NCBI RefSeq assembly: GCF_030817415.1 | Contig: NZ_JAUSZI010000002.1 | Location: 2,170,001-2,234,000 of the forward strand | Direction of reading: 5' to 3' | DNA from: Streptomyces umbrinus | GTDB taxonomy: Bacteria > Actinomycetota > Actinomycetes > Streptomycetales > Streptomycetaceae | DNA length: 64,000 bases | Shown: positions 1 to 64,000 of the stretch, one piece after another | Position numbering within the stretch: the stretch's first letter is position 1 | Layout of the letters: every line of letters starts with the position of its first letter | The notes under the pieces: generated by a model | What the model was told of the DNA's origin: nothing | The model's database searches: none | Seen by the model: only the letters and a program-made list of their open reading frames with translations | Translations under genes and position numbers: made by a program

Positions 1-828
1 TGCCTGCCGCAGGTCCGGCTGGGCGCGGCCGTCGCCGACCCGACGCCGGAGCCCGCCTCCGGCCCGGCCGTCACGCTGGACCCGGACGCGCTGCTGCTGC
101 ATCCGCTGCTGACCGCCGCGCCCGTGCTCTCCCTGTGGCGGGCGCCCACCGACAACGACGAACTGGGCGGCATGGCGGCCCGCTGGCACGACTGGGGGCT
201 CCACGAGCTCGTACGCAAGGTCGTGGACGTCCGCGCAGAGGGCTCCCGGGTCGTCGTGGTCGCCGAGTACGCGACCGGGGCCGGGCCCGTCCGCCACGAG
301 CAGGTGTTCACCCCGGTCGCCGGCGGCCTCCGGGTCGAGGAGTCGGCCGAACTGCCGGAGGGCCTCGACGACGTGGCCCGCGTCGGCACGGTCTTCGAGA
401 CGGTCGCCGGGCTCGATGTCCTGGACTGGTACGGGCAGGGTCCCTGGGAGTCCTACCCGGACCGGAGCACGGGCGCGCCCGTGGGGCACCACTCGCTCCC
501 GGTGGACGAGCTTTTCACCCCTTATCTGCGGCCCCAGGAGAGCGGCGGCCGGTACGGTGTGCGCCGGTTCACGCTGTCGGCGCCGGACGCCACCGGGCTG
601 ACCGTGGAGCTCGGGGCGCCGGGGCAGGTCTCCGTCAACCGCTACCGGGCCGAGGATCTGGCGGCCGCCGCGCACCACGACGAGCTGGTGCCGCGGCCCG
701 GCTGTGTCGTGCACCTCGACGCCGCGCACCGGGGGCTCGGCACGGCGTCGTGCGGGCCCGACACCTCGGCCGAGTACCTCGTCGCGCCGGGCACCCACCG
801 GTGGTCCTGGACGCTGCGCGTGCTCTGA
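1..828 (+). CDS. GH2 beta-galactosidase, C-terminal part (5' end outside window)
   Basis: The reading frame is open from the first base, so only the last 275 residues are visible. The motif LSLWRAPTDNDELGG near visible residue 42 is the hallmark of the small C-terminal beta-sandwich domain (Bgal_small_N) of LacZ-type family 2 beta-galactosidases. WYGQGPWESYPDR and the run ending in LRPQESGGRYGVR also fit that domain, which completes the active site over the TIM barrel. The catalytic glutamates lie upstream and cannot be checked. No signal peptide can be judged. It is followed by Tat-exported proteins on the same strand, so it may belong to a carbohydrate or phosphoester scavenging group. Family assignment is firm; substrate (galactoside) is inferred. 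Confidence 0.9.
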   Translation, partial: CLPQVRLGAAVADPTPEPASGPAVTLDPDALLLHPLLTAAPVLSLWRAPTDNDELGGMAARWHDWGLHELVRKVVDVRAEGSRVVVVAEYATGAGPVRHEQVFTPVAGGLRVEESAELPEGLDDVARVGTVFETVAGLDVLDWYGQGPWESYPDRSTGAPVGHHSLPVDELFTPYLRPQESGGRYGVRRFTLSAPDATGLTVELGAPGQVSVNRYRAEDLAAAAHHDELVPRPGCVVHLDAAHRGLGTASCGPDTSAEYLVAPGTHRWSWTLRVL

Positions 829-913
829 TCCCGGTCACCACCCCGCTCTTGATCACCCCCTCCCGAGTCGCCACCCCCCTCTCCCGAGCAGTCCCCCTTC
901 TCACGGAGCAGAC

Positions 914-2764
914 GTGTGTACTTCGCATGAGCACGACCCGGCCGAGGCCTGCCCGCAAGCCGGCGCCGGACGACGGAACTTCCTGCGGGCGACCGCGCTG
1001 ATCGGCGCCGCCACGGCGGCGGTCGCGCTGCCGACGGCCACCGCGCAGGCGGCGCCCTCCTCGGGAACCCGCTGGAGACCCGACCCCGACAGCCGCCGCT
1101 TCACGCTCGCGGTGATGCCCGACACGCAGTATCTGTTCGACGGGCCCAGCATCGACAAGGCACCCGTCGAGGCGTCGTTGCGCTATCTGCTGGAGCACGG
1201 GCGCGACGAGAACATCGTGTTCCTGTCCCACCTGGGCGACCTCACGCAGAACGGCGCGAAGGCCGAGTGCGCGGCGATCGGCGACGCCTTCCGGCTGCTC
1301 GACCGGCGAGGCGTCGGCTACAGCGTCCTAGCGGGCAACCATGACGTGAAGTCGTCGACGGACGACCAGCGCGGCTCGACCCCGTACCTGGACGTCTTCG
1401 GACCGGACCGCTTCAAGGGCAGGTCCACGTACGGGGGCGCGTCCTCCGACGGGTACAACACCTTCCACCTCTTCCGCGCGGCCGGGCGGGAGTGGATGGT
1501 GCTCGCGCTGGACTGGCGGCTGTCCGCGAAGGGCTTCGCCTGGGCCAAGGACGTCATCGCCAAGCACCCGAAGACTCCGGTGATCCTGACGACGCACGAG
1601 CTGGTCGACGAGGACGACTCGCTCTCCTCGTACGGACAGCAGCTGTGGGACCAGCTGATCGAGGACCACGACCAGATCTTCCTCACCCTCAACGGCCACT
1701 ACTGGCCGGCGGCCAGGGCAACGCGCAAGAACGCGGCGGGACATGACGTACACCTGCACCTGACGAACTATCAGAACCGTTACTTCGGCGGCGCGGCGAT
1801 GATCCGCCTCTACCGCTTCGACCTCGACCGGAACACCGTGGACGTGGAGACGGTGTCGCCATGGATCCTCGGCCGGGCCGCGAAGGGGCTCAACGAGCTG
1901 GAGCGCCAGGAGAGCGAACTCAGCGGGGACGCCGACCGGTTCTCGGTCGGGATCGACTTCGAGGAGCGCTTCGCCGGCTTCGCCCCGGTGCCCGCGCGCC
2001 CGGCGCGTCCCGCGTCGAAGTTGCTGATACCGGGCACGGTCGCGTACTGGCGCTTCGACGGAAAGTCCGACGGGGCCGCCGTGACCGGCACGGTCCGCGA
2101 TGTGTCCGGGCGCGGCAACGACCTCTCCGTGGTCACGGTCGCGGGCGGCACGCTGACCTGGTCGTCGGACCACCACCCGGACCAGCCGGGCCACGGCAGC
2201 CTGGACTTCCACGGCGGCAAGCCTCCGCTGAAGGGTGCGTACCTGCGGACGGTCGACGGCGCGCCGCTCAACTCGGCCACCTTCAAGGCGGGTTACACCA
2301 TCGAGGCCTTCTACCGGCTGCCCGCCGACTGGGATCCCGGGCGTGACGCGTGGGCCGGGCTGCTCGGCCGCACCGGTACGGGCGGCGCCGCGGGGAAGAC
2401 CGCCGACGACCCGGACGAGCCCATCGCCACGCTGTCGCTGTCGAACGACCGCGAGCCCCAGTGGGCCATGCGCCCTCTCAACCAGCAGGGAATCGCGACC
2501 AACTGGGGACAGGAGACACCGCTGGAGACGTGGTGGCACCTCGCGGTCGTCAACGACGGACGGCACACCACCCTGTACGTCCAGGGCTGTCCGGTGGTCC
2601 GGAACCCGAAGGCGTCGTCCGTCGGCATCACCTCGGTCGGCCTGCCCTGGCTCCTCGGCGGCTACGAGTACGCCGGGAAGATCGACCAGATCCTGCACGG
2701 ACGGCTCGGTGACGTGCGGATCGTCGAACGCGCCCTGCCCGTCACGTCGTTCATGAACCACTGA
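914..2764 (+). CDS. Tat-exported metallophosphoesterase with C-terminal LamG-like domain
   Basis: The protein has 616 residues. GTG is chosen as start because GGAG lies five bases upstream and the Tat signal follows at once (RRNFLRA, residues 20-26, then an Ala-rich hydrophobic stretch ending near AQA). The mature protein opens with calcineurin-type phosphoesterase motifs: VMPDTQYL (about residue 68), LGDLTQNG, GNHDV (about 141) and ILTTHE. The last metal motif reads NGHYW, not the usual GHTH, so one histidine ligand is absent or replaced. From about residue 375 a concanavalin/LamG-like beta-sandwich follows (VAYWRFDG, SGRGNDL, YTIEAFYRL, WWHLAVVNDG), probably binding a polymer. Predicted to act outside the cell on a phosphomonoester or phosphodiester; substrate unknown. 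The next gene is also a Tat-exported phosphoesterase type. Confidence 0.85.
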   Translation: MCTSHEHDPAEACPQAGAGRRNFLRATALIGAATAAVALPTATAQAAPSSGTRWRPDPDSRRFTLAVMPDTQYLFDGPSIDKAPVEASLRYLLEHGRDENIVFLSHLGDLTQNGAKAECAAIGDAFRLLDRRGVGYSVLAGNHDVKSSTDDQRGSTPYLDVFGPDRFKGRSTYGGASSDGYNTFHLFRAAGREWMVLALDWRLSAKGFAWAKDVIAKHPKTPVILTTHELVDEDDSLSSYGQQLWDQLIEDHDQIFLTLNGHYWPAARATRKNAAGHDVHLHLTNYQNRYFGGAAMIRLYRFDLDRNTVDVETVSPWILGRAAKGLNELERQESELSGDADRFSVGIDFEERFAGFAPVPARPARPASKLLIPGTVAYWRFDGKSDGAAVTGTVRDVSGRGNDLSVVTVAGGTLTWSSDHHPDQPGHGSLDFHGGKPPLKGAYLRTVDGAPLNSATFKAGYTIEAFYRLPADWDPGRDAWAGLLGRTGTGGAAGKTADDPDEPIATLSLSNDREPQWAMRPLNQQGIATNWGQETPLETWWHLAVVNDGRHTTLYVQGCPVVRNPKASSVGITSVGLPWLLGGYEYAGKIDQILHGRLGDVRIVERALPVTSFMNH

Positions 2765-2794
2765 TCCATCGAACTCCGAGGGACTCACCAGACC

Positions 2795-4465
2795 ATGACC
2801 GAGCAGCAACTGCCCCCCTGGGCAGATCCGTCCGTCTCCCCCGCCGCCCTCGACGAGCAGGGCGTGTCCCGACGTCAGCTCATGCGCCGCGCGGGCCTGT
2901 TCGGCGCCGCCTTCGCCGCCGGGTCGCTGGCGACGCCCGCCGTGGCGAGCGCGGAGGGCTTCGGCGGCAACGACCCGCACCTCGCCTACCTCGTCGGCGA
3001 CCACCATGTGCACTCCGTCTACAGCCACGACGCGAAGTACACGTTCTCCCAACTGGCGCAGGCGAGCGCCAGGTACGGCCTCGACTGGATGGTGTTCAAC
3101 GAGCACTCCAACTTCGGGCACGCCCAGTACGGGGCGAAGCTGGAGCACGAGGAGATCCTCAAGGCCCGTGCGGCGAACCCGCGTCAGCTGATCTTCCAGG
3201 GCCTGGAGTGGTACATCCCGGGCGCCGAGCACTGCACGATCTTCGCGGCGCCCGGACGCCACGAGGTGGACCTGCTCACGCAGTTCGAGCTGGCCTACGA
3301 CGGCAAGCTGCTCGGCTACACGGCGGGCGGCCCCACCCACCCCGACACTCCCCGCAACGAGGCGCACGCCGTCAAGGCCATCAAGTGGCTGGCCGCACAA
3401 CGCCGTTCGGGCTACGTGGACGACGTGCTGGTCTTCGCCAACCACCCGATGCGGCTGGGCATCGACTCCCCGCACGAGATGCGGAACTGGCGGGACGCTG
3501 CCCCCGAGATCATGATCGGCATGGAAGGCGCACCGGGTGCGCAGGGCGGTGCCATCCCCGGCTGGCGCGGTCCGACGTCGATACGGGGCGAGTACGAGAA
3601 CAAGCCGTCGGCGGACTCCTGGCCCGCCTATCCGACGGACTCGTATCTCACGTACGGCGGCTTCGACTGGATGACGGCGACCGTCGGCGGCATGTGGGAC
3701 GCCATGCTCTCCGAGGGCAGGCTGTTCACGATCACCACCAACTCCGATGTGCACCGGGTGGTGTTCGACACCTGGAAGAACGGCGACTGGCTGCCGGGGC
3801 AGAACTTCGACAACACGGGCCGGCTGCCCGACCCGGTCAACACGACCGAGCCGCAGCCGGGCGGCGACTTCTGGCCCGGCCAGTTCAGCCGCACGCACGT
3901 CGGCGTGTCCCGCTACGGCTACCGCGCGGTGATGGCGGGCCTGCGCGCGGGCCGGGTCTGGCTCGACCACGGGCATCTGCTCGACGGTCTCGACGTACGG
4001 CTGAAGCGGGACTGCGACCACGGCCGGGGCGTCACCCTGGGCAGTCGGCTGCGGGTGCGCAAGGGCGAGAAGCTCACCCTGAACGTGACCGTGACGACCG
4101 CCTCGCGGCCCAACCCGCACGACATCCTGCCCGAGCTGGCCCACGTGGACGTCATCCGCGGCGCGGTGCGCGGTCCGTCGGCCGACCGGGACAACTGGCG
4201 GGCGCCGGCCACCAAGGTCGTGCACACGGCGGACGTGTCCGGCCGCGAGGGCACGTACACCCTGCGCATCCCGCTGACCGCCGGGGACGAGTCCTTCTAC
4301 GTGCGGCTGCGCGGCAGCGACGGCAACCGGCACGGCGCCGGGTACCTTGGCGCGTCGGTCGACCCGCACGGGCCGATCCCGCACGCGCCGGGCGACGGTG
4401 ATCCGTGGCTCGACACGTGGTTCTACTCCAACCCCGTCTTCGTGGAGGTCGCCGGCCACCGGTGA
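2795..4465 (+). CDS. Tat-exported PHP-domain metal-dependent phosphoesterase
   Basis: The protein has 556 residues. Residues 25-31 (SRRQLMR) begin a twin-arginine signal ending near VASA. The mature part starts with VGDHHVHSVYSHDAKYTF, the HxH motif I of the PHP superfamily, followed by FNEHSNFGH, an ANHPMRLG motif and a late TTNSDVHRV histidine, so most metal ligands of a trinuclear PHP site are present. The C-terminal third (KGEKLTLNVTV onward) looks like a beta-rich accessory domain. PHP proteins hydrolyse phosphoesters using metal ions; the exported form suggests organic phosphate or nucleic acid scavenging, but the substrate is not deducible. It lies 30 bases after the metallophosphoesterase gene and is likely cotranscribed with it. 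Confidence 0.85.
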   Translation: MTEQQLPPWADPSVSPAALDEQGVSRRQLMRRAGLFGAAFAAGSLATPAVASAEGFGGNDPHLAYLVGDHHVHSVYSHDAKYTFSQLAQASARYGLDWMVFNEHSNFGHAQYGAKLEHEEILKARAANPRQLIFQGLEWYIPGAEHCTIFAAPGRHEVDLLTQFELAYDGKLLGYTAGGPTHPDTPRNEAHAVKAIKWLAAQRRSGYVDDVLVFANHPMRLGIDSPHEMRNWRDAAPEIMIGMEGAPGAQGGAIPGWRGPTSIRGEYENKPSADSWPAYPTDSYLTYGGFDWMTATVGGMWDAMLSEGRLFTITTNSDVHRVVFDTWKNGDWLPGQNFDNTGRLPDPVNTTEPQPGGDFWPGQFSRTHVGVSRYGYRAVMAGLRAGRVWLDHGHLLDGLDVRLKRDCDHGRGVTLGSRLRVRKGEKLTLNVTVTTASRPNPHDILPELAHVDVIRGAVRGPSADRDNWRAPATKVVHTADVSGREGTYTLRIPLTAGDESFYVRLRGSDGNRHGAGYLGASVDPHGPIPHAPGDGDPWLDTWFYSNPVFVEVAGHR

Positions 4466-4484
4466 GGCCGGTCCGGGGCCGCGT

Positions 4485-4503
4485 GTACCGGGGCGGCCGG
4501 TAC
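4485..4503. promoter_or_regulatory. Inverted repeat upstream of PaaX gene (possible operator)
   Basis: GTACCG and CGGTAC form perfect 6-bp arms around a 7-base spacer in the 86-base gap before the PaaX-type regulator. Position suggests autoregulation, but short GC-rich inverted repeats occur by chance here, so this is weak. Confidence 0.25.
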
Positions 4504-4551
4504 GCCCGTACTACCTGGTCACGAGCTGATCGACAGGCGTACCGTGGGCCG

Positions 4552-5379
4552 GTGACCACTGACGAGGCGCTGCGGCCCCAGTCCCTCATGCTGTCGTTCC
4601 TGGGCGACCAGGTGCTCGGCCGTGACGTCTGCGTGTACTCGGGGAGCGTCATCGACGTCTTCGGGCGCGCGGGCGTCGGCGAGCACGCGACCCGCTCGAC
4701 GCTGACGCGCATGGTGGGCCGCGATCTGCTCAGGCGGCAGCGCGAGGGACGCCGTATGTACTTCGGGCTGACCGAGCGCTCGGAGTCCGTGCTGCGGGAC
4801 GGCGAGCAGCGGATCTGGGAGGAGGGGGCCGTCAACCGGCACTGGGACGGCTCCTGGACGCTGCTCGGCTTCTCACTGCCGGAGTCCTGGCAGCGCCAAC
4901 GCCACGATCTGCGCGCGCAGTTGACGTGGAGCGGCTTCGGCCCGCTGTTCGGCGGGCTGTGGATCGCGCCCGGCGAGGTCGACGTCTCCGCGCTCGTCAC
5001 CGAGCTGGGCCTGTCCGCCCATGTGAAGATCTTCCGTGCCCACGCGGACGCGGGCATGGACATCGGCGCCATGATCGAGGAGACCTGGGAACTGGACGAA
5101 CTGGCCACACGCTATGAGGCGTTCACGCACCGCTGGCAGCACTGGGAGACGTCGGAGCCCGCCGCCGACGAGGCGCTCGCACTCCGCCTGCGCCTGTCGA
5201 CGGAGTGGCTCCAGGTCGTCCGCCGCGATCCACGACTGCCGGTCAAACACCTCCCGGACAACTGGCCCGCCGAACAGGCCGAGAAGACGTTCCACACGGT
5301 GTACGCCCAACTGACCCCCCTCGCGAGGGAGTCGGCGGAACGACTTCTCGACCTGGTGCCGGTACGGCCGGGGCCCTAG
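4552..5379 (+). CDS. PaaX-family transcriptional regulator
   Basis: The protein has 275 residues. The N-terminal winged helix (SLMLSFLGDQVLGRD, then GVGEHATRSTLTRMVGRDLL and a wing RQREGRRMYFGL) is the PaaX arrangement, followed by the PaaX central domain (WDGSWTLLGFSLPES) and the C-terminal all-helical domain. PaaX in E. coli represses phenylacetate catabolism and senses phenylacetyl-CoA; no paa genes are seen here, so the ligand is probably another acyl-CoA. The GTG start is the first in frame that leaves the whole winged helix; no clear Shine-Dalgarno is visible and the transcript may be leaderless. Its target could be the upstream exported enzymes or the acyl-CoA operon that lies convergently downstream. 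Confidence 0.85.
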   Translation: MTTDEALRPQSLMLSFLGDQVLGRDVCVYSGSVIDVFGRAGVGEHATRSTLTRMVGRDLLRRQREGRRMYFGLTERSESVLRDGEQRIWEEGAVNRHWDGSWTLLGFSLPESWQRQRHDLRAQLTWSGFGPLFGGLWIAPGEVDVSALVTELGLSAHVKIFRAHADAGMDIGAMIEETWELDELATRYEAFTHRWQHWETSEPAADEALALRLRLSTEWLQVVRRDPRLPVKHLPDNWPAEQAEKTFHTVYAQLTPLARESAERLLDLVPVRPGP

Positions 5380-5380
5380 G

Positions 5381-5413
5381 GGCCCCTTCAGGGGCGCGGG
5401 GAACTGCGCGACA
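5381..5413. repeat. Copy of the dispersed AGGGGCGCGGGGAACTGCGC element
   Basis: A 20-bp copy of the element (5390-5409) sits just after the PaaX stop, in the convergent gap with the MaoC gene. A GGGGCCCC stretch adjoins it, so the region may fold as a bidirectional terminator. Further copies lie near 12.9, 29.7, 34.4 and 37.9 kb. Confidence 0.75.
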
Positions 5414-5458
5414 GGCCACGACGAACCCGCGGACGAAAACGGCGCTCCCAGCCGTAGC

Positions 5459-5914
5459 TCAGACGTAGAAACGCGACAGACTCTGCAGCACCGCCGCGGG
5501 CTTGGGCGCACCGTCGATCTCGATCGTGCCGTCAACAGTGATCTGCACACCCCCCGGCACGTCCTCGACATCCGCCAGCCTCCCGACGAGGCGGATACGT
5601 GAGCCGACCTTCACCGGCGAGGGAAACCGCACCTTGTTGAGGCCGTAGTTGACCTTCGTGGTGACGCCCTGGACGTCCAGCAGCCCGGTGAAGAGCGGGA
5701 TGAAGAGGGAGAGCGTGAGATATCCGTGCGCGATGGGCGCGCCGAACGGCCCCTCCTTGGCCTTCTCCTCGTCGACGTGGATCCACTGGTGGTCGCCCGT
5801 GGCGTCGGCGAACGTGTTGATGCGCTCCTGGGTGACCTCGATCCACTCGCTGGTGCCGAGGTCGCTGCCGGCGAGCTTCTTGAGTTCGTCGATGCCGTTC
5901 ACGGTGATGCTCAT
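5459..5914 (-). CDS. MaoC-like (R)-specific enoyl-CoA hydratase
   Basis: This small protein of 151 residues is a single hot-dog domain. The hydratase 2 motif is intact: ADATGDHQWIHVD supplies the Asp and His of the catalytic pair and GAPIAHGYLTLSL is the conserved helix-strand segment. Single-domain MaoC proteins add water to trans-2-enoyl-CoA to give the (R)-3-hydroxyacyl-CoA. The start has AAGGA at normal spacing. It is the last gene of the minus-strand operon after the acyl-CoA ligase, fitting a short ligation/hydration/dehydrogenation sequence on an unknown acid. Cytoplasmic; no export signal. Confidence 0.9.
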   Translation of the reverse strand: MSITVNGIDELKKLAGSDLGTSEWIEVTQERINTFADATGDHQWIHVDEEKAKEGPFGAPIAHGYLTLSLFIPLFTGLLDVQGVTTKVNYGLNKVRFPSPVKVGSRIRLVGRLADVEDVPGGVQITVDGTIEIDGAPKPAAVLQSLSRFYV

Positions 5915-5946
5915 AAGTGCCTGTTCCTTGAGGGGAGTTCGGAGGG

Positions 5947-7449
5947 TCATCGCGTCCCGTACCGCTTGCGCACCCGGGACTTGAGGAGCTTGCCGGAGGC
6001 GGTGCGCGGCAGTTCGTCCGCGAGCACCACCGACTTCGGGATCTTGTACTTGGCGAGGTGTCCGGCGAGGGACGCGAGGACCTCGTCGGGGTCGAGCTCG
6101 ACGTCCTCGCGCGGCACGACGACCGCACGCGGCACCTCGCCCCACTTCTCGTCGGGCACGCCGATGACCGCGCACTCGACGATGTCGGGGTGGGCGAGGA
6201 GCTGGTCCTCGATCTCGGCGGGGTAGATGTTCTCGCCGCCGGAGATGATCATGTCCTTGATGCGGTCGACGATGGTGACATAGCCGTCCTCGTCGATCCG
6301 GGCGGCGTCCCCGCTGCGGAACCAGCCGTCGTGGAACACGGCCGCGGTCTCGTCGGGCAGCCCCCAGTAGCCGGGCATGACGTGCGGCCCGCGTACGACC
6401 ACTTCCCCGGTCTCGCCGATGTCGGCGGGGGCGAGATCGGGCCGTACGACACGGACGTCGCTGAAGAAGTGCGGCACGCCCGCCGAACCCGCCTTGGTGA
6501 CCGCGTGCTCGGCGTCCAGGAAGAGCACGCCGGGCGAGGCCTCGGTCATGCCGTAGCCCTGGAGGAAGGTGAGGCCCCGCTCCTGGTAGGCGGCGATGAG
6601 CGGGGTAGGCACGGGTGAGCCGCCGCAGCTGAGCATCCGCAGGGAGGACAGGTCGGCGTCGGCCCAGCGCGGATGGCGGACCACGTGCTCGAACATGGTG
6701 GGCACACCGAACATGAAGGTGATCCGGTGCCGCTCGATCAGGTCGAAGGTGGCCGCCGGGTCGAAGGCCTCGACCAGGACGCAGGTACCGCCCTTGAGGA
6801 GGACCGGCAGGGTCAGCATGTTCAGCCCGGCCGTGTGGAACAACGGGGCGGAGACCAGGGCGCGTTCGTCGGCGATCAGGTCCTGGTCGACCAGGACGTT
6901 GACCGCGTTCCACGTCAGGTTGCCGTGGGTGAGCATCGCGCCCTTGGGCCGGCCGGTCGTGCCCGAGGTGTACATGATGATGCAGGTGTCGTCGGGGGTG
7001 ACGGGTTCGTCGATCGCCTCGTCGGAGGCCGCGCCGAGCAACTGGTCGTATTCGGCGCCCACTTCGACGTACGTACGCACGTCGCTGTTGCCGGGCAGTC
7101 CCGCGACGAGGCCGGCGAACGCCGGTCCGTACACGAGGGCCTTCGCGCCGGAGTCCGTGAGCTGGTAGGCGATCTCGGGTCCGGCGAGGCGGGTGTTGAG
7201 CGGCACGAAGACCGCCCCGAGGGTGCCCGCGGCGAACAGTGTCTCCAGGTAGGAGGGGTGGTTCGGGCCGAGGTAGGCGATCCTGTCGCCGCGGCGCACT
7301 CCGGAGGCTCGCAGGGCGTGCGCGAGGCGGGTGGTGCGCTCGTACAGCCCGGCGTACGTGACCGTCGTGTCGCCGTGGATCAGGGCGGTGCGGTGCGGGG
7401 TCTTGCGGGCCCGGCGTGCGGGCCACGACCCCAGTCCCTCATTGCGCAT
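5947..7449 (-). CDS. Acyl-CoA synthetase (AMP-binding, ANL superfamily)
   Basis: The protein has 500 residues, the usual length of medium/long-chain or aryl acid CoA ligases. The P-loop-like motif YTSGTTGRPKGAMLTHGN, the GYGMTEASPG motif, the hinge segment containing IDEDGYVTIVDRIKDMI and the C-terminal catalytic lysine in LPRTASGKLLKSRVRKRYG are all present, so it should be active. It converts a carboxylic acid to its CoA thioester with ATP, via an acyl-adenylate. It lies between the amidohydrolase and MaoC genes in one operon; divergent MarR and IclR regulators point to an aromatic or alicyclic acid as substrate, which is inference. Its 5' end resembles a 27-bp unit that is tandemly repeated just upstream. 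Confidence 0.92.
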   Translation of the reverse strand: MRNEGLGSWPARRARKTPHRTALIHGDTTVTYAGLYERTTRLAHALRASGVRRGDRIAYLGPNHPSYLETLFAAGTLGAVFVPLNTRLAGPEIAYQLTDSGAKALVYGPAFAGLVAGLPGNSDVRTYVEVGAEYDQLLGAASDEAIDEPVTPDDTCIIMYTSGTTGRPKGAMLTHGNLTWNAVNVLVDQDLIADERALVSAPLFHTAGLNMLTLPVLLKGGTCVLVEAFDPAATFDLIERHRITFMFGVPTMFEHVVRHPRWADADLSSLRMLSCGGSPVPTPLIAAYQERGLTFLQGYGMTEASPGVLFLDAEHAVTKAGSAGVPHFFSDVRVVRPDLAPADIGETGEVVVRGPHVMPGYWGLPDETAAVFHDGWFRSGDAARIDEDGYVTIVDRIKDMIISGGENIYPAEIEDQLLAHPDIVECAVIGVPDEKWGEVPRAVVVPREDVELDPDEVLASLAGHLAKYKIPKSVVLADELPRTASGKLLKSRVRKRYGTR

Positions 7450-7453
7450 GTCC

Positions 7454-7506
7454 GTGCCCCTGTCCTTCGTTGCACATGGGGTGCCCCTGTCCTTCGTTGC
7501 ACATGG
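7454..7506 (-). repeat. 27-bp tandem duplication at the start of the acyl-CoA ligase gene
   Basis: Two back-to-back copies of a 27-bp unit (7454-7480 and 7481-7506, the second one base short) fill the gap between the amidohydrolase stop and the ligase start. On the minus strand each copy reads ATGTGCAACGAAGGACAGGG, closely like the ligase's own first codons ATGCGCAATGAGGGACTGGG, so the ligase 5' end looks like a third, diverged copy. The copies form a 21-codon open frame that ends over the ligase start, one base out of frame with it. They also multiply the AAGGA Shine-Dalgarno-like motif. Confidence 0.85.
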
Positions 7507-7513
7507 CTGCCGG

Positions 7514-8398
7514 TTATGGCTTCGTCAGGCCGAGCAGCCGGGCCGCGTTCTCCTTGAGGATCTTCGGCCTTACCTCGTCCTTGATGGAGAGCTTCGCGAA
7601 GTCGGCCAGCCAGCGGTCCGGGGTGAGGACCGGGTAGTCGGAACCGAACAGCACCTTGTCCTTGAGCAGCGTGTTCGCGTACTGCACGAGCTGCGGCGGG
7701 AAGTACTTCGGCGACCAGCCGGACAGGTCGATGTGGACGCCCGGCTTGTGGGTGGCGACGGCGAGGGCCTCGTCCTGCCAGGGGAACGACGGGTGCGCCA
7801 GGATGATCTTGAGGTGCGGGAAGTCCGCGGCGACGTCGTCCACGTGCAGCGGGTTGGAGTACTTGAGCCTGATCCCGCCGCCGCCCGGGACGCCCGCGCC
7901 GATGCCCGTCTGTCCGGTGTGGAACAGGGCGATCGTGCCGGTCTCCTCGATCACCTCGTACAGCTCGTACGCGACCGACCTGTCGTTGGGGAAGAAGCCC
8001 TGGATGCTGGGGTGGAACTTGAAGCCCTTCACCCCGTACTCCTCGACCAGGCGGCGGGCCCGCTTGACGCCCGCCCTGCCGCGGAAGGGGTCGATGGAGG
8101 CGAAGGGGATCAGTACGTCCGCGTTGGCGGCGGCCGCCTCGGCGACCTCCTCGTTCGGGACGGGCTCGGTGCCGGTGGCGGACTCGGCGTCGACCGTGAA
8201 GATCACGGCGGCCATCTTCCGCTCACGGTAGTAGGCGGCCGTCTCCTCCAGGGTCGGCTTCCGCTTGCCCTCGACCTTGAAGTAGGCGCTGGAGGCCTCG
8301 TGCAGGTCGTCGTCCAGGGAGGAGGTGCCCTTGGAGGAGACCTCGGCGTGGGTGTGGACGTCGATCGCGACGAGTTCCTCGACATCGATGTTCGTCAT
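7514..8398 (-). CDS. Amidohydrolase_2 family TIM-barrel hydrolase/decarboxylase
   Basis: The protein has 294 residues. The order of motifs is that of the Amidohydrolase_2 (ACMSD-like) group: AIDVHTHAEV with the HxH pair (H15, H17), FKFHPSIQGF, ALFHTGQTG, IILAHPSFPW and the late LFGSDYPVLT aspartate. Members are metal-dependent decarboxylases or hydrolases of aromatic or cyclic acids. The stop of the SDR gene is three bases upstream, so the two are translationally coupled. Place in the pathway is inferred: either ring-fission product hydrolysis or decarboxylation next to CoA activation. Conserved small N-terminal segment without signal, so cytoplasmic. Confidence 0.88.
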   Translation of the reverse strand: MTNIDVEELVAIDVHTHAEVSSKGTSSLDDDLHEASSAYFKVEGKRKPTLEETAAYYRERKMAAVIFTVDAESATGTEPVPNEEVAEAAAANADVLIPFASIDPFRGRAGVKRARRLVEEYGVKGFKFHPSIQGFFPNDRSVAYELYEVIEETGTIALFHTGQTGIGAGVPGGGGIRLKYSNPLHVDDVAADFPHLKIILAHPSFPWQDEALAVATHKPGVHIDLSGWSPKYFPPQLVQYANTLLKDKVLFGSDYPVLTPDRWLADFAKLSIKDEVRPKILKENAARLLGLTKP

Positions 8399-8401
8399 GG
8401 G

Positions 8402-9319
8402 TCACGCCTCCGGGAACTTCGGGGCGGGGATGCCGACCGACTGCGGCTCGGCGCCCAGCGAGGCCGGCCAGACGTCGGCGAGGGAGTCGGGGGTCCAGCC
8501 ACCGTCAGCGTACGCCGCCTTGATCTCCTGGGGGTGGGACCACAGGGTGACCTTGTCGCCGCCGATGCCGATGGCCTGGCCGGTCACCCCGCGGGCTGCC
8601 TCGGAGGCCAGGAACGGGACGAGGACGGCGCAGTCCTCGGGGGTGCCGAAGCCCTCGCCCTTACGGAGGAACTCGGGCAGCGGCTCGCCGCCGCGCATGG
8701 CCTCGATGTAGGGCGCGAAGGCCGGGATGGTCTCGGTCATGGCGGTCGCGGCCACCGGCACGATCGCGTTGACGGTGATGCCCGCGCGGCCCAGCTCCAT
8801 CGACCACGTACGGGCCATGGCGGCGATGCCGGCCTTGGCGGCGGCGTAGTTCGTCTGGCCGAAGTTGCCGCGCTGTCCGGCCGGGGAGCCGACCAGGATC
8901 AGCGTGCCGCCCTCGCCCTGCTCGCGCATGCGTACGGCGGCGGCGCGGGCGCAGGTGAAGGTGCCCTTGAGGTGGGTGGTGATCACCGCGTCGAAGTCCT
9001 CGTCGGTCATCTTCCACAGGACCTTGTCCCGGAGGATGCCCGCGTTCGTGACCAGGATGTCGAGGCGGCCGAACTCCTCCACCGCGCGGCCCACCAGCCG
9101 GTCCGCTGCCTCTGTGGTGCCGACCGGGACCACCTCGGCCACGGCGGTACCGCCCGCCTCGGTGATCGCCTTGACGGCCTGCTCGGCGACGTCCTCGTCA
9201 ACGTCGTTGACGACCACGGAGGCGCCGGCGGCGGCGAGGGCGTGCGCATAGGCCAGGCCGAGGCCTCGGCCGGAGCCGGTGACGACGGCGACCTTGCCGG
9301 TGAGATCGATGCTGGGCAC
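8402..9319 (-). CDS. Short-chain dehydrogenase/reductase
   Basis: The protein has 305 residues from a GTG preceded by GAAGGGA. The cofactor motif TGSGRGLGLAYAHAL, the NAG motif in LVTNAGILRD and the catalytic YAAAK (in NFGQTNYAAAKAG) are present. The acidic VNDVDED segment after beta-2 suggests NAD(H) preference. A C-terminal extension of about 50 residues resembles that of hydroxyacyl-CoA dehydrogenases of peroxisomal multifunctional enzyme type. In an operon with a ligase and a MaoC hydratase, oxidation of a 3-hydroxyacyl-CoA is the natural role. It is the first gene of the minus-strand operon, facing the MarR gene over a 243-base gap that holds a MarR-like palindrome. Confidence 0.9.
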   Translation of the reverse strand: MPSIDLTGKVAVVTGSGRGLGLAYAHALAAAGASVVVNDVDEDVAEQAVKAITEAGGTAVAEVVPVGTTEAADRLVGRAVEEFGRLDILVTNAGILRDKVLWKMTDEDFDAVITTHLKGTFTCARAAAVRMREQGEGGTLILVGSPAGQRGNFGQTNYAAAKAGIAAMARTWSMELGRAGITVNAIVPVAATAMTETIPAFAPYIEAMRGGEPLPEFLRKGEGFGTPEDCAVLVPFLASEAARGVTGQAIGIGGDKVTLWSHPQEIKAAYADGGWTPDSLADVWPASLGAEPQSVGIPAPKFPEA

Positions 9320-9400
9320 GACGGGTCCCTTCGAGAAGCGGATCACCTGCGGAAGGCAGGACGGCTACGAGATCGGAGCATTACGAGATCGAAGCTAAAG

Positions 9401-9426
9401 ACAATCATTGTTGTCGTCAATAGTTG
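9401..9426. promoter_or_regulatory. MarR-type operator between SDR operon and MarR gene
   Basis: ACAATCATTGT is a perfect 5-1-5 palindrome at 9401-9411, and a degenerate second site CAATAGTTG follows at 9418-9426. The CAATNATTG shape and AT-rich content stand out from the GC-rich surroundings and match typical MarR-family half sites. It lies 82 bases before the SDR start and 152 before the MarR start, so it could control both directions. Confidence 0.65.
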
Positions 9427-9562
9427 TTGCCGACTCGTCTGTGCGGCATGCTGTGGGGAACACGTACGCACCGCCCCCGCGGGGGCCCGGCCCAGGGAGC
9501 CCGCCATCGCCGGCCAGCAGCACGCCACGCCCCCCGACTCCATCGACTCGCAGGAGCCGTGG

Positions 9563-9991
9563 ATGCGCGGGCTGCACTCGGACACCGGCTATCTCCTGTA
9601 CCGGCTGGGACTGCGGTCGGGGCAGCTGTTCAACACGTTCCTCCAGGAGTCGGGTCTGCGGCTGCGCCACTACGCGCTGCTGCGGTTCCTGGCCACCTCC
9701 GAGGGCGCCCTCCAGCGGGAGCTGAGCTCGCGGCTCGGCTACGACCCGAGCGCGATCGTCGGTCTGGTCGACGACCTGGAGAAGCTCGGGTTCGCCGAGC
9801 GCCGCCCCTCCCCCGACGACCGCCGCAGCCGCATCGTGGTGCTCACCGAGGACGGCCGCGTCTTCCTGCGCGACACCGACGAGGCGGGTCTGCGGGTGAC
9901 GAACGACCTGCTCCAGCCCCTCGACCCGGCCGAGCGGGACACCCTGCACACGCTTCTGCAGCGGATCGCCGAAGCCGAACTCGACTCATGA
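9563..9991 (+). CDS. MarR-family transcriptional regulator
   Basis: The protein has 142 residues, normal for MarR. The ATG at this position is the first usable start in frame and has AGGAG six bases upstream; a longer open frame upstream runs antisense through the acyl-CoA operon and is not real. The winged helix reads LRHYALLRFLATSEGALQRE, recognition helix YDPSAIVGLVDDLEKLGFAER, wing PSPDDRRSRIVVLTEDG. MarR repressors are usually released by aromatic acids or their CoA esters. Being divergent from the SDR-amidohydrolase-ligase-MaoC operon with an operator-like palindrome between, it is most likely its repressor. Confidence 0.92.
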   Translation: MRGLHSDTGYLLYRLGLRSGQLFNTFLQESGLRLRHYALLRFLATSEGALQRELSSRLGYDPSAIVGLVDDLEKLGFAERRPSPDDRRSRIVVLTEDGRVFLRDTDEAGLRVTNDLLQPLDPAERDTLHTLLQRIAEAELDS

Positions 9992-10004
9992 CCGGACTCG
10001 GCCC

Positions 10005-10754
10005 ATGACCGCGGCGTCCGCCCCCGACCGCCTCCTGGCCGTGCTCGCCGCCTTCGACCACGACCACCCGGCGCTCTCCCTCACGGACATCAGCCGCCGG
10101 GCCGGGCTCTCCCTCACCACCGCCCACCGGCTGGTGGGCGCGCTCAGCGACTGGGGAGCCCTGGAGCGCGACGCATCCGGGATCTATCACGTGGGCCTGC
10201 GCCTGTGGGAGATCGCGGCGCTCTCCCCACGCGGTCTCGCACTGCGCCAGATCGCGCTGCCGTACCTGGAGGACCTGTACGAAGCCACGCACGAGAACGT
10301 GCAGTTGGCGGTCCGGGACGGCTCCGAGGTCGTCTACATAGAGTGGATCTCCGGCCGTTCGGCCGTGGGCGTGAAGATCCAGGTCGGCGCCCGCTGGCCA
10401 CTCCACGCGACCGGCGTGGGCCTCGCGCTGCTCGCGCACTGCGAGGCCGCCTTCCAGGAGACGTACTGCGGCGGACCGCTCGCCGGATTCACCCCGCACA
10501 CCATCACGGACGCGGCCACCCTGCGCCGCGTCCTCGCCGAAGTCCGCCGCGCGGGCGTTGCGGTGAGCATCCGTCAGATCACCGACGACGCCCTGTCGGT
10601 GGCCGCACCGGTCCGCGGGGCGGACGGCTCGGTGGCCGCGGCCGTCTCGGTCGTGGTGCCCGAACGCGACGCGCAGACACCGGCGTTGATCCCGGCGGTA
10701 CGGCTCGCTGCGCTCGGCATCTCGCGGGCGCTGGGATGGCAGCCGCAACGGTAG
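10005..10754 (+). CDS. IclR-family transcriptional regulator
   Basis: The protein has 249 residues. The N-terminal helix-turn-helix is LSLTDISRRAGLSLTTAHRL followed by VGALSDWGALERD, the IclR pattern; the effector domain begins at ARWPLHATGVGLALLAH with the conserved small-residue loop. IclR proteins act as repressors or activators of aromatic and short-chain acid catabolism. Thirteen bases separate it from the MarR gene, so the two regulators are probably cotranscribed and may both sense intermediates of the neighbouring acyl-CoA operon. Which genes it binds is not visible. Confidence 0.92.
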   Translation: MTAASAPDRLLAVLAAFDHDHPALSLTDISRRAGLSLTTAHRLVGALSDWGALERDASGIYHVGLRLWEIAALSPRGLALRQIALPYLEDLYEATHENVQLAVRDGSEVVYIEWISGRSAVGVKIQVGARWPLHATGVGLALLAHCEAAFQETYCGGPLAGFTPHTITDAATLRRVLAEVRRAGVAVSIRQITDDALSVAAPVRGADGSVAAAVSVVVPERDAQTPALIPAVRLAALGISRALGWQPQR

Positions 10755-10865
10755 TGACACGGTGCGCGTGCCTCGTCGTCCCGGGAGGGGCGGGCCCCGT
10801 CCGGGAAGGCGAGACCTTTCGGAGAGGACAGGTCCCTGCCGGGAACGCGGGCCTCGGAAATCCCT

Positions 10866-10877
10866 CTCACCGGTGAG
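10866..10877. promoter_or_regulatory. 12-bp perfect palindrome upstream of the sensor kinase gene
   Basis: CTCACCGGTGAG is a perfect palindrome 56 bases before the histidine kinase start. It could be an operator for the adjacent response regulator, but the GC-rich background makes this tentative. Confidence 0.3.
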
Positions 10878-10933
10878 GACGTGGCCCGGCGGTCACCCGA
10901 TACTGAGACGGCCCTTGCCCCGAGGAGCCGCGT

Positions 10934-12148
10934 ATGTCCGTTTCCGCCCAGTCCTGGATCACACCTGCCGTCGCACGCCTGCGCGCGGCCAACCCGTACG
11001 TCGTCGACGCCGCGCTCGCCGCGCTGGTGCTGTTCGCCGCGTCACTGCAGTGGATGTTCCCCGACGACGGCGACGACCGCCTCACCTGGCAGGGTTTCCT
11101 GCTGGGCGCCGGTACGGCGGTGCCGCTGGTGTGGCGGCGGCGCGCGCCGTTCCTGGCGGCCTGCGGTGTCTCGGTGTTCACGCCCGCCATGGCGGTCTAC
11201 CACGCGCCGCCGCCCGACGTGATGTACGGCGGTCTGGTCGTGCTCTACACGATGGCCGCGATCGCCCTGCCCTGGCAGCGGCGCTTCATGCTGGTGGGCT
11301 GGCTGGCCGGGGTGTCGCTGACCATGATGCACAAGGAGGGCGCCCAACCCTTCGAGTACGCCTTCCAGTTGCTGAGCTGCGTCAGCGCGTACGGTTTCGG
11401 GGTGCTGGCCCGTCTCCAGCGGGCGTACACCGCGGCGCTGGAGGACCGGGCCCGCCGGCTGGAGCGGGAGCGGGCCGCCGACACCGCGCGGGCCGTCGCG
11501 CAGGAACGGGCCGGGATCGCCCGGGACATGCACGACATCCTGGCCCACGCGGTGAGCCTCATGGTGGTGCAGGCGGAGGCGGGGCCCGTGGTAATGCGCA
11601 GCGATCCCGAGCGCGCGGAGGCGGCGTTCGACGCCATCGCCGGCGCCGGGCGGGACGCGATGACACAGCTGCGGCGGATCCTCGGCGTGCTCAAGGACGA
11701 GCCGGTGAACGGGACGTCGGTCCGGCTGCCGCAGCCCGGTGTGGCGGCCCTGACCGACCTGGTCCGGCAGGTCTCGGAGACCGCGGGCCTGCGCGTCGAG
11801 CTCCACGCCGGCGGCGAGCCGCGTCCGTTGCACCCGGACACCGAGGTCGCCGCCTACCGCGTGGTCCAGGAGGCCCTGACCAACACCGTGAAGCACGCGT
11901 ACGCTTCCCTGGCGCGGGTCGAACTCGACTGGACGGAGGACGAGTTGACACTCACGGTGACGGACGACGGGCGAGGCCCCGCGGACCGCGGCGGCAGCGG
12001 GGGCGCGACGGGCCACGGCCTGATCGGGATCCGCGAGCGGGCCGCCGCCTGCGGGGGCACGGCCCGTACGGGACCCGGTCCCGACGGCGGCTTCCGGGTC
12101 GTCGTACGCCTTCCCGTGGCCGTCGGCCGGCAGGCGGCCCTGGGGTGA
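10934..12148 (+). CDS. NarL-type sensor histidine kinase
   Basis: The protein has 404 residues. Four or five hydrophobic segments in residues 20-150 anchor it in the membrane with hardly any extracellular loop. A coiled stretch follows, then the HisKA_3 box with the phospho-acceptor His200 in ERAGIARDMHDILAHAVSL. The ATP-binding domain shows the N box (ALTNTVKHAYAS), and DDGRGP plus GHGLIGIRERAA as G boxes. It phosphorylates the response regulator encoded by the next gene, whose GTG start overlaps its stop by four bases. Small intramembrane-sensing kinases of this type often answer to cell-envelope stress; the MMPL exporter downstream fits that but is only circumstantial. Confidence 0.93.
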   Translation: MSVSAQSWITPAVARLRAANPYVVDAALAALVLFAASLQWMFPDDGDDRLTWQGFLLGAGTAVPLVWRRRAPFLAACGVSVFTPAMAVYHAPPPDVMYGGLVVLYTMAAIALPWQRRFMLVGWLAGVSLTMMHKEGAQPFEYAFQLLSCVSAYGFGVLARLQRAYTAALEDRARRLERERAADTARAVAQERAGIARDMHDILAHAVSLMVVQAEAGPVVMRSDPERAEAAFDAIAGAGRDAMTQLRRILGVLKDEPVNGTSVRLPQPGVAALTDLVRQVSETAGLRVELHAGGEPRPLHPDTEVAAYRVVQEALTNTVKHAYASLARVELDWTEDELTLTVTDDGRGPADRGGSGGATGHGLIGIRERAAACGGTARTGPGPDGGFRVVVRLPVAVGRQAALG

Positions 12149-12816
12149 GCATCCGTGTGGTGGTCGCCGACGACCAGGAGCTGGTCCGCAGCGGGTTCAC
12201 CATGATCCTTGAGGCACAGCCCGACATCGAGGTGGTCGCGGAGGCCGGCGACGGCGTCGAGGCGGTGGCCGCGGTGCAGCGGCACACGCCGGACGTGCTG
12301 CTCCTCGACATCCGCATGCCCCGGATGGACGGCCTGGAGGCGGCCCGGCTGGTCTGCGCGCAGTCCGCCTGCCGAGTGGTCATGCTGACGACGTTCGACC
12401 TCGACGAGTACGTCTACGAGGCGCTGTACGCGGGCGCCAGCGGCTTCCTGCTGAAGGACGTACGCCGGGACGACCTCGTGCACGGGGTACGCGTGGTCGC
12501 GGCCGGCGACTCCCTGCTCGCGCCCTCGGTGACACGGCGGCTGGTCGCGGACATCATCCAGCGCCGACGGGCCGAGGCCTCGGCGCCGCCGCCCTCGTCG
12601 GTACATCTCGACGTCCTGACGGCTCGCGAGGAGGAGACCCTGCGGCTGCTGGCCCGCGGCCTCTCCAACGCGGAGATCGCGACGACGCTGTTCGTCAGCG
12701 AGCACACCGTGAAGACTCACGTCAGCAATGTGCTCAGCAAGCTGGGTCTGCGGGACCGGGTCCAGGCGGTCATCCGGGCGTACGAGACGGGGTTGGTGAC
12801 CCCGGGGTCGAACTGA
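12145..12816 (+). CDS. NarL/FixJ response regulator
   Basis: The protein has 223 residues. The receiver domain has the acidic pair in VVVADDQELVRSG, the phospho-acceptor Asp55 in LLLDIRMPRMDG, the conserved Thr in VVMLTTFD and Lys in GFLLKDVRRDD. The C-terminal LuxR-type helix-turn-helix reads LTAREEETLRLLARGLSNAE followed by FVSEHTVKTHVSNVLSKLGL. It is a DNA-binding regulator activated by the upstream kinase, with which it is translationally coupled (GTGA overlap). Likely targets include its own operon and the MMPL transporter gene 290 bases downstream. Confidence 0.94.
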   Translation: MSIRVVVADDQELVRSGFTMILEAQPDIEVVAEAGDGVEAVAAVQRHTPDVLLLDIRMPRMDGLEAARLVCAQSACRVVMLTTFDLDEYVYEALYAGASGFLLKDVRRDDLVHGVRVVAAGDSLLAPSVTRRLVADIIQRRRAEASAPPPSSVHLDVLTAREEETLRLLARGLSNAEIATTLFVSEHTVKTHVSNVLSKLGLRDRVQAVIRAYETGLVTPGSN

Positions 12817-12849
12817 CCTTTCGGGGCGGTTCGTTGTCGGCCGCGGGCC

Positions 12850-12947
12850 GGTGGGGGTTGCTCGCGCAGTTCCCCGCGCCCCTCAAAAGCAGGGGCTGCG
12901 CCCCAGTTGCCTCAGGGGCGCGGGGAACTGCGCGACAAGCCCCCACC
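12850..12947. repeat. Long inverted repeat built on the dispersed AGGGGCGCGGGGAACTGCGC element
   Basis: The two 20-bp arms (12864-12883 and 12914-12933) are perfectly complementary, and pairing extends outward through GTGGGGG...TTG / CAAGCCCCCAC with small mismatches, giving a hairpin of more than 30 bp around a GC-rich loop. It fills part of the 290-base gap between the response regulator and MMPL genes. Likely a terminator for the two-component operon; the rest of the gap holds nothing else I recognise. Confidence 0.8.
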
Positions 12948-13106
12948 GGCCCGCAGCCGCGCATCCCCCGTACGGCGGAGCCGACCCACCCACTCACCCG
13001 CGCGAGGGATCCCCCGAAACCGCTCGCCTCGGCGATCCGGCGGCGGGGCGGGCCACGCGAGTCTGGGGCAACTCCTACAACCGCCGACCCCGCCGGGAGG
13101 CACCCC

Positions 13107-15212
13107 GTGCTCGACACCATCGCCAGGGCGTCAACTCGCCGCCCCCTGACCGTGATCGGCCTCTGGCTGCTCTTCCTGCTGCTCGGCTTCGGGCTCGGGA
13201 CGGGCGTCTTCGGGCGGCTCAGCGACTCCGTGCCGGACGTGCCGGGCACCGAGTCGGACCGGGCGGCCGTACACCTCGACGGCATCGACCCCGTCGGCGA
13301 GTCGATCACCGGCGTGGTGGGCGGCACAGCGGTGTCCGATCCCGGGCTGCGCGCCCAGGTCGAGGGCGCCGTAGCCGACCTGCGCGACGCCGCCGGCATC
13401 GCGGCCGTGCCCGACCCGTACGACGCGCCCGGTCTCCTCGCGGAGGACGGGCAGGCCCTCGTCATCCCGGTGACGCTGAAGGGCGGCCTCGACGACGAGG
13501 CGGAGGAGAAGGTCCTGGACACGGCCAGTGACCGCATCCATGAGATCAAGGCGCCCGAAGTCCACGTCAGCGGCGGCCCGTTGCTCGGGCAGCAGCTCGG
13601 CGAGCGGGCCCAGGAGGACGTGGCGCGCGCCGAGATCATCTCGCTGCCGGTCGTTCTCGTCCTGCTGCTCGTCATCTTCGGCGGACTGCGCGCCGCAGGC
13701 CTCCCCCTGCTGGTCGCGGTCAGCGGGATCGCGGGCGCGTTCCTGGCGCTGTTCGGCTTCAGCCAGTTCACCGACATCTCCGTGTACGCGATCCAGGTGA
13801 CGACGATGCTGGGCCTCGGACTCGCCGTGGACTACGCGCTGTTGATGGTGGTCCGCTTCCGCGAGGAACGCCGCACCACCGACGACGTGGTGGAGGCCGT
13901 GCACCGCACGGTGGCCCGCGCCGGACGCACGGTCCTCTTCTCCGGGCTGACCGTGGCCGTCAGCCTCACCGGTCTGCTGGTGTTCCCCAGCACGTTCCTG
14001 CGCAGCATGGGTCTGGCCGTGGCCGCCGTGGTGGTCGTCGACATGCTGGCCGCGCTCACCCTGCTGCCGGCGCTGCTGGCCCGCTTCGGCGGAAAGATCG
14101 CCCCGGCACGCACCAAGCCCGCCGGTGAGGAGGGCCGTGTCTTCGCCCGCCTCGCCCGGTTCGCCGCGGGCCGTCCGGTCGTCGTGACGGTGACCTCCGC
14201 CGTCGCCCTGCTCGTCCTCGCGCTGCCCGTCACCGGCATGAAGATCAACATCGGAGACGCCCAGCAGTTGCCGTCGAGCACGGAGGCACGCCAGTTGGAC
14301 GACACGGTGGAGGCCCACTTCCCGCCGGGCACCGGAGTCTCCCCGGTGACCGTGGTCCTGAAGCCGGGCACCGATCCGGCGACGGCCGACCGGATCCGGG
14401 CGCTCTCGCCGGGCGCCGAGTCCCGTGACCTGCCGGGCGGCACGACGGTCCTGAGCCTGCGGCCGGGCGGCAGCGCCGACGGCAGGGCGGCGACCGACCT
14501 GGTCCAGCGCGTACGGGACATACGCGGCGACGAACCCGTCGAGGTCACCGGTGTCGGGGCCCGCCTCGTCGACTTCCGCGAGATGCTCGCCGACCGCGCG
14601 CCCTGGGCCGCCGTCACCGTCCTGGGCGGAATCTTCCTCCTGCTCTTCGCCTTCACCGGCTCGGTCCTGATCCCGCTGCGCACCATCGTCACCACGCTGC
14701 TCAGCCTGGGTGCCGCGCTCGGTGTGGTGGTCCGGGTGTTCCAGGACGGGCACCTGGCCGGCGTGCTGGGCTCCCAGGAACTCGGCGCGCTGAGCCTGAC
14801 CGCACCTCCGCTGATCATCGCGATCGCGTTCGGGCTCGCCATGGACTACGAGCTGTTCATCCTCGCCCGGATGCGGGAGGCACGGCTGCAGAGCGGCGAC
14901 GACCGCGAGGCCGTGGTGACCGGGCTGCGCCGCTCCGGACGCGTGGTCACCTGCGCCGCCCTGCTGCTCGCCGTCGTCTTCGGCGCCTTCATGACGGGCG
15001 GCTTCGCACCCATCCTGCAGATCGGCCTCGGGCTGACCCTCGCGGTGCTGATCGACGCGACCCTCGTACGGATGCTCCTCGTCCCGGCGACGATGGCACT
15101 GCTCGGGCGGCGCGCCTGGTGGGCGCCGGGATGGCTGCGGCGGGCCCACGACCGGTTCGGGCTGCACGAGGAGGCGCCGCCTGCCGCGCCCGAACTCACC
15201 AAGCAACACTGA
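13107..15212 (+). CDS. MMPL-family RND transporter
   Basis: The protein has 701 residues from a GTG with GGGAGG six bases upstream. It shows the MMPL duplication: one transmembrane helix (LTVIGLWLLFLLLGFGLG), an extracytoplasmic domain, five helices (from IISLPVVLVLLLVIFGGLRA), then a second helix, extracytoplasmic domain and five more helices (from WAAVTVLGGIFLLLFAFTG). Proton-relay positions are visible in GLGLAVDYALLMVVRFREE and AFGLAMDYELFILARMREA. MMPL pumps export lipids, glycolipids or antibiotics driven by proton motive force. It follows a two-component system and could be its target. Substrate unknown. Confidence 0.93.
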   Translation: MLDTIARASTRRPLTVIGLWLLFLLLGFGLGTGVFGRLSDSVPDVPGTESDRAAVHLDGIDPVGESITGVVGGTAVSDPGLRAQVEGAVADLRDAAGIAAVPDPYDAPGLLAEDGQALVIPVTLKGGLDDEAEEKVLDTASDRIHEIKAPEVHVSGGPLLGQQLGERAQEDVARAEIISLPVVLVLLLVIFGGLRAAGLPLLVAVSGIAGAFLALFGFSQFTDISVYAIQVTTMLGLGLAVDYALLMVVRFREERRTTDDVVEAVHRTVARAGRTVLFSGLTVAVSLTGLLVFPSTFLRSMGLAVAAVVVVDMLAALTLLPALLARFGGKIAPARTKPAGEEGRVFARLARFAAGRPVVVTVTSAVALLVLALPVTGMKINIGDAQQLPSSTEARQLDDTVEAHFPPGTGVSPVTVVLKPGTDPATADRIRALSPGAESRDLPGGTTVLSLRPGGSADGRAATDLVQRVRDIRGDEPVEVTGVGARLVDFREMLADRAPWAAVTVLGGIFLLLFAFTGSVLIPLRTIVTTLLSLGAALGVVVRVFQDGHLAGVLGSQELGALSLTAPPLIIAIAFGLAMDYELFILARMREARLQSGDDREAVVTGLRRSGRVVTCAALLLAVVFGAFMTGGFAPILQIGLGLTLAVLIDATLVRMLLVPATMALLGRRAWWAPGWLRRAHDRFGLHEEAPPAAPELTKQH

Positions 15213-15238
15213 ACTCCCGTCCAGGTAGTGGACGTTGG

Positions 15239-15264
15239 CCCCGGTCTCCTCGGACCGGGGTTTC
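15239..15264 (+). terminator. Stem-loop terminator after the MMPL gene
   Basis: CCCCGGTC and GACCGGGG form a perfect 8-bp stem with a 6-base loop, followed by TTTCG. It lies in the 65-base convergent gap and may serve both strands. Confidence 0.7.
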
Positions 15265-15277
15265 GTCGCCACCGTGG

Positions 15278-16324
15278 TCAGAACGGGCAGCCGTTACTGA
15301 GGTAGCGGCGGGTGACGGACGCCGTCGGGAGACGGGCACGGAACTCGTAGCACCACATGGCGCTCGCCGTGACCACCCGCGCGACGACGAGCACCTCGGT
15401 GGACGAACGCTCCACGCTCTCGGGCGCGACGACCGGGCCGGTGACCGACTCGCCGCTGGTGTCATCCGTTGTCGGGAGTGAGAGAGCCCGAGGCAGTTCC
15501 GTGTCGGTCAACCGGCCGTCGGCCATCGCGTTCTCCAGCCGTCGCTCGATCTTCTGGGCGCTCGCGTCGAGTTCGACGCGGCGGGCCTTCTCCGCCAGCG
15601 CGTCGCGCCCCCGCTGGAGGCGGTAACAGCCGTCCGGCTTCAGCTTCTTGGCGTCGACTGCGCCTGGCTCCGCTTTCGCCCGGAACTCGTAGCAGTCCTC
15701 ACCCTGCGGTCCCGTTCCACCGGACAGCCAGACGAGGGCGACGAGTTGACCGTCCCTGATCTCGGTGTCCTCAACTTCGATGCCCTGGGTCTTCCAGACT
15801 TCGGCGGATCGGGCACCCTCCGGACCACCCTCCGCCACCGCCGTGCGCAGCTCGGCAGTGACGTCCTGAGCGACGGCAGCAGGCTCTCGGTAGGGTCTCC
15901 CCGACCGGAACCAGCATGCCTTGTCGGCCAGTTCACGTACGGAGACGGGCGGCGGGGTCGCAGCCGCGTTGATTTCGAAGCGATAGCAGCCTTGGGCTTG
16001 CGTGCCCCCGAACCCGACGTTCACCATCCCGGTGAACCGAGCCGTGACCGTCACCCGCCCGTCACGCCGCTCGATCGCCTCCCCCGTCTTCCCGATGTTC
16101 AGCACCGCACGCTGGATCTCCGTGTCCAGCAACTCGCCGTCGGCGGCCGCCTCCGCCAGACGGTCCCTTGCCCCCTCGGCGGACGCCGTGACGTGATCCC
16201 GAGCCTCGGCCCCGGCCTCCCTGCCGGTGTTCCAGAACGACACCATCGCGCCCACGACCAGCACGAGCGCGAGCACCAGCGCACCCAGGCACCCGTTGAT
16301 CAGACATCCCCCGCGTCTCGCCAT
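15278..16324 (-). CDS. Membrane-anchored protein of unknown function
   Basis: The protein has 348 residues from an ATG with GGGAG upstream; an earlier in-frame start would add 32 residues. I do not recognise the family. After MARRGGCLINGCLG a single transmembrane helix (ALVLALVLVVGAMVSFW) is followed by a long extracytoplasmic part with three repeats of a unit that contains a small Cys-bearing beta module (QGCYRFEINA, EDCYEFRAKA, MWCYEFRARLP) and connecting helices rich in Ala, Arg and Glu (LDTEIQRAV, LTDTELPRAL). The three CY-EFRA units imply internal duplication. It is transcribed divergently from the L,D-transpeptidase gene, so a cell-wall role is possible but unproven. Confidence 0.75.
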   Translation of the reverse strand: MARRGGCLINGCLGALVLALVLVVGAMVSFWNTGREAGAEARDHVTASAEGARDRLAEAAADGELLDTEIQRAVLNIGKTGEAIERRDGRVTVTARFTGMVNVGFGGTQAQGCYRFEINAAATPPPVSVRELADKACWFRSGRPYREPAAVAQDVTAELRTAVAEGGPEGARSAEVWKTQGIEVEDTEIRDGQLVALVWLSGGTGPQGEDCYEFRAKAEPGAVDAKKLKPDGCYRLQRGRDALAEKARRVELDASAQKIERRLENAMADGRLTDTELPRALSLPTTDDTSGESVTGPVVAPESVERSSTEVLVVARVVTASAMWCYEFRARLPTASVTRRYLSNGCPF

Positions 16325-16557
16325 GCCCGCACACTCCCCGGGCCGGCGCCCCGGAGCACACCCCTTCTCCGACACGTGACCGAACAGGACCCGGACCGTG
16401 GCCCTCCCCCGGAAGCGCAAGCACCGTCAGCCGTCTCAGCCGCTCCCACCGTCTCCTCACAGCAATCTCAGCCAGGCCCCGCCCGATTCAAAGGCCCGCC
16501 CCATACAAGAGGCGCACGATGCAAGCGCACCAGTGGTCACAGCAGGAAGGCACCCCC

Positions 16558-17802
16558 GTGGGCGTCCCGCACATATCCAACGGGCCGGAGCAGCCGGAGA
16601 CGTGGTCCCGGCGGGGCGTGCTCGCCGTCCTCGGGTTCGTACCGGCCGCCGTCCTGACGGGATGCACCGCCTCGGCGAACGCCTCCAGCGGGAGCACTCC
16701 CAAGGCGGCCGGGGCCACCGCCCCCACCCTCACCGTCACACCCACCGACGGCACCAGGAACGCCGCCTTCACCAGCCCCGTCGAGGTCACCGCCCAGACC
16801 GGCACGCTCTCCCGCGTCAAGGTGACCCGCGACGACGGCTCCGCTCTGCCCGGGACCTTCAACGGCGCCCGTACGCGATGGACGTCCACCCGCAACCCGT
16901 ACTCCGGCACCGAGTACACGGTCACGGCAGTGGCACAGGGCAGCGCCGCGGAGACCATGACCTTCAGCACCCGAGCCCCCGCTGACACCTTCATCGGCTA
17001 CTTCACCCCCGAGGCGGGCCTGACCTCCGGCGTCGGCATGCCCGTGTCGGTCAACTTCACGCACGCCGTGACGGACCGTGCCGCCGTCGAGAAGGCGATC
17101 ACCGTGACCGCGGATCCGCAGGTGGAGGTGGTGGGGCACTGGTTCAGCGACACCCGGCTGGACTTCCGGCCCGAGGAGTACTGGGCAGCGGGCACGGAGA
17201 TCACGCTCGGCCTGCGCCTGAAGGACGTCGAGGGCGCGGACGGCGTCCACGGCACCCAGTCCAAGGACGTCACCTTCCACATCGGCCGCGAGCAGATCAG
17301 TACGGTCGACCTGGCGAAGAAGACGATGACGGTACGGCGGGACGGGCGGACCCTCGCCACGTATCCCGTGTCCGGCGGGGACGCCGAGCACACCACCTGG
17401 TCCGGGATCATGGTGATCAGCGAGCGGTTCAAGGAGACGCGGATGGAGTCGTCCACGGTCGGGCTCGGCGACGAGTACGACATCGACGACGTGCCGCACG
17501 CGCAGCGCCTCACCACGTCGGGCACGTTCATCCACGGCAACCACTGGGCGTCGGCGTCGATCTTCGGCAGCAGCAACACCAGCCACGGGTGCATCGGACT
17601 GCGTGACACGAAAGGCGCGGACGACACGTCGACGCCGGGCTACGCGTTCTACAAGAGTTCCATGCTCGGCGACGTGGTCGTGGTCGAGAACCCGGGCGGG
17701 AACACGGGCGGGGAGACGGGCGAGGACACGGTCGATCCGGCCAACGGCCTCAACGGCTGGAACCTGTCGTGGACGGACTGGCGGGCGGGGAGCGCTCTCT
17801 GA
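16558..17802 (+). CDS. L,D-transpeptidase lipoprotein (Ig-like + YkuD domains)
   Basis: The protein has 414 residues from the GTG preceded by AGGAAGG at seven bases; an ATG 39 bases earlier is the alternative. The signal contains both a twin arginine (SRRGVLAVLG) and a lipobox VLTGC with Cys36 as lipidation site. Two Ig-like domains (TVTPTDGTRNAAFTSPVEVT, then YFTPEAGLTSG) precede the YkuD catalytic domain, whose motif is complete: HGNHWASASIF then SNTSHGCIGLRD with the nucleophilic cysteine. It makes 3-3 peptidoglycan cross-links or attaches proteins to the wall, on the outer face of the membrane. A long Trp-bearing tail ends the protein (WNLSWTDWRAGSAL), usual in actinobacterial members. 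Confidence 0.93.
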   Translation: MGVPHISNGPEQPETWSRRGVLAVLGFVPAAVLTGCTASANASSGSTPKAAGATAPTLTVTPTDGTRNAAFTSPVEVTAQTGTLSRVKVTRDDGSALPGTFNGARTRWTSTRNPYSGTEYTVTAVAQGSAAETMTFSTRAPADTFIGYFTPEAGLTSGVGMPVSVNFTHAVTDRAAVEKAITVTADPQVEVVGHWFSDTRLDFRPEEYWAAGTEITLGLRLKDVEGADGVHGTQSKDVTFHIGREQISTVDLAKKTMTVRRDGRTLATYPVSGGDAEHTTWSGIMVISERFKETRMESSTVGLGDEYDIDDVPHAQRLTTSGTFIHGNHWASASIFGSSNTSHGCIGLRDTKGADDTSTPGYAFYKSSMLGDVVVVENPGGNTGGETGEDTVDPANGLNGWNLSWTDWRAGSAL

Positions 17803-17876
17803 CACCGCGTCCGATCCGTCCCCTCCTTCACGGTGTGAACTCCCCTGCCCTCTGAGGGCTTTCTCTGCTTTATCTC

Positions 17877-17935
17877 TTGACGACCGGAGTGCCGAAGAGC
17901 ACATTGGCCGCGCGGCCGCGTTGAGAGCGCTCTCA
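17877..17935 (+). promoter_or_regulatory. Promoter with LacI-type operator upstream of the GH16 gene
   Basis: TGAGAGCGCTCTCA at 17922-17935 is a perfect 14-bp palindrome with the AGCGCT core of CebR/CelR-type LacI-family operators (TGGGAGCGCTCCCA in cellulase genes). A possible promoter precedes it: TTGACG at 17877, 17 bases, CACATT. The operator would then cover the early transcribed region, 83 bases before the glucanase start. This implies sugar-dependent derepression. Confidence 0.65.
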
Positions 17936-18018
17936 CATGCTCCCACGCACCCCCGAACCATCTCGGAATCACCCCCGAACCACCCGCGCACCCCCACTCC
18001 GTACCCGAAGAGGCACCC

Positions 18019-19401
18019 ATGAGGGAAACTTCAGGCACACCCGTCAGACGCGGTCCACTCCGGCGCACGCTCATCGCACTGGTCAGCGTGTTGAGCCTGG
18101 CGGCGGCCGGGGCATCGGCAGCAGAGGCGGACGCGCCCGCGCCGCCCACCGGCTGGACCCAGGTCTTCGTCGACGACTTCAACGGCACGGCGGGCACCGG
18201 CGTCAACACCTCGAACTGGCAGTACGCGACCGGCCACGGCTACCCGGGCGGGCCCGCCAACTGGGGCACGGGCGAGATCGAGAACATGACGTCCAGCACC
18301 AACAACGTGGCACTGGACGGCGCCGGGAACCTCCGGATCACCCCGCGCCGCGACGCCGCGGGCAACTGGACCTCGGGACGCATCGAGACCAACCGCACCG
18401 ACTTCCAGCCGCCCGCCGGTGGCAAGCTGCGCGTCCAGTCCCGTATCCAGATGCCGAACGTGACGGGCGCCGCCGCCCGCGGCTACTGGCCGGCGTTCTG
18501 GATGCTGGGCGCGCCCTACCGCGGCAACTACCAGAACTGGCCGAGCGTCGGCGAGCTGGACATCCTGGAGAACGTCCAGGGTCTCAACACCGTGTGGGCC
18601 ACGATGCACTGCGGCACCAACCCGGGCGGCCCCTGCAACGAGACGACCGGCCTCGGCGGCTCCACCGCCTGCCCGGGCGCGACCTGCCAGGCCGGCTTCC
18701 ACACGTACGGCATGGAGTGGGACCGGTCGACGAGCCCGGAGGAGATCCGCTTCTACGTCGACGGCATCAACTACCACACCGTACGGGCGAACCAGGTCGA
18801 CGCGACGACCTGGTCGAACGCCACGAACCACGGTTTCTTCATCATCCTGAACGTGGCGATGGGCGGCGGTTTCGTGGACGCCTTCGGCGGCGGTCCGGAC
18901 GGCGCCACCGTGCCCGGCAACCCACTCGTCGTCGACTACGTCCAGGTGCTGCAGTCCGCGGGCGGCACCACGCCTCCGCCGACCGGCAACCGTGACGCGT
19001 ACAGCGCGATCCAGGCCGAGTCGTTCGACGGTCAGAGCGGCACGATCACCGAGACCACGACCGACTCCGGCGGCGGCCAGAACATCGGCGCACTCGCCAA
19101 CGGCGACTGGGCCCTCTTCCGAGGCGTCAACTTCGGCTCCACGGCGGCCAGGCAGTTCAGCGCCCGGGTCGCGAGCGGTGTGGGGGGCGGGGCCAGTGGC
19201 CTGGTCGAGGTCCGCCTCGACAGCCGAACGAACGCACCGATCGGCACCTTCGCGCTCGCCAACACCGGCGGGTGGCAGAGCTGGCGGACGGTCCCGACGA
19301 ACATCAGCAGCGTCACCGGAACGCACGACGTCTATCTGACCTTCACGAGCGGCCAGTCGGCGGACTTCGTGAACGTGAACTGGTTCAACTTCGCCCGCTG
19401 A
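18019..19401 (+). CDS. Secreted GH16 endo-beta-1,3-glucanase with CBM6 domain
   Basis: The protein has 460 residues. A Sec-type signal (RRTLIALVSVLSLAAAGASA) leads to a GH16 domain (residues about 45-315) with the catalytic motif GELDILENV, where E179 is the nucleophile, D181 assists and E184 is the acid/base. WPAFWMLG and WDRSTSPEEIRFYVDG are typical of laminarinases. A TPPPTG linker leads to a C-terminal carbohydrate-binding module of family 6 (AIQAESFDGQSG, GGQNIGALANGDWALF, DVYLTF...DFVNVNWFNF). It should cut beta-1,3-glucans of fungal or algal walls outside the cell. Regulation by a LacI-family sensor is suggested by the palindrome upstream. Confidence 0.94.
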   Translation: MRETSGTPVRRGPLRRTLIALVSVLSLAAAGASAAEADAPAPPTGWTQVFVDDFNGTAGTGVNTSNWQYATGHGYPGGPANWGTGEIENMTSSTNNVALDGAGNLRITPRRDAAGNWTSGRIETNRTDFQPPAGGKLRVQSRIQMPNVTGAAARGYWPAFWMLGAPYRGNYQNWPSVGELDILENVQGLNTVWATMHCGTNPGGPCNETTGLGGSTACPGATCQAGFHTYGMEWDRSTSPEEIRFYVDGINYHTVRANQVDATTWSNATNHGFFIILNVAMGGGFVDAFGGGPDGATVPGNPLVVDYVQVLQSAGGTTPPPTGNRDAYSAIQAESFDGQSGTITETTTDSGGGQNIGALANGDWALFRGVNFGSTAARQFSARVASGVGGGASGLVEVRLDSRTNAPIGTFALANTGGWQSWRTVPTNISSVTGTHDVYLTFTSGQSADFVNVNWFNFAR

Positions 19402-19415
19402 GAGCCGAGTCGGCG

Positions 19416-19451
19416 AGGAGGGGGCGGGCCCGACAGGCCCGCCCCCTCCTT
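19416..19451. terminator. Strong bidirectional terminator between GH16 and AraC genes
   Basis: A perfect 15-bp stem (19416-19430 with 19436-19450) and 5-base loop lies in the convergent gap 15 bases after the GH16 stop and 26 bases past the AraC stop. T-rich sequence follows on the plus strand. Confidence 0.85.
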
Positions 19452-19476
19452 CGATTCCTTCAACTCCTCTGTTGCC

Positions 19477-20478
19477 TCAGTGCAGTTCCGCCCGGAACGC
19501 CGCCGGCGCCACCCCGGTGTGCTGGTGGAAGAACTTGGTGAAGTTGGCCGCGTCGGGGAAGCCCACCGAGACCCCGATGCGGCCGATCGGCATGTCCGTG
19601 TGGGCGAGGAGCCGCTTGGCCTCCAGGACGACCCGCTTGTCGATGAAGCCCTTCGGGGTCTCGCCCGTCGCGGCGCGGACGGCCCGGACGAGGGTGCGGC
19701 GGGAGTAGCCGAGGGTGTCGGCGTACGCGCTGACGCTGTGGTTGGTGGCGAAGCCCTTCTCGACCGCCTCGCGGAAGCGGGTGAAGGTGGTGTCCGCCTG
19801 GTCGCGTGCCGCGTCGGCGGAGCTGGCCGCGAGGTGGGCCAGGCGGAGCAGGAACGCGGTCAGGGAGTGCCGCAGCACAGAGGTGTGCAGGGTGAGCGGC
19901 AGCGTGGTCGTGTCGACGTACTCGCGTTCCAGTTGGGCGAGGCCGGCCCTCAGTCCTGCGAGCTGGGCCGGATCGGGCCTCAGCAGGGGCGGCAGGTCGT
20001 AGCGGTAGAGGCCGGTCGACTCGACCGTGGCACGGGGCAGGAAGCCCGGCTGCATGATCAGGACCGTTCCGCGGTAGGCCTCCGTGCTGGAGAAGCGGTG
20101 GACCTGGCCGGGGCGTATCCACAGGAGCTCACCGGCCAGGACCTCGTACTCGGTGAAGTCGACCATGTGCCGGACCGGGCCGTCCCCGAAGAGCATGACC
20201 ACGTGGAAGTCGATGCGGTGGACGCGCTCGATCGCCTCGTTCGCGTGCCAGGTCCGGCCTGGCTCCATCGGACCGACCTGCATGCCGACTCCGCAGACGC
20301 TCAGGTCGACGGGAAAGGGAAAGGTTCTGATCCCGTCGCCGCCGTCACCGTCTCGGCCATCGACGTCACGGCCGCCACCTTCACGGCCGCCACCGCCTTG
20401 GGTGCTTCTGTCCGCCATGTCCCTCTCGCGTCGGCTCGGTCCCGCAGTCGTTGTCCCACTTTCACCAAAGGCTGACAC
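19477..20478 (-). CDS. AraC-family transcriptional regulator
   Basis: The protein has 333 residues if translation begins at the GTG with GGAAGG seven bases upstream; a start at an internal ATG would remove 20 residues. Residues 26-48 are an odd Gly/Asp/Arg-rich low-complexity stretch. The AraC cupin sensor follows (HANEAIERVHRIDFHVVML, WIRPGQVHRF), then the two C-terminal helix-turn-helix motifs, the second being RIGVSVGFPDAANFTKFFHQ. It is divergent from the pentose-phosphate operon, whose promoter region holds a palindrome, so it may control that operon in answer to a sugar or sugar phosphate. This link is inference from position. Confidence 0.9.
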   Translation of the reverse strand: MSAFGESGTTTAGPSRRERDMADRSTQGGGGREGGGRDVDGRDGDGGDGIRTFPFPVDLSVCGVGMQVGPMEPGRTWHANEAIERVHRIDFHVVMLFGDGPVRHMVDFTEYEVLAGELLWIRPGQVHRFSSTEAYRGTVLIMQPGFLPRATVESTGLYRYDLPPLLRPDPAQLAGLRAGLAQLEREYVDTTTLPLTLHTSVLRHSLTAFLLRLAHLAASSADAARDQADTTFTRFREAVEKGFATNHSVSAYADTLGYSRRTLVRAVRAATGETPKGFIDKRVVLEAKRLLAHTDMPIGRIGVSVGFPDAANFTKFFHQHTGVAPAAFRAELH

Positions 20479-20496
20479 AGGGCCACCTTCCCCGGC

Positions 20497-20511
20497 AAAA
20501 GTCTGACTTTT
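20497..20511. promoter_or_regulatory. Palindrome AAAAGT-CTG-ACTTTT between AraC and tkt
   Basis: Perfect 6-bp arms around CTG, in the 86-base divergent gap. This is AT-rich against a GC-rich background, which makes it a good operator candidate for either direction. It lies 19 bases upstream of the AraC gene start and 53 bases before tkt. Confidence 0.5.
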
Positions 20512-20564
20512 AAGTTTGAACGCAACCGAGCAGTTACTGGGCTTCTACCGAGGATTTCTTGAAG

Positions 20565-22640
20565 ATGAGCACGCAGACACCTGACAGCTTTGAGTGGACC
20601 GATCTGGACCGGCGAGCCGTCGACACGGCCCGTCTGCTTGCGGCGGATGCCGTGCAGAAGGTCGGGAACGGTCATCCCGGAACCGCGATGAGCCTCGCCC
20701 CGGCGGCATACACCCTCTTTCAGAAGGTGATGCGACACGATCCCGCGGATCCCGAGTGGACCGGTCGCGACCGCTTCGTCCTCTCCCCCGGCCACACCTC
20801 GCTGACCCTCTACACCCAGCTCTTCCTCTCCGGGTACGAGCTGGAGCTGGACGACCTCAAGGCGTTCCGCACGCACGGCTCGAAGACGCCCGGGCACCCG
20901 GAGTACGGGCACACGGCCGGGGTCGAGACGACCACGGGCCCCCTCGGCCAGGGCGTCGCCAACGCGGTGGGCATGGCGATGGCCGCCCGCTTCGAGCGCG
21001 GCCTGTTCGACCCCGAGGCCCCCGAGGGCGAGTCCCCCTTCGACCACACCGTCTGGGCGATCGTCTCCGACGGCGACCTGGAGGAGGGCATCTCCGCCGA
21101 GGCGTCCTCGCTCGCCGGCCACCAGAAGCTCGGCAACCTCGTCTTCGTCTACGACGACAACCACATCTCCATCGAGGGCGACACCGCCACCGCCTTCTCC
21201 GAGGACGTACTGAAGCGGTACGAGGCGTACGGCTGGCACGTGCAGCGGATCGAGCCCGCGCTCGGCGGCGACATCGACCCGCAGGCGCTCCACGAGGCCC
21301 TCACCGCGGCGAAGGCCGAGACCGGGCGCCCCTCGATCATCGCGATGCGCACGATCATCGCCTGGCCCGCCCCGAACGCCCAGAACACCGAGGCCTCGCA
21401 CGGCTCGGCGCTCGGGCCCGAGGAGATCGCGGCCACCAAGCGCCTCCTCGGCTTCGACCCGGAGCGGACCTTCGAGGTCGCCGACGAGGTCCTGGACCAC
21501 GCCCGGAAGGCCCTCGACCGGGGCGCCGAGGCGCACGCCGCCTGGAACAAGCAGCTGGCCGAGTGGCGCACCGCGCAGCCCGCGCGCGCCAAGCTCTTCG
21601 ACCGGATCGTGGCAGGTCAGCTCCCCGAGGGCTGGGAGTCCGCGCTCCCGGCGTTCGAGGCGGGCACATCCGTCGCGACCCGTGCCGCGTCCGGCAAGGT
21701 TCTCCAGGCGCTCGGCGATGTGCTCCCCGAGCTGTGGGGCGGCTCCGCCGACCTCGCCGGCTCGAACAACACGACCATCGACAAGACCTCGTCCTTCCTC
21801 CCGAAGGGCAACCCGCTGCCGGAGGCCGACCCGTACGGCCGAACCGTCCACTTCGGAATCCGTGAGCACTCGATGGCCGCGGAGATGAACGGCATCGCGC
21901 TGCACGGCAACACCCGGATCTACGGCGGCACGTTCCTCGTCTTCTCCGACTACATGCGCAACGCCGTCCGTCTGTCGGCCCTCATGCAGCTGCCGGTGAC
22001 GTACGTCTGGACGCACGACTCCATCGGCCTCGGCGAGGACGGCCCGACCCACCAGCCGGTCGAGCACCTCGCCTCACTCCGCGCCATCCCGGGCCTGAAC
22101 ATCGTGCGTCCCGCCGACGCCAACGAGACGTCGATCGCCTGGGCCGAGATCCTCAAGCGGCACGCCACCAACCCGGCGCCGCACGGCCTCGCCCTCACCC
22201 GTCAGGGCGTGCCGACGTACGAGGCCAACCCCGAGGCGGCGAAGGGTGGTTACGTCCTGCGCGACTCCTCCACCGGGACCCCGGACGTGATCCTCATCGC
22301 GACCGGTTCCGAGGTGCAGCTCGCCGTCGCCGCGCGCGAGCAGTTGGAGGCCGAGGGCGTCGGAACGCGCGTGGTGTCGATGCCGTCCGTCGAGTGGTTC
22401 GAGGAGCAGACGCCGGAGTACCGCGCGAGCGTGCTTCCGCCGTCCGTGAAGGCTCGCGTGGCGGTCGAGGCGGGCATCGGCCTGACCTGGTACCGGTACG
22501 TCGGTGACCACGGACGCATCGTCTCCCTCGAACACTTCGGCGCCTCCGCCGACGCCAGGACCCTGTTCGCCGAGTTCGGCTTCACCCCCGAGAACGTGGC
22601 CTCCGCCGCCCGGGAATCCCAGGCAGCCGTCCGCGGTTGA
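20565..22640 (+). CDS. tkt: Transketolase
   Basis: The protein has 691 residues, the standard length. The thiamine diphosphate motif is [18 protein letters not shown] with [11 protein letters not shown]; early [13 protein letters not shown] and GHTSLTLY histidines and the C-terminal [19 protein letters not shown] are in place. It moves two-carbon ketol units between sugar phosphates in the non-oxidative pentose phosphate pathway, using TPP and a divalent ion, in the cytoplasm. ATG was chosen over a TTG six bases upstream. It heads a seven-gene operon of the same pathway. The order tkt-tal-zwf-opcA-pgi-gnd matches, from memory, one of the two pentose-phosphate clusters of S. coelicolor. Confidence 0.97.
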
Positions 22641-22668
22641 TCCGTTCGCACGAAGGAAGATGATCACT

Positions 22669-23802
22669 GTGACCGAAGCAACCGCAACCGCGGAAACCCT
22701 CAAGAACCTCTCCGCCGAAGGCGTCTCCATCTGGCTGGACGACCTCTCGCGCAAGCGGATCACGTCCGGCAACCTCGCCGAGCTCATCGAGAACAGGCAC
22801 GTGGTGGGCGTCACCACCAACCCGTCCATCTTCCAGGCCGCCATCGGCTCCGGTGAGGGGTACGAGGAGCAGCTCGCCGACCTCGCCACGCGCGGCGTGA
22901 CGGTCGACGAGGCCGTACGGATGATGACCACCGCCGACGTCCGTGCCGCCGCCGACATCCTGCGTCCGGTGTACGACGCGACCGGCGGCCGGGACGGCCG
23001 GGTCTCCATCGAGGTCGACCCACGCCTCGCCCACGACACGACGGCGACGGTCGCCGAGGCCAAGCAGCTCGCCTGGCTGGTCGACCGCCCGAACGTGATG
23101 ATCAAGATCCCGGCGACGAAGGCCGGCCTCCCCGCGATCACCGAGGTCATCGGCCGCGGGATCAGCGTCAACGTCACGCTGATCTTCTCGCTGGAGCGCT
23201 ACCGCGAGGTGATGGACGCCTACCTGGCCGGTCTGGAGAAGGCACGGGCCGCGGGCCTCGACCTCTCCGCCATTCACTCCGTGGCCTCCTTCTTCGTCTC
23301 CCGCGTCGACAGCGAGATCGACAAGCGGCTGGCGAAGACCGGCACGGACGAGGCCCTCGCGCTCAAGGGCAGGGCGGCACTCGCCAACGCGCGGCTCGCG
23401 TACGAGGCGTACGAGGATGTCTTCTCCTCGGACCGCTGGACCGCCCTCGGCGGAAGCACCAACAAGCAGCGTCCGCTGTGGGCCTCGACCGGCGTCAAGG
23501 ACCCGGCCTACAAGGACACGCTGTACGTCGACGAGCTGGTCGCGCCCGGCACGGTCAACACCATGCCGGAGGCCACGCTCGACGCCACCGCCGACCACGG
23601 CGAGATCCGCGGCGACACGGTGACCGGCGGCTACGCCCAGGCCCGCGCCGACCTGGAGGCCGTCGAGAAGCAGGGCATCTCGTACGACGAGGTCGTACGA
23701 CAGCTGGAGGACGAGGGCGTCGCCAAGTTCGAGGCCGCCTGGGGCGAGCTGCTCGACGCGGTCGCCGTCTCACTGAGCCGCAAGGGAGTTGACGGAGAAT
23801 GA
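22669..23802 (+). CDS. tal: Transaldolase
   Basis: The protein has 377 residues. The GTG is chosen because GAAGGAAG lies about ten bases before it; an ATG nine bases earlier overlaps the Shine-Dalgarno too closely but could add three residues. TTNPSIFQ near the N-terminus and the Schiff-base lysine K146 in [14 protein letters not shown] identify the enzyme. It transfers dihydroxyacetone units from sedoheptulose 7-phosphate to glyceraldehyde 3-phosphate. Its stop overlaps the zwf start by four bases. The long C-terminal form is the one usually found next to zwf in actinobacteria. Confidence 0.96.
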
Positions 23803-25466
23803 GCGACAAGCTTCCCGAGGGAGCCCCGGCGAAGGCATCCGGGGCGGCACCGGCCGCGACCGACGCCGGGAAACCGGAGGCGCCGGACGCCACCGCCGCC
23901 GACCTCGGGCCCGAGTCCCTCGCCCAGGCGCTGGACCTCGCGTCCGACTGGGACAACCCCCTGCGCCACCCCGGCGACCGCCGTCTCCCGAAGATCGCCG
24001 GCCCGTCCGGTCTGGTCATCTTCGGTGTCACGGGCGACCTGGCCCGCAAGAAGCTGATGCCGGCCGTCTACGACCTGGCCAACCGCGGGCTGCTCCCGCC
24101 GGGCTTCTCCCTCGTCGGCTTCGCCCGGCGCGACTGGGAGGACGAGGACTTCGCCCAGATCGTCCACGACTCGGTGCGCGAACACGCCCGTACGGAGTTC
24201 CGCGAGGAGGTCTGGCAGCAGCTCGCCGAGGGCATGCGGTTCATCCCGGGCGACTTCGGCGACGATCAGGCCTTCAAGCAACTGCGCGAAGCCGTCGAGG
24301 AGTTGGACGCCTCCCGGGGCACCAGCGGCAACTACGCCTTCTACCTCTCCGTACCGCCGAAGTTCTTCCCGAAGGTCGTCAAGCAGCTCAAGAAGCACGG
24401 GCTGGCCGACGCCCCGGCGGGTTCCTGGCGGCGCGCGGTGATCGAGAAGCCGTTCGGCCACAACCTCAAGAGCGCCCGTGAGCTGAACAAGGTCCTGCAC
24501 GACGTGTTCGACCCGGAGCAGGTCTTCCGGATCGACCACTACCTCGGCAAGGAGACCGTCCAGAACATCCTGGCGCTCCGCTTCGCCAACCAGATGTACG
24601 AGCCCGTCTGGAACCGGTCGTACGTGGACCACGTACAGATCACGATGGCCGAGGACATCGGCATCGGCGGCCGTGCGGGCTACTACGACGGCATCGGCTC
24701 GGCCCGTGACGTCATCCAGAACCACCTGCTCCAGCTGATGGCGCTGACCGCGATGGAGGAACCCATCGCCTTCGACGCCGACTCGCTGCTCACCGAGAAG
24801 CTCAAGGTCCTCAAGTCGGTGCGGCTGCCGGAGGACCTGGGCGAGCACACCGTTCGCGGACAGTACGCGGAGGGCTGGCAGGGCGGCGCGAAGGTGCCCG
24901 GCTACCTCGAAGAAGAGGGCATCGACCCCGCGTCGAAGACCGACACGTACGCGGCCGTCAAGCTGGAGGTCGACAACCGCCGCTGGGCGGGCGTCCCCTT
25001 CTACCTGCGGACCGGCAAGCGGCTCGGCCGGCGGGTCACGGAGATCGCGGTCGTCTTCCAGCGCGCCCCGCACTCCCCGTTCGACTCGACGGCCACGGAG
25101 GAACTCGGCGCCAACGCCATCGTCTTCCGCGTCCAGCCCGACGAGGGCATGACGGTGCGCTTCGGATCGAAGGTGCCGGGTACGTCGATGGAGATCCGGG
25201 ACGTGTCCATGGACTTCGCCTACGGCGAGTCGTTCACGGAGTCCAGCCCGGAGGCGTACGAACGGCTGATCCTGGATGTCCTGCTCGGCGACGCCAATCT
25301 CTTCCCCCGACACCAGGAGGTGGAAGAGTCCTGGAAGATCCTCGATCCGATCGAGGAGTACTGGGACAAGCACGGCAGGCCCGCGCAGTACGCCTCGGGC
25401 AGCTGGGGTCCCGGGGAAGCCGACGAGATGCTCGCACGAGACGGACGGAGCTGGCGCAGGCCATGA
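23799..25466 (+). CDS. zwf: Glucose-6-phosphate 1-dehydrogenase
   Basis: The protein has 555 residues. The dinucleotide motif is [16 protein letters not shown], about residue 70, and the substrate site is [14 protein letters not shown], about residue 245, with the catalytic Asp-His pair. [11 protein letters not shown] and FQRAPH are further family motifs. It oxidises glucose 6-phosphate to 6-phosphogluconolactone, producing NADPH. An Ala-rich extension of about 60 residues precedes the catalytic domain and has no obvious fold. The start and stop codons both overlap neighbours by four bases (tal and opcA), so translation is coupled along the operon. Confidence 0.97.
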
Positions 25467-26398
25467 AGATCGACCTGACCGACACCACGGCAAGCAAGAT
25501 CAACAAGGCCCTAGTGGAGGGCCGCCGCGCCATCGGCACGCCTGCCGTGGGCATGGTCCTGACGATGGTCATCGTCACGGACGAGGAGAACGCCTACGAC
25601 TCGATCAAGGCGGCCGAGGAGGCCTCGCACGAGCACCCCTCGCGCACCCTGGTCGTCATCAAGCGGCACGTCCGCACCCCGCGCGACCGCACGAACTCGC
25701 ACCTCGACGCCGACGTCCGGGTGGGCGCCGACGCGGGCACCGGCGAGACGGTCGTGCTGCGGCTGTACGGCGAGGTGTCCGAGCACGCCGACTCGGTGGT
25801 CCTGCCGCTGCTGCTGCCGGACGCACCGGTCGTCGTGTGGTGGCCGGTGGACGCGCCCGAGGTCCCGGCCAAGGACCCGCTGGGCGCCCTCGCACAGCGC
25901 CGGATCACCGACATGTACGCGGTCGAGGCGCCACTCGCGGCCCTGGAGGCCCGTGCCGCCTCGTACGCGCCGGGCGACACCGACCTGGCCTGGACCCGGC
26001 TGACTCCGTGGCGTTCCATGCTCGCGGCCGCCCTGGACCAGGCCCGCACGAAGGTCACCTCGGCCGCGGTGGAGAGCGAGGCCGAGAACCCGAGCGCCGA
26101 ACTGCTGGCCCGCTGGCTGGAGGCCCGCCTCCAGGTCCAGGTCGAGCGTGTCGTGACCGCGGGGCCGGTCGTCACCGCCGTCCGGCTCGGCACCAAGAAC
26201 GGCGAGATCGTCATCGACCGTCCCGAGGGTCCCCTCGCGACGCTGTCGCTGCCGGGCCAGCCCTCGCGCACCCTCGCGCTGAAGGTCCGCAGCACCTCCG
26301 AGCTGATCGCCGAGGAGCTGCGGCGCCTGGACGCGGACGAGATGTACGCCGTCGCCCTGCGCGGTGACGACACCGGAGGGGAGGAGAGCCGTGCCTGA
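25463..26398 (+). CDS. opcA: Glucose-6-phosphate dehydrogenase assembly protein OpcA
   Basis: The protein has 311 residues and no catalytic motif. The OpcA signature is the segment [19 protein letters not shown] followed by RRITDMYAV, plus an N-terminal [20 protein letters not shown]. In cyanobacteria and actinobacteria OpcA binds G6PDH and promotes its active oligomeric, redox-responsive form. Its position right after zwf with an ATGA overlap fits an obligate partner. It overlaps the pgi start by eight bases, and the pgi Shine-Dalgarno GGAGGGGAGGAG lies inside this gene. Confidence 0.95.
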
Positions 26399-28040
26399 CA
26401 CACCCAGGCTCACCCGCCGCCCCGAGTGGACGGCACTGGAGGACCACCGCGCCGGCCCGCTCCTCCATCCGCAGCTGCGCGAGCTGTTCGCCACGGACCC
26501 GGAGCGCGCCGAACGCTACACCGTGCGGGTCGGTGACCTGCGCATCGACTACTCCAAGCACCTGATCACCGACGAGACGCTCGCGCTGCTCCAGGAACTC
26601 GCCACCGCCACCGACGTGTTCGGGCTGCGGGACGCGATGTTCCGCGGCGAGCGGATCAACGTCACCGAGGGGCGGGCTGTGCTGCACACCGCGCTGCGCG
26701 CCCCGCTCGACGCGGTCGTCGAGGTCTCCGGCGAGAACGTCGTGCCGAAGGTGCACGCCGTGCTCGACAAGATGGCCGACTTCGCCGAGCAGGTCCGCTC
26801 CGGCAAGTGGACCGGCCACACCGGCAGGCGCATCCGCAACGTCGTCAACATCGGCATCGGCGGCTCTGACCTCGGTCCGGCGATGGCGTACGAGGCGCTG
26901 CGCGCCTTCACCGACCGCGATCTGACGGTCCGCTTCGTGTCGAACGTGGACGGGGCCGACCTGCACGAGGCGGTGCGGGGCCTGGATCCCGCTGAGACGC
27001 TGTTCGTCGTCGCCTCGAAGACCTTCACCACCATCGAGACGATCACCAACGCGACCTCGGCACGGTCCTGGCTCCTTGCCGGTCTCGGCGGTGAGTCCGA
27101 GGCCGTGGCCAGGCACTTCGTGGCGCTGTCCACGAACGTCGAGAAGGTCGCGGACTTCGGTATCGACACGGCCAACATGTTCGAGTTCTGGGACTGGGTC
27201 GGCGGCCGCTACTCGTTCGACTCGGCGATCGGTCTGTCGCTGATGATCGCGATCGGCCCGGACCGCTTCCGGGAGATGCTCGACGGGTTCAGGATCGTCG
27301 ACGAACACTTCCGTACGGCTCATGCCGAGGCCAACGCGCCTTTGCTGCTGGGCCTGTTGGGCGTCTGGTACGGCGACTTCTTCGGCGCCCAGTCGCATGC
27401 GGTGCTGCCGTACTCGCACTACCTGTCCAAGTTCACCGCGTACCTCCAGCAGCTCGACATGGAGTCCAACGGCAAGTCGGTGGACCGCGAGGGAAACCCG
27501 GTCGAGTGGCAGACCGGGCCCGTCGTGTGGGGCACGCCCGGCACCAACGGCCAGCACGCGTACTACCAGTTGCTCCACCAGGGCACGAAGACGATCCCGG
27601 CCGACCTCATCGGCTTCGTCAACCCGGTCGACGACCTGGGCGCCGAACTCGCCGCCCAGCACGACCTGTTGATGGCGAACCTCTTCGCCCAGGGCCAGGC
27701 GCTCGCGTTCGGCAAGACCGCCGACGAGGTACGCGCCGAGGGGGTGCCCGAGGAGCAGGTCCCGCACCGCACGTTCCGCGGCAACCACCCCACGACCACG
27801 ATCCTGGCCGCCGAGCTGACCCCGTCCGTCCTCGGTCAACTGATCGCCCTCTACGAGCACAAGGTGTTCGTCCAGGGTGCGATCTGGAACATCGACTCCT
27901 TCGACCAGTGGGGCGTCGAGCTCGGCAAGGTCCTCGCCAGGCGCGTCGAACCCGCCCTCACCGAGGGCGCCGACGTCCCCGGTCTCGATCCCTCCACCGC
28001 CGCCCTCGTGGCCACGTACCGCACCCTGCGAAAGAAGTGA
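26391..28040 (+). CDS. pgi: Glucose-6-phosphate isomerase
   Basis: The protein has 549 residues, typical of the long E. coli-type enzyme. It carries [20 protein letters not shown] in the first SIS domain, the signature [19 protein letters not shown], the catalytic glutamate segment [19 protein letters not shown] and a C-terminal [10 protein letters not shown]. It interconverts glucose 6-phosphate and fructose 6-phosphate, returning pentose-pathway carbon to the oxidative branch. The GTG start has a strong Shine-Dalgarno within opcA. Being in this operon, it is probably a second copy beside the housekeeping isomerase, which is inference. Confidence 0.96.
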
Positions 28041-28046
28041 ACTGAC

Positions 28047-28934
28047 ATGACTGCGATGCAGCTCGGGCTCATCGGCCTCGGCAAGATGGGCGGCAACATG
28101 CGCGAGCGGATCCGCCGCGCGGGCCACACCGTGATCGGCTACGACCGCAACCCGGACCTCGCCGACGTCAACAGCCTGACCGAACTGGTGGGCAAGCTCG
28201 AAGGCCCGCGTGTGGTGTGGGTGATGGTCCCGGCCGGCGCCGCCACCCAGGGCGTCATCGACGAGCTCGGTGACCTGCTGGAGCCGGGCGACACCGTCGT
28301 CGACGGCGGCAACTCCCGCTGGACGGACGACGAGAAGCACGCCGAGGAGCTGGCGGCCAAGGGCATCGGCTTCGTGGACGCCGGTGTCTCGGGCGGCGTC
28401 TGGGGCCTGCAGAACGGCTACGCCCTGATGGTCGGCGGCGACGCCGAGCACATCGCCAAGGTCCAGCCGATCTTCGACGCGCTCAAGCCGGAGGGCGAGG
28501 CCGGTTTCGTCCACGCGGGCAAGGTGGGCGCCGGCCACTTCTCGAAGATGGTCCACAACGGCATCGAGTACGCCATGATGCAGGCCTATGCCGAGGGCTG
28601 GGAGCTCCTCGAAGCGGTCCACTCCGTCACGGATGTGCGCGAGGTGTTCCGCTCCTGGCAGGAGGGCACGGTCATCCGTTCCTGGCTGCTCGACCTGGCG
28701 GTCAACGCGCTGGACGAGGACGAGCACCTGCAGCAGCTCCGCGGTTACGCGGAGGACTCCGGCGAGGGCCGGTGGACCGTCGAGGCGGCCATCGACAACT
28801 CCGTGCCGCTGCCCGCCATCACGGCCTCCCTCTTCGCGCGGTTCTCGTCCCGGCAGGACGATTCGCCGCAGATGAAGATGGTCGCGGCGCTGCGCAACCA
28901 GTTCGGCGGCCACGCCGTCGAGTCCGCGAAGTAG
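28047..28934 (+). CDS. gnd: 6-phosphogluconate dehydrogenase, short (GntZ-like) form
   Basis: The protein has 295 residues, the short tetrameric type and not the 470-residue dimeric type. The Rossmann motif is GLIGLGKMGGNM; VDGGNSRWTDD and DAGVSGGVWG are the substrate motifs and KMVHNGIEYAMMQ carries the catalytic lysine and asparagine. It oxidatively decarboxylates 6-phosphogluconate to ribulose 5-phosphate. The Arg after GYDRN in the cofactor pocket suggests possible NADP use, although many short forms use NAD. Six bases separate it from pgi. Confidence 0.94.
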   Translation: MTAMQLGLIGLGKMGGNMRERIRRAGHTVIGYDRNPDLADVNSLTELVGKLEGPRVVWVMVPAGAATQGVIDELGDLLEPGDTVVDGGNSRWTDDEKHAEELAAKGIGFVDAGVSGGVWGLQNGYALMVGGDAEHIAKVQPIFDALKPEGEAGFVHAGKVGAGHFSKMVHNGIEYAMMQAYAEGWELLEAVHSVTDVREVFRSWQEGTVIRSWLLDLAVNALDEDEHLQQLRGYAEDSGEGRWTVEAAIDNSVPLPAITASLFARFSSRQDDSPQMKMVAALRNQFGGHAVESAK

Positions 28935-28946
28935 GAGTCGGTGGTC

Positions 28947-29540
28947 ATGGGCGACCTCCTTCTCGTCCGGCACGGCGAGACCGAGTGGAGCAGGTCGGGC
29001 CGGCACACCAGCTGGACCGATCTGCCCCTCACCCCGCGTGGTGAGGAACAGGCCAAGTCCCTCCTCCCGCTGTTCGCCGGGCGGAACTTCGCGCTCGTAC
29101 TCACCAGTCCGCTGGGGCGGGCGATACGGACCGCGGAGCTGGCGGGGCTGACCGGGGCGGTGTCCGATGCGGACATGCACGAGTGGGACTACGGGGCGTA
29201 CGAAGGTATTGCCACCGTCGACATCCACCGCACTCGTCCGGACTGGTACTTGTGGAACGACGGGGTGCCGGCCGGGCCGGACGGGCATCCGGGCGAGTCC
29301 CCCGCCGAGGTGGGTGAGCGGGCCGATCGTGTCCTGGCGCGGGCGGAGAAGGCGCTCGGGGATGGTGACGTGGTGCTTGTCGCGCACGCCCACTTCTTGC
29401 GTGTGCTGACCGCTCGACGCCTCGGTCTTTCCGCTGCGGACGGCCGGCTGTTCCAGCTCGGCACCGGCACGCTGAGTCGGCTCTCGACGGAGCACGACCG
29501 TCCGGTCATCAGCGAGTGGAACACCCTGCCGCCGGGGTAG
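28947..29540 (+). CDS. Histidine phosphatase (phosphoglycerate mutase-like)
   Basis: The protein has 197 residues. LLLVRHGETEW supplies the phospho-histidine RHG motif, LTSPLGRAIRTAEL the second arginine, MHEWDYGAYEG the acid residue and VVLVAHAHFLRVL the second histidine, so the active site is complete. AGGAG lies nine bases before this ATG; a GTG six bases earlier is too close. As the last gene of a pentose-phosphate operon it probably dephosphorylates a sugar phosphate (for example a sedoheptulose or gluconate phosphate), not a glycolytic mutase substrate, but the substrate is not readable from sequence. Confidence 0.9.
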   Translation: MGDLLLVRHGETEWSRSGRHTSWTDLPLTPRGEEQAKSLLPLFAGRNFALVLTSPLGRAIRTAELAGLTGAVSDADMHEWDYGAYEGIATVDIHRTRPDWYLWNDGVPAGPDGHPGESPAEVGERADRVLARAEKALGDGDVVLVAHAHFLRVLTARRLGLSAADGRLFQLGTGTLSRLSTEHDRPVISEWNTLPPG

Positions 29541-29603
29541 TTTCCCTCGCCCCCGCCGCCCCTACCCTCCCCCACTCTCGGCTTCGCTCGAGCGGGGGGA
29601 CCC

Positions 29604-29650
29604 CCCATCGTCCTTCTGGGGCTCCGCCCCAGAAGGACGATGGGTTTGTT
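29604..29650 (+). terminator. Terminator of the pentose-phosphate operon
   Basis: A perfect 19-bp stem (29604-29622 with 29626-29644) and 3-base loop TCC, followed by TTTGTTG. Similar TCCTTCTGGGGCTCCGCCCC sequence recurs in the gap near 37.81 kb. Confidence 0.9.
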
Positions 29651-29679
29651 GTCGGGTGCGGGTCCGGTTGTGGCTTGTC

Positions 29680-29727
29680 GCGCAGTTCCCCGCGCCCCTA
29701 AAAACCTAGGGGCGCGGGGAACTGTGC
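29680..29727. repeat. Inverted pair of the dispersed AGGGGCGCGGGGAACTGCGC element
   Basis: Two 20-bp arms (29680-29699 and 29708-29727, one mismatch) around an 8-base loop, in the convergent gap between the phosphatase gene and the unknown gene on the minus strand. The segment continues as TCTTTTGGGGGTTCGGGGGC, which is repeated near 37.92 kb. Confidence 0.85.
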
Positions 29728-29766
29728 GGTCTTTTGGGGGTTCGGGGGCGAAATACCCGTGACGGC

Positions 29767-30729
29767 TCACGCGCGGTGCTTCGGGTTGTTGTGCCACTTG
29801 GTGAGCTGTTTCTCCGGGTCGCCCGTGTAGGACCACGGCGTACGCGTGGCGCGTCGGCCGAGGAGGCGGAACAGCGAGGCGGTGATGTCCGGCACCCCGG
29901 CATGACACGCGGCATGCGTGAGGTGGTTGAGCTGGTGGACTTCCCCCGGCTCGACGGGAGCATCGGCACGACCCGTGATCCACCGCTGCCAGGTACGCCG
30001 CACATCACTGACGGCCCCGTCGTTGTTCCAGTGCTGACTGACCCCGGTCAGAGACCCCTGCTGCCCCTTCGCCCCCTCCAGGATGTACCGGAACTCCTCC
30101 ACCCGGGCGTACTGCACGAGCACCGGCAACGCACACCCCGGCGGCGCCACCCCGGCCGCGTCCCGGGCGAAGTCGTACATCAGACCGTGCGTACCGTGCC
30201 ACCGCGCCGAGTAGTAGTGCAGCACCTGGAGATGGCCCTCGACGCTGTACGGGTCGCGCGCGTGCAACTCGTCCCACCAGCGCCCCAGTTCCTGGCGGCG
30301 TACCCCGGTGGGATAGAGCCGCGCGACGGCGATGAGCGAGATCCAGGGTGTGGGGTCGTCGACGTACGACTCGGCGGCCTGGAGGCAGGCCATGACCGCG
30401 GCGTCGACGCGGTTCTGGTCGATGGGAACGCCCCGGCCCGCGGCGATGGCCAGGTTGAAGGCCCGTGCCGTCTCGGTCGCGGCCCGCAGCACCAGCGCGT
30501 CACCGCTGTGGGGCTCGGCGGCCAGCCAGGACTCGGCCGTCGAGGTGCTCGCGCAGGCCTGCGCGAGCAGCCGCATCCGGTGGCCCCTCGCAAGCCACGC
30601 GGGGCCGGTGGTCCTCAGCAGCTCCCGCAGACCCTGCCAGCGGCCGATGACGATGTCTTGTTTGGCGGAGGTGAGGGGCGCGTCCCCGCAGTCAGGGTCG
30701 AATTCGGGCTTGAAGCGGTCTCTCGCCAT
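29767..30729 (-). CDS. Conserved-looking cytoplasmic protein of unknown function
   Basis: The protein has 320 residues from an ATG with AGAGGG upstream. I do not recognise a family. It is helical throughout, without signal or membrane segments, and reads like a TPR-related repeat protein (LAQACASTSTAESWLAAEP, DALVLRAATETARAFNLAIA, CLQAAESYVDDPTPWISLI). Trp- and His-rich segments in the second half (RWHGTHGLMYDFARD, QLNHLTHAACHAG) are unusual and could bind a ligand or metal. Ten bases separate it from the APC permease stop, so the two form one transcript. Confidence 0.7.
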   Translation of the reverse strand: MARDRFKPEFDPDCGDAPLTSAKQDIVIGRWQGLRELLRTTGPAWLARGHRMRLLAQACASTSTAESWLAAEPHSGDALVLRAATETARAFNLAIAAGRGVPIDQNRVDAAVMACLQAAESYVDDPTPWISLIAVARLYPTGVRRQELGRWWDELHARDPYSVEGHLQVLHYYSARWHGTHGLMYDFARDAAGVAPPGCALPVLVQYARVEEFRYILEGAKGQQGSLTGVSQHWNNDGAVSDVRRTWQRWITGRADAPVEPGEVHQLNHLTHAACHAGVPDITASLFRLLGRRATRTPWSYTGDPEKQLTKWHNNPKHRA

Positions 30730-30739
30730 CGGGGCCCTC

Positions 30740-32221
30740 TCAGAAGTCGGTGGGGAGACCCTCGTGGACGCGGGAACGTTCCGCCTCCGCGGCGGTGTAG
30801 CCGTCGGGAATGTACTCCGTCTCCACGACATCGCTGGCGTCCAGGCTCGCCGGCCGGTAGTAGTCGCTGCCCTGGCGCCAGTACCAGAGCATGGGGACGA
30901 GTCCGACGGCCAGGCCGCCGATGCCGATGGCGATCGAGGCGTTGCTCAGATCGCTCAGTGACTCGATGAAGATCCAGAACATGAACAGGGCGCCGAGGAA
31001 CGGCCACAGCCCGCCGAAGAGGAAGTTGGACGGGGACTTCAGCAGCATCTTGCGGTAGGCGACGACGACCGCCAGACCCGCGAGTCCGTAGTACACGGCG
31101 ATCTGGAGGCCGATCGCGGCGATGGCGTTCTCCAGGATGTCGCCGACGCTGCCGAGGGCGTTGGACGCCACGAGCATCAGCAGCGCCACCGTGCCGACCA
31201 CGATGATGGCGACGTACGGGGTGTTCCAGGTGCGGTGCACCTTGCCCAGGGCACTGGGCATCGTGTGGTCGCGGCCCATCGCGAACAGCGAGCGCGTGAC
31301 CTGGATGAGCGTGGTCTCCAGGGTGGCGATGGTGGACAGCATCACGGAGACGATCAGCAGCTTGCCGCCCCAGCCCGGCCAGATCTCCTCACCGAGCACC
31401 GCGAGGACGTTGGCGTCGTTCTCCTGGATCTGCTGCGAGGAGAGGATGACGTTCACCGCGATGGTGAAGGCCTCGAAGAGGAGGAAGACGATGCCCACAC
31501 CGATCAGGCCCGCGAGGCCCGTGGTGCGGCGGCTGTCCTTGGTCTCCTCGCTGAGGTTGGAGGTGACGTCCCAGCCCCAGTAGTAGAAGGCGGCGATGAG
31601 GGCGCCGGACGCGAAACCGCTCACCCCGTCGAAGTGGCTGAAGCCGAGCCAGGACCAGTCGAAGGGCCTGGCGTTGTCGTTGTGGAGCACGGCGCCCACG
31701 GCGAAGAGCACCAGGATGGCGAGCTCGACACCGGACATGATCAGCTGGGCGCGGACGGTGAGCCGGGCGCCGCCCAGCACGACGAGCAGCATGGCGACGA
31801 ACCAGGCCGCGCCGACCAGGGTGGACAGGGCCGTGTTGTCCGCGAGCCCCTCGTCGAAGAGGGACAGCGTCATCGAACCGGCGGGCAGCGAACCGGCGAC
31901 CATGAAGATGGTGGCCGAGATGACCAGCGCCCAGCCGCTGATGAAGCCGAGGAAGGGGTGGAGCGTGCGGCCGACCCAGGAGTAGCTGGCGCCCGCATTG
32001 GTGTCGATCCGACTGAGATAGCTGAAGGCCAGGGCTATGCCGAGCATGGGTATCGCGCAGTACAGCAGCGCGGCGGGGCTGGCCAGGCCCACCGCGCCGA
32101 CGAGGACCGCGGTGGTCGCGGCGAGCGAGTACGCCGGGGCACTGCCGGCGATCGCCATCACGACCGTGTCGAACGTGCCGAGGACATTGGCCTGGAGCCC
32201 TCTGCCCTTGTTGTTGCCCAT
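30740..32221 (-). CDS. APC-superfamily amino acid/amine permease
   Basis: The protein has 493 residues with about twelve hydrophobic helices. GSAPAYSLAATTAVLVGAVG near the N-terminus and RIDTNAGASYSWVGRTLHP are the substrate-binding unwound helices of AA_permease_2 transporters. The start chosen (MGNNKGRGLQ) removes 65 residues of upstream open frame that overlap a long palindrome. It should import an amino acid, polyamine or related amine by proton or sodium coupling. It leads a two-gene unit with the unknown gene downstream. A promoter-like sequence and a 22-bp palindrome lie in its 5' leader. Confidence 0.92.
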   Translation of the reverse strand: MGNNKGRGLQANVLGTFDTVVMAIAGSAPAYSLAATTAVLVGAVGLASPAALLYCAIPMLGIALAFSYLSRIDTNAGASYSWVGRTLHPFLGFISGWALVISATIFMVAGSLPAGSMTLSLFDEGLADNTALSTLVGAAWFVAMLLVVLGGARLTVRAQLIMSGVELAILVLFAVGAVLHNDNARPFDWSWLGFSHFDGVSGFASGALIAAFYYWGWDVTSNLSEETKDSRRTTGLAGLIGVGIVFLLFEAFTIAVNVILSSQQIQENDANVLAVLGEEIWPGWGGKLLIVSVMLSTIATLETTLIQVTRSLFAMGRDHTMPSALGKVHRTWNTPYVAIIVVGTVALLMLVASNALGSVGDILENAIAAIGLQIAVYYGLAGLAVVVAYRKMLLKSPSNFLFGGLWPFLGALFMFWIFIESLSDLSNASIAIGIGGLAVGLVPMLWYWRQGSDYYRPASLDASDVVETEYIPDGYTAAEAERSRVHEGLPTDF

Positions 32222-32251
32222 GGATGCGCTGCTTTCCGTCCTGCACGAAGT

Positions 32252-32273
32252 GCGTGCGGGCATGCCCGCACGC
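32252..32273. promoter_or_regulatory. 22-bp perfect palindrome in the APC permease leader
   Basis: GCGTGCGGGCATGCCCGCAC and two more bases form an unbroken palindrome 31 bases before the permease start. It could be a dimeric repressor site or an RNA hairpin limiting translation. Confidence 0.5.
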
Positions 32274-32352
32274 GCCAGGTGTAAGTGGGAGATGTGGCCG
32301 ATTCCGTGCAGCCGTGGTGGTGGTCGGCGGACGGTCGCTCCGTAGTGGAGTG

Positions 32353-32386
32353 ATGATAGCGGCGGCTCTTGAGGTTTCAATGTCAA
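32353..32386 (-). promoter_or_regulatory. Sigma-70-like promoter of the APC permease gene
   Basis: On the minus strand TTGAAA, 16 bases, TATCAT form a good promoter; TTGACA directly precedes TTGAAA, so two -35 registers are possible. It gives a 5' leader of roughly 125 bases that contains the palindrome. Confidence 0.55.
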
Positions 32387-32445
32387 CTCGTGGGTAATGT
32401 CCACCTCCTTGCACACCCTTGATCCTCGGTGTTATGGCATGCCGC

Positions 32446-32474
32446 AGGCCGGGCCCCGCAATCGGGCCCGGCCT
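32446..32474 (-). terminator. Terminator after the 3-dehydroshikimate dehydratase gene
   Basis: AGGCCGGGCCC and GGGCCCGGCCT form a perfect 11-bp stem with a 7-base loop, about 45 bases past the stop codon of the minus-strand gene. Confidence 0.75.
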
Positions 32475-32519
32475 GGCGGAGGTTGAGAATCCGGTGAGAA
32501 AGGGTCCCCCGGTGTGGAG

Positions 32520-34316
32520 TCAGCGCACCGGCCGTCGTACGTGCTGGGCGGCCAGCCGTACGGGGGCGTTCTGCGCGCCGTAGCCGCGGTAGCCCGCGTC
32601 GCGCTGGACCAGTTCGAAGAAGAGACGGCCGATCGTCTCCGTGTAGCAGTGGCGGAAGGCGCCGTCCGCGTCCCGGTCGTAGAGGATGCCGAGTTCGCGG
32701 TACGCCTCCAGCTCGCCGTCGGCCGGCTCGTACCTGGCCGCGAGGTCGTCGTAGTAGTTCGCGGGGATCGACAGCAGGCAGCCGCCCGCGTCCCGGAACC
32801 GGCGGGCCGCGGTGACGATGTCGTCGGTCGCGAGGGCGATGTGCTGGGCGCGGCCGCCCTCGTCCGCGCTCGGGGCCGCACCGACACCGAGGGCGATCCG
32901 CACACTGCCGTCGGTGTTGGTGACGGCACGGCTGCGCAGCAGTCCGTACGGGTCGGCGACGTCCACGCTCTCGTGCGCGCCGAGCCCGAGGACGCTGTGA
33001 TGGAAGAGGGTCGCCTCGTCGAACTGGTGCCAGGGTTGGGTGAGGGCCAGATGGTCTATGCGGTGTACGCCCCCGGCGACGGGCGACCTGTGCGCGACGG
33101 GCTCGAAGTCGCCGGTCCAGCTGGGCAGTCCGGGTCGGTCCGTGGCGCAGAAGAAGAGTTCCGTGCCGTCGGGTGCGGCGACCGCGTCCAGCGGGGCGTC
33201 CTCGGGAGCGCGCCGGCGCGGCAGTACAGGAGCGAGCAGTGCCTCGGCCCGCCGGGCCGCGCCCGCCGGATCCGGGGACTCCAGGCCGACGGCGGCCAGC
33301 TGGGTACCGTCCCGTCGTGCGGCCGGACCCGTGTTGAGCAGCAGCCGGGCCTCGCCCTGCTGCCACAGGTCGACCGGCTTGCTGCGGTGCCGGGCCGTGC
33401 GGGCGAAGCCGAGCGCTTCGAGGATCTCCGACAGCGGTTCGACGTCGGGGGTGACCAGTTCCGCGAAGGCGACACCGGTCGGTACGACAGGAGCGGGCGG
33501 CTCGGTGAGGCCGACGCTCTCCTGGAGCACGAGCAGCGAACGCAACGCGTCGACGGCGGTCGGCCCGGCCTCCGCCTGCCGGAACACGTCGTTGAACACC
33601 TCCAGCGAGAGCGGCCCTTCGTATCCGGCACGCATCACATGCCCGACGAGCCCGGCGACGTCGAAGCCGCCCTGCCCGGGGAAACAGCGGTAGTGCCGGC
33701 TCCACTGCAGCACGTCCATCGCCATCAGCGGCGCGTCGGCCAGCTGCAGGAAGAAGATCTTCTCCCCGGGGATGTCCTCGATCCCCTTGGGGTCGGACCC
33801 GCGGGCCAGGATGTGAAAACTGTCCAGGCACGTCCCGAGCGCGGGATGGTCGGCCGCCTCGACGATGCGCCAGGCATGGTCGTACGTACTGACGTGCCGG
33901 CCCCACGCCAACGCCTCGTACGCGACGCGGATGCCGAACCCCTCGGCCAGTTCGGCGAGCCGCCGCAACTGGAACGCGGCCAGCGCGTCGTCGTCCTCGG
34001 CGAGCGGCGACACGCTGGAGCACACGAGCACGGTGTCGGCCCCGAGCCGCTCCATCAGCCGGAGCTTGTGCTCGGCCCGCCGCAGATTCCGCGCGAACTC
34101 CTCCGAGGGCACGGCCTCGATGTCACGCATCGGCTGGTAGAGATCGATGCTCAGCCCGAGATCGGCACAGCGGGCCCGCACTTCCTCGGGTGTGAGGGGA
34201 CTGGCGAGCAGGTCGTTCTCGAAGATCTCGACCCCGTCGAAGCCCGCCCGCGCCGCGGCCGTGAGCTTCTCGGTAAGGGCCCCACTGAGAGAGACGGTGG
34301 CAATGGACGTACGCAT
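32520..34316 (-). CDS. quiC: 3-dehydroshikimate dehydratase fused to a 4-HPPD-like domain (QuiC type)
   Basis: The protein has 598 residues in two parts. Residues 1-270 are an AP-endonuclease-2 TIM barrel with metal ligands in YEALAWGRH, CLDSFHILARG, LQLADAPLM and LSLEVFNDVFR; this part dehydrates 3-dehydroshikimate to protocatechuate. Residues 290-598 are two vicinal-oxygen-chelate units like 4-hydroxyphenylpyruvate dioxygenase (GGVHRIDHLAL, GRAQHIALATDDIV, TIGRLFFELVQRD). This fusion is characteristic of QuiC1-type dehydratases, in which the C-terminal half may be structural or bind another metal. It lies downstream of the shikimate/quinate dehydrogenase on the same strand, completing quinate/shikimate to protocatechuate conversion. 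Confidence 0.9.
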   Translation of the reverse strand: MRTSIATVSLSGALTEKLTAAARAGFDGVEIFENDLLASPLTPEEVRARCADLGLSIDLYQPMRDIEAVPSEEFARNLRRAEHKLRLMERLGADTVLVCSSVSPLAEDDDALAAFQLRRLAELAEGFGIRVAYEALAWGRHVSTYDHAWRIVEAADHPALGTCLDSFHILARGSDPKGIEDIPGEKIFFLQLADAPLMAMDVLQWSRHYRCFPGQGGFDVAGLVGHVMRAGYEGPLSLEVFNDVFRQAEAGPTAVDALRSLLVLQESVGLTEPPAPVVPTGVAFAELVTPDVEPLSEILEALGFARTARHRSKPVDLWQQGEARLLLNTGPAARRDGTQLAAVGLESPDPAGAARRAEALLAPVLPRRRAPEDAPLDAVAAPDGTELFFCATDRPGLPSWTGDFEPVAHRSPVAGGVHRIDHLALTQPWHQFDEATLFHHSVLGLGAHESVDVADPYGLLRSRAVTNTDGSVRIALGVGAAPSADEGGRAQHIALATDDIVTAARRFRDAGGCLLSIPANYYDDLAARYEPADGELEAYRELGILYDRDADGAFRHCYTETIGRLFFELVQRDAGYRGYGAQNAPVRLAAQHVRRPVR

Positions 34317-34372
34317 GACGGGCTCCTTCGGTGCTGAACCTCTATGAACGAGTCAGGGGCAGGCGCCCCTCA

Positions 34373-34395
34373 AGGGGTGCGGGGAACTGCGCGAC
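34373..34395. repeat. Copy of the dispersed AGGGGCGCGGGGAACTGCGC element
   Basis: One arm with one mismatch (AGGGGTGCGGGGAACTGCGC, 34373-34392) lies in the 138-base gap between aroE and quiC, with a short GGGGCAGGCGCCCC hairpin just before it. It may attenuate transcription between the two genes. Confidence 0.65.
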
Positions 34396-34454
34396 CAACC
34401 CACGACGAGCCGCACCCGCCCCACGAGCCGAGCCGCCCCACCCCCAAGGCGCCC

Positions 34455-35357
34455 TCAACTCCGCGCCCCGGCAGCCCCGGCAGCCCCGGCCGCTCCGGCC
34501 AGCTCCGCGATGTCCGCCAACATCCGCGAAGCGTCCGGCTCCCGCCCCGTGAAGAGCCGAAACGCATCCGCAGCCTGGAAAACAGCCATCCCCCCACCAT
34601 CGAGCACCGCACACCCCACCCCCCGAGCGGCACGCAACAACTCGGTCTCCAACGGCCGGTACACGACCTCGGCCACCCACAACCCGGGATGCAGCAACTC
34701 ACCGGGAAGCGGCAGCCCCGGATGCGCGGCCATCCCCGTCGGCGTGGCATGCACGATGCCGTCCGCACCGCCGAGCAGCGCCGCCAACCGCTCCGGGCCC
34801 GCGGCAGCGGCCCGCCCCGCACCGAAGTGGGCGTTCAGCGAGGCGGCGAGGTCGGCCGACCGGTCAGGCAGGGCGTCCACGACGGTGACGTGCCCGGCCC
34901 CGAGCGTGAGCATGGCGTGCGCGACGGCCGCCCCCGCTCCCCCCGCGCCCAACTGCACGACCCGCTCCAGCGGGGCATCCGGCAGCCCGCGGGCGAACGA
35001 GGCGGCGAACCCGGTGACATCGGTGTTGTGCCCGACCGCACGGCCAGCGTCGAACACGACGGTGTTCACCGCGCCGAGCGCCTCGGCCTGCGGAGCGAGC
35101 GCGTCCAGATGCTCGATGACGAGCTGCTTGCAGGGATGTGTGATGTTCAGCCCGTCGAAGCCCAGGTCGCGGGCGGCGCTCACCAGATCCCCCACCGCCT
35201 CCGGCCCGACGCCGAGCGCGTCGATGTCGATCAGCCGGTACAGATAGCGCAGGCCCTGCCGGTCGGCCTCCCGCTCGTGCAGTGCCGGGCTGAGCGACGG
35301 GCCGATCCCGGCGCCGATCAGTCCGACGAGATACGAGTCCTTGACCAGGGCGACCAC
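34455..35357 (-). CDS. aroE: Shikimate/quinate 5-dehydrogenase (catabolic AroE type)
   Basis: The protein has 300 residues. IGPSLSPALHEREADRQG is the substrate Ser motif, FDGLNITHPCKQLVIEHLD carries the catalytic lysine and GHNTDVTGF the aspartate. THPCKQ instead of TxPxK is typical of quinate/shikimate dehydrogenases of the catabolic, NAD-using kind. The nucleotide loop is QLGAGGAGAAVAHAML. It oxidises shikimate or quinate to the 3-dehydro compound. The C-terminus is a 9-bp-repeat-encoded Ala-Gly tail. It heads the minus-strand unit with quiC, behind an operator-like inverted repeat shared with the divergent TetR gene. A biosynthetic role is less likely given the neighbours. Confidence 0.9.
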   Translation of the reverse strand: MVALVKDSYLVGLIGAGIGPSLSPALHEREADRQGLRYLYRLIDIDALGVGPEAVGDLVSAARDLGFDGLNITHPCKQLVIEHLDALAPQAEALGAVNTVVFDAGRAVGHNTDVTGFAASFARGLPDAPLERVVQLGAGGAGAAVAHAMLTLGAGHVTVVDALPDRSADLAASLNAHFGAGRAAAAGPERLAALLGGADGIVHATPTGMAAHPGLPLPGELLHPGLWVAEVVYRPLETELLRAARGVGCAVLDGGGMAVFQAADAFRLFTGREPDASRMLADIAELAGAAGAAGAAGARS

Positions 35358-35379
35358 GACGGACCTCCAGAGCGGCTCA

Positions 35380-35403
35380 CTAATGTACGAACTAGTACGT
35401 TAG
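35380..35403. promoter_or_regulatory. TetR-type operator between aroE and tetR-family gene
   Basis: CTAATGTAC and GTACGTTAG are inverted arms (8 of 9 matching) around a 6-base spacer, AT-rich and only 23 bases before the aroE start. Most likely the binding site of the divergently encoded TetR regulator, repressing aroE-quiC. Confidence 0.65.
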
Positions 35404-35513
35404 CTATACCAGCATCCGCGGGTCACGGGAAGGCTCGGCCGACAACCCGGAACCGCGTACGGGAGCCTGCTTCTAGAATCTCGGGCACACGCCCCTCGCC
35501 CGAAGGAAGCCCG

Positions 35514-36179
35514 ATGACCAGCGTCGAAGAACCGGCACGACCGAACGGGCGCATCCGTGACGCCGCCCGCACCCAGGCCGAGATCCTCGACGTCGCCACG
35601 CACGAGTTCGCCAGGGCCGGTTACGACGGGGCCCGGGTCGACGAGATCGCCGCCCGGACCCGGACCACGAAGCGGATGATCTACTACTACTTCGGCGGCA
35701 AGGACCAGCTCTTCACCGCCGTACTCGAGCGCGCGTACAGCGTCATCCGCGAGGCCGAGCAGGGGCTCGACGTGGAGCACCTGGACCCCGTCGCGGCGAT
35801 CCGGCGGCTGGCCGAGCTGACCTTCGACCACCACGAGGCGCACCCCGACTTCATCCGCCTGGTCAGCATCGAGAACATTCACGGGGCCGAACACGTCGCC
35901 GCCTCCGAGAAGCTCGGCAAGATCGGCTCGCCCGCCCTGGACGTGATCCGCCGCATCCTGGAGTCGGGGCAGGAATCGGGTCTCTTCACGGCCGACGTGG
36001 ACGCCGTCGACCTGCACGCGATGATCAGTTCGTTCTGCTTCTTCCGGGTCGCCAACCGGCACACGTTCGGCGCCCTGTTCGGCCGCGACCTGGTCGCCCC
36101 CGCCCAGCGCGAGCACTACCGGAACATGCTGGGCGACATGGTCATCGCCTATCTGACGGCGGACCGCTCGGCGGACTGA
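35514..36179 (+). CDS. TetR/AcrR-family regulator of shikimate/quinate catabolism
   Basis: The protein has 221 residues, with GAAGGAAG before the ATG. The TetR helix-turn-helix is RTQAEILDVATHEFARAGYD followed by RVDEIAARTRTTKRMIYYYF and GGKDQLF. The C-terminal ligand domain (FDHHEAHPDFIRLVSIENI, AMISSFCFFRVANRHTFGAL) matches the TetR group common in aromatic acid catabolism. It faces the aroE-quiC unit across an operator-like repeat and precedes the MHS transporter on its own strand, so it probably represses both; inducer would be shikimate, quinate or a pathway product. Confidence 0.9.
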   Translation: MTSVEEPARPNGRIRDAARTQAEILDVATHEFARAGYDGARVDEIAARTRTTKRMIYYYFGGKDQLFTAVLERAYSVIREAEQGLDVEHLDPVAAIRRLAELTFDHHEAHPDFIRLVSIENIHGAEHVAASEKLGKIGSPALDVIRRILESGQESGLFTADVDAVDLHAMISSFCFFRVANRHTFGALFGRDLVAPAQREHYRNMLGDMVIAYLTADRSAD

Positions 36180-36412
36180 GAACGCGGCGCGGTGCAGGCG
36201 GGACGCGTGCAGGGCACCGCAAGATCCTTCGGTATGACCTCTTGACACCCGGGAAACGTGAGCGCAACATCCGTAGCCAACCGCTACTAACTATCCAGTG
36301 GGTTAATTACCCGGGCAGCTCCCGGCACAGCCGTCCCGTCACCCCAGGGATCCGGCACTTCTCCCCCTCCGCTCACTCCGCTTACGTTGGAGTTCCCCCG
36401 AAGGAGCACGCC

Positions 36413-37765
36413 GTGTCCGTCCCCGCAGCGCCCCTCGACGCGCCACCCGGCCAGCCAAAGAAGGCTGCGACGGCCGCCTGGATCGGCAGCGCGCTGGAGT
36501 ACTACGACTTCTTCATCTACGGCAGCGCGGCGGCGCTGATCTTCCCCGAGGTCTTCTTCGACGAGTCGGACCCGGCCACCGCGACCCTGCTGTCGCTGGC
36601 CACGTTCGGTGTCGCGTACGCGGCCAGGCCGGTCGGTGCGCTGTTCCTCGGGCACTTCGGCGACAAGGTCGGCCGCAAGAAGATCATGGTCTTCACGCTG
36701 ATCCTGATGGGGCTTTCGACGTTCCTCATCGGCTGTCTGCCGACGCGCGACCAGGTCGGCACGCTGGCCCCGGTGCTCCTGGTGATCTGCCGTGTCCTGC
36801 AGGGCATCTCGGCCGCCGGCGAGCAGGCCAGCGCGAACTCGATGTCACTGGAACATGCGCCGGCGAACAAACGCGGCTTCTTCACCAGCTTCACGCTCAG
36901 CGGCACGCAGGGCGGCCAGCTCCTCGCCACGCTGGTGTTCATCCCGGTCGCCGCGCTCCCCGAGGACCAGCTGCTCTCCTGGGGCTGGCGTGTCCCGTTC
37001 TGGATGAGCATCGCGGTCGCCGTCGTCGGCTACGTCATCCGCCGCACCCTCGAAGAGACCCCGACCTTCACCCAGCAGGCCGCCACCGAGGGCGTCGCGA
37101 AGATGCCGCTCGCCGTGCTGCTGCGGGACCACTGGGCGGACGTCCTCAGGGTGGTCGCGGCCGCGCTCGTCGCCTCGGTCAGCACGATCTTCACGGTGTG
37201 GGCGCTCTCGTACGCGACCAGCGACTCGGTCGGCATGGACCGTACGTCGATGCTGTGGGTGGGCGCGCTCGCCAACCTGGTCGCCCTGGGCGCCATCCCC
37301 CTCTGGGCCACCCTGTCCGACCGCATCGGCCGCCGCCCCGTCTTCCTGATCGGCGCCGCGGGCAGTGGCGTGCTGATGGTCGCCTATCTGTGGGCGATCT
37401 CCACGGGCTCGTACCCGCTGGTCATGGTCCTCGGCATCGTCACCTTCGGTGTCGTCTACAGCGCCGCGAACGGCGTCTGGCCGTCCTTCTACGGCGAGAT
37501 GTTCTCCACCCGGGTTCGCCTCTCGGGCATGGCCATCGGCACGCAGATCGGCTTCGCGATCGCCGGTTTCGCGGTGACCTTCGCCGCCCAGATCGCCGGC
37601 CCGGACGGCGACGACTGGGCGTCGGTTGCCCTGTTCACCGCCGCGCTGTGCGTCCCGCCGGTGATCGCGGCGCTCACGGCCCGCGAGACACACAAGGTGC
37701 CGACGGAACACCTCGGCGAGCGGGCCCTCCAGGAGTCACCGGGCAGGGAGCCGGTGTCGGCCTAA
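36413..37765 (+). CDS. MHS-family MFS transporter (shikimate/aromatic acid:H+ symporter type)
   Basis: The protein has 450 residues; the GTG has AAGGAG six bases upstream. Twelve transmembrane helices are visible, with the first-helix motif AAWIGSALEYYDFFIYGSAA and the loop motifs HFGDKVGRKKIMVF and LSDRIGRRPVFLIG that define the metabolite:H+ symporter group (ShiA, KgtP, ProP relatives). The second helical half contains GEQASANSMSLEHAP, also typical. With shikimate dehydrogenase and dehydroshikimate dehydratase next door, shikimate or quinate uptake is the obvious role. A 233-base AT-richer leader precedes it (CTAACTATCC...GGTTAATTACC), probably its own promoter. Confidence 0.9.
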   Translation: MSVPAAPLDAPPGQPKKAATAAWIGSALEYYDFFIYGSAAALIFPEVFFDESDPATATLLSLATFGVAYAARPVGALFLGHFGDKVGRKKIMVFTLILMGLSTFLIGCLPTRDQVGTLAPVLLVICRVLQGISAAGEQASANSMSLEHAPANKRGFFTSFTLSGTQGGQLLATLVFIPVAALPEDQLLSWGWRVPFWMSIAVAVVGYVIRRTLEETPTFTQQAATEGVAKMPLAVLLRDHWADVLRVVAAALVASVSTIFTVWALSYATSDSVGMDRTSMLWVGALANLVALGAIPLWATLSDRIGRRPVFLIGAAGSGVLMVAYLWAISTGSYPLVMVLGIVTFGVVYSAANGVWPSFYGEMFSTRVRLSGMAIGTQIGFAIAGFAVTFAAQIAGPDGDDWASVALFTAALCVPPVIAALTARETHKVPTEHLGERALQESPGREPVSA

Positions 37766-37775
37766 CCCCACCCTC

Positions 37776-37981
37776 TCGCCCCCGCCGCCCCTACCCATTC
37801 CCGTCCTTCTGGGGCTCCGCCCCAGGCCCCGTGGGGTGTGTTGTCGGGTGCGGGTTGGGTGTGGCTGGTCGCTCAGTTCCCCGCGCCCTTTTAGGGGCGC
37901 GGGGAACTGCGCAGTCTTTTGGGGGTTCGGGGGCGGAGCCCCTGAGTCAGTGACGGGAATGGGTAGGGGCGGTGGGGGCGA
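37776..37981. repeat. 206-bp intergenic element with 30-bp terminal inverted repeats
   Basis: The ends (37776-37805 and 37952-37981) are inverted copies matching at 29 of 30 positions. Inside are TCCTTCTGGGGCTCCGCCCC, a near-perfect inverted pair of the AGGGGCGCGGGGAACTGCGC element (37871-37890, 37893-37912) and TCTTTTGGGGGTTCGGGGGC. The same blocks in the same order occur in the 29.54-29.76 kb gap, without the right end. It fills a convergent gap and must act as a terminator; no coding sequence is present. Confidence 0.85.
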
Positions 37982-38006
37982 AATCCCTCCGGAATGCCCG
38001 GGCCTG

Positions 38007-39848
38007 TCAGGTCCCCGCGGGAGTCAACAGGAGCTGAGGTTCGCCATGCTCGTCGGCTTCGCCGAGCACCACCGTGAAGGAGGCCGTGCGCAGGACCAGC
38101 CCCTTCTCCGTCCGCTCACAGACCACGGTCAGCGGCTCCGCGGCCGATTCCCCGTACCGCACCGCGAAGACATCAAGCCCCTCCGGCGCATCCGGCGCGG
38201 GCCCGACCTCCAGGGCGGTCGTGGTCCGCACGTGCCGCCACCCTGCGTCAGGGTCCCCGTACCCGCGCGGATCGGCCGCCAACGCGAACGCGGCCTGCTG
38301 CTGGGTGACTTCGGCGCGGGCGTCGAAGGAGTCCGGGCTGCCCTGCGGAGGGTGCGTCAGACGCAGCTCACCGGCGGCCGCGACGAGCGGGAAGTCGCCC
38401 ACCCTACGGAACCGGTCACCGTCCGCGGCGACATACGGCATCCCGGCGAGCAGGTACCGCTCCCCGTCCAGCCGTTCGACGACCACGATCGTCCAAAGCC
38501 GCGCGCCGTCCGTGACGTACAGCGACCGAAGATGGCGCAGGACATGGTCACGTCCGACGACGGGCTTGCTCACGAGCTTGGCCGCGAGCCCGCCGGCGCG
38601 CTCGTCCGCCACCCGCACCGCCCCCATCGGACGGCACAGCAGGAAGTCGTCCGCGACGGGCCCGAATCCGTGCTGCCGGTTGACGGCGGCGGCCACGAGC
38701 GCCGTGCCGCCGACCTCGATCACGGAGGGCGTCATCCGGTCGTCGAACGACACGGTGACGGTGCCGGACCGCAGTTGGTGGCGGGCGGGCGCCGTGCTCG
38801 GCGTGCGGTGCCAGCTCGTGGTGTCCTGGATCTGCCAGACGAGCATGTACGCGAAGTGCCCGTCCACGCCGCCGTCGGCCCCGACCGCGTGCCGGGCCCA
38901 GCGCGAGTCACCGGCGTAGCGCCCGATGTCGGCGCCGACGCGATGGCCGAAGTACCGCAGCCCGAGGACGGATTCGAAGGCGGAGTGCTGCTCGCTGTAG
39001 CGCGGCCCGCCGATGTCGAAGCCGCTCCCGCAGACCCGCGCGTCGATGTACCGGGCGAGCGTGTCGCCGTCCTCCGCGAAGACCTCCTCACCGCTGACCC
39101 GGTGGGCCTGGGCGAGGAAGGACAGGGAGATCGGCCCGTAGTTGTTGTCGTAGGCGCCGCCGTGCTCAGGGGCCAGGGGCGCGCCCCGGTCCCGTACACG
39201 CCGGGCACGGATCTCGTCGGTGTACAGCCGCAGGGCCCGCTGCCGGACCGGCTCTCCCTCCTCGGGCGGGAGATGGCGGGCAAGCATCAGGCCGCCGACC
39301 ACGCAGCCGATGGCCTGGTTCGCCGCGTCCTGCGGGTTGAAGAAGGTGGCCTCGGTGAGCCAGCGCCAGTAGCCGCCGGCGACGTCCAGGAGTTCGCGGT
39401 ACTGGTCCTCCTCGACGAGGCCGTCCGCCGCGTCGAGGACGTTGACGGCCTGGAGCAGCGCCCACACCGTGCTCGGCCAGTCGCCGATGGGGTGCGCGCC
39501 CGACTCCAGCGTGTAACGGGCGTACGGCAGACCGGAGTTGCGTGCCGTCAGGTTCGGGTAGCCGGGGTTGTCCTCGGTGTAGACGCGCGAGCCCAGATGG
39601 AAGGCGAGGCTGCGGCGGACCGCCTCGGGCAGCCGCGGGTCCTTGGTGCGGTGCCAGGCGAGCGCGAGCAGGGACGTGATGCCGAGCGAGGTGTCGCCGA
39701 TGTCGTCGACGGCGGCCGGGTTCTCGAGGTTGCCCTCGGGGGTGAGGCGGGCCAGGGCCGCCTCGGTGACGGCGGCCAGCACGGCGTCGTACGCGGCCGG
39801 GTCGTCGGGGAGGTGGTGCAACTGGCCGCGCTGGTGGGGAAGATGCAC
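38007..39848 (-). CDS. Unrecognised enzyme of a sugar ABC locus (possible alpha/alpha-toroid carbohydrate-active enzyme)
   Basis: The protein has 613 residues from a GTG with GAAGGG eight bases upstream, five bases after the permease stop. I do not recognise the family. No signal peptide or membrane helix is seen, so it is cytoplasmic. The first 370 residues are helical with Trp/Tyr/His-rich conserved-looking segments (DIGDTSLGITSLLALAW, HPIGDWPSTVWALLQAVN, GGYWRWLTEATFFNPQDAAN, GGAYDNNYGPISLSFLAQAH, GPRYSEQHSAFES), the look of an (alpha/alpha)6 toroid lyase or hydrolase. The rest is beta-rich (GTVTVSFDD, TIVVVERLDGERYLLAG), like the C-terminal sandwich of such lyases. It should degrade the oligosaccharide imported by the adjoining transporter. 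Confidence 0.7.
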   Translation of the reverse strand: MHLPHQRGQLHHLPDDPAAYDAVLAAVTEAALARLTPEGNLENPAAVDDIGDTSLGITSLLALAWHRTKDPRLPEAVRRSLAFHLGSRVYTEDNPGYPNLTARNSGLPYARYTLESGAHPIGDWPSTVWALLQAVNVLDAADGLVEEDQYRELLDVAGGYWRWLTEATFFNPQDAANQAIGCVVGGLMLARHLPPEEGEPVRQRALRLYTDEIRARRVRDRGAPLAPEHGGAYDNNYGPISLSFLAQAHRVSGEEVFAEDGDTLARYIDARVCGSGFDIGGPRYSEQHSAFESVLGLRYFGHRVGADIGRYAGDSRWARHAVGADGGVDGHFAYMLVWQIQDTTSWHRTPSTAPARHQLRSGTVTVSFDDRMTPSVIEVGGTALVAAAVNRQHGFGPVADDFLLCRPMGAVRVADERAGGLAAKLVSKPVVGRDHVLRHLRSLYVTDGARLWTIVVVERLDGERYLLAGMPYVAADGDRFRRVGDFPLVAAAGELRLTHPPQGSPDSFDARAEVTQQQAAFALAADPRGYGDPDAGWRHVRTTTALEVGPAPDAPEGLDVFAVRYGESAAEPLTVVCERTEKGLVLRTASFTVVLGEADEHGEPQLLLTPAGT

Positions 39849-39852
39849 GGGA

Positions 39853-40740
39853 TCAGCCCTTCATGCCCGAGGTCGCCAAGCCTTCCACCAGCCTCTTCTG
39901 GAAGATGAGGAAGCAGATGAGCGTGGGCAGGAGGGCAAGCGTCGACATGGCGAACATCGCACCGTAGGAGGAGCCGCTCGTCTGGTCCATGAACAGGGTC
40001 AGTCCGAGGGGGACGGTGAACTTGTCGTTCTGCTGGAGGTAGACGAGCTGGTGGAGGAAGTCGTCGTACGTCCAGATGAAGGTGAAGATCGTGGTGGTGA
40101 TCAGGGCCGGCTTCATCAGCGGCAGGATGATCTTCCAGTAGATCTGGAAGGGGTTGGCGCCGTCCATCATGGCCGCGTGGTCGAGCTCGCGCGGGATGGA
40201 GCGGATGAACTGGACCATCAGGAAGATGAAGAAGGCGTCCACCGCGAGGAACTTCGGCACGATCAGCGGCAGATAGGTGTTGATCCAGGTCAGGTTGTAG
40301 AAGATCGTGTACTGCGGGATCAGCACGGCCTGGGTGGGCAGCATGAGCGTGCCGAGCATCAGGCCGAACCAGATCTTCTTGCCGCGGAACTCGAAGCGCG
40401 CGAAGGCGTAGGCGGCCAGCGAGCAGGAGATCACGTTTCCGATCACCGCGCCGATCGTGACGATCAGCGAGTTGGTGATGTAGAGGGAGAAGGAGTTGCC
40501 TGAGCCGCTCCAGCCCTCGGAGTAGTTCTCCGGGCGCACCGAGCTCGGGATGAGTCCCGGCTGGGTGAAGATCTGGGTGTCGGGCTTGAACGAGCTGCTC
40601 AGCATCCACAGCAGCGGATAGAGCATGACGATCGCCACGCCGATGAGCACGGTGTGGATGAAGATGCGGCGCGATCCGGTGGCCGAACGCAGTTTCTGCA
40701 ACGGCGACTTCGGGGCGTGGGCCGAGGTGATGGCGGACAT
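39853..40740 (-). CDS. Carbohydrate ABC transporter permease (MalG type)
   Basis: The protein has 295 residues with six transmembrane helices. The cytoplasmic EAA loop reads ELDHAAMMDGANPFQIYWKI, where it contacts the ATPase. The N-terminal IHTVLIGVAIVMLYPLLWML and SSSFKPDTQIFTQPG are typical of MalG/UgpE-type sugar permeases. It forms the membrane pore with the permease encoded just upstream and receives substrate from the lipoprotein encoded first. No ATPase gene is present; such Streptomyces systems usually share the multitasking MsiK ATPase, which is known for the family and inferred here. Confidence 0.94.
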   Translation of the reverse strand: MSAITSAHAPKSPLQKLRSATGSRRIFIHTVLIGVAIVMLYPLLWMLSSSFKPDTQIFTQPGLIPSSVRPENYSEGWSGSGNSFSLYITNSLIVTIGAVIGNVISCSLAAYAFARFEFRGKKIWFGLMLGTLMLPTQAVLIPQYTIFYNLTWINTYLPLIVPKFLAVDAFFIFLMVQFIRSIPRELDHAAMMDGANPFQIYWKIILPLMKPALITTTIFTFIWTYDDFLHQLVYLQQNDKFTVPLGLTLFMDQTSGSSYGAMFAMSTLALLPTLICFLIFQKRLVEGLATSGMKG

Positions 40741-40765
40741 GGCTGAAGGACTCCTCGCTCAGACG

Positions 40766-41743
40766 TCAGTCGTCGTAGTGGACCCAGTAGCGGCTGGCGA
40801 TGAAGTTGACCGCCGTGAAGCCTGCGATGACCAGGAACAGCACCCAGGCGAGAGCCGAGGCGTATCCCATCTGGAGGTCGGTGAAGCCCTTCTTGTACAG
40901 GTAGAGGGAGTACAGCATGGTCGAGTTGAGCGGTCCGCCGGAGCCGTTGCTGATGACGAAGGCGGGGGTGAACGTCTTGAACGCGTCGATGATCTGCAGG
41001 ACTACGTTGAAGAAGACGATCGGGGTCAGCAGCGGCAGGGTGATCTTGAAGAACCGGGTGACGGGCGAGGCGCCGTCGATCGCGGCCGCCTCGTACACGT
41101 CCTTGGGCAGTTGCTTCAGACCGGCGAGGAAGATGACCATCGGGGTGCCGAACTGCCAGACGGCCAGCAGGATCAGCGTGTAGAGCGCGGTGTCGGGGCT
41201 GGAGATCCAGTCCTGGCCCTTGATGCCGAACCAGGCGAGGAAGTCGTTGAACAGTCCGTCGCCGCCGAAGACCTGCCGCCACACGATGGCGATGGCGACC
41301 GCTCCGCCGAGCAGCGACGGCAGATAGAAGGCGGCCCGGTACAGGCCGATGCCCTTCAGGTCGCGGTTGAGGAGCATCGCCACGCCGAGCGCGAGCGCGA
41401 GCTTCAGCGGCACCGAGACGACGACGTACAGCAGCGTGGCATGCACCGAGTCCCAGAAGACCGGGTCTTCGGTGAACATCTTGTTGTAGTTGTCCATCCC
41501 GACCCACTGCGCCGGAGTCAGCAGGTCGAAGTTGGTGAAGGACAGATACAGCGAGTCCAGCATCGGGTAGATCGTCAGGCCGAACAGGCCGATGAACCAG
41601 GGGGCCAGGAAGGCGTACGGCCACCAGCCCCCGCCCCGCCGTCTGGCGAGGCGACGGCGCATACGGTCGCGCTCCCGCTGGTCGGACGGGGTCGATGGAG
41701 CAGCCTGCTCCTCCACGACCTCGTCTGTCTTCGCGGTGGTCAT
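40766..41743 (-). CDS. Carbohydrate ABC transporter permease (MalF/UgpA type)
   Basis: The protein has 325 residues. GGGAG lies six bases before this ATG; another ATG two codons earlier abuts it. Six helices follow an Arg-rich cytoplasmic start (DRMRRRLARRRGGG). PYAFLAPWFIGLFGLTIYPM is the standard first helix and VYEAAAIDGASPVTRFFKIT the EAA loop. It pairs with the second permease downstream, 25 bases away. Substrate is probably an oligosaccharide, judged by the kinase and unknown enzyme in the locus. Confidence 0.94.
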   Translation of the reverse strand: MTTAKTDEVVEEQAAPSTPSDQRERDRMRRRLARRRGGGWWPYAFLAPWFIGLFGLTIYPMLDSLYLSFTNFDLLTPAQWVGMDNYNKMFTEDPVFWDSVHATLLYVVVSVPLKLALALGVAMLLNRDLKGIGLYRAAFYLPSLLGGAVAIAIVWRQVFGGDGLFNDFLAWFGIKGQDWISSPDTALYTLILLAVWQFGTPMVIFLAGLKQLPKDVYEAAAIDGASPVTRFFKITLPLLTPIVFFNVVLQIIDAFKTFTPAFVISNGSGGPLNSTMLYSLYLYKKGFTDLQMGYASALAWVLFLVIAGFTAVNFIASRYWVHYDD

Positions 41744-41804
41744 ACTCATCTCCCTGGCCCTCTCCCGGTCTTGCAGTGGTGCGGCACTACTGGGCGGCCG
41801 GCGT

Positions 41805-41829
41805 ACCCGCGCCCCTGAGGGGCGCGGGT
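41805..41829 (-). terminator. Hairpin between binding-protein and permease genes
   Basis: ACCCGCGCCCC and GGGGCGCGGGT form a perfect 11-bp stem with a TGA loop. It lies between the solute-binding protein and the first permease, a usual place for partial termination that gives more binding protein than permease. Confidence 0.6.
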
Positions 41830-41840
41830 CTGTGTCGATA

Positions 41841-41885
41841 TGCGGCTCCGCCGCGTGGGCGCGACCAGCCACAGCCGGCCCGCAG
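41841..41885. repeat. 45-bp intergenic repeat, inverted copy at 47997-48041
   Basis: TGCGGCTCCGCCGCGTGGGC opens a 45-bp segment found in opposite orientation 6 kb away, with 42 of 45 positions matching. It contains a GCGGC...GCCGC hairpin and ends ...CCGGCCCGCAG. Confidence 0.75.
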
Positions 41886-41911
41886 ACGACGACACGCCGG
41901 CCATAGCGGAG

Positions 41912-43243
41912 CTACCCGCCCAGAATCCCCGACGCCTGATCGAAGAACTCACCGAGCTGCCCCTTGATCGACTTCTTGCCGAAGGCCACCGCGAGGTTCG
42001 ACTGGAACAGCAGGTCCCAGATCTGGTCGGCCCCCTGCGGCGGCGGCACCGGCGCGGGCAGCGCGTTGGTCGCCTTCCCGACACGCTGGGAGATGTAGTC
42101 GGCGTTCTCCATGTTCAGCTTGTCCGTCGGGGTCAGACCCGAGGCGATCAGGTTGCGGGCCTTCTCCGTCGGCGGGATGCCGCGCAGCAGCTGCATGTCC
42201 TTGATCGCCGTCGCGTCCTGCGCGAAGAACGACATGATCTTGACGGAGTCGGCGACCTTCTTGCTGGCCTTGGTGGCGCTCAGCAGGACACCGCCGTTGA
42301 CGAAGTTGCCTTCGCGGGCGCCTGAGAAGTCGCCCTGCGGGGTGGGCAGGAAGTCCAGCTGCGCGTCGGTGATGGAGCCGCCCGCGCCGTAGATGCCGGA
42401 GTCGAAGCTGAAGAGGGCCTTGCCGATGACGACCGCGTTCTTGGTGAGGTCGTTGTGCGCGGCCGAGGTGATGGCCGGCGGCGGGGAGGCGTTGACCTTG
42501 CGCATGTCGGCCCAGAACTCCCACCACTCCTGGAGCGTGGCCGGGGTGAAGCCGAGCTTCTTGCCGTCGTCGGAGAAGAACGTCTCGCCCTTCTCCCGGG
42601 CGAAGACCTCGAAGCACTGGAGGGTGGAGCCTCCGCCGTCGTCGACGCCGTAGATCTTGCCGCCGCTCTTCTTGTAGACGTCCTGGGAGATCTTCTTCAG
42701 ATCGGCCCAGGTCCACTCGCGGTCGGGCAGCTTCAGGCCGAGCTTCTCCAGGCCGGTGCGGTTGACCGTGAGCTGGTTGACGCCGATGCCGGACGGGACG
42801 CCGTACAGCTTGCCGTCGACGGTGCCCGCGGCGAGGAGCGTCTTGGAGAAGCCGGTGAGGTCCAGGGACTTGCCGACGTAGGAGTCGATCGGAGCGAGGA
42901 CTCCCTTGCGGGCGTACTGCGCGACCAGGGCGGTGTCCATCTGCAACAGGTCCGGGGCGCTGCCGCCGGCGATGTTGGTGTTGAACTTGTCGAAGTACCC
43001 GTCGTAGCCGGAGTAGGTCTCCCGGATCTTGATCTTCGAGTTCTTCTTCTGGAATGCGGCCAGCGCCTTCTTGTAGGCCGCGTGCCGGTCGTCGCTGCCC
43101 CACCAAATCATGGTCAGGTCGCTGGTGGTGCTGCCGGCTCCGGTTCCTCCGCTGCAGGCGCTCAGTGCGCTGCCGAGCGCGCCGGCGACGGCGATACCAC
43201 TCGTGGTCCGGAGCAGAGTTCTGCGCGAGATCTGGTGACCCAC
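41912..43243 (-). CDS. Sugar-binding lipoprotein of ABC transporter
   Basis: The protein has 443 residues from a GTG with AGGAGG five bases upstream. The signal has a twin arginine (SRRTLLRTTSG) and a lipobox LSAC, so it is exported folded and lipid-anchored. The body is a family 1 solute-binding protein: LTMIWWGSDDRHAAYKKAL, GGSAPDLLQMDTALVAQYA, YGVPSGIGVNQLTVNRTGL, REWTWADLKKISQDVYKK. It captures a sugar outside and passes it to the two permeases encoded downstream. The gene is behind a promoter with two operator-like sequences, so it is sugar-inducible by inference. Confidence 0.94.
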   Translation of the reverse strand: MGHQISRRTLLRTTSGIAVAGALGSALSACSGGTGAGSTTSDLTMIWWGSDDRHAAYKKALAAFQKKNSKIKIRETYSGYDGYFDKFNTNIAGGSAPDLLQMDTALVAQYARKGVLAPIDSYVGKSLDLTGFSKTLLAAGTVDGKLYGVPSGIGVNQLTVNRTGLEKLGLKLPDREWTWADLKKISQDVYKKSGGKIYGVDDGGGSTLQCFEVFAREKGETFFSDDGKKLGFTPATLQEWWEFWADMRKVNASPPPAITSAAHNDLTKNAVVIGKALFSFDSGIYGAGGSITDAQLDFLPTPQGDFSGAREGNFVNGGVLLSATKASKKVADSVKIMSFFAQDATAIKDMQLLRGIPPTEKARNLIASGLTPTDKLNMENADYISQRVGKATNALPAPVPPPQGADQIWDLLFQSNLAVAFGKKSIKGQLGEFFDQASGILGG

Positions 43244-43467
43244 CGGGTCCTCCTGGATGTGCGTTACGGATCCCCTGGCCGAACAGAGCGGCTCGGGTCT
43301 TTTCCCTGGAGTACGCGTTCCCGCGCTCGGCCTCGCCCGGCCGCTGCGCACTGACGGATGGGGATCCCCGGCCACTGAGGGCCGCAGTCGTACGAGCGCG
43401 CCCTCGCACGGCTGCCGTACGTCACGTACAGCGGGACGCCTCATCCAGAGCCGGGTCCCACCGGCCA

Positions 43468-43515
43468 TGGAAAGCGCTTGTCCGGACATTGGCAGACCTA
43501 CACGTAGGCCGTCAA
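43468..43515 (-). promoter_or_regulatory. Promoter and operators of the sugar ABC operon
   Basis: On the minus strand TTGACG (43515-43510), 18 bases, CAATGT. Between them lies CCTACGTGTAGG (arms of 5 bp), and just downstream GGACAAGCGCTTTCC (43483-43469), which has the AAGCGCTT core of LacI-family operators. The ABC operon may thus be controlled by a LacI-type regulator from elsewhere as well as by the adjacent ROK protein. Confidence 0.55.
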
Positions 43516-44633
43516 TGCTTCGCCCCCGTACCACCGGTCACGGTTTGACGTCCACGGGCCACGGCGAGACGGCTCGCGCCCACCACCGTGCCGCTGTCGC
43601 CGACCGTGCTGCTGACCACTTCCGTGGGCCAGCTCAGCCGGCCCAGTTCGGCGCGTACACCGGGCAGGAGCTGCGGAAACGCGCCGGTGCCGCCGCCCAG
43701 CACGATCAGTCCCGGATCCAGCACGGCGGCCACGGCGGCGGCGAGCCGGCCCACCTCGGCCGCGTGCAGACCGACCACGGTGCGGGCCGTCGCATGCCCC
43801 TCCTCGGCGAGGGCGAAGAGCCGTTCGGCTGTACGGGGACAGGGGCCGTCGGCGCCCTGCCAGGCTTCCGCGGCCCGGCGCAGGAGGGACGGCGAACCTA
43901 TGCGCTCCTCCAGGGCCTCGTGGCGCGGTTCACGGCCGTCGTCCCAGGGGTACGGCAGCCGGGCCACCTCACCCGCGGCGCCGTTCGCCCCGCGCAGCAC
44001 CTGGCCGCCGATGACGACGCCGAGACCGATGCCGACGCCGATCCGCAGATAGCCGAAGGTGTCGCGGCCGCGGGCGGCCCCCTCGTGCAGTTCGGCGAGC
44101 GCGGCGCAGTTGACGTTGTTCTCCAGGTGCACGGGAACACCCGGCGGCAGCGCGACGGTCACGGCGTCGAAGATCGGGCCCGCCTTCGCGGTCGCGGGGC
44201 GCATTCCGGCGCCCTCCCTGTCCTGTGCGGTGACGTCGCCGACGGCGACGACGATGGCGCGCAGCGGGACTCCGACCGGCAGCGTGTCGAGGACCTTGCG
44301 TACGGTGTCGGCGGCCTCCGGCCGGGTGCCGGTGCCCTCGGCCAGCAGCGTGCCGTCCAGGGCGCAGCCGCGCACCCGGGTCTGGGCGGGGCCGAGGTCG
44401 ACGGCCAGTACGGTGCCGGCGGCCGGCCCGAGCCCGTAGACCGCGGCGGACCGGCCGGTGCCGCCGGAGACGGTGCCGGAGTGGGTGGCGAGTTCGGCGG
44501 TCTCCAGCTCGGCCACGGCCGAGGAGACGGTCGGCTTGGACAGGCGCGCGCCGGCCGCAAGCTGGGGGCGGGTGGCGGTGCCCGCCTCGGCCAGCACGGC
44601 GAACACCGCGCGGGCACTCTCACTCAGGTTCAT
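43512..44633 (-). CDS. ROK-family transcriptional regulator
   Basis: The protein has 373 residues. The N-terminal winged helix is ATRPQLAAGARLSKPTVSSA; the rest is a sugar-kinase-like ROK fold (AVDLGPAQTRVRGCALDG, GYLRIGVGIGLGVVIGG, VLDPGLIVLGGGTGAF). Two features argue that it does not phosphorylate sugar: the usual ENDxN has become ENNVN (N173 where the catalytic Asp belongs), and the zinc-binding CxCGxxGC loop is missing. It lies just upstream of the sugar ABC operon, divergent from a sugar kinase gene with an inverted repeat between, so it is probably a sugar-responsive repressor of both. Confidence 0.9.
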   Translation of the reverse strand: MNLSESARAVFAVLAEAGTATRPQLAAGARLSKPTVSSAVAELETAELATHSGTVSGGTGRSAAVYGLGPAAGTVLAVDLGPAQTRVRGCALDGTLLAEGTGTRPEAADTVRKVLDTLPVGVPLRAIVVAVGDVTAQDREGAGMRPATAKAGPIFDAVTVALPPGVPVHLENNVNCAALAELHEGAARGRDTFGYLRIGVGIGLGVVIGGQVLRGANGAAGEVARLPYPWDDGREPRHEALEERIGSPSLLRRAAEAWQGADGPCPRTAERLFALAEEGHATARTVVGLHAAEVGRLAAAVAAVLDPGLIVLGGGTGAFPQLLPGVRAELGRLSWPTEVVSSTVGDSGTVVGASRLAVARGRQTVTGGTGAKH

Positions 44634-44701
44634 GGGCTCCCTCAGGTCATGCCGCGGCGATGTGGTCGCAATGGTTGTACGGCACCGGGATTCCGTACCT
44701 C

Positions 44702-44739
44702 TTGACGCACCCTACTTCGTTAGTTAACTTCCTAACGAA
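44702..44739 (+). promoter_or_regulatory. Kinase-gene promoter overlapped by a ROK-type operator
   Basis: TTGACG, 17 bases, TAACTT make a good promoter on the plus strand. The -10 region sits within the inverted repeat TTCGTTAG-8-CTAACGAA (44716-44739, perfect arms). TTAG/CTAA-type inverted repeats are usual for ROK repressors such as XylR. The ROK gene is the other divergent neighbour. Confidence 0.6.
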
Positions 44740-44889
44740 CTCAAGCGGTACACGCCTGCCGCGCTCATCAGAAGCCCGTCCCGGGGCTTCCCGAGAACTC
44801 GTCCGAAGACACGATCGCTCGTGCCACGACACGGTTCGCCCGCCGTTCGCTCCGCATGCGCGGTATCGCGCAACGACGAAAGAGGCTCC

Positions 44890-45831
44890 GTGCAGGACTC
44901 CACGCCCATCGCCGTCGGCATCGACGTGGGCGGCACGAAGACGCATCTCCGTGCGGAGGCCGGGGGAAACCCCGGTCCCGGGCAGAGTGCGGTCGCCGAT
45001 CACGTGCGTATGAGCGTCGCCGATCACGTGCGTACGAGCAGGGGATGGCGGCCGCACGATCCCCTGTCCGCCGCCGCGTGGCTGGCAGCGCTGATCGACG
45101 AGGCGTTGCCCCAGGGCGCGCGCCCGGCCGCGGTGGCCGTCGGCGGGCACGCCTGCGAGACGCCTCGCCAGTGCGAGGAGATCCGCTCCGCACTCCACAC
45201 TCTTCTCGGTGTCCCCTGCCTCGTCGTGGGAGACGCCGAACTCCTCGTGCCCGCCGCCGGTCTGGACAAGGGAGTCGGCCTCGTCGCCGGCACCGGTTCG
45301 GTCGCGGTGGGACGACTGCCCGGCGGCGACACCCTCCAGGTCGGCGGCTGGGGCGCGGTGCTCGGCGACGAGGGCGGCTCGGCCGGTCTCGTACGCGAGG
45401 CCGCGCGGGCCCTCTGGGCGGCACACGACCGCGGCGATCCGCCGGATGCCCTCGCGGCCCGGCTGATCGCCGCCTTCGACGTACCCGAAGTCCCCGCCCT
45501 GGGCGCGGCGTTGGAGAGCGCGACCCGTCCGTCCGCCGAGTGGGGGCGGCACGCGCCCAGTGTGTTCGCGGCGGCCGAGGACGGTTCGCCGCTGGCCCGT
45601 CGGGTGATCGCCGAGGGCGGCCGCGCGCTGGCGTCGCTCGTCGTACGGCTCGCCGGCCGCGGGGTTCCCGTGGACGACGTGGTGGTGGCGGGCAGCACGG
45701 TGCTCGTCCAGCCCGCGCTGTACGAGGCGTTCGCCGAGGCACTCGCCGAGGCGCTGCCGTCGGCGCGGCCGCGGCCGTTGCGCGTACCGCCGGTGGAGGG
45801 CGCCGTGGCACTGGCCAGGTCGCTTCAGTGA
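44890..45831 (+). CDS. BadF/BadG-type sugar kinase (N-acetylglucosamine kinase-like)
   Basis: The protein has 313 residues from a GTG with AGAGG upstream. The ASKHA phosphate motifs are AVGIDVGGTKTHLRA and GVGLVAGTGSVAVG; WGAVLGDEGGSAGLVREAAR is the BadF/GlcNAc-kinase segment that holds the catalytic region. It should phosphorylate an aminosugar or other hexose with ATP in the cytoplasm. The gene is divergent from the ROK regulator beside a sugar ABC operon, which supports a role in processing the imported sugar. A 24-bp tandem duplication lies near its 5' end (VADHVRMS/VADHVRTS), inserting eight residues in the loop after the first strand pair. Confidence 0.87.
   Translation: MQDSTPIAVGIDVGGTKTHLRAEAGGNPGPGQSAVADHVRMSVADHVRTSRGWRPHDPLSAAAWLAALIDEALPQGARPAAVAVGGHACETPRQCEEIRSALHTLLGVPCLVVGDAELLVPAAGLDKGVGLVAGTGSVAVGRLPGGDTLQVGGWGAVLGDEGGSAGLVREAARALWAAHDRGDPPDALAARLIAAFDVPEVPALGAALESATRPSAEWGRHAPSVFAAAEDGSPLARRVIAEGGRALASLVVRLAGRGVPVDDVVVAGSTVLVQPALYEAFAEALAEALPSARPRPLRVPPVEGAVALARSLQ
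44992..45039 (+). repeat. 24-bp in-frame tandem duplication within the sugar kinase gene
   Basis: Units 44992-45015 and 45016-45039 differ at one base and encode VADHVRMS then VADHVRTS. Each contains GATCACGTG. The recent look of the duplication and its place in the glycine-rich N-terminal region make a functional effect possible. Confidence 0.9.
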
Positions 45832-45893
45832 GCCGTCCCGGGCCGATCTGTTTCCCGGACCGTTGAGTTGACCGCTGCAGGGTGCATCCACGC

Positions 45894-45929
45894 GTTCAAC
45901 TCTCGTTCAGGGGCCCGGGTTCAGCTCAC
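45894..45929 (+). promoter_or_regulatory. GTTCA direct repeats, possible PHO box
   Basis: GTTCAACTCTC (45894) and GTTCAGGGGCC (45905) are adjacent 11-base units, and GTTCAGCTCAC follows at 45919. Streptomyces PhoP binds 11-base direct repeats starting GTTCA. The match beyond the first five bases is weak, but the downstream gene is a secreted phosphatase. Confidence 0.4.
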
Positions 45930-46029
45930 GTGATCAGTTCGAGTTCATCGCTCTTGAGGCCGTCACTCTCGCTTTCGTGACGGTCGAGTTCATTCCTCCC
46001 GTTGTGACTCCAGAAGGAGAGGCACCTCC

Positions 46030-47946
46030 ATGCCCGGTGCGCACCCCCGTCCCCCTCGTGGCAGATCCGGTATCAACAGGCGCATGTTCCTGCGGACTTC
46101 CGTGGGCGTCTCGGCCGGACTGGTCGCGGGCCCCGCCGTGGTGGCCTGGCCCGCCGCCACGGCCTCGGCCGCCACGAACGCGTCCGCCGCCTTCGTGGAC
46201 TCGTACACCACGAACGTCATCGGCAACCTCACCTCCGAGACCAACGCGGCCGTGCACATCCTCGACGGCTTCGCGCGCATCTGGAAGACGGGCGCGGCCT
46301 GGAACACCGGCACCCCGCTCATGCCCGAGGTCCTGCGCGCCAACGTGCGGTACAGCGTGCGCGTCACCCGGCGCCGCACGGACGCCGAGGCCAGGACGGC
46401 GTTCATCCAGGACCGCCAGCACCAGAGTTACGCGGTGATCGCCGGCCTGGGCCCGCTCGCCGACCTCTACCGGAGCGGGGCGAAGGCCGTCACCGGGATC
46501 ACCTCGGCGCCGGACGGCATCCCGGCGGGCAAGATCAACGACACGCTTCCGGCCGACGCGCCCGCGGGCTCCGCGCTGGGTGCCGGTTCCCACACCTCGG
46601 ACCTGGGCAAGGTCGCCGAGCTGGTCGACACCGTGCGCGGCCCGTTCGCGTCGAGCAACCCCTCCAAGCTCGCCTACCAGTACCCGCGACCGTGGCGCAT
46701 GAACGAGGACAGCGAGGTCGTCGACACAGGGAGGACCGACGAACTGGGCTACCCCGTCTACGAGTCCGACGTCGTGGTCGTCCCGCAGCTGCTGAGGCAG
46801 CGCGGCACCGACCCGGCCGACGACGGAGGCTTCTCCAGCGGCCACACGAACGCCTTCTACTTGGCGGCGCTGGCGATGGGGTACGCGGTCCCCGAGCGGT
46901 TCCAGGAGCTGGTGGCCCGCGCCTCCGAGCTCGCCCACACCCGCATCGTGGCGGGCATGCACAACACCGTGGACGTGGTCGGCGGCCGGGTCCTCGCCAC
47001 GGCCCTCGCGGCGGCGGCGCTCGCCGACCCGAAGAACGCCGGCCTCAAGGCCGCGGCCCGCGCCCAGGCCTCCGCGTACTTCCAGGAGAAGACGGGCACG
47101 ACCGCGGACACGCTGTACGCCTACGCGCACTCGGCGGGCCGGGACACCGACCCGTACGCGGACCGGTCCGTCAACTGGGCAGTGGTCGAGCCCCGGTTGA
47201 CGTACGTCCTGCCCAAGCGGCACTCGCACGACCGCATGACCGTGCCGAAGGGCGCGGAGGCACTGCTGGAGACGCGTCTGCCGTACCTCACGGCGGCCCA
47301 GCGGCGCGAGGTACTGCGGACGACCGCGCTGCCCGCCGGTTACGTCCTGCTGGACGGCTTCGAGCAGTGGGGGCGGCTCAACCTCTTCGCCGCCGCCGAC
47401 GGGTACGGGGCCTTCGACACGGACGTGCGCGTCACGCTGGACGGTTCGGCCGGTGGTTTCGGTGCCGCCGACACCTGGCGCAACGACATCGGTGGCCGGG
47501 GCGCGCTCGTCAAGCGCGGCAGCGGCACGCTGACGCTCACCGGGGACAACGAGTACTCCGGTGGCAGCACGGTGGAGGAGGGTGTCCTCGCGACCGGGTC
47601 GGCGGACGCGCTCGGCTGTGGTGACGTGCGGGTCAAGGGCGGGACGCTGCGGGCGACTTCGCCGCTTCGGGTTCGGGGGGCGTACGCCCAGGAGTCCGGC
47701 GCGACTCTCGACGTGACGCTCGACGGGGATCGCTCGGCGGCTCTGAAGGTGGGCCGGCGTGTGGTGCTCGACCGGGGCAGTCGGCTCGCCATTCGGCTGG
47801 ACGGCTCCTACCGGCCACGGCGGGGTGCCGTTCTTCCGGTGATCGAGAGCCGGGTGTTGCAGGGGCGGTTCGGGAGCGTGACTGTGGACGGGGTCCATGC
47901 CGAGCAGGTGTTCACTGGGCGCGGGCTGTCTGTGCGGGTCCCCTGA
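46030..47946 (+). CDS. Tat-exported PAP2-superfamily acid phosphatase with beta-strand repeat tail
   Basis: The protein has 638 residues. The signal NRRMFLRTSVGVSAGLVAG is twin-arginine. The PAP2/vanadium-haloperoxidase site is complete: YPRPWRMNED (conserved Arg-Pro), DGGFSSGHTNAFYLA (Ser-Gly-His) and the third segment ELAHTRIVAGMHNTVDVVGG with the nucleophilic His. So it should hydrolyse phosphomonoesters outside the cell. Residues from about 480 on form a right-handed beta-helix-like tail with an autotransporter-associated repeat (GALVKRGSGTLTLTGDNEYS then GGSTVEEGVLATGSADALG), a module named for Gram-negative autotransporters. A GTTCA direct-repeat cluster upstream suggests phosphate control. 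Confidence 0.9.
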   Translation: MPGAHPRPPRGRSGINRRMFLRTSVGVSAGLVAGPAVVAWPAATASAATNASAAFVDSYTTNVIGNLTSETNAAVHILDGFARIWKTGAAWNTGTPLMPEVLRANVRYSVRVTRRRTDAEARTAFIQDRQHQSYAVIAGLGPLADLYRSGAKAVTGITSAPDGIPAGKINDTLPADAPAGSALGAGSHTSDLGKVAELVDTVRGPFASSNPSKLAYQYPRPWRMNEDSEVVDTGRTDELGYPVYESDVVVVPQLLRQRGTDPADDGGFSSGHTNAFYLAALAMGYAVPERFQELVARASELAHTRIVAGMHNTVDVVGGRVLATALAAAALADPKNAGLKAAARAQASAYFQEKTGTTADTLYAYAHSAGRDTDPYADRSVNWAVVEPRLTYVLPKRHSHDRMTVPKGAEALLETRLPYLTAAQRREVLRTTALPAGYVLLDGFEQWGRLNLFAAADGYGAFDTDVRVTLDGSAGGFGAADTWRNDIGGRGALVKRGSGTLTLTGDNEYSGGSTVEEGVLATGSADALGCGDVRVKGGTLRATSPLRVRGAYAQESGATLDVTLDGDRSAALKVGRRVVLDRGSRLAIRLDGSYRPRRGAVLPVIESRVLQGRFGSVTVDGVHAEQVFTGRGLSVRVP

Positions 47947-47950
47947 TCGC

Positions 47951-47987
47951 TGCCGGCGGAGCGCTCTGCGAGAGCGCTCCGCCGGCA
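47951..47987 (+). terminator. Terminator after the PAP2 phosphatase gene
   Basis: A perfect 17-bp stem (47951-47967 with 47971-47987) and GCG loop starts four bases after the stop codon. The arms contain AGAGCGCTC, resembling LacI-type operators, but position and stem length favour termination. Confidence 0.85.
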
Positions 47988-47996
47988 GTGACGAAC

Positions 47997-48079
47997 CTGC
48001 GGGCCGGTGGGGGCTGGTCGCGCCCACGCGGCGGAGCCGCAAATGTCACAGCCCCGCGCCCCTTGAGCAGGCGCGGGGC
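47997..48079. repeat. 45-bp intergenic repeat copy plus GC-rich hairpin
   Basis: 47997-48041 is the inverted copy of the 45-bp segment at 41841-41885. Next to it GCCCCGCGCC (48051-48060) pairs with GGCGCGGGGC (48070-48079), a likely terminator for the minus-strand ATP-grasp gene. Together with the preceding hairpin it fills the convergent gap. Confidence 0.75.
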
Positions 48080-48090
48080 ATCGGTGTCGG

Positions 48091-49080
48091 TCAGTGGCCC
48101 TCCAGGAGCCAGGCTCTGGTGCCGTTGGCCGGGGGTGTGGGTGGGGTGGGGGCAGAGAGCCAGTCGGCGACCGTGCGGGCGATGGGCTGGCCCGAGTCGA
48201 TCTCTATGAATCCGAACTGGCCGGACTGGTTGCACTCCAGGAACCACCACATGCCCTCGGCGTCCTCGGCGAAGTCGAAGGCACCGTATGCCAGTTGGGC
48301 CTCCCGGAGATAGGTCACCACCGAGGAGGCGATGCGTGACGGCACGTCGGCGGGGCGCCAGGGAGCGTCGGAGGTGGCGAACCGGACGTCCACCTCGTCG
48401 GGGTCGGCGTCCGGGTCGACCGCCTTGCGGGCGGCGTGGATCCGGTCGCCGACACAGGTCAGCCTGATGTCGGCCCGCTTGGCCACCCGCCGTTGGAGCA
48501 GGGTCGGGCCATAGGCGACGGCCGCGAAGTCCGCGTCGGGCGCGACCCTGCTGGTCGGGACCGCCCGGGGCGGTTCCTGCGGGTGCGCGCCCGAGACGGG
48601 CTTGACCACCAGATCCGGGAAGCGGTCCGCGAAGTCACGCGCGGCCTGCGGGAACGTGGTGATCAGTGTGGCGGGCACGGGCAGTCGGCTGAGCTGGGCA
48701 AGGTGGAGCTGCCAGGGCTTGTGCCGGGCCCGCCGGGCCGCGTCGGGGTGGTTCATCCAGCGCGCGTCGGTGGAGCGCAGCATGCCGTAGAGCGCCTGGG
48801 CGGACTCCTCGGTCAGCCAGTCGGAGGGCTCGGCGACCCGGCTCGCGGGCACGCCGGGCCTGCGGATCCAGACCGACCGCAACCCGTTCATGCTCACCAG
48901 CCGGCCACCGACGGACAGATGTCCGCGGAAGACGCCGTGCACGTACTCCCCCGACAGGGCCACGGGGCCCGGCAGGTCCGCGGGGTCGAGGCGGACGACC
49001 GGCACTCCGGTCCCGTCGAGTTCGGCCACCACCATGTCCGCGGTCACATCCTGTTCGCACGTCAGGATCAGAACCGTCAT
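48091..49080 (-). CDS. tgmB: ATP-grasp ribosomal peptide maturase (TgmB type)
   Basis: The protein has 329 residues. The N-terminal MTVLILTCEQDVTADMVV and VWIRRPGVPAS match the pre-ATP-grasp part of the SAV_5884-type maturases. The ATP-grasp core has the lysine strand DLVVKPVSGAH, the segment TLLQRRVAKRADIRLTCVGD and the metal-binding WWFLECNQSGQFGFIE. Enzymes of this kind activate Asp/Glu side chains of a precursor peptide with ATP and form ester or amide cross-links to Thr/Ser/Lys, giving graspetides. The precursor gene lies 16 bases upstream and is clearly its substrate. The methyltransferase often present in such loci is not seen within the window. Confidence 0.9.
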   Translation of the reverse strand: MTVLILTCEQDVTADMVVAELDGTGVPVVRLDPADLPGPVALSGEYVHGVFRGHLSVGGRLVSMNGLRSVWIRRPGVPASRVAEPSDWLTEESAQALYGMLRSTDARWMNHPDAARRARHKPWQLHLAQLSRLPVPATLITTFPQAARDFADRFPDLVVKPVSGAHPQEPPRAVPTSRVAPDADFAAVAYGPTLLQRRVAKRADIRLTCVGDRIHAARKAVDPDADPDEVDVRFATSDAPWRPADVPSRIASSVVTYLREAQLAYGAFDFAEDAEGMWWFLECNQSGQFGFIEIDSGQPIARTVADWLSAPTPPTPPANGTRAWLLEGH

Positions 49081-49096
49081 CGTTACGGGTCCGGCT

Positions 49097-49288
49097 TCAG
49101 TCGTCGAAGTGGGTCTTCGAGCCTGCCGTGGAGGTGGTGGCCCCCAACTCCCGCAACACGGCGTAGTCATGAGCGGCGAGCCGCCCGTCCGGGAGCACGT
49201 TCAACTGCAGTCTGGAGTCATAGGCATACGGAACGCTGACCTCCAACTGCTGGGCCGGACGGGCGTAGTTGAGCGCGAACGGTCGCAT
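49097..49288 (-). CDS. tgmA: ATP-grasp target RiPP precursor peptide (TgmA type)
   Basis: This peptide of 63 residues starts at an ATG with AAGGAG five bases upstream; a 19-residue longer reading is possible but lacks such a site. The leader MRPFALNYARPAQQLEV and the YDSRLQLNVLPDGRLA segment are the conserved parts of 'putative ATP-grasp target RiPP' precursors. The C-terminal core is LGATTSTAGSKTHFDD: four Thr, two Ser and one Lys could act as donors and the two final Asp as acceptors, so at most two side-chain links are expected. Modified by the adjoining ATP-grasp enzyme. The mature peptide's target is unknown. Confidence 0.88.
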   Translation of the reverse strand: MRPFALNYARPAQQLEVSVPYAYDSRLQLNVLPDGRLAAHDYAVLRELGATTSTAGSKTHFDD

Positions 49289-49326
49289 CGGTTCTCCTTG
49301 CTCGGTGCGAACCCGGTGAAGCGGAT

Positions 49327-49346
49327 CGTGACGCTCCGGCGTCACG
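49327..49346 (-). terminator. Stem-loop between micro-ORF and RiPP precursor gene
   Basis: CGTGACGC and GCGTCACG form a perfect 8-bp stem with a TCCG loop, overlapping the end of the small ORF upstream and 39 bases before the precursor start. It may be an attenuator or an mRNA-processing/stability element. Confidence 0.45.
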
Positions 49347-49425
49347 TCGCCTGACGGGTTTGCAGGGCTTCCACGGAGATATACGAATCGAACAGGCGAA
49401 TGGTTGCTTCACGCAGCGTAGTCAT
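49342..49425 (-). CDS. Candidate 27-residue small protein upstream of the RiPP precursor
   Basis: An open frame of 28 codons reads MTTLREATIRLFDSYISVEA and seven more residues. It has balanced amino-acid use and an amphipathic look, unlike the Arg/Pro/Gly-rich shadow frames of this DNA. No Shine-Dalgarno is visible; a perfect inverted repeat directly adjoins the ATG, so the mRNA may be leaderless. It is in the same orientation as, and 53 bases before, the precursor gene. It could be a leader peptide, a second peptide substrate or a regulatory small protein. Function unknown and existence unproven. Confidence 0.45.
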   Translation of the reverse strand: MTTLREATIRLFDSYISVEALQTRQAT

Positions 49426-49442
49426 CGGACCAGTACGGTCCG
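49426..49442. promoter_or_regulatory. Palindrome upstream of the RiPP locus
   Basis: CGGACC-5-GGTCCG is a perfect inverted repeat ending at the base before the micro-ORF ATG. A candidate repressor site for the RiPP operon. Confidence 0.4.
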
Positions 49443-49798
49443 TGACGTGATCCGACCGGGCCGATCCTGCGTGCATGGGGCAGCCATTCGACTCTTATGA
49501 CGCACGCCCCGGGGTTACGGATCCGGGGTCGAGCCGCAGTTCAGCGCACTGGCGCACACCTTCACCCTTCGAACGCCTCGCGCGCCCGTGGGGTGCCCCA
49601 GGGCCGGCGGCGCCTGGGCGCGCCGGACCACAGGTCGTCGAACATGTCCGGCCGTGGCCATGAAATCCATTCGGAGGACACCCCCCTCACGGCTACTCTC
49701 GTAGCGCTTTCCGATCTCCCCGCCCCATTGCCGACCTCTTGCCGCCGTCCCCTTCCAACCCGTTTCCGCCCTTTCCGACTGTCAACCGGAGGCAGACC
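49443..49798. other. Non-coding gap between RiPP locus and serine hydrolase gene
   Basis: About 350 bases between divergent genes. Short open frames here have random Arg/Pro-rich composition and no ribosome-binding sites. It must hold divergent promoters, but I see no convincing -35/-10 pair and no repeat or RNA motif. Confidence 0.5.
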
Positions 49799-51019
49799 AT
49801 GGATCAGTTGCAGCAAGAAGTGGATCCGGTCGAGGTCGGTCTCGATCCGGTGGCGCTGGACCGTCTCGACCGGTTCTACGCCCGTCGTGTGGACGACGGC
49901 CTGCTGCCCGGGTACCTCATTTCCGTGGCTCGTCACGGCCGTGTCGCACATCTCACGTCGTACGGTCTGCGCGACCGGGAGGCCGGCGTCCCGGTCACCG
50001 CGGACACCGTGTGGCGGCTCTACTCGATGACCAAGCCGGTGGCGTCCGTCGCCGCGCTGATGCTCCACGAGGAAGGCCTGCTCGACCTCGACGACCCCGT
50101 CTCCCGCCACCTGCCGGCGTTCGCGGACCCCCAGGTCTACGAGAGCGGTGCGGGCGACGGCATCAGGACCCGCCCGGCCGAGGGCCCCGTCCTGGTCCGG
50201 CACCTCCTGACCCACACCGCGGGCCTGACCATCGGCGCGTACCGCACCCACCCCGTGGACTCCCTCTACCTGGCGGCCGGAGTCGAGACCTCGGCACCGA
50301 AGGACGCGGACCTCGCCGAGGCCTGCGAGGTGTACGCGGGTCTGCCGCTGCAGTTCGAGCCGGGGACCGAGTGGAACTACTCGGTCGCGACCAATGTGGT
50401 CGGGCGGCTCATCGAGGTGGTGACGGACCGGCCGCTCGACGAGTTTCTCGCGGAACGGGTCTTCGCACCCCTCGGGATGACGGACACCGCCTTCTGGGTC
50501 TCCGGCGAGCGCGCGGACCGGCTGGCCACCCTCTACCAGGAGAACGAGGACGGCGGGATCACGCCGATCCCGGGCCCGCCGGTGCACGAGCGCCCGCGGC
50601 TGCTCTCCTGCGTCGGCGGGCTGGTGGGAACGGCCCGCGACTACCACCGCTTCATGGAGTTCCTCCGCCGGCGCGGCGAACTGGACGGCGTGCGGCTGCT
50701 GTCCCCCGAGACCGTGGACACCATGACCGCCAACCACCTCCCCACCGACCTCCACGCCTTCGGCAGCAAACCCATCCACGGCCAGCCGGGCAACGCGGGC
50801 CTGGGCTTCGGCCTCGGCGTCTCGGTCGTCGTGGACGCCGACCGCACGGAGTCCCCGGAGAGCGAGGGGTCCTACGGCTGGAGCGGGGCGGGCGGTACGA
50901 CCTTCTGGGTCGACCCGCGCAACGATCTGACCGTCCAGCTCATGACACAGGTCCGGCCTGCGGGGATGCTGTCCTTCCATGAGCTGAAGGGGTTCGTGCG
51001 CGAGGCACTCGGCGGCTGA
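49799..51019 (+). CDS. Serine hydrolase, class C beta-lactamase/esterase EstB family
   Basis: The protein has 406 residues with GGAGG before the ATG. No signal peptide, so cytoplasmic. The SxxK motif is S76-M-T-K79 in WRLYSMTKPVAS and the tyrosine motif is Y-S-V in WNYSVATNVVGRLIE; HxG-type positions are in the YGWSGAGGTTFWVDP segment. This set defines the beta-lactamase/D-aminopeptidase/EstB fold; without export and with YSV instead of YxN, an esterase role is more likely than antibiotic resistance. Similar proteins hydrolyse acyl esters such as lovastatin. It is divergent from the RiPP genes; no functional link is evident. Confidence 0.88.
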   Translation: MDQLQQEVDPVEVGLDPVALDRLDRFYARRVDDGLLPGYLISVARHGRVAHLTSYGLRDREAGVPVTADTVWRLYSMTKPVASVAALMLHEEGLLDLDDPVSRHLPAFADPQVYESGAGDGIRTRPAEGPVLVRHLLTHTAGLTIGAYRTHPVDSLYLAAGVETSAPKDADLAEACEVYAGLPLQFEPGTEWNYSVATNVVGRLIEVVTDRPLDEFLAERVFAPLGMTDTAFWVSGERADRLATLYQENEDGGITPIPGPPVHERPRLLSCVGGLVGTARDYHRFMEFLRRRGELDGVRLLSPETVDTMTANHLPTDLHAFGSKPIHGQPGNAGLGFGLGVSVVVDADRTESPESEGSYGWSGAGGTTFWVDPRNDLTVQLMTQVRPAGMLSFHELKGFVREALGG

Positions 51020-51095
51020 GGAGGGCCCGGCGGGTCATTGACTATCGTTGCCCGACCACACGGCCCAGGAGCCGGGGACTTCGGGAGGGTGCAAG

Positions 51096-52925
51096 ATGGA
51101 CGCGGGGCAGGACGGCTGGATACGGGTGCCGGTCGGCGACGACGCGGCTCGCTGGGCGACACGGGCCGACAGCCGCCCCGTGCTGCTCGTCGTGCACAAC
51201 GTCACCGCGGCGACGCGGCTCCTGGACGTCCTGCCGCTGTTCCACGACGACCTCCGGGTACAGCTCCTCGCGACGACTCCTGGATCCTCTGCGTTCCGCG
51301 CGGGTCTCGCGGAGCTGTTCGCGAAGGTCGATGTGCCGGTGGTGCCCTGGGAACAGGCGGTTCGCCTGCCCGCGAAGCTGGCGATCTCGGCGAGCTTCGG
51401 CGGTCAACTGGCCGCACTTTCATGCAAATTGACCATATTGTCCCATGGAGTTGGCTACACTAAGAGGCTGTCGACACCGGGAGCCGGGAGCCGGGAGCCG
51501 GGAGCCGGGAGCCGGGAGCCGGGAGCCGGGAGCCGGGAGCCGGGAGCCGGGAGCCGGGAGCCGGGAGCCGGGAGCCGGGAGCCGGGAGCCGGGAACGCGC
51601 CCGTGTTCGGGCTGTCCCGGGAGTGGCTGCTCGGCGAGGACGAGGCGCCTGTCGTGGATGCGCTGGTGCTGTCCCATCCCGAGCAGTTGGAGCGGCTGCG
51701 GGCGGCCTGTCCCGAGGCGGTGCACACGGCGGTCCTCGCCGGAGACCCCTGCTTCGACCGCGTCCTGGCGGCGCGCGGGCATCGCGAGCGCTACCGGCGG
51801 GCCCTCGGCACACACCCCGGCCAGCGACTGGTGCTCCTCAACTCCACCTGGCACACGGAGTCGTTGTTCGGCGACGGCGGTGACGACCTCCTGCCGGCGC
51901 TCCTCCCGCGGCTGGCCTCCGAACTCCCCGCCGACGAGTACCGCGTCGCGGCCGTACTCCACCCCAACATCTGGTACGGGCACGGCCCCGGCCAGATCCG
52001 TGCCTGGCTGGACCGCGCCCGCCGGGCCGGCCTCACCCTGGTCGACCCCCTCGACGGCTGGCGGCAGGCCCTGCTCGCCGCCGACGCGGTGATCGGCGAC
52101 CACGGCTCGGTCACCTACTACGCCGCCGCGCTCGGCACCCCCGTACTCCTGGGGGCGGCACCACTGGACGCGCTCGCCCTCGACGCACCGATCTCGGACT
52201 TCGTTCGGGAAGCGCCCCGACTCGACCCCACGGCTCCCCTGCGCCCGCAACTGGACACGCTGATGTCCGGGCACCAACCCCTCCCAGGACCGGCGGAGTT
52301 CACCACCTCCCACCCCGGCGAGTCGGCGGCCCGGCTGCGCCGCCTCTTCTACGGACAGCTGGGTCTGCCCGAGCCTGACGGGCCCGCCCTCCTCGAACCG
52401 CTCCCCCTGCCACCGCACGAACCCCCGTCCCGTACCGCCCCGTTGAGGGTGCTGACATGGCTGCGGGGCTCGGGCGAGGTCGCGGTGGAGCGGTACGCCG
52501 ACCCCCGGCCCGATCCGCCCGGCGACGGCGAGGCCCACCTGGCCGTACACGAGGACACCCGGGACCCGGCCCAACTAGCCATCGCCGACGTGGTGTTCCG
52601 CGAGGGCTCCGCCACCGATCCCCGCTTCGGCTCCCCGGACCGGTGGACGGCCGAGACCCTCGTCCGTCACCCGCACAGCGCCCTGGCGGCGTACGTGACC
52701 TCCCCCACCGCCTGCACGGTGCGCACTCGTGACGGTCAACTCCTGCGCCTCACGGCCGAGTCGCCGGAGCCGACGGCCGACCCCGCCGTCTACGCCTCGG
52801 CACTGCACGCCTGGCTCGCGGCGGGCAAAGCGGTGGAGGAGCTGATCCCCGAGGGCCTGACCGTCCGTACCGGCTCGGTGGTCCACTCCGTACGGGTCGC
52901 TTCTGTACGAGTCACTCCGGCCTGA
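51096..52925 (+). CDS. Unknown two-domain protein (glycosyltransferase-B-like look) interrupted by a 7-bp repeat array
   Basis: The protein has 609 residues with GGGAGG seven bases before the ATG. The first 430 residues look like a two-lobed GT-B or epimerase fold related to CDP-glycerol glycerophosphotransferase proteins (LLVVHNVTAATRLLDVLPLF, LTILSHGVGYTK, then RLVLLNSTWHTESLFG, AAVLHPNIWYGHG and ADAVIGDHGSVTYYAAALG). The last 150 residues are a beta-rich unknown domain. Between SHGVGYTKRLST and NAPVFGLSREWLL is an insert of about 39 residues, five copies of GAGSREP, encoded by sixteen 7-bp units. It ends in a 14-base convergent overlap with the next gene. Function not known. Confidence 0.75.
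   Translation: MDAGQDGWIRVPVGDDAARWATRADSRPVLLVVHNVTAATRLLDVLPLFHDDLRVQLLATTPGSSAFRAGLAELFAKVDVPVVPWEQAVRLPAKLAISASFGGQLAALSCKLTILSHGVGYTKRLSTPGAGSREPGAGSREPGAGSREPGAGSREPGAGSREPGAGNAPVFGLSREWLLGEDEAPVVDALVLSHPEQLERLRAACPEAVHTAVLAGDPCFDRVLAARGHRERYRRALGTHPGQRLVLLNSTWHTESLFGDGGDDLLPALLPRLASELPADEYRVAAVLHPNIWYGHGPGQIRAWLDRARRAGLTLVDPLDGWRQALLAADAVIGDHGSVTYYAAALGTPVLLGAAPLDALALDAPISDFVREAPRLDPTAPLRPQLDTLMSGHQPLPGPAEFTTSHPGESAARLRRLFYGQLGLPEPDGPALLEPLPLPPHEPPSRTAPLRVLTWLRGSGEVAVERYADPRPDPPGDGEAHLAVHEDTRDPAQLAIADVVFREGSATDPRFGSPDRWTAETLVRHPHSALAAYVTSPTACTVRTRDGQLLRLTAESPEPTADPAVYASALHAWLAAGKAVEELIPEGLTVRTGSVVHSVRVASVRVTPA
51477..51592 (+). repeat. Heptanucleotide microsatellite (GAGCCGG)16
   Basis: Sixteen perfect copies of the 7-bp unit run from 51481 to 51592, preceded by a partial copy. 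They lie inside the coding region at codons 128-166. Because 7 is not a multiple of 3, gain or loss of one unit shifts the frame; all three frames of the array itself are open. Confidence 0.97.
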
Positions 52926-55035
52926 CGGCAACGCACCGCTCCCGCAACGCCCGCAGATACGCGAGGTGATACTCGGCCTTCTCCGGGGTGAGCGCGGCGA
53001 TCGCCTCGTCGACAAGGGGCAGCGCCTGAGCGAACTCCTCGCCGTCCAGGCGGGTTTCGGCAAGGTCGGTGAGTGTGCGCGCCCTGTTGTAGGCCTCGCC
53101 GCTCCCGCGGAAGAACGTCAGCGCCCGCTCCAGCCTCTCGCGCGCCTCGGCCCGTCGCTGAAGCCCGCGCAGCGCCCGCCCCCGGTGCCGCTCCAACAGG
53201 GCCAGGGCACGCGGCAGATCACGGGTGCCCTCGTCCTCGGGACCGATCTCTCCATAGATCCCGTACGACTCCTCGAAGCAGTCGTACGCCTCCTGGAACC
53301 GCCACTGCCGCAGCCGCAGCAGCCCCAGGAACTCGACGGCGGAGGCGTGTCCGCGCGGATGCCCGGCGGCCTGTTCGTCCCGCGCCGCGGCGAGAGCCTC
53401 GCGCTCCGCCTCGTCCCAGAGACGCAACTCGGTGAGGGTGTGGGCGAGTTGGGTATGCAGCGCCCCTGCCTCGCGCGTGCCGGGGAACCGCTCGTCGGCC
53501 GCCCGTACGGCGACGCGCAGCGCTGGCAGCAGTACGTCGTGGTGTCCCGCCTTGAGCTGGAGCGGCCAGAGCGCCCGGCCGAGCCGTACAACGGTGTCCG
53601 CGTCGCCGAACTCGTCGGCGAGGCCCATCACGCGCACCAGGTTGCCCGCCTCGGCGGCGAGCGAGTCGAGTGCCGCACCCCGGTCAGCGTACGGCACGGC
53701 ATCCGCCCCGGCGGGCAGCTCCGGAATCCGCCAGCTCTCCGGCAGAACCGCCCGCGCCGCACTCACGGCCGACAGCAGGTATCCCTCGATGGTCCGGTTC
53801 ATCGCCGCCGAACAGGCGACGATCCCGTCCTCGCGCGCCGCGGCGGCCTCGGCGTGGGCACGTACGCCCTCCCGGTAGCGGTAGCGTCCGTCGCCGATCC
53901 GGTCCAGCAGCATGGCTTCGGCGAGTTCCGCCAACCACCCGTCCGCCTCGGCCTGTTGGAGGCCGGCGGCCCGTGCGGCTCCCGTCGCGTCGAGCGCGGG
54001 CAGATCACACAGCGCGGCCAGCCGGTAGAGCCGCGCCGCGCCGGGTGCCAGCAGCCGGTACGAGTCCTCGGCGGCGGCGCGTACGGGATCGGTCTCGGGG
54101 GACACGGCAGGGGCCTCCGGCGCGGGTGCGGAGAGACGGGGTACGGCGGCTTTGATGGCGTACGGCGAACCGGCGCACCGGGCCAGCAGGGACGGCACCG
54201 TGGCGCGGGCGGCCACGAGGGCGGACTTGTCCACGAGGGCGGCCAGCAGTCGCGCCGAGTCCCGCTCGGTGAGCGGCCCCACCGGGATCGACAGGGCGTC
54301 GAGACCCGTCAGGCGATGGCGGGCGCCGACGATCGTGAAGACCTCGGGCGCCGAGCCGATCACCGGCTCCACCTGGGCGGCGGACCGCGCGTGATCGAGG
54401 ATGACCAGCAGTCGCCGGTCGGCCGCGTACCGGCGGAAGAGCTCCTGCCGCTCGGCGAAGGCGGGCGGCAACTCCTCGTCCGCCAGGCCGAGTTGCCGCA
54501 GAACCTCGGCGAGTACCCGTGCCGCGTCGAGGGGTGTGCCCGTGCCGCCGCCGCGCAGGTCCACATGGATCTGGCCGTCCGGGAACCGCTCGGCCGCCCG
54601 TACACCCCAGTGTGTGGCGAGTGTGGTGACGCCCATGCCCTCCTGCCCGTACAGCAGGGCGAGCCTGGGCCGCCCGTCGGCCTTGCGCCGGGCCTCCTCG
54701 TCGAGCCGCTTCAGCGCGTCGCGCCGGTCGGTGAAGGACCGGATGGACGGGGGCAGACAGGGCCGCCCGACCGTAGCGCCGGGCGGTCGCACCGAGCCCG
54801 CGAACTCGGCCCAGGCGCGGGCGAGTCGTGGATCGCCGAGCACTCCCTCGTGCACGACCCGTGCCACGGCCTCGACCTCGGCCGGGTTCGCGGGCGCGGC
54901 CACCTCACGCCCGGCGATTCTCCGTACGAGCCCGCCGGCCGACTCCCAGGCCCACTTCCCGGCCTCGTTGGCCATTCCGGAGCCGACAGCCCCGAGCACG
55001 CCCGCCACCGCGGCCACCGACATGGGCTCCAGCAT
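52912..55035 (-). CDS. NB-ARC-like ATPase with TPR domain and altered P-loop
   Basis: The protein has 707 residues from an ATG with GGGGAG upstream. An N-terminal hydrophobic helix (SVAAVAGVLGAVGSGMA) and an alpha-helical effector-like region precede an NB-ARC-type STAND module: P-loop YGQEGMGVTTLA (residues 129-140), RRLLVILDHARSAAQVEPV as Walker B, TIVGARHRLTGL as the sensor-1 arginine strand and GSPYAIKAAVPRLSA as the GxP segment. In the P-loop the essential lysine is replaced by Val136, so ATP hydrolysis may be lost. From about residue 480 TPR-like helices follow. Possible signalling or defence protein; the last 14 bases overlap the upstream gene convergently. Confidence 0.82.
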   Translation of the reverse strand: MLEPMSVAAVAGVLGAVGSGMANEAGKWAWESAGGLVRRIAGREVAAPANPAEVEAVARVVHEGVLGDPRLARAWAEFAGSVRPPGATVGRPCLPPSIRSFTDRRDALKRLDEEARRKADGRPRLALLYGQEGMGVTTLATHWGVRAAERFPDGQIHVDLRGGGTGTPLDAARVLAEVLRQLGLADEELPPAFAERQELFRRYAADRRLLVILDHARSAAQVEPVIGSAPEVFTIVGARHRLTGLDALSIPVGPLTERDSARLLAALVDKSALVAARATVPSLLARCAGSPYAIKAAVPRLSAPAPEAPAVSPETDPVRAAAEDSYRLLAPGAARLYRLAALCDLPALDATGAARAAGLQQAEADGWLAELAEAMLLDRIGDGRYRYREGVRAHAEAAAAREDGIVACSAAMNRTIEGYLLSAVSAARAVLPESWRIPELPAGADAVPYADRGAALDSLAAEAGNLVRVMGLADEFGDADTVVRLGRALWPLQLKAGHHDVLLPALRVAVRAADERFPGTREAGALHTQLAHTLTELRLWDEAEREALAAARDEQAAGHPRGHASAVEFLGLLRLRQWRFQEAYDCFEESYGIYGEIGPEDEGTRDLPRALALLERHRGRALRGLQRRAEARERLERALTFFRGSGEAYNRARTLTDLAETRLDGEEFAQALPLVDEAIAALTPEKAEYHLAYLRALRERCVAVRPE

Positions 55036-55109
55036 CCAGCACTCCCCGTTCCCGACGCCCTGAAGGATCAACCGTAGCGGCAGGTCGCGTCAGGTGCGCC
55101 CGCCGGACG

Positions 55110-56295
55110 TCAGGAGGGCTTGCCCGTCCGCAGCGTGAAGCCGACGCCGTCCCGGGCGAGTTCGGCGAGCCAGTCCTCGGACCGCTCAGCCGTCTCCGCC
55201 GCCCGGTTGAGGCCGGGCGGCAAGTCGTCGCCGAGGATCCGCCGCACCCCGAGCGCCAGCGTCCGCGACACGCACCGCGCCATCGCGCTCTCCTCCGCGT
55301 CGCCCTCCAGGTCCAGCAGGTAGCGGCCCGACCAGGTGCGGTCCGAGCCGTCGCGTAAGTCCAGGGACACGGCGAGGACCACGCGGTCGCGGTCGGCGTC
55401 CGTGGTCGGGTAGCGGGCCGCCAACTCCTGGGCGAGGGCGGTGATCCGCTGGTCGTCGCCCTGGCGGAGTTTCTCGAAGACCGGCTGCCAGGCCGTCGAG
55501 CCAACCGTCGAGGCGGAGGGTGCCGCGGATGAAGGTCTGCGGCTTCCAGGCCGGGGGCAGTCCGTACTGCTCGACGAAGGGAAGGCTGTCGCGGTTGGGG
55601 TAGACCTCGAACGGCTCACCGTCCACCACGTGGGGGCGCGTGGCCTCCCAGGGACGCGGCGCGGTGGTCTCGGCGCCGGCCTCGATGTAACGGGCGGGCG
55701 AGCGCAGGGCGTTGAGGACGCCCGCCGGGGCCCAGCTGAAGCGGTACCTGAAGTCGTTCGGGACGGCCGGGATGCCTCCGCAGTACGAGGTGAGGCTCAC
55801 CTCGGCGGTCGTGTCGGCGCCGATCTCCTCGCGGGCCCGGGCGATGAGGCTGTGCGCGAAGAGGTGGTCGATGCCCGGGTCGAGGCCGGACTCGGTGAGG
55901 ACGACGACCCCGGCGGCCGTGGCGGCGGGCACCTGGTCGAGGACCGCCTCCGAGACATAGCTGGAGCAGGCGAAGTGGGCCCCGCGGCTCACACAGGCGG
56001 CGAGCAGGCCCGCGTGTTCGGGCGCCGGGAGCATCGAGACCACCACGTCGCCGGGCGCCAGTTCCGCCGTCAGGGCCGGGAGCGTGTACGCGCGTGGCTC
56101 GGCGCGGCCGGTGAGGCCGCGGGTCTCCAGGCTCCGGGCGGCCCGCTCGTCGGTGCGGTGCCACAGGCGTACGCGGTCGGCCGCGTCGCACAGGGCGGCG
56201 AGTCCGCTGCCGGTGGACAGGCCCGCGCCGATCCAGTGGACGGTGCCGGAGGCGGGGACGGGGACGCCGGCAGGCTGGGCTGTCGTCTCAGGCAT
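55110..56295 (-). pseudogene. Saccharopine dehydrogenase-like (LYS9 type) gene with a frameshift
   Basis: The first 265 residues read MPETTAQPAGVPVPASGTVH, VHWIGAGLSTGSGLAAL, DVVVSMLPAPEHAGLLAACV, VLTESGLDPGIDHLFAHSLI, EVSLTSYCGGIPAVPNDFRY and end at LRLDGWLDG, all typical of the glutamate-forming saccharopine dehydrogenase. Near 55491-55495 the frame changes: the expected continuation AWQPVFEKLRQGDDQRI to the end (GVGFTLRTGKPS) lies one frame over. Removing a single base restores a protein of about 394 residues. So this is either a recent pseudogene, a sequencing error in a GGCC run, or programmed slippage. GGGGAG precedes the ATG; it overlaps the preceding gene by eight bases. Confidence 0.8.
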
Positions 56296-57349
56296 CGCGG
56301 AACTCCCCTTGTGTCAGGTCTAGTTCACGGCATGCTTCGTGGTACCGGTCCAGGTCGCGGCCCCACGCCCCGGCCACCCCGAACTCCAGGAGCTGTGGCG
56401 TCAGTGCCGCCGAGAAGTCCGTGCTCGCCTCCTTGGGCAGCAGGGACGGCAGGTTGTCGATGGCGATGAGGTCGAGGGCGGGCTCCTCGTGCAGGCGCCG
56501 CACGGGGTCGGTCCAGTCCGTGACCGTGTCGTAGACCGGCAGGACGTTGTAGGGGGAGCCGACGTCGCAGGTCACGTCGCAGACCGTGCGCAGTCGGCGG
56601 CCAGGGTCGTCCAGGTCCTTGTCCGTGAGGAAGGGGGTGCTCGGCCCGGTGGTGAGGACGGTGTTCACCATCAACTCGTGGTCCAGCAGGGCCTGTCGGT
56701 CCAGATCGCGGGTCTCGGTGAGGTCCCAGCAGGTGGGGTCGAGCCCCGCCTCGGCGAGCGCGACCCGCGCACCGCGCCCGGAGCGGCCGAGCGCGCCGAT
56801 CACCAGCGAGGCGAACTCGGCTTCGCCGGGGGCCGGTTGGAGTTCGGCGTCCAGTTCCTCCTTGGACGTCGGCCGCAGTGGGGCGCTCAGTCTGCCCCGG
56901 TGGTGCAGTACCGCGAGGGCCGCGCCCACATAGCCCGCCCAGTAGCCGAAGGCGGCGAGCCTGCGGCCGTTGTCGTCCACCAGGTACTCCAGGTCGAACA
57001 GCGCCCCTCCCCCGGCGACGAACCGGCGCAGCAACGCCTCCGCCCCGGGCTGTGCCTTGTACGCGTGCCCGAAGAAGACATGACGGTGCCTCAACTGCTC
57101 CGGCCCGTCCGGGAGTTCCTTGAGGCCTACGATCACCGCGTCCGCCGGGGCGTCGACCCAGGAGCCCGCCTCGACGACTCGGCAGCCCGCCTCCTCGTAC
57201 GCCCCGGTCGGAAAGACGCGCTGCGGGGAGTCCTCGACGGTGAGCGTCACGCCGTCCCGGACGAGCCGCCGGGCATCGGACGGCACGATCGGGGTGCGTC
57301 GCTCGGTCGTGCGGGTCTCGTGGCGCAGCCACAGGTGGAGCTCGGTCAT
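56288..57349 (-). CDS. Saccharopine dehydrogenase (NAD, lysine-forming type)
   Basis: The protein has 353 residues, the length of yeast LYS1. WLRHETRTTERRTPIVPSDA at the start carries the active-site region, then KELPDGPEQLRHRHVFFGHA, HAYKAQPGAEALLRRF, FGYWAGYVGAALAV and LTKD-like FLTDKDLDDPGRRLRTVCDV follow the alanine dehydrogenase/LYS1 fold. It interconverts saccharopine with lysine plus 2-oxoglutarate using NAD. It sits in a tightly coupled operon with the LYS9-type gene downstream (8-base overlap) and an FAD amine oxidase upstream (ATGA overlap). Whether it makes or breaks lysine here is not clear; bacteria make lysine by the diaminopimelate route, so catabolism or secondary metabolism is more likely. 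Confidence 0.87.
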   Translation of the reverse strand: MTELHLWLRHETRTTERRTPIVPSDARRLVRDGVTLTVEDSPQRVFPTGAYEEAGCRVVEAGSWVDAPADAVIVGLKELPDGPEQLRHRHVFFGHAYKAQPGAEALLRRFVAGGGALFDLEYLVDDNGRRLAAFGYWAGYVGAALAVLHHRGRLSAPLRPTSKEELDAELQPAPGEAEFASLVIGALGRSGRGARVALAEAGLDPTCWDLTETRDLDRQALLDHELMVNTVLTTGPSTPFLTDKDLDDPGRRLRTVCDVTCDVGSPYNVLPVYDTVTDWTDPVRRLHEEPALDLIAIDNLPSLLPKEASTDFSAALTPQLLEFGVAGAWGRDLDRYHEACRELDLTQGEFRDA

Positions 57350-58500
57350 ACGCGGTTGACCTCCGGTCTCAGGGCATCGGCGGCGAACCGTTCGGCACGC
57401 AGCGGGGTGATGTCGACGAAGGGATCATGCCCCAGGAAGAGATCGCGGACGACCTCGCCCACGGCGGGTCCCTGGAGGAAGCCGTGCCCTGAGAACCCGG
57501 TCGCGTACAGGAAGCGGGAGACCGAACTCGCCTCGCCGATCAGCGCGTTGTGGTCCGGGGTGATCTCGTACAGGCCGGCCCAGCCGCCCGTCCTGCGCAG
57601 GTCGAGCAGGGCGGGTGCGCGGTGCTCCATGGCCTCGCAGAGGCGGGGGATCCAGCGGTCGTGGGTCTCGGTGGCGAAGCCGGGCCTCTCGTCCGGGTCG
57701 GACATGCCGACCAGGAGGCCCGGACCCTCGGTGTGGAAGTACAGGCTGCTGGTGAAGTCGATGGTCATGGGGAGGTCGGGCGGGAGGTCCGGGACCGGTT
57801 CGGTGACGGCGATCTGGCGGCGCAGCGGCTCCACCGGGAGGTCCACGCCGGCCATCGCGCCGACGGCCCGTGACCAGGCGCCCGCCGCACACACGACGGC
57901 CGACGTGCCGATCCGGCCCAGACCGGTGACGACGGCCGTGATGTCGTCGCCGCGCGTCTCGATGCCGGTGACCTCGCAGTGGCGTACGACCTTGACGCCG
58001 TGTCGACGGGCGGCGGCCGCGTATCCGTGCACCACGGCCTCGGGGGTGCAGTGGCCGTCGTCCGGGGAGAAGGCGGCGGCCAGCAGTCCGTCGGTGCTGA
58101 TCAGCGGCGAGAGGCGGCGCGCCTCGGCCGGGTCCAGCATGCGGCTCGGCACGCCGAGTCCGTTCTGCAGCCGCACCCCGGCCTCGAACGCCTCAACCTC
58201 CTCCGGTGTCGACAGCAGGAAGAGGTAGCCGACACGGTGCAGCCCGATGTCGTGGCCCGTCTCCTCGCCGAAGCGGGCGAACGCCTCCAGGCTGCGCGCG
58301 CCCAGCTGGATGTTGAGCTCGTCGGAAAACTGCGCGCGCACTCCGCCCGCGGCTCGCGAGGTGGACCCGGACGCGAGTTCCCCCCGCTCGACGAGCACCA
58401 CGTCCCGCACTCCGGCCCGCGCCAGGTGGTACGCGATGCTGGTGCCCATCACCCCGCCGCCGATGACGACGACCCCCGCACGTCCGGGAACACCGGTCAT
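57346..58500 (-). CDS. FAD-dependent amine oxidase (sarcosine/pipecolate oxidase-like, DAO family)
   Basis: The protein has 384 residues. The FAD motif is VVVIGGGVMGTSIAYHLARA with the acidic end VLVERGELASGSTSRAAGG, and the C-terminal GLYEITPDHNALIGE and GFSGHGFLQGPAVG segments are those of the sarcosine oxidase beta/glycine oxidase group. It oxidises a secondary or primary amino acid to the imine with release of hydrogen peroxide. Start and stop both overlap neighbours as ATGA, so it is expressed in fixed ratio with them. Next to an ornithine cyclodeaminase-family gene, a cyclic imino acid such as pipecolate is an attractive substrate, which is inference. Confidence 0.9.
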   Translation of the reverse strand: MTGVPGRAGVVVIGGGVMGTSIAYHLARAGVRDVVLVERGELASGSTSRAAGGVRAQFSDELNIQLGARSLEAFARFGEETGHDIGLHRVGYLFLLSTPEEVEAFEAGVRLQNGLGVPSRMLDPAEARRLSPLISTDGLLAAAFSPDDGHCTPEAVVHGYAAAARRHGVKVVRHCEVTGIETRGDDITAVVTGLGRIGTSAVVCAAGAWSRAVGAMAGVDLPVEPLRRQIAVTEPVPDLPPDLPMTIDFTSSLYFHTEGPGLLVGMSDPDERPGFATETHDRWIPRLCEAMEHRAPALLDLRRTGGWAGLYEITPDHNALIGEASSVSRFLYATGFSGHGFLQGPAVGEVVRDLFLGHDPFVDITPLRAERFAADALRPEVNRV

Positions 58501-59474
58501 GAACCCACCCCCTGGTCGCGAGCGGCGTCGATGACCGCCCAGGCCGCGGCGGCGTCCTGGACACCGACGCCGACGCTGTTGTAGTAGACGATGTCCCGCC
58601 CGGTCGTACGTCCCTCGCGGCGGCCGGTGAGTACCTCGCCGAGCGGGATGAGGTCCTGGCGGGTGAGCGTTCCGGCGCGCAGTGCGTCCACGACCGGCCC
58701 GGCGTGTTCGGCCGCGGTCTCGGGGTCGTCCACGACGACGAACTCGGCCCGCCGTACGACCTCGGTGTCGACCTCGCTGCGGCTGGGCTCGAAGGATCCG
58801 ACGCTGACGAGGGTGCAGCCCGGCGCGAGCCACTCGCCCCGGACGACGGGCGTACTGCTGAGCGTGCAGGCGGCGACCATGGGCAGTCCGGCCACGGCTT
58901 CCTCCGCCGTGTCGACGGCCTTGACCGGGATAACGAGTTCGGCCGCGAGGAGGCGTGCCGCCCGTGCTCTGCGGTCCGGGGACGGGCTCCAGATCCGTAC
59001 GGCTCTCAGGTCCCGGACCCGGGCGACGGAGCGTGCGTGCGCGAGGGCCTGGGTGCCGGAGCCGATCAGGCCCAGCTCGGCGCTGTCGGGGGTGGCGAGC
59101 GCGTCGAAGGCCACGGCACTGGCCGCGGCGGTGCGCAGGGTCGTCACCGCGGTGCCGTCCATGACGGCGACGAGTTGCCCGGTGACCGGGTCGAGCGCGT
59201 TGATCACGGCGTGGATCGTCGGCAGCCCGGCGGCCGCGTTGCCCGGGTTGACGCTGCCGATCTTGGCGACGGCCCCGGTGTCCGCGGACAGCCGCGCGAG
59301 GTAGGTGAACACGACACTGTCGTCGAACCCGCTCGGATGCATGATCTTGCCGGGCAGCTCGGCGGTGCCGTCACCGAGCGCGGTGAAGGCGGCCCGCTGG
59401 GACCGGATCGCGGTGTCGGTGTCGAGCAGGGCGGCCACCTGGTCGCGGGAGAGGTGGAGGACGTCGTCGGTCAT
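58497..59474 (-). CDS. Ornithine cyclodeaminase / mu-crystallin family protein
   Basis: The protein has 325 residues, typical length. Conserved parts are LPGKIMHPSG and VVFTYLARLSADTGAVAKIG (substrate pocket with Lys), GTAVTTLRTAAASAVAF, the Rossmann motif LGLIGSGTQALAHARSV and the late DIVYYNSVGVGVQDAAAAW. Family members either cyclise ornithine to proline or lysine to pipecolate with ammonia release, or reduce cyclic imines and form amino-acid linkages in siderophore pathways. As first gene of a four-gene operon with two saccharopine dehydrogenases, lysine cyclodeamination is the favoured guess, not a proven role. Confidence 0.88.
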   Translation of the reverse strand: MTDDVLHLSRDQVAALLDTDTAIRSQRAAFTALGDGTAELPGKIMHPSGFDDSVVFTYLARLSADTGAVAKIGSVNPGNAAAGLPTIHAVINALDPVTGQLVAVMDGTAVTTLRTAAASAVAFDALATPDSAELGLIGSGTQALAHARSVARVRDLRAVRIWSPSPDRRARAARLLAAELVIPVKAVDTAEEAVAGLPMVAACTLSSTPVVRGEWLAPGCTLVSVGSFEPSRSEVDTEVVRRAEFVVVDDPETAAEHAGPVVDALRAGTLTRQDLIPLGEVLTGRREGRTTGRDIVYYNSVGVGVQDAAAAWAVIDAARDQGVGS

Positions 59475-59502
59475 CCCTCTTCCCTTCCCCTGTCCGCGCC
59501 GA

Positions 59503-59532
59503 TGTCACCGCGGCCGGGGCGTCCGGGTGACA
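59503..59532. promoter_or_regulatory. Inverted repeat upstream of the amino-acid operon
   Basis: TGTCACC and GGTGACA are perfect 7-bp arms 16 bases apart, 29 bases before the ornithine cyclodeaminase-family start. A possible operator; spacing is long and the evidence weak. Confidence 0.3.
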
Positions 59533-59619
59533 CTCGTCCTGATCACACCGCTGCCCCGCCGCCGCGCGCCACTGGGGACGCGCGGCGCGCGGGGCCGGCT
59601 GCGGGGCCGGTCGGCCGGG

Positions 59620-60279
59620 TCAGACGCGGTGGCCCACCACGGCGTCCAGGTGCGGCAGGTCGTGGTCCAGGCGCTCCCGCTTGGTGCGCAGATAGGTGAT
59701 GTTGTCCTCGCAGGGCGGGATCAGCAGCGGGACCTGCGCGTCGACCTTGATGCCGTTGCGGAGCAACGCCTCGCGCTTGCGCGGGTTGTTGGACAGCAGT
59801 CTCACGGAACGGACGCCGAGGTCGTGCAGGATGTCCGCGGCCACGCCGTAGTCGCGGGCGTCCACGGGCAGCCCGAGCGCGAGGTTCGCCTCGACGGTGT
59901 CGAGGCCCTCCGACTGGAGCTTCATCGCCTGGAGCTTGGCGAGCAGGCCGATCCCGCGGCCCTCGTGGCCCCGCAGATAGATGAGGATGCCGCGCCCTTC
60001 GGCCACGATCTCCCGCAGTGCGGTGGAGAGTTGGGGGCCGCACTCGCAGTGCCGGGATCCGAACGCGTCACCCGTGAGGCACTCGGAGTGCAGCCGGGTG
60101 AGCATTCCGTCTTTCTGGATGTCACCGTAGACCAGAGCCACTTGTTCGTCTCCGCGGGTACGGTCCAGGTAGCCGACGGCCTGGAAATCGCCGTACACCG
60201 TGGGCAGCGGGGCATTCACGACCCGCTCGACACCTGCGGAGTGGGCTTTCCCGGCGAGTACGCCATCTATTTCTGTCAT
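59620..60279 (-). CDS. ribA: GTP cyclohydrolase II, FAPy-forming type (Tyr to Met variant)
   Basis: The protein has 219 residues, a stand-alone GCH II without a DHBP synthase domain. The zinc cysteines are C67, C78 and C80 in HSECLTGDAFGSRHCECG; catalytic region YLRGHEGRGIGL and the C-terminal LLSNNPRKREALLRNGI are intact. At the position of E. coli Tyr105 (KIRAYALQ) it has Met119 (KLQAMKLQ). From memory, the S. coelicolor homologue SCO6655 with Met120 at this place stops at the formylated pyrimidine (FAPy) and does not release formate. So this copy probably does not serve riboflavin synthesis but starts another pathway. It is divergent, at 39 bases, from a creatininase-family gene. Confidence 0.92.
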   Translation of the reverse strand: MTEIDGVLAGKAHSAGVERVVNAPLPTVYGDFQAVGYLDRTRGDEQVALVYGDIQKDGMLTRLHSECLTGDAFGSRHCECGPQLSTALREIVAEGRGILIYLRGHEGRGIGLLAKLQAMKLQSEGLDTVEANLALGLPVDARDYGVAADILHDLGVRSVRLLSNNPRKREALLRNGIKVDAQVPLLIPPCEDNITYLRTKRERLDHDLPHLDAVVGHRV

Positions 60280-60318
60280 GATTCTGGTTCCTAAGCAGAG
60301 ACGAAAGGTCGCGAGAAC

Positions 60319-61110
60319 ATGGGCAATTCGGGCGGTTCGGAAATACGACTCACGGTGTCAGGACAGTTGCCGACAGACACCACGGAAGACGTACGCGCAC
60401 GAGGTGCCGGTACTGCCCAGCAGGTTGCCGTGCTTCCCGTGGGCAGCTTCGAGCAGCACGGTGCGTATCTTCCGCTGTCGACTGACACGCTCGTCGCGTG
60501 CGCGATAGCCCAAGAGGTCGCTGCCGCATTCCCCGTTCACCTCCTTCCTCCGGTGACGATCTCCTGCTCGCACGAACACGCGGCCTGGCCGGGAACGGTG
60601 AGCATTTCCTCCGTGACGCTCCATGCGGTGGTGCGGGACATTGCCGACTCGCTGCGTCGGTCGGGTGTGGACACCCTCGTCGTGGTCAATGGACATGGCG
60701 GCAATTACGTATTGGGCAATGTCGTGCAGGAATCCACCGCCGCCGGTGCCCGGATGGCTCTTTTCCCGGCCGCGGAGGACTGGGAGACGGCGCGTGAACA
60801 GGCCGGGATACAGACCTCGTTGCTCACCGATATGCACGCGGGGGAAATAGAGACCTCCATTCTGCTGCACAGGCACCCCGAATTGGTAAGGCCGGGTTAC
60901 GAGACCTCCGACTTCGAGGCCGACGACCGCCGGCAACTGCTCACGCTGGGCATGTCGGCCTATACCAAGTCCGGTGTCATCGGGCGCCCTTCGAGGGCGT
61001 CCGCCGAGAAGGGGAAGGAACTCCTCGCCTCGCTGGCCGACTCCTTCGGAGCGTACTTCTCGCTGCTGACATCGGAGACCGGGCTTCCTGCGGTCGTCGA
61101 TCGGCACTGA
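60319..61110 (+). CDS. Creatininase-family amidohydrolase (possible FAPy deformylase)
   Basis: The protein has 263 residues. The metal site of the family is complete: LPVGSFEQHGAYLPLSTDT (Glu, His, Asp), SCSHEHAAWPGTVS, VVNGHGGNYVLGN and LTDMHAGEIETSILL. Members include creatininase, MftE peptidase and the archaeal ArfB enzyme that deformylates the FAPy nucleotide in riboflavin/F420 synthesis. Next to a GCH II expected to leave the formyl group on, deformylation of FAPy is a precise prediction. The first 35 residues precede the domain and a later GTG at codon 13 is an alternative start. Its last 151 bases overlap the gene on the other strand. Confidence 0.87.
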   Translation: MGNSGGSEIRLTVSGQLPTDTTEDVRARGAGTAQQVAVLPVGSFEQHGAYLPLSTDTLVACAIAQEVAAAFPVHLLPPVTISCSHEHAAWPGTVSISSVTLHAVVRDIADSLRRSGVDTLVVVNGHGGNYVLGNVVQESTAAGARMALFPAAEDWETAREQAGIQTSLLTDMHAGEIETSILLHRHPELVRPGYETSDFEADDRRQLLTLGMSAYTKSGVIGRPSRASAEKGKELLASLADSFGAYFSLLTSETGLPAVVDRH

Positions 61111-62399
61111 GTGTCCCCGTTTCCATCCGCGCGGGCCGAGATCCGGGACGCCGGTGACTCCATGTGCGAGTCCGGACCCGGCTCGGCGGCCGCGTTCTCC
61201 TGCGGGCGCCGCAGCCCCGCGTACCAACGCGCCACCAGTACGGCGACACCGGGCAGGCTCGCGGCGAAGCTGAGCACGCCGTAGACCACGGCCACGGTCA
61301 GGCCCTGGGTCGCGCCCAGGCCCGCCGCGCCGAACGCCCAGGCGGTGACGCCTTCCCTGGGTCCCCAGCCGCCGACGTTCAGCGGCAGCCCCATGGCGAT
61401 CAGGGCGAGCAGTGCCAGGGGCACCAGCTCGGCGGCGGAGGCGGACGAGCCGGCCGCCCGGGCCGCGAGCAGGAACATCAGGACGTGTCCCGCGAGCACC
61501 ACGACCGACGAGATCAGGACGCCCGGCCAGCTTCCGCGGGCCAGCAGCGCCCCGCGCGCCTCGGTGAGCGCGGCGCGCACCGCGCGGTAGCGGCGGGACG
61601 CGCGCGGCGCCCGGCCCCTGCTGCGGACCGCGCCCACGGTGACGACCCCGCACAGCGAGACGGCGACCAGCAGCACGGCGAGGTGCCGGGTCTCGGTCAG
61701 TACCGGCGAGGGCTGGGTGAGCAGCACGGTCACGCCGACGGCGGCCAGGACCGCCTGTCCCGCGACCCGTTCGAGGACGACCGCGCGCACTCCGCGGCCG
61801 ACGTCGCCGGCGCTCTGTCCGTGCCGTACCGCGCGGTGCACGTCGCCGAGTACGCCGCCCGGCAGGGCCGCGTTGAGGAACAACGCGCGGTAGTAGTCCG
61901 CGACGGCCGGGCCCAGCGGCAGCCTGAGCTTCATCCCGCGGGCCACCACGCACCAGCGCCAGGCGCTGAACACAGTGGTCAGCAGGCCGATGCCGAGCGC
62001 CGCGAGGAGCGTCGGGCCGTCGATCCTGCGCAGGCCGTCCAGGAAGACCCCGGTGCCGAGCCGCCAGGTGAGCACGGTGAGGATCACGACGCCGGCGATG
62101 GTGCCGAAGTGGGTGCGCAGGACGCGGGAATCGAGGCGCGCCAGGACGGGACCCGCGACGCCGGCCAGCACCTTGCGCGGACCCGCGGTGGGCGTGTCCG
62201 CCGTCGCGTCGGCGCGGGCGGACCCGGTCTCGCCGTCCCCGCCGTTCTCGCCGTTCTCGCCGTTCTCGCCGTTCTCGCCGTCGAGGCGTACTCGTCCGGT
62301 CTCCCGTTCCTCCGCACCGCCGTCACGGACCGCCGACGACAGTTCGTCGTCCAGGGCGGCCAGTGACTGTGCCTCGTCCGCCATCGCCGGCGTGCTCAT
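60960..62399 (-). CDS. Lysylphosphatidylglycerol synthase TM-region / flippase-like membrane protein
   Basis: The protein has 479 residues with about eight helices (GVVILTVLTWRLGTGVFL, LLAALGIGLLTTVFSAW, VLLVAVSLCGVVTVGAV, GVLISSVVVLAGHVLMFLL, VAVVYGVLSFAASLPGVAV). FLNAALPGGVLGDVHRAVRH and VVLERVAGQAVLA are the UPF0104/LPG_synthase_TM signature. Only the integral-membrane half of MprF is present, without the tRNA-dependent transferase. A disordered N-terminus contains (GEN)4 encoded by a 9-bp repeat, and the hydrophilic C-terminus runs antisense into the creatininase gene. Beside a glycosyltransferase and a methyltransferase it may flip or export the product. Confidence 0.85.
   Translation of the reverse strand: MSTPAMADEAQSLAALDDELSSAVRDGGAEERETGRVRLDGENGENGENGENGGDGETGSARADATADTPTAGPRKVLAGVAGPVLARLDSRVLRTHFGTIAGVVILTVLTWRLGTGVFLDGLRRIDGPTLLAALGIGLLTTVFSAWRWCVVARGMKLRLPLGPAVADYYRALFLNAALPGGVLGDVHRAVRHGQSAGDVGRGVRAVVLERVAGQAVLAAVGVTVLLTQPSPVLTETRHLAVLLVAVSLCGVVTVGAVRSRGRAPRASRRYRAVRAALTEARGALLARGSWPGVLISSVVVLAGHVLMFLLAARAAGSSASAAELVPLALLALIAMGLPLNVGGWGPREGVTAWAFGAAGLGATQGLTVAVVYGVLSFAASLPGVAVLVARWYAGLRRPQENAAAEPGPDSHMESPASRISARADGNGDTQCRSTTAGSPVSDVSSEKYAPKESASEARSSFPFSADALEGRPMTPDLV
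62241..62276 (-). repeat. 9-bp tandem repeat encoding ENG units
   Basis: Four perfect copies of GCCGTTCTC (plus-strand sense) encode repeated Glu-Asn-Gly in the hydrophilic N-terminus of the flippase-like protein. Unit changes keep the frame, so only loop length would vary. Confidence 0.9.
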
Positions 62400-63463
62400 C
62401 AGGCTCCCCCTGTCGGGCGGGCCAGGGCGAGCAGGTCACTGTGGTGCACCACCACGCTCAACTGGCCCGCCTCGCAGGCCGCGAGGCGCTCCTTGAGGTA
62501 GGCGTCGGCGCGCTCGGCCAGTGCCGGGCGCTCCTCGACGGCCGCGCCGACCCAGCCGCGCAGCCACTCCGCGGTCAGCGCGGACTCGTCCGGGCCGAGG
62601 CGCCAGGCACTCGGGTGCACCCGGACCGTCGCGCCGTGCCGGGCGAAGGCGTCGCAGGCCGCGTTGATCGCTTCGGGGCCGAGCAGGTCGCCGCGCCGCT
62701 GGTGGGCGTTGAACGCGTCGGCGATCTCCTCGTCCAGCGGGTGGGCCGGGGCGAGTTCGACGCGTCCGACCACGGAGAGCGTCAGGAGCGCGGGGCAGCC
62801 GGCTCCGGCGCAGGCCGCGGCCAGGGCCTCGATCTCGTCCGTGGTGAGGACGTCAAGGAGCGCGGAGGCCGTCACCAGCGAGGCGCCGGCCAGGGCGTCC
62901 GCGGTCAGCCGGGCGACGTCGCCACGCTGTGTCTCCACCGTGACGCGGCTGCCGTCGGCGGCCGACCGGGGCGACCCGACGGCGGCGAAGTGCAGCAGAT
63001 AGGGGTCGCGGTCGTGCAGCACCCAGTGCTGGGGCCCGTCGAGCCGGGGCGCGAGCCAGCGGCCCATGGAGCCGGTGCCGCAGCCCAGGTCGTGGATGAC
63101 GAGTCCGCCACGCCCCGGCAGGTTCGCGAGCCGGATCCGCAGCGGGTCGAGCAGCTCGGCCGCCCGGGCGGCCGCGTCGACGGGCTCGCGCAGTTCCAGC
63201 CATTCGGGGGCGTAGCGGGTCGCGTCGTCGATGGCCTCGCCGCGGGTGCGGTCACCAAGCCGAATCGTTCCTGTGTCCCGCCCCTGGCCCGGAACCACGG
63301 CCTCGGTCTCGGTCGTCGTCATCTCGTCGCGTCCCCGCCCTGCCGTGTGCGTCCCCTCACCACGTCCCAGCGAGGCGGTGCTCGTCTCCTCGTCGAGGCC
63401 GGGCTCGGCCGTCGTCATGCCATGTCCTGGAATCCCGGCCGGCGTCGTGCTCGTACCGCTCAT
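62399..63463 (-). CDS. Class I SAM-dependent methyltransferase
   Basis: The protein has 354 residues. The SAM-binding motif I is VIHDLGCGTGSMGRWLAPRL with the acidic VLHDRDPYLLHF strand and SLVTASALLDVLTTDEI as later motifs. The first 60 residues are Thr/Gly/Glu-rich and low in complexity; an ATG at codon 48 (MTTTETEAV) could be the real start, but the ATGA overlap with the glycosyltransferase stop supports the long form. The stop overlaps the next start as ATGA too, so it is coupled to the flippase-like gene. Substrate unknown, probably an intermediate of this locus. Confidence 0.87.
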   Translation of the reverse strand: MSGTSTTPAGIPGHGMTTAEPGLDEETSTASLGRGEGTHTAGRGRDEMTTTETEAVVPGQGRDTGTIRLGDRTRGEAIDDATRYAPEWLELREPVDAAARAAELLDPLRIRLANLPGRGGLVIHDLGCGTGSMGRWLAPRLDGPQHWVLHDRDPYLLHFAAVGSPRSAADGSRVTVETQRGDVARLTADALAGASLVTASALLDVLTTDEIEALAAACAGAGCPALLTLSVVGRVELAPAHPLDEEIADAFNAHQRRGDLLGPEAINAACDAFARHGATVRVHPSAWRLGPDESALTAEWLRGWVGAAVEERPALAERADAYLKERLAACEAGQLSVVVHHSDLLALARPTGGA

Positions 63464-64000
63464 GCCGCCCCCCTCCTTGCCTCGCTCTTCAGTCGCCCCA
63501 GGACACCCGACAGACTCCGGGCCGTGGCGGCCCAGCCTCCGAGGGACGCCCGGCGGGCGCGCGCGGCGGCCTTGAGGCGACGGCGTACGTCGGCCTCGCC
63601 GAACCAGCCGCGCAGTTCGGCCGCGAGGGCCGCGGGGTTCTCCGGCGGCACGAGGAGCCCGGGCACCCCGCCGTCGGGCGCGCGCCCGACCGCCTCGGGG
63701 AGCCCGCCGACGTCCGTGGCCAGCACGGGGATACCGCGGGCGAGCGCCTCGGTGACGGCCATGCCGTACGTCTCGGCGTACGAGGTGAGGACCATGAGGT
63801 CGGCGGAGGCGTAGCTCGCGTCGAGGGCGGCGCCGGACTGGGGGCCGGCCAGGTGCAGCCGGTCGCCGAGGCCGTGCTGCTCGATCAGCGCCCGTAGCCC
63901 GGCCACGTACTCGGGGTCGTGGTCGAGGCCGCCGACGAGGACGCAGGTCCAGGGCAGGTCGGTGACCGCGGCGAGGGCCTCGACCAGTCGGTGCTGCCCC
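63460..64000 (-). CDS. Glycosyltransferase family 4 (5' end outside window)
   Basis: The last 180 residues are visible. The GT-B C-terminal domain is clear: EALAAVTDLPWTCVLVGGLD, DRLHLAGPQSGAALDASYAS, the donor-binding ExxxxxxxE motif in SYAETYGMAVTEALARGIPV, and LATDVGGLPEAVG. It transfers a sugar from a nucleotide- or lipid-linked donor. It is coupled to the methyltransferase by an ATGA overlap and is part of the minus-strand unit that continues beyond the window edge. Confidence 0.9.
   Translation of the reverse strand, partial: GQHRLVEALAAVTDLPWTCVLVGGLDHDPEYVAGLRALIEQHGLGDRLHLAGPQSGAALDASYASADLMVLTSYAETYGMAVTEALARGIPVLATDVGGLPEAVGRAPDGGVPGLLVPPENPAALAAELRGWFGEADVRRRLKAAARARRASLGGWAATARSLSGVLGRLKSEARRGAA

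Follow-up and report, generated by a model that had tools for sequence, protein, structure and literature searches.

The genes at the end of a 64,000-nucleotide stretch of Streptomyces umbrinus DNA (the window) belong to a widespread actinobacterial gene set, here termed the PTPS-IV cassette, of which they would constitute the supply end. We propose as the probable pathway that RibA2, a GTP cyclohydrolase II (GCH II) family protein, stops at FAPy, that a creatininase-family hydrolase deformylates this compound, and that the resulting diaminopyrimidine (DARP) feeds the remainder of the cassette to give a glycosylated, membrane-linked pyrimidine or pterin. Gene content, gene order, residue 119 of RibA2 and its co-variation with the creatininase gene are observed, and each reaction is predicted from them. 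The cluster itself is known; what is new is the genome comparison, which indicates which enzyme does which early step. To our knowledge, the reason why S. coelicolor has a FAPy-stopping GCH II beside a metal-less PTPS homolog has been an open question since 2006-2008. The comparison also highlights a conserved set of genes that lacks an assigned product, the PTPS gene being present in 24 of the 44 sampled genomes of the same genus.

Gene content and order of the cassette

The RibA2 and creatininase genes are divergent with 39 bases from start to start, and the 3' ends of the creatininase and flippase genes overlap by 151 bases (Table 1). The divergent pair with its 39 bases, and the presence of an overlap, had been described in an earlier sequence-only reading of this DNA; the flippase-like protein, methyltransferase and GT4 that it named all have family matches. 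The ATGA coupling that it ascribed to these three genes holds for the GT4-methyltransferase junction, but the methyltransferase-flippase junction is TGATG (1 base); past the window edge, the PTPS and GT4 genes join at GTGA. The cassette continues beyond the window edge with the rest of the GT4 gene and three more genes, and these include a PTPS-type protein and an MDR dehydrogenase, where the same reading had guessed at pterin-synthase and dehydrogenase genes past 64 kb.

Table 1. Cassette genes in the window and past its end (positions of the window, or of locus L004 where so marked)
Feature	Position	Strand	Family match
RibA2, GCH II family, Met119 instead of Tyr; predicted to stop at FAPy	59620..60279	-	PF00925, TIGR00505
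Creatininase-family hydrolase; predicted FAPy deformylase	60319..61110	+	PF02633, 219 bits
LPG_synthase_TM membrane protein (flippase-like), with its 3' end running antisense over the creatininase gene	60960..62399	-	PF03706, 114 bits
SAM-dependent methyltransferase	62399..63463	-	PF13649, 27.5 bits (cut-off 27)
GT4 glycosyltransferase, cut by window end; full gene to 64587 (L004:8461-9588)	63460..64000	-	PF00534, 108 bits
PTPS-IV, past window	L004:9585-9983	-	PF01242, 77 bits; match to SCO6650/3D7J
MDR dehydrogenase, past window	L004:10181-11245	-	PF00107, 27.6 bits (below cut-off 31.8)
CDP-alcohol phosphotransferase, past window	within L004:11156-12151	+	PF01066, 50 bits

In loci that were, for all gene-order counts, chosen by their PTPS gene, the order dehydrogenase-PTPS-GT4 is kept in 40/40 fetched non-Streptomyces loci, and among the 68 loci from named Streptomyces that span 15 kb or more, 67 show the full order dehydrogenase-PTPS-GT4-methyltransferase-flippase-creatininase-RibA (one of the 68 is without a methyltransferase match); hence a chance neighborhood can be rejected. 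The CDP-alcohol phosphotransferase was found in 55 of these 67 full-order loci and not in the other 12. Wherever a locus from named Streptomyces shows the pair (74 loci), the RibA and creatininase genes are divergent, and the flippase-creatininase overlap recurs, at 118-253 bases, in 67/68 Streptomyces loci tested. The sequence-only reading had made its case depend on the two genes being neighbors in other actinomycetes: outside Streptomyces they are mostly not adjacent, lying at opposite cassette ends in 13 of the 14 fetched loci that hold both. Taken literally, that condition goes against the reading, even though the two genes stay linked. An ornithine cyclodeaminase-type neighbor is near the cassette in 18/74 named loci and so was not counted as a member.

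The PTPS-type protein matches SCO6650 (PDB 3D7J) over all 132 residues (E 1.9e-73). It contains FGPAQ, given as the signature of the PTPS-IV subfamily of COG0720 in the available text of PMC5445326, which is shared by at least 95% of a set of 130 distinct sequences that come almost wholly from the class Actinomycetes. An Ala replaces the third zinc ligand (HGA) in at least 95% of the same set; the S. umbrinus protein has HGA, without the Cys that precedes HGH (CxxxxxHGH or CxxxHGH) in 6-pyruvoyl tetrahydropterin synthase (PTPS-II) or QueD (PTPS-I), and it scores 34 bits on the QueD model against a cut-off of 89.25. In a second class of the phylum, the PTPS of 9 related cassettes keeps the full HGH motif; 8 of the 9 have a FolB-like ORF nearby by clustering, one member being confirmed as FolB.

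The two putative entry enzymes and their co-variation

RibA2 scores above the cut-offs of the GCH II family models (PF00925, 217 bits against 23.3; TIGR00505, 220 bits against 205.85) and keeps the zinc cysteines C67, C78 and C80 together with D140/R142, the three cysteines being retained in 100/100 non-Tyr and 18/18 Tyr alignment rows. Alignment with E. coli GCH II (2bz0) bears out the earlier observation that residue 119 is a Met at the position of Tyr105, so that the Tyr of canonical formate-releasing GCH II is missing. Similarly, there is no Tyr among the 120 homologs listed of one cassette RibA (72 His, 22 Leu, 17 Gln, 6 Met, 2 Ile and 1 Val), and the two further GCH II copies of the S. 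umbrinus genome are both Tyr-type. Spoonamore is said to have found in 2006 that SCO6655 makes FAPy, with the Met as switch residue. The switch residue of RibA2 agrees with this reported FAPy-forming type, and RibA2 is accordingly predicted to stop at FAPy.

The sequence-only reading had pointed to ArfB as a creatininase relative that deformylates FAPy. Among the curated models, the creatininase-family protein falls far below the ArfB model NF033501 (39.2 bits, cut-off 180), and also below the MftE model TIGR03964 (134.7 bits, cut-off 172) and the creatininase model TIGR04448 (101.9 bits, cut-off 235). MftE is thus its best-scoring curated creatininase-family model, and in this the protein resembles mycofactocin MftE; it differs in staying under that cut-off and in that no mycofactocin protein is among the scanned cassette proteins. 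In the alignment, E45, H47, D56 and H126 fall on residues that serve as metal ligands in the P. putida-type creatininase. The claim of a complete metal site was nevertheless too strong, as the Glu that comes next in creatininase is a Gly here (NGHGGN), likewise in 3lub and 3no4; E176 of an HAGE motif is a candidate substitute for this Glu. A sister clade of 13 creatininases with the same motifs, 55-65% identical to the S. umbrinus protein (tblastn), occurs outside cassettes, and no GCH II was found near them in the fetched stretches. One of their genomes (G374) also has a Tyr cassette.

The partition of the two genes was counted in cassette loci that measure 9 kb or more, namely 49 loci (the S. 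umbrinus locus, one plasmid and further genomes) and 79 from named Streptomyces. Among the 49, a non-Tyr RibA occurs with a creatininase in 24 (12 Met, 6 Leu, 4 His, 2 Gln) and, in one more (L133), with a creatininase about 13 kb from the PTPS gene; a Tyr RibA without creatininase is seen in 13, and the remaining 11 show no RibA and no creatininase. Among the 79, Met RibA accompanies creatininase in 74, and five loci, cut by contig ends, show neither. Thus, every sampled non-Tyr cassette RibA has its creatininase, in 98 loci within the cassette and in one further out. Furthermore, RibA2 and creatininase are jointly absent, with the cassette kept, from L141, whose placement inside creatininase-bearing rows is well supported, and from L117 and L126, placed beside L119 with a support of only 86/63. 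In the class sample, within the same genus, the creatininase (E 1e-50) is found in 24/24 genomes with the PTPS gene versus 2/20 without it. The non-Tyr RibAs with creatininase form one group of 44 rows on the RibA tree (support 93/74), where an independent-pairs test of Tyr against creatininase yields one pair and has no power; a single origin, together with the joint absences, is thus the whole basis of the association. That the creatininase goes with the absence of the Tyr, together with the two joint absences, favors the route GTP to FAPy to diaminopyrimidine, a claim of the sequence-only reading that thereby gains comparative support.

In place of the creatininase, 11 of the 13 Tyr-RibA cassettes contain an ArfC/Rib7-like reductase. 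The best PDB matches of the S. umbrinus copy (L156) are 5xux and its relatives, followed by 6p8c, a named 2,5-diamino-6-ribosylamino-4(3H)-pyrimidinone 5'-phosphate reductase, and also 2azn; its best NCBIfam match is the archaeal TIGR01508 (133.8 bits, cut-off 186.45, with the query cut at 202 aa). The cassette is not the only setting of this reductase: most Streptomyces having the cassette carry it elsewhere in the genome, it occurs in 52 of the 330 genomes of the class that have no strong match to PTPS-IV, and at E 1e-25 it is absent from 5/24 same-genus and 6/39 other PTPS-positive genomes. In at least four genomes it lies near an ORF that by eye resembles a RibD-type deaminase, indicating further roles beyond the cassette.

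Proposed pathway and alternatives

RibA2 would open the imidazole ring of GTP and remove pyrophosphate, and without the Tyr the formyl group would stay on, leaving FAPy. The creatininase-family enzyme would then hydrolyze the formyl amide to give 2,5-diamino-6-ribosylamino-4(3H)-pyrimidinone 5'-phosphate (DARP), whose ribose is perhaps reduced by the ArfC/Rib7-like reductase, which the Tyr form has within the cassette. PTPS-IV, the MDR dehydrogenase and GT4 might convert DARP, perhaps in reduced form, to a glycosylated pyrimidine or pterin, which the methyltransferase, CDP-alcohol phosphotransferase and flippase-like protein might methylate and tie to or move across the membrane; these last steps are the weakest of the proposal. 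The comparison favors the deformylated diaminopyrimidine as the shared precursor, making it, rather than FAPy, the likely branch-point metabolite, and formate release from FAPy by the neighboring creatininase-family protein is its specific prediction. Besides the partition, the proposal is favored by the FAPy formamidase BrbF of S. meliloti and by the rise of SCO6652 in S. coelicolor, both described below. Counting against it are the single origin of the non-Tyr RibA with creatininase, the sister clade outside cassettes, family-model scores by which the creatininase would not be an ArfB, the occurrence of the reductase apart from the cassette, and the listing of SCO6655 among anticorrelated genes (below). 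More tentatively, and with some doubt, this may be an old pathway found in two or more classes of the phylum, leading from GTP to a membrane-associated ribityl-pyrimidine or pterin glycoside, with the MDR dehydrogenase, PTPS-IV and GT4 as its core and the PTPS metal motif kept in one class and lost in the other; the entry would be split in Streptomyces and Nocardiopsis-type genera, with a non-Tyr GCH II making FAPy and a creatininase-derived deformylase following it.

The creatininase might instead act late, as an amidohydrolase on the cassette product, or on an unrelated substrate, FAPy with its formyl group being the building block. Its preference for the MftE and creatininase models over ArfB, the related clade without a GCH II found nearby and the opposite positions of the two genes outside Streptomyces would all suit such a role, which we nevertheless regard as unlikely: it does not predict that the creatininase is absent from Tyr-RibA cassettes (13/13 fetched stretches), and the joint absences in L141 and in L117 and L126 also speak against it.

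PTPS and GCH I have the T-fold in common, so RibA2, creatininase and PTPS-IV could together replace GCH I through FAPy, deformylation, an Amadori step and T-fold ring closure to a dihydroneopterin monophosphate-like pterin. The FolB-like ORFs and full HGH motif of the other-class cassettes point the same way, though FolB may simply be a housekeeping gene; the HGA in at least 95% of the 130 PTPS sequences, and a reductase that would remove the sugar carbonyl needed for the Amadori step, render this scheme improbable.

Finally, supply of riboflavin or coenzyme F420 is very improbable, since we know of no place for a glycosyltransferase, phosphotransferase or flippase in either pathway and the genome has its two further Tyr-type GCH II copies, even though GCH II and the reductase are both enzymes of the riboflavin type; for F420, CofH (F0 synthase) exceeds its cut-off in 29/40 cassette genomes searched, but the other 11, nine of them rated 100% complete (four with the closer cassette form, five with the divergent one), have no CofH above it, which counts against F420 supply as the cassette's general role, despite a tie of PTPS-IV to archaeal F420 mentioned in the available text as unpublished work (White unpublished).

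Relation to known systems

By gene order the locus would match the SCO6650-6655 region of S. coelicolor, in which, judging from the numbering, GCH II SCO6655 and PTPS SCO6650 bound a six-gene run; the cluster is therefore not new, and the methyltransferase would correspond to SCO6652 and the creatininase to SCO6654. The earlier description of the pathway as undescribed has to be given up in this respect, as the SCO6650 structure is solved (3D7J) and PF00925 and PF01872 are printed as PTPS-IV neighbors, for a cluster of 561 sequences of COG0720, in the accessible part of PMC5445326. That survey, in the same part, does not name the creatininase, GT4, dehydrogenase or flippase partners and does not separate the two RibA forms; to what the accessible literature has on the S. 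coelicolor region, the present work adds the partition across genomes, the cassette form with the reductase and the proposed role of the creatininase. In the available excerpts, SCO6655 is called GCH II and listed among the 'most strongly anticorrelated genes' (PMC2853524), while the second mycelium shows, at 48 h and 72 h, an about 17- to 20-fold rise of SCO6652 (log2 4.3 and 4.1; PMC3610822), two observations without an obvious fit. A tie between creatininase and FAPy in Streptomyces, or a product of SCO6650-6655, was not found among the papers listed in the literature searched, most subscription journals lying outside its reach, and the accessible text of PMC7288161 and PMC13028884 has nothing on Streptomyces FAPy. 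The pepteridine cluster, considered as a counterpart, is different, being GCH I-based in the available text (PMC5384830).

The closest known enzyme to the cassette creatininase, likened by function and not by sequence, may be BrbF (SMc02977) of Sinorhizobium meliloti, in the accessible text a proven creatininase-family FAPy formamidase that had been annotated as a creatinine amidohydrolase (PMC9478397). BrbF works in riboflavin synthesis, where the partner that opens GTP is given as not known, whereas here the partner would be the non-Tyr GCH II, in another pathway.

The archaeal ArfA-ArfB-ArfC route has the same order of steps, with FAPy, deformylation and reduction before deamination. The difference lies in the enzymes, ArfA having no known relation to GCH II and the cassette creatininase reaching just 39 bits of the 180 set for ArfB; GCH II and creatininase, both bacterial parts, would here recreate the two-step archaeal entry of ArfA and ArfB.

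Gene content and spread of the cassette

RibA2, a GTP cyclohydrolase II (GCH II) family protein, is encoded in a gene cluster, here the PTPS-IV cassette, that is real, conserved and partly known. The sequence-only reading had suggested looking past the 64 kb, and the continuation, taken from a locus of the same 12.4 Mb genome (L004) that is identical to the window across 9001 shared bases, reveals genes for a PTPS-family protein and an MDR dehydrogenase. The divergent start of the creatininase-family gene 39 bases from RibA is as that reading described, and so is the overlap of this gene with the flippase gene, which runs tail to tail for 151 bases (window 60960-61110). Of 68 Streptomyces loci tested, 67 have such an overlap, 118-253 bases long, and antisense coupling through it is possible. 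The ATGA couplings hold at one junction only, the others being TGATG and GTGA. The creatininase metal site was called complete: four residues that serve as ligands in creatininase are conserved, but a fifth differs.

Genes of the cassette in the S. umbrinus genome (window coordinates unless marked L004)
Gene	Position	Strand	Remark
RibA2	59620-60279	-	
Creatininase-family gene	60319-61110	+	
Flippase-like LPG_synthase_TM protein	60960-62399	-	
Methyltransferase	62399-63463	-	
GT4	63460-64587	-	Passes window end
PTPS-family protein	L004:9585-9983	-	Outside window
MDR dehydrogenase	L004:10181-11245	-	Outside window; PF00107 score under cut-off
CDP-alcohol phosphotransferase		+	Outside window, at far cassette end

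The N-terminus of the flippase carries a run of GEN tripeptides (window about 62210-62280, minus strand), its LPG_synthase_TM match beginning later, at residue 101. Beyond RibA2 on the same strand (window 55186-59474) lie genes for an ornithine cyclodeaminase-type protein (PF02423) and a saccharopine-dehydrogenase-like protein (PF16653, PF03435), and between them two ORFs that by eye resemble a flavin oxidoreductase and a second saccharopine dehydrogenase. Of 74 named Streptomyces loci, 18 have an ornithine cyclodeaminase-type gene close to the cassette.

A search of 393 genomes of the class with the PTPS query matched 66 at E 0.001 and 63 at 1e-20 or better, the latter comprising 24 of the 44 same-genus genomes and 39 others. 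The gene order dehydrogenase, PTPS, GT4 is kept in all 40 loci fetched from these 39 PTPS-positive genomes, with extra ORFs intervening between dehydrogenase and PTPS in two (L126 and L142). One genome (G009) has two PTPS-IV loci on separate contigs (L138 and L125), and the relatives of another PTPS (L151), for that protein only, are named Brevibacterium, Kocuria, Nesterenkonia, Mobilicoccus and others. On the 927 kb plasmid of Streptomyces fungicidicus (NZ_CP023408.1), 7 of the 8 cassette genes are annotated together; its RibA has Met.

The own PTPS matches S. coelicolor SCO6650 (PDB 3D7J) across all 132 residues (E 1.9e-73), and SCO6655 is listed as a GTP cyclohydrolase II (PMC2853524). Numbering by gene order would make SCO6651 the GT4, SCO6652 the methyltransferase, SCO6653 the flippase and SCO6654 the creatininase. 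SCO6652 is reported as strongly raised in the second mycelium (log2 0.8, 4.3, 4.1; PMC3610822), while a table of the "most strongly anticorrelated genes" includes SCO6655 with a value of 0.61 in size, in a passage that names no partner (PMC2853524); the two data sets are not in obvious agreement.

RibA position 119 and the creatininase gene

Alignment bears out that Met119 of RibA2 corresponds to Tyr105 of E. coli GCH II; the other two GCH II places in the genome (L001, within a long open frame, and L003) retain Tyr. Among the matches listed for one cassette RibA, Tyr is found at this position in none of at least 120 homologs and six other kinds of residue occur, while the zinc cysteines and D140/R142 are conserved in 118 of 118 aligned RibA rows. 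The cassette takes two forms. In one, position 119 is occupied by M, L, H or Q and the creatininase gene is part of the cassette; the other has Tyr and usually a single-domain reductase, with no creatininase found in the cassette. Across 49 loci (own genome, one plasmid and other sampled genomes), 24 combine a non-Tyr RibA with creatininase, and in one more (L133) the creatininase lies outside the fetched stretch but farther along the same contig. Thirteen have a Tyr RibA and no creatininase found (reductase in 11), and 11 have no RibA match (creatininase in none, reductase in four). Counted apart, 74 of 79 named Streptomyces loci have a Met RibA with creatininase, the other five being cut contigs.

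In the RibA tree the non-Tyr, creatininase-linked rows form a single group (support 93/74), and thus this type probably arose once. A tree built from dehydrogenase, PTPS and GT4 nests L141, with good support, among rows that carry creatininase and sets L117 with L126 beside L119 with weaker support (86/63). In each of the genomes of L141, L117 and L126, GCH II occurs at a single place and no creatininase scores more than 65 bits, compared with 252-321 bits in the 15 genomes with creatininase-type cassettes; such joint absence of RibA2 and creatininase lends further support to their link. Within the genus, creatininase at E 1e-50 is present in 24 of 24 class-sample genomes with PTPS versus 2 of 20 without it. 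What speaks against a strict link is that 11 class-sample genomes have a creatininase at this threshold but no creatininase-type cassette; in one of them (G374) the cassette is of the Tyr form. A single clade (support 89/95) unites 13 copies from outside cassettes, with no GCH II match in the stretches fetched around them. Two of these creatininases (L166:9554-10243 and L167:6415-7173) each adjoin an ORF that by eye resembles an XRE-type regulator.

Proposed early steps

We propose that a Tyr RibA would make DARP (2,5-diamino-6-ribosylamino-4(3H)-pyrimidinone 5'-phosphate) and formate by itself, and that a non-Tyr RibA would halt at the formyl-bearing FAPy, as SCO6655 reportedly does. If so, a formyl-removing partner would be needed exactly where the creatininase occurs. 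Removal of the FAPy formyl group is proven for a creatininase-family enzyme, BrbF of S. meliloti (Km about 152 uM; PMC9478397). Cassettes with neither RibA2 nor creatininase could draw DARP from the riboflavin pathway. Given a deformylase partner and this possible supply, DARP is the most likely branch point. What is new here is that comparison of genomes argues for an enzyme dedicated to deformylating FAPy and for branching at DARP; this reduces a long-standing puzzle to a straightforward assay.

The own-genome ortholog of the Tyr-form reductase (L156) scores best against archaeal-type DARP reductases. A single ORF separates it from the third GCH II, at a distance of about 0.8 kb. Of the class-sample genomes, 52 of the 63 that match PTPS-IV strongly have the reductase, versus 52 of 330 others; common descent may partly account for this bias.

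PTPS-IV and later steps

At least 95% of 130 distinct PTPS-IV sequences have the FGPAQ signature and HGA replacing HGH, departures being HGV in L149 and FGPAR in L142. The neighbors of PTPS-IV are described as including PF00925 and PF01872 (PMC5445326), and a link to F420 is mentioned as unpublished (PMC5041015). F420 is unlikely as the general purpose of the cassette, since CofH over the cut-off is absent from 11 of 40 cassette genomes, nine of which are rated 100% complete.

Weaker PTPS relatives (32-37% by tblastn) occur in another class of the phylum. In all nine fetched loci (L202-L206, L210-L213; family f53) the PTPS lies beside a dehydrogenase and a GT4 and has HGH intact. A reductase accompanies eight, a FolB-like ORF is near eight (one FolB confirmed by family search), and a RibA with Tyr is seen in one (L211). 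These features hint at pterin chemistry. An ORF that by eye is acyltransferase-like also lies near many of these loci.
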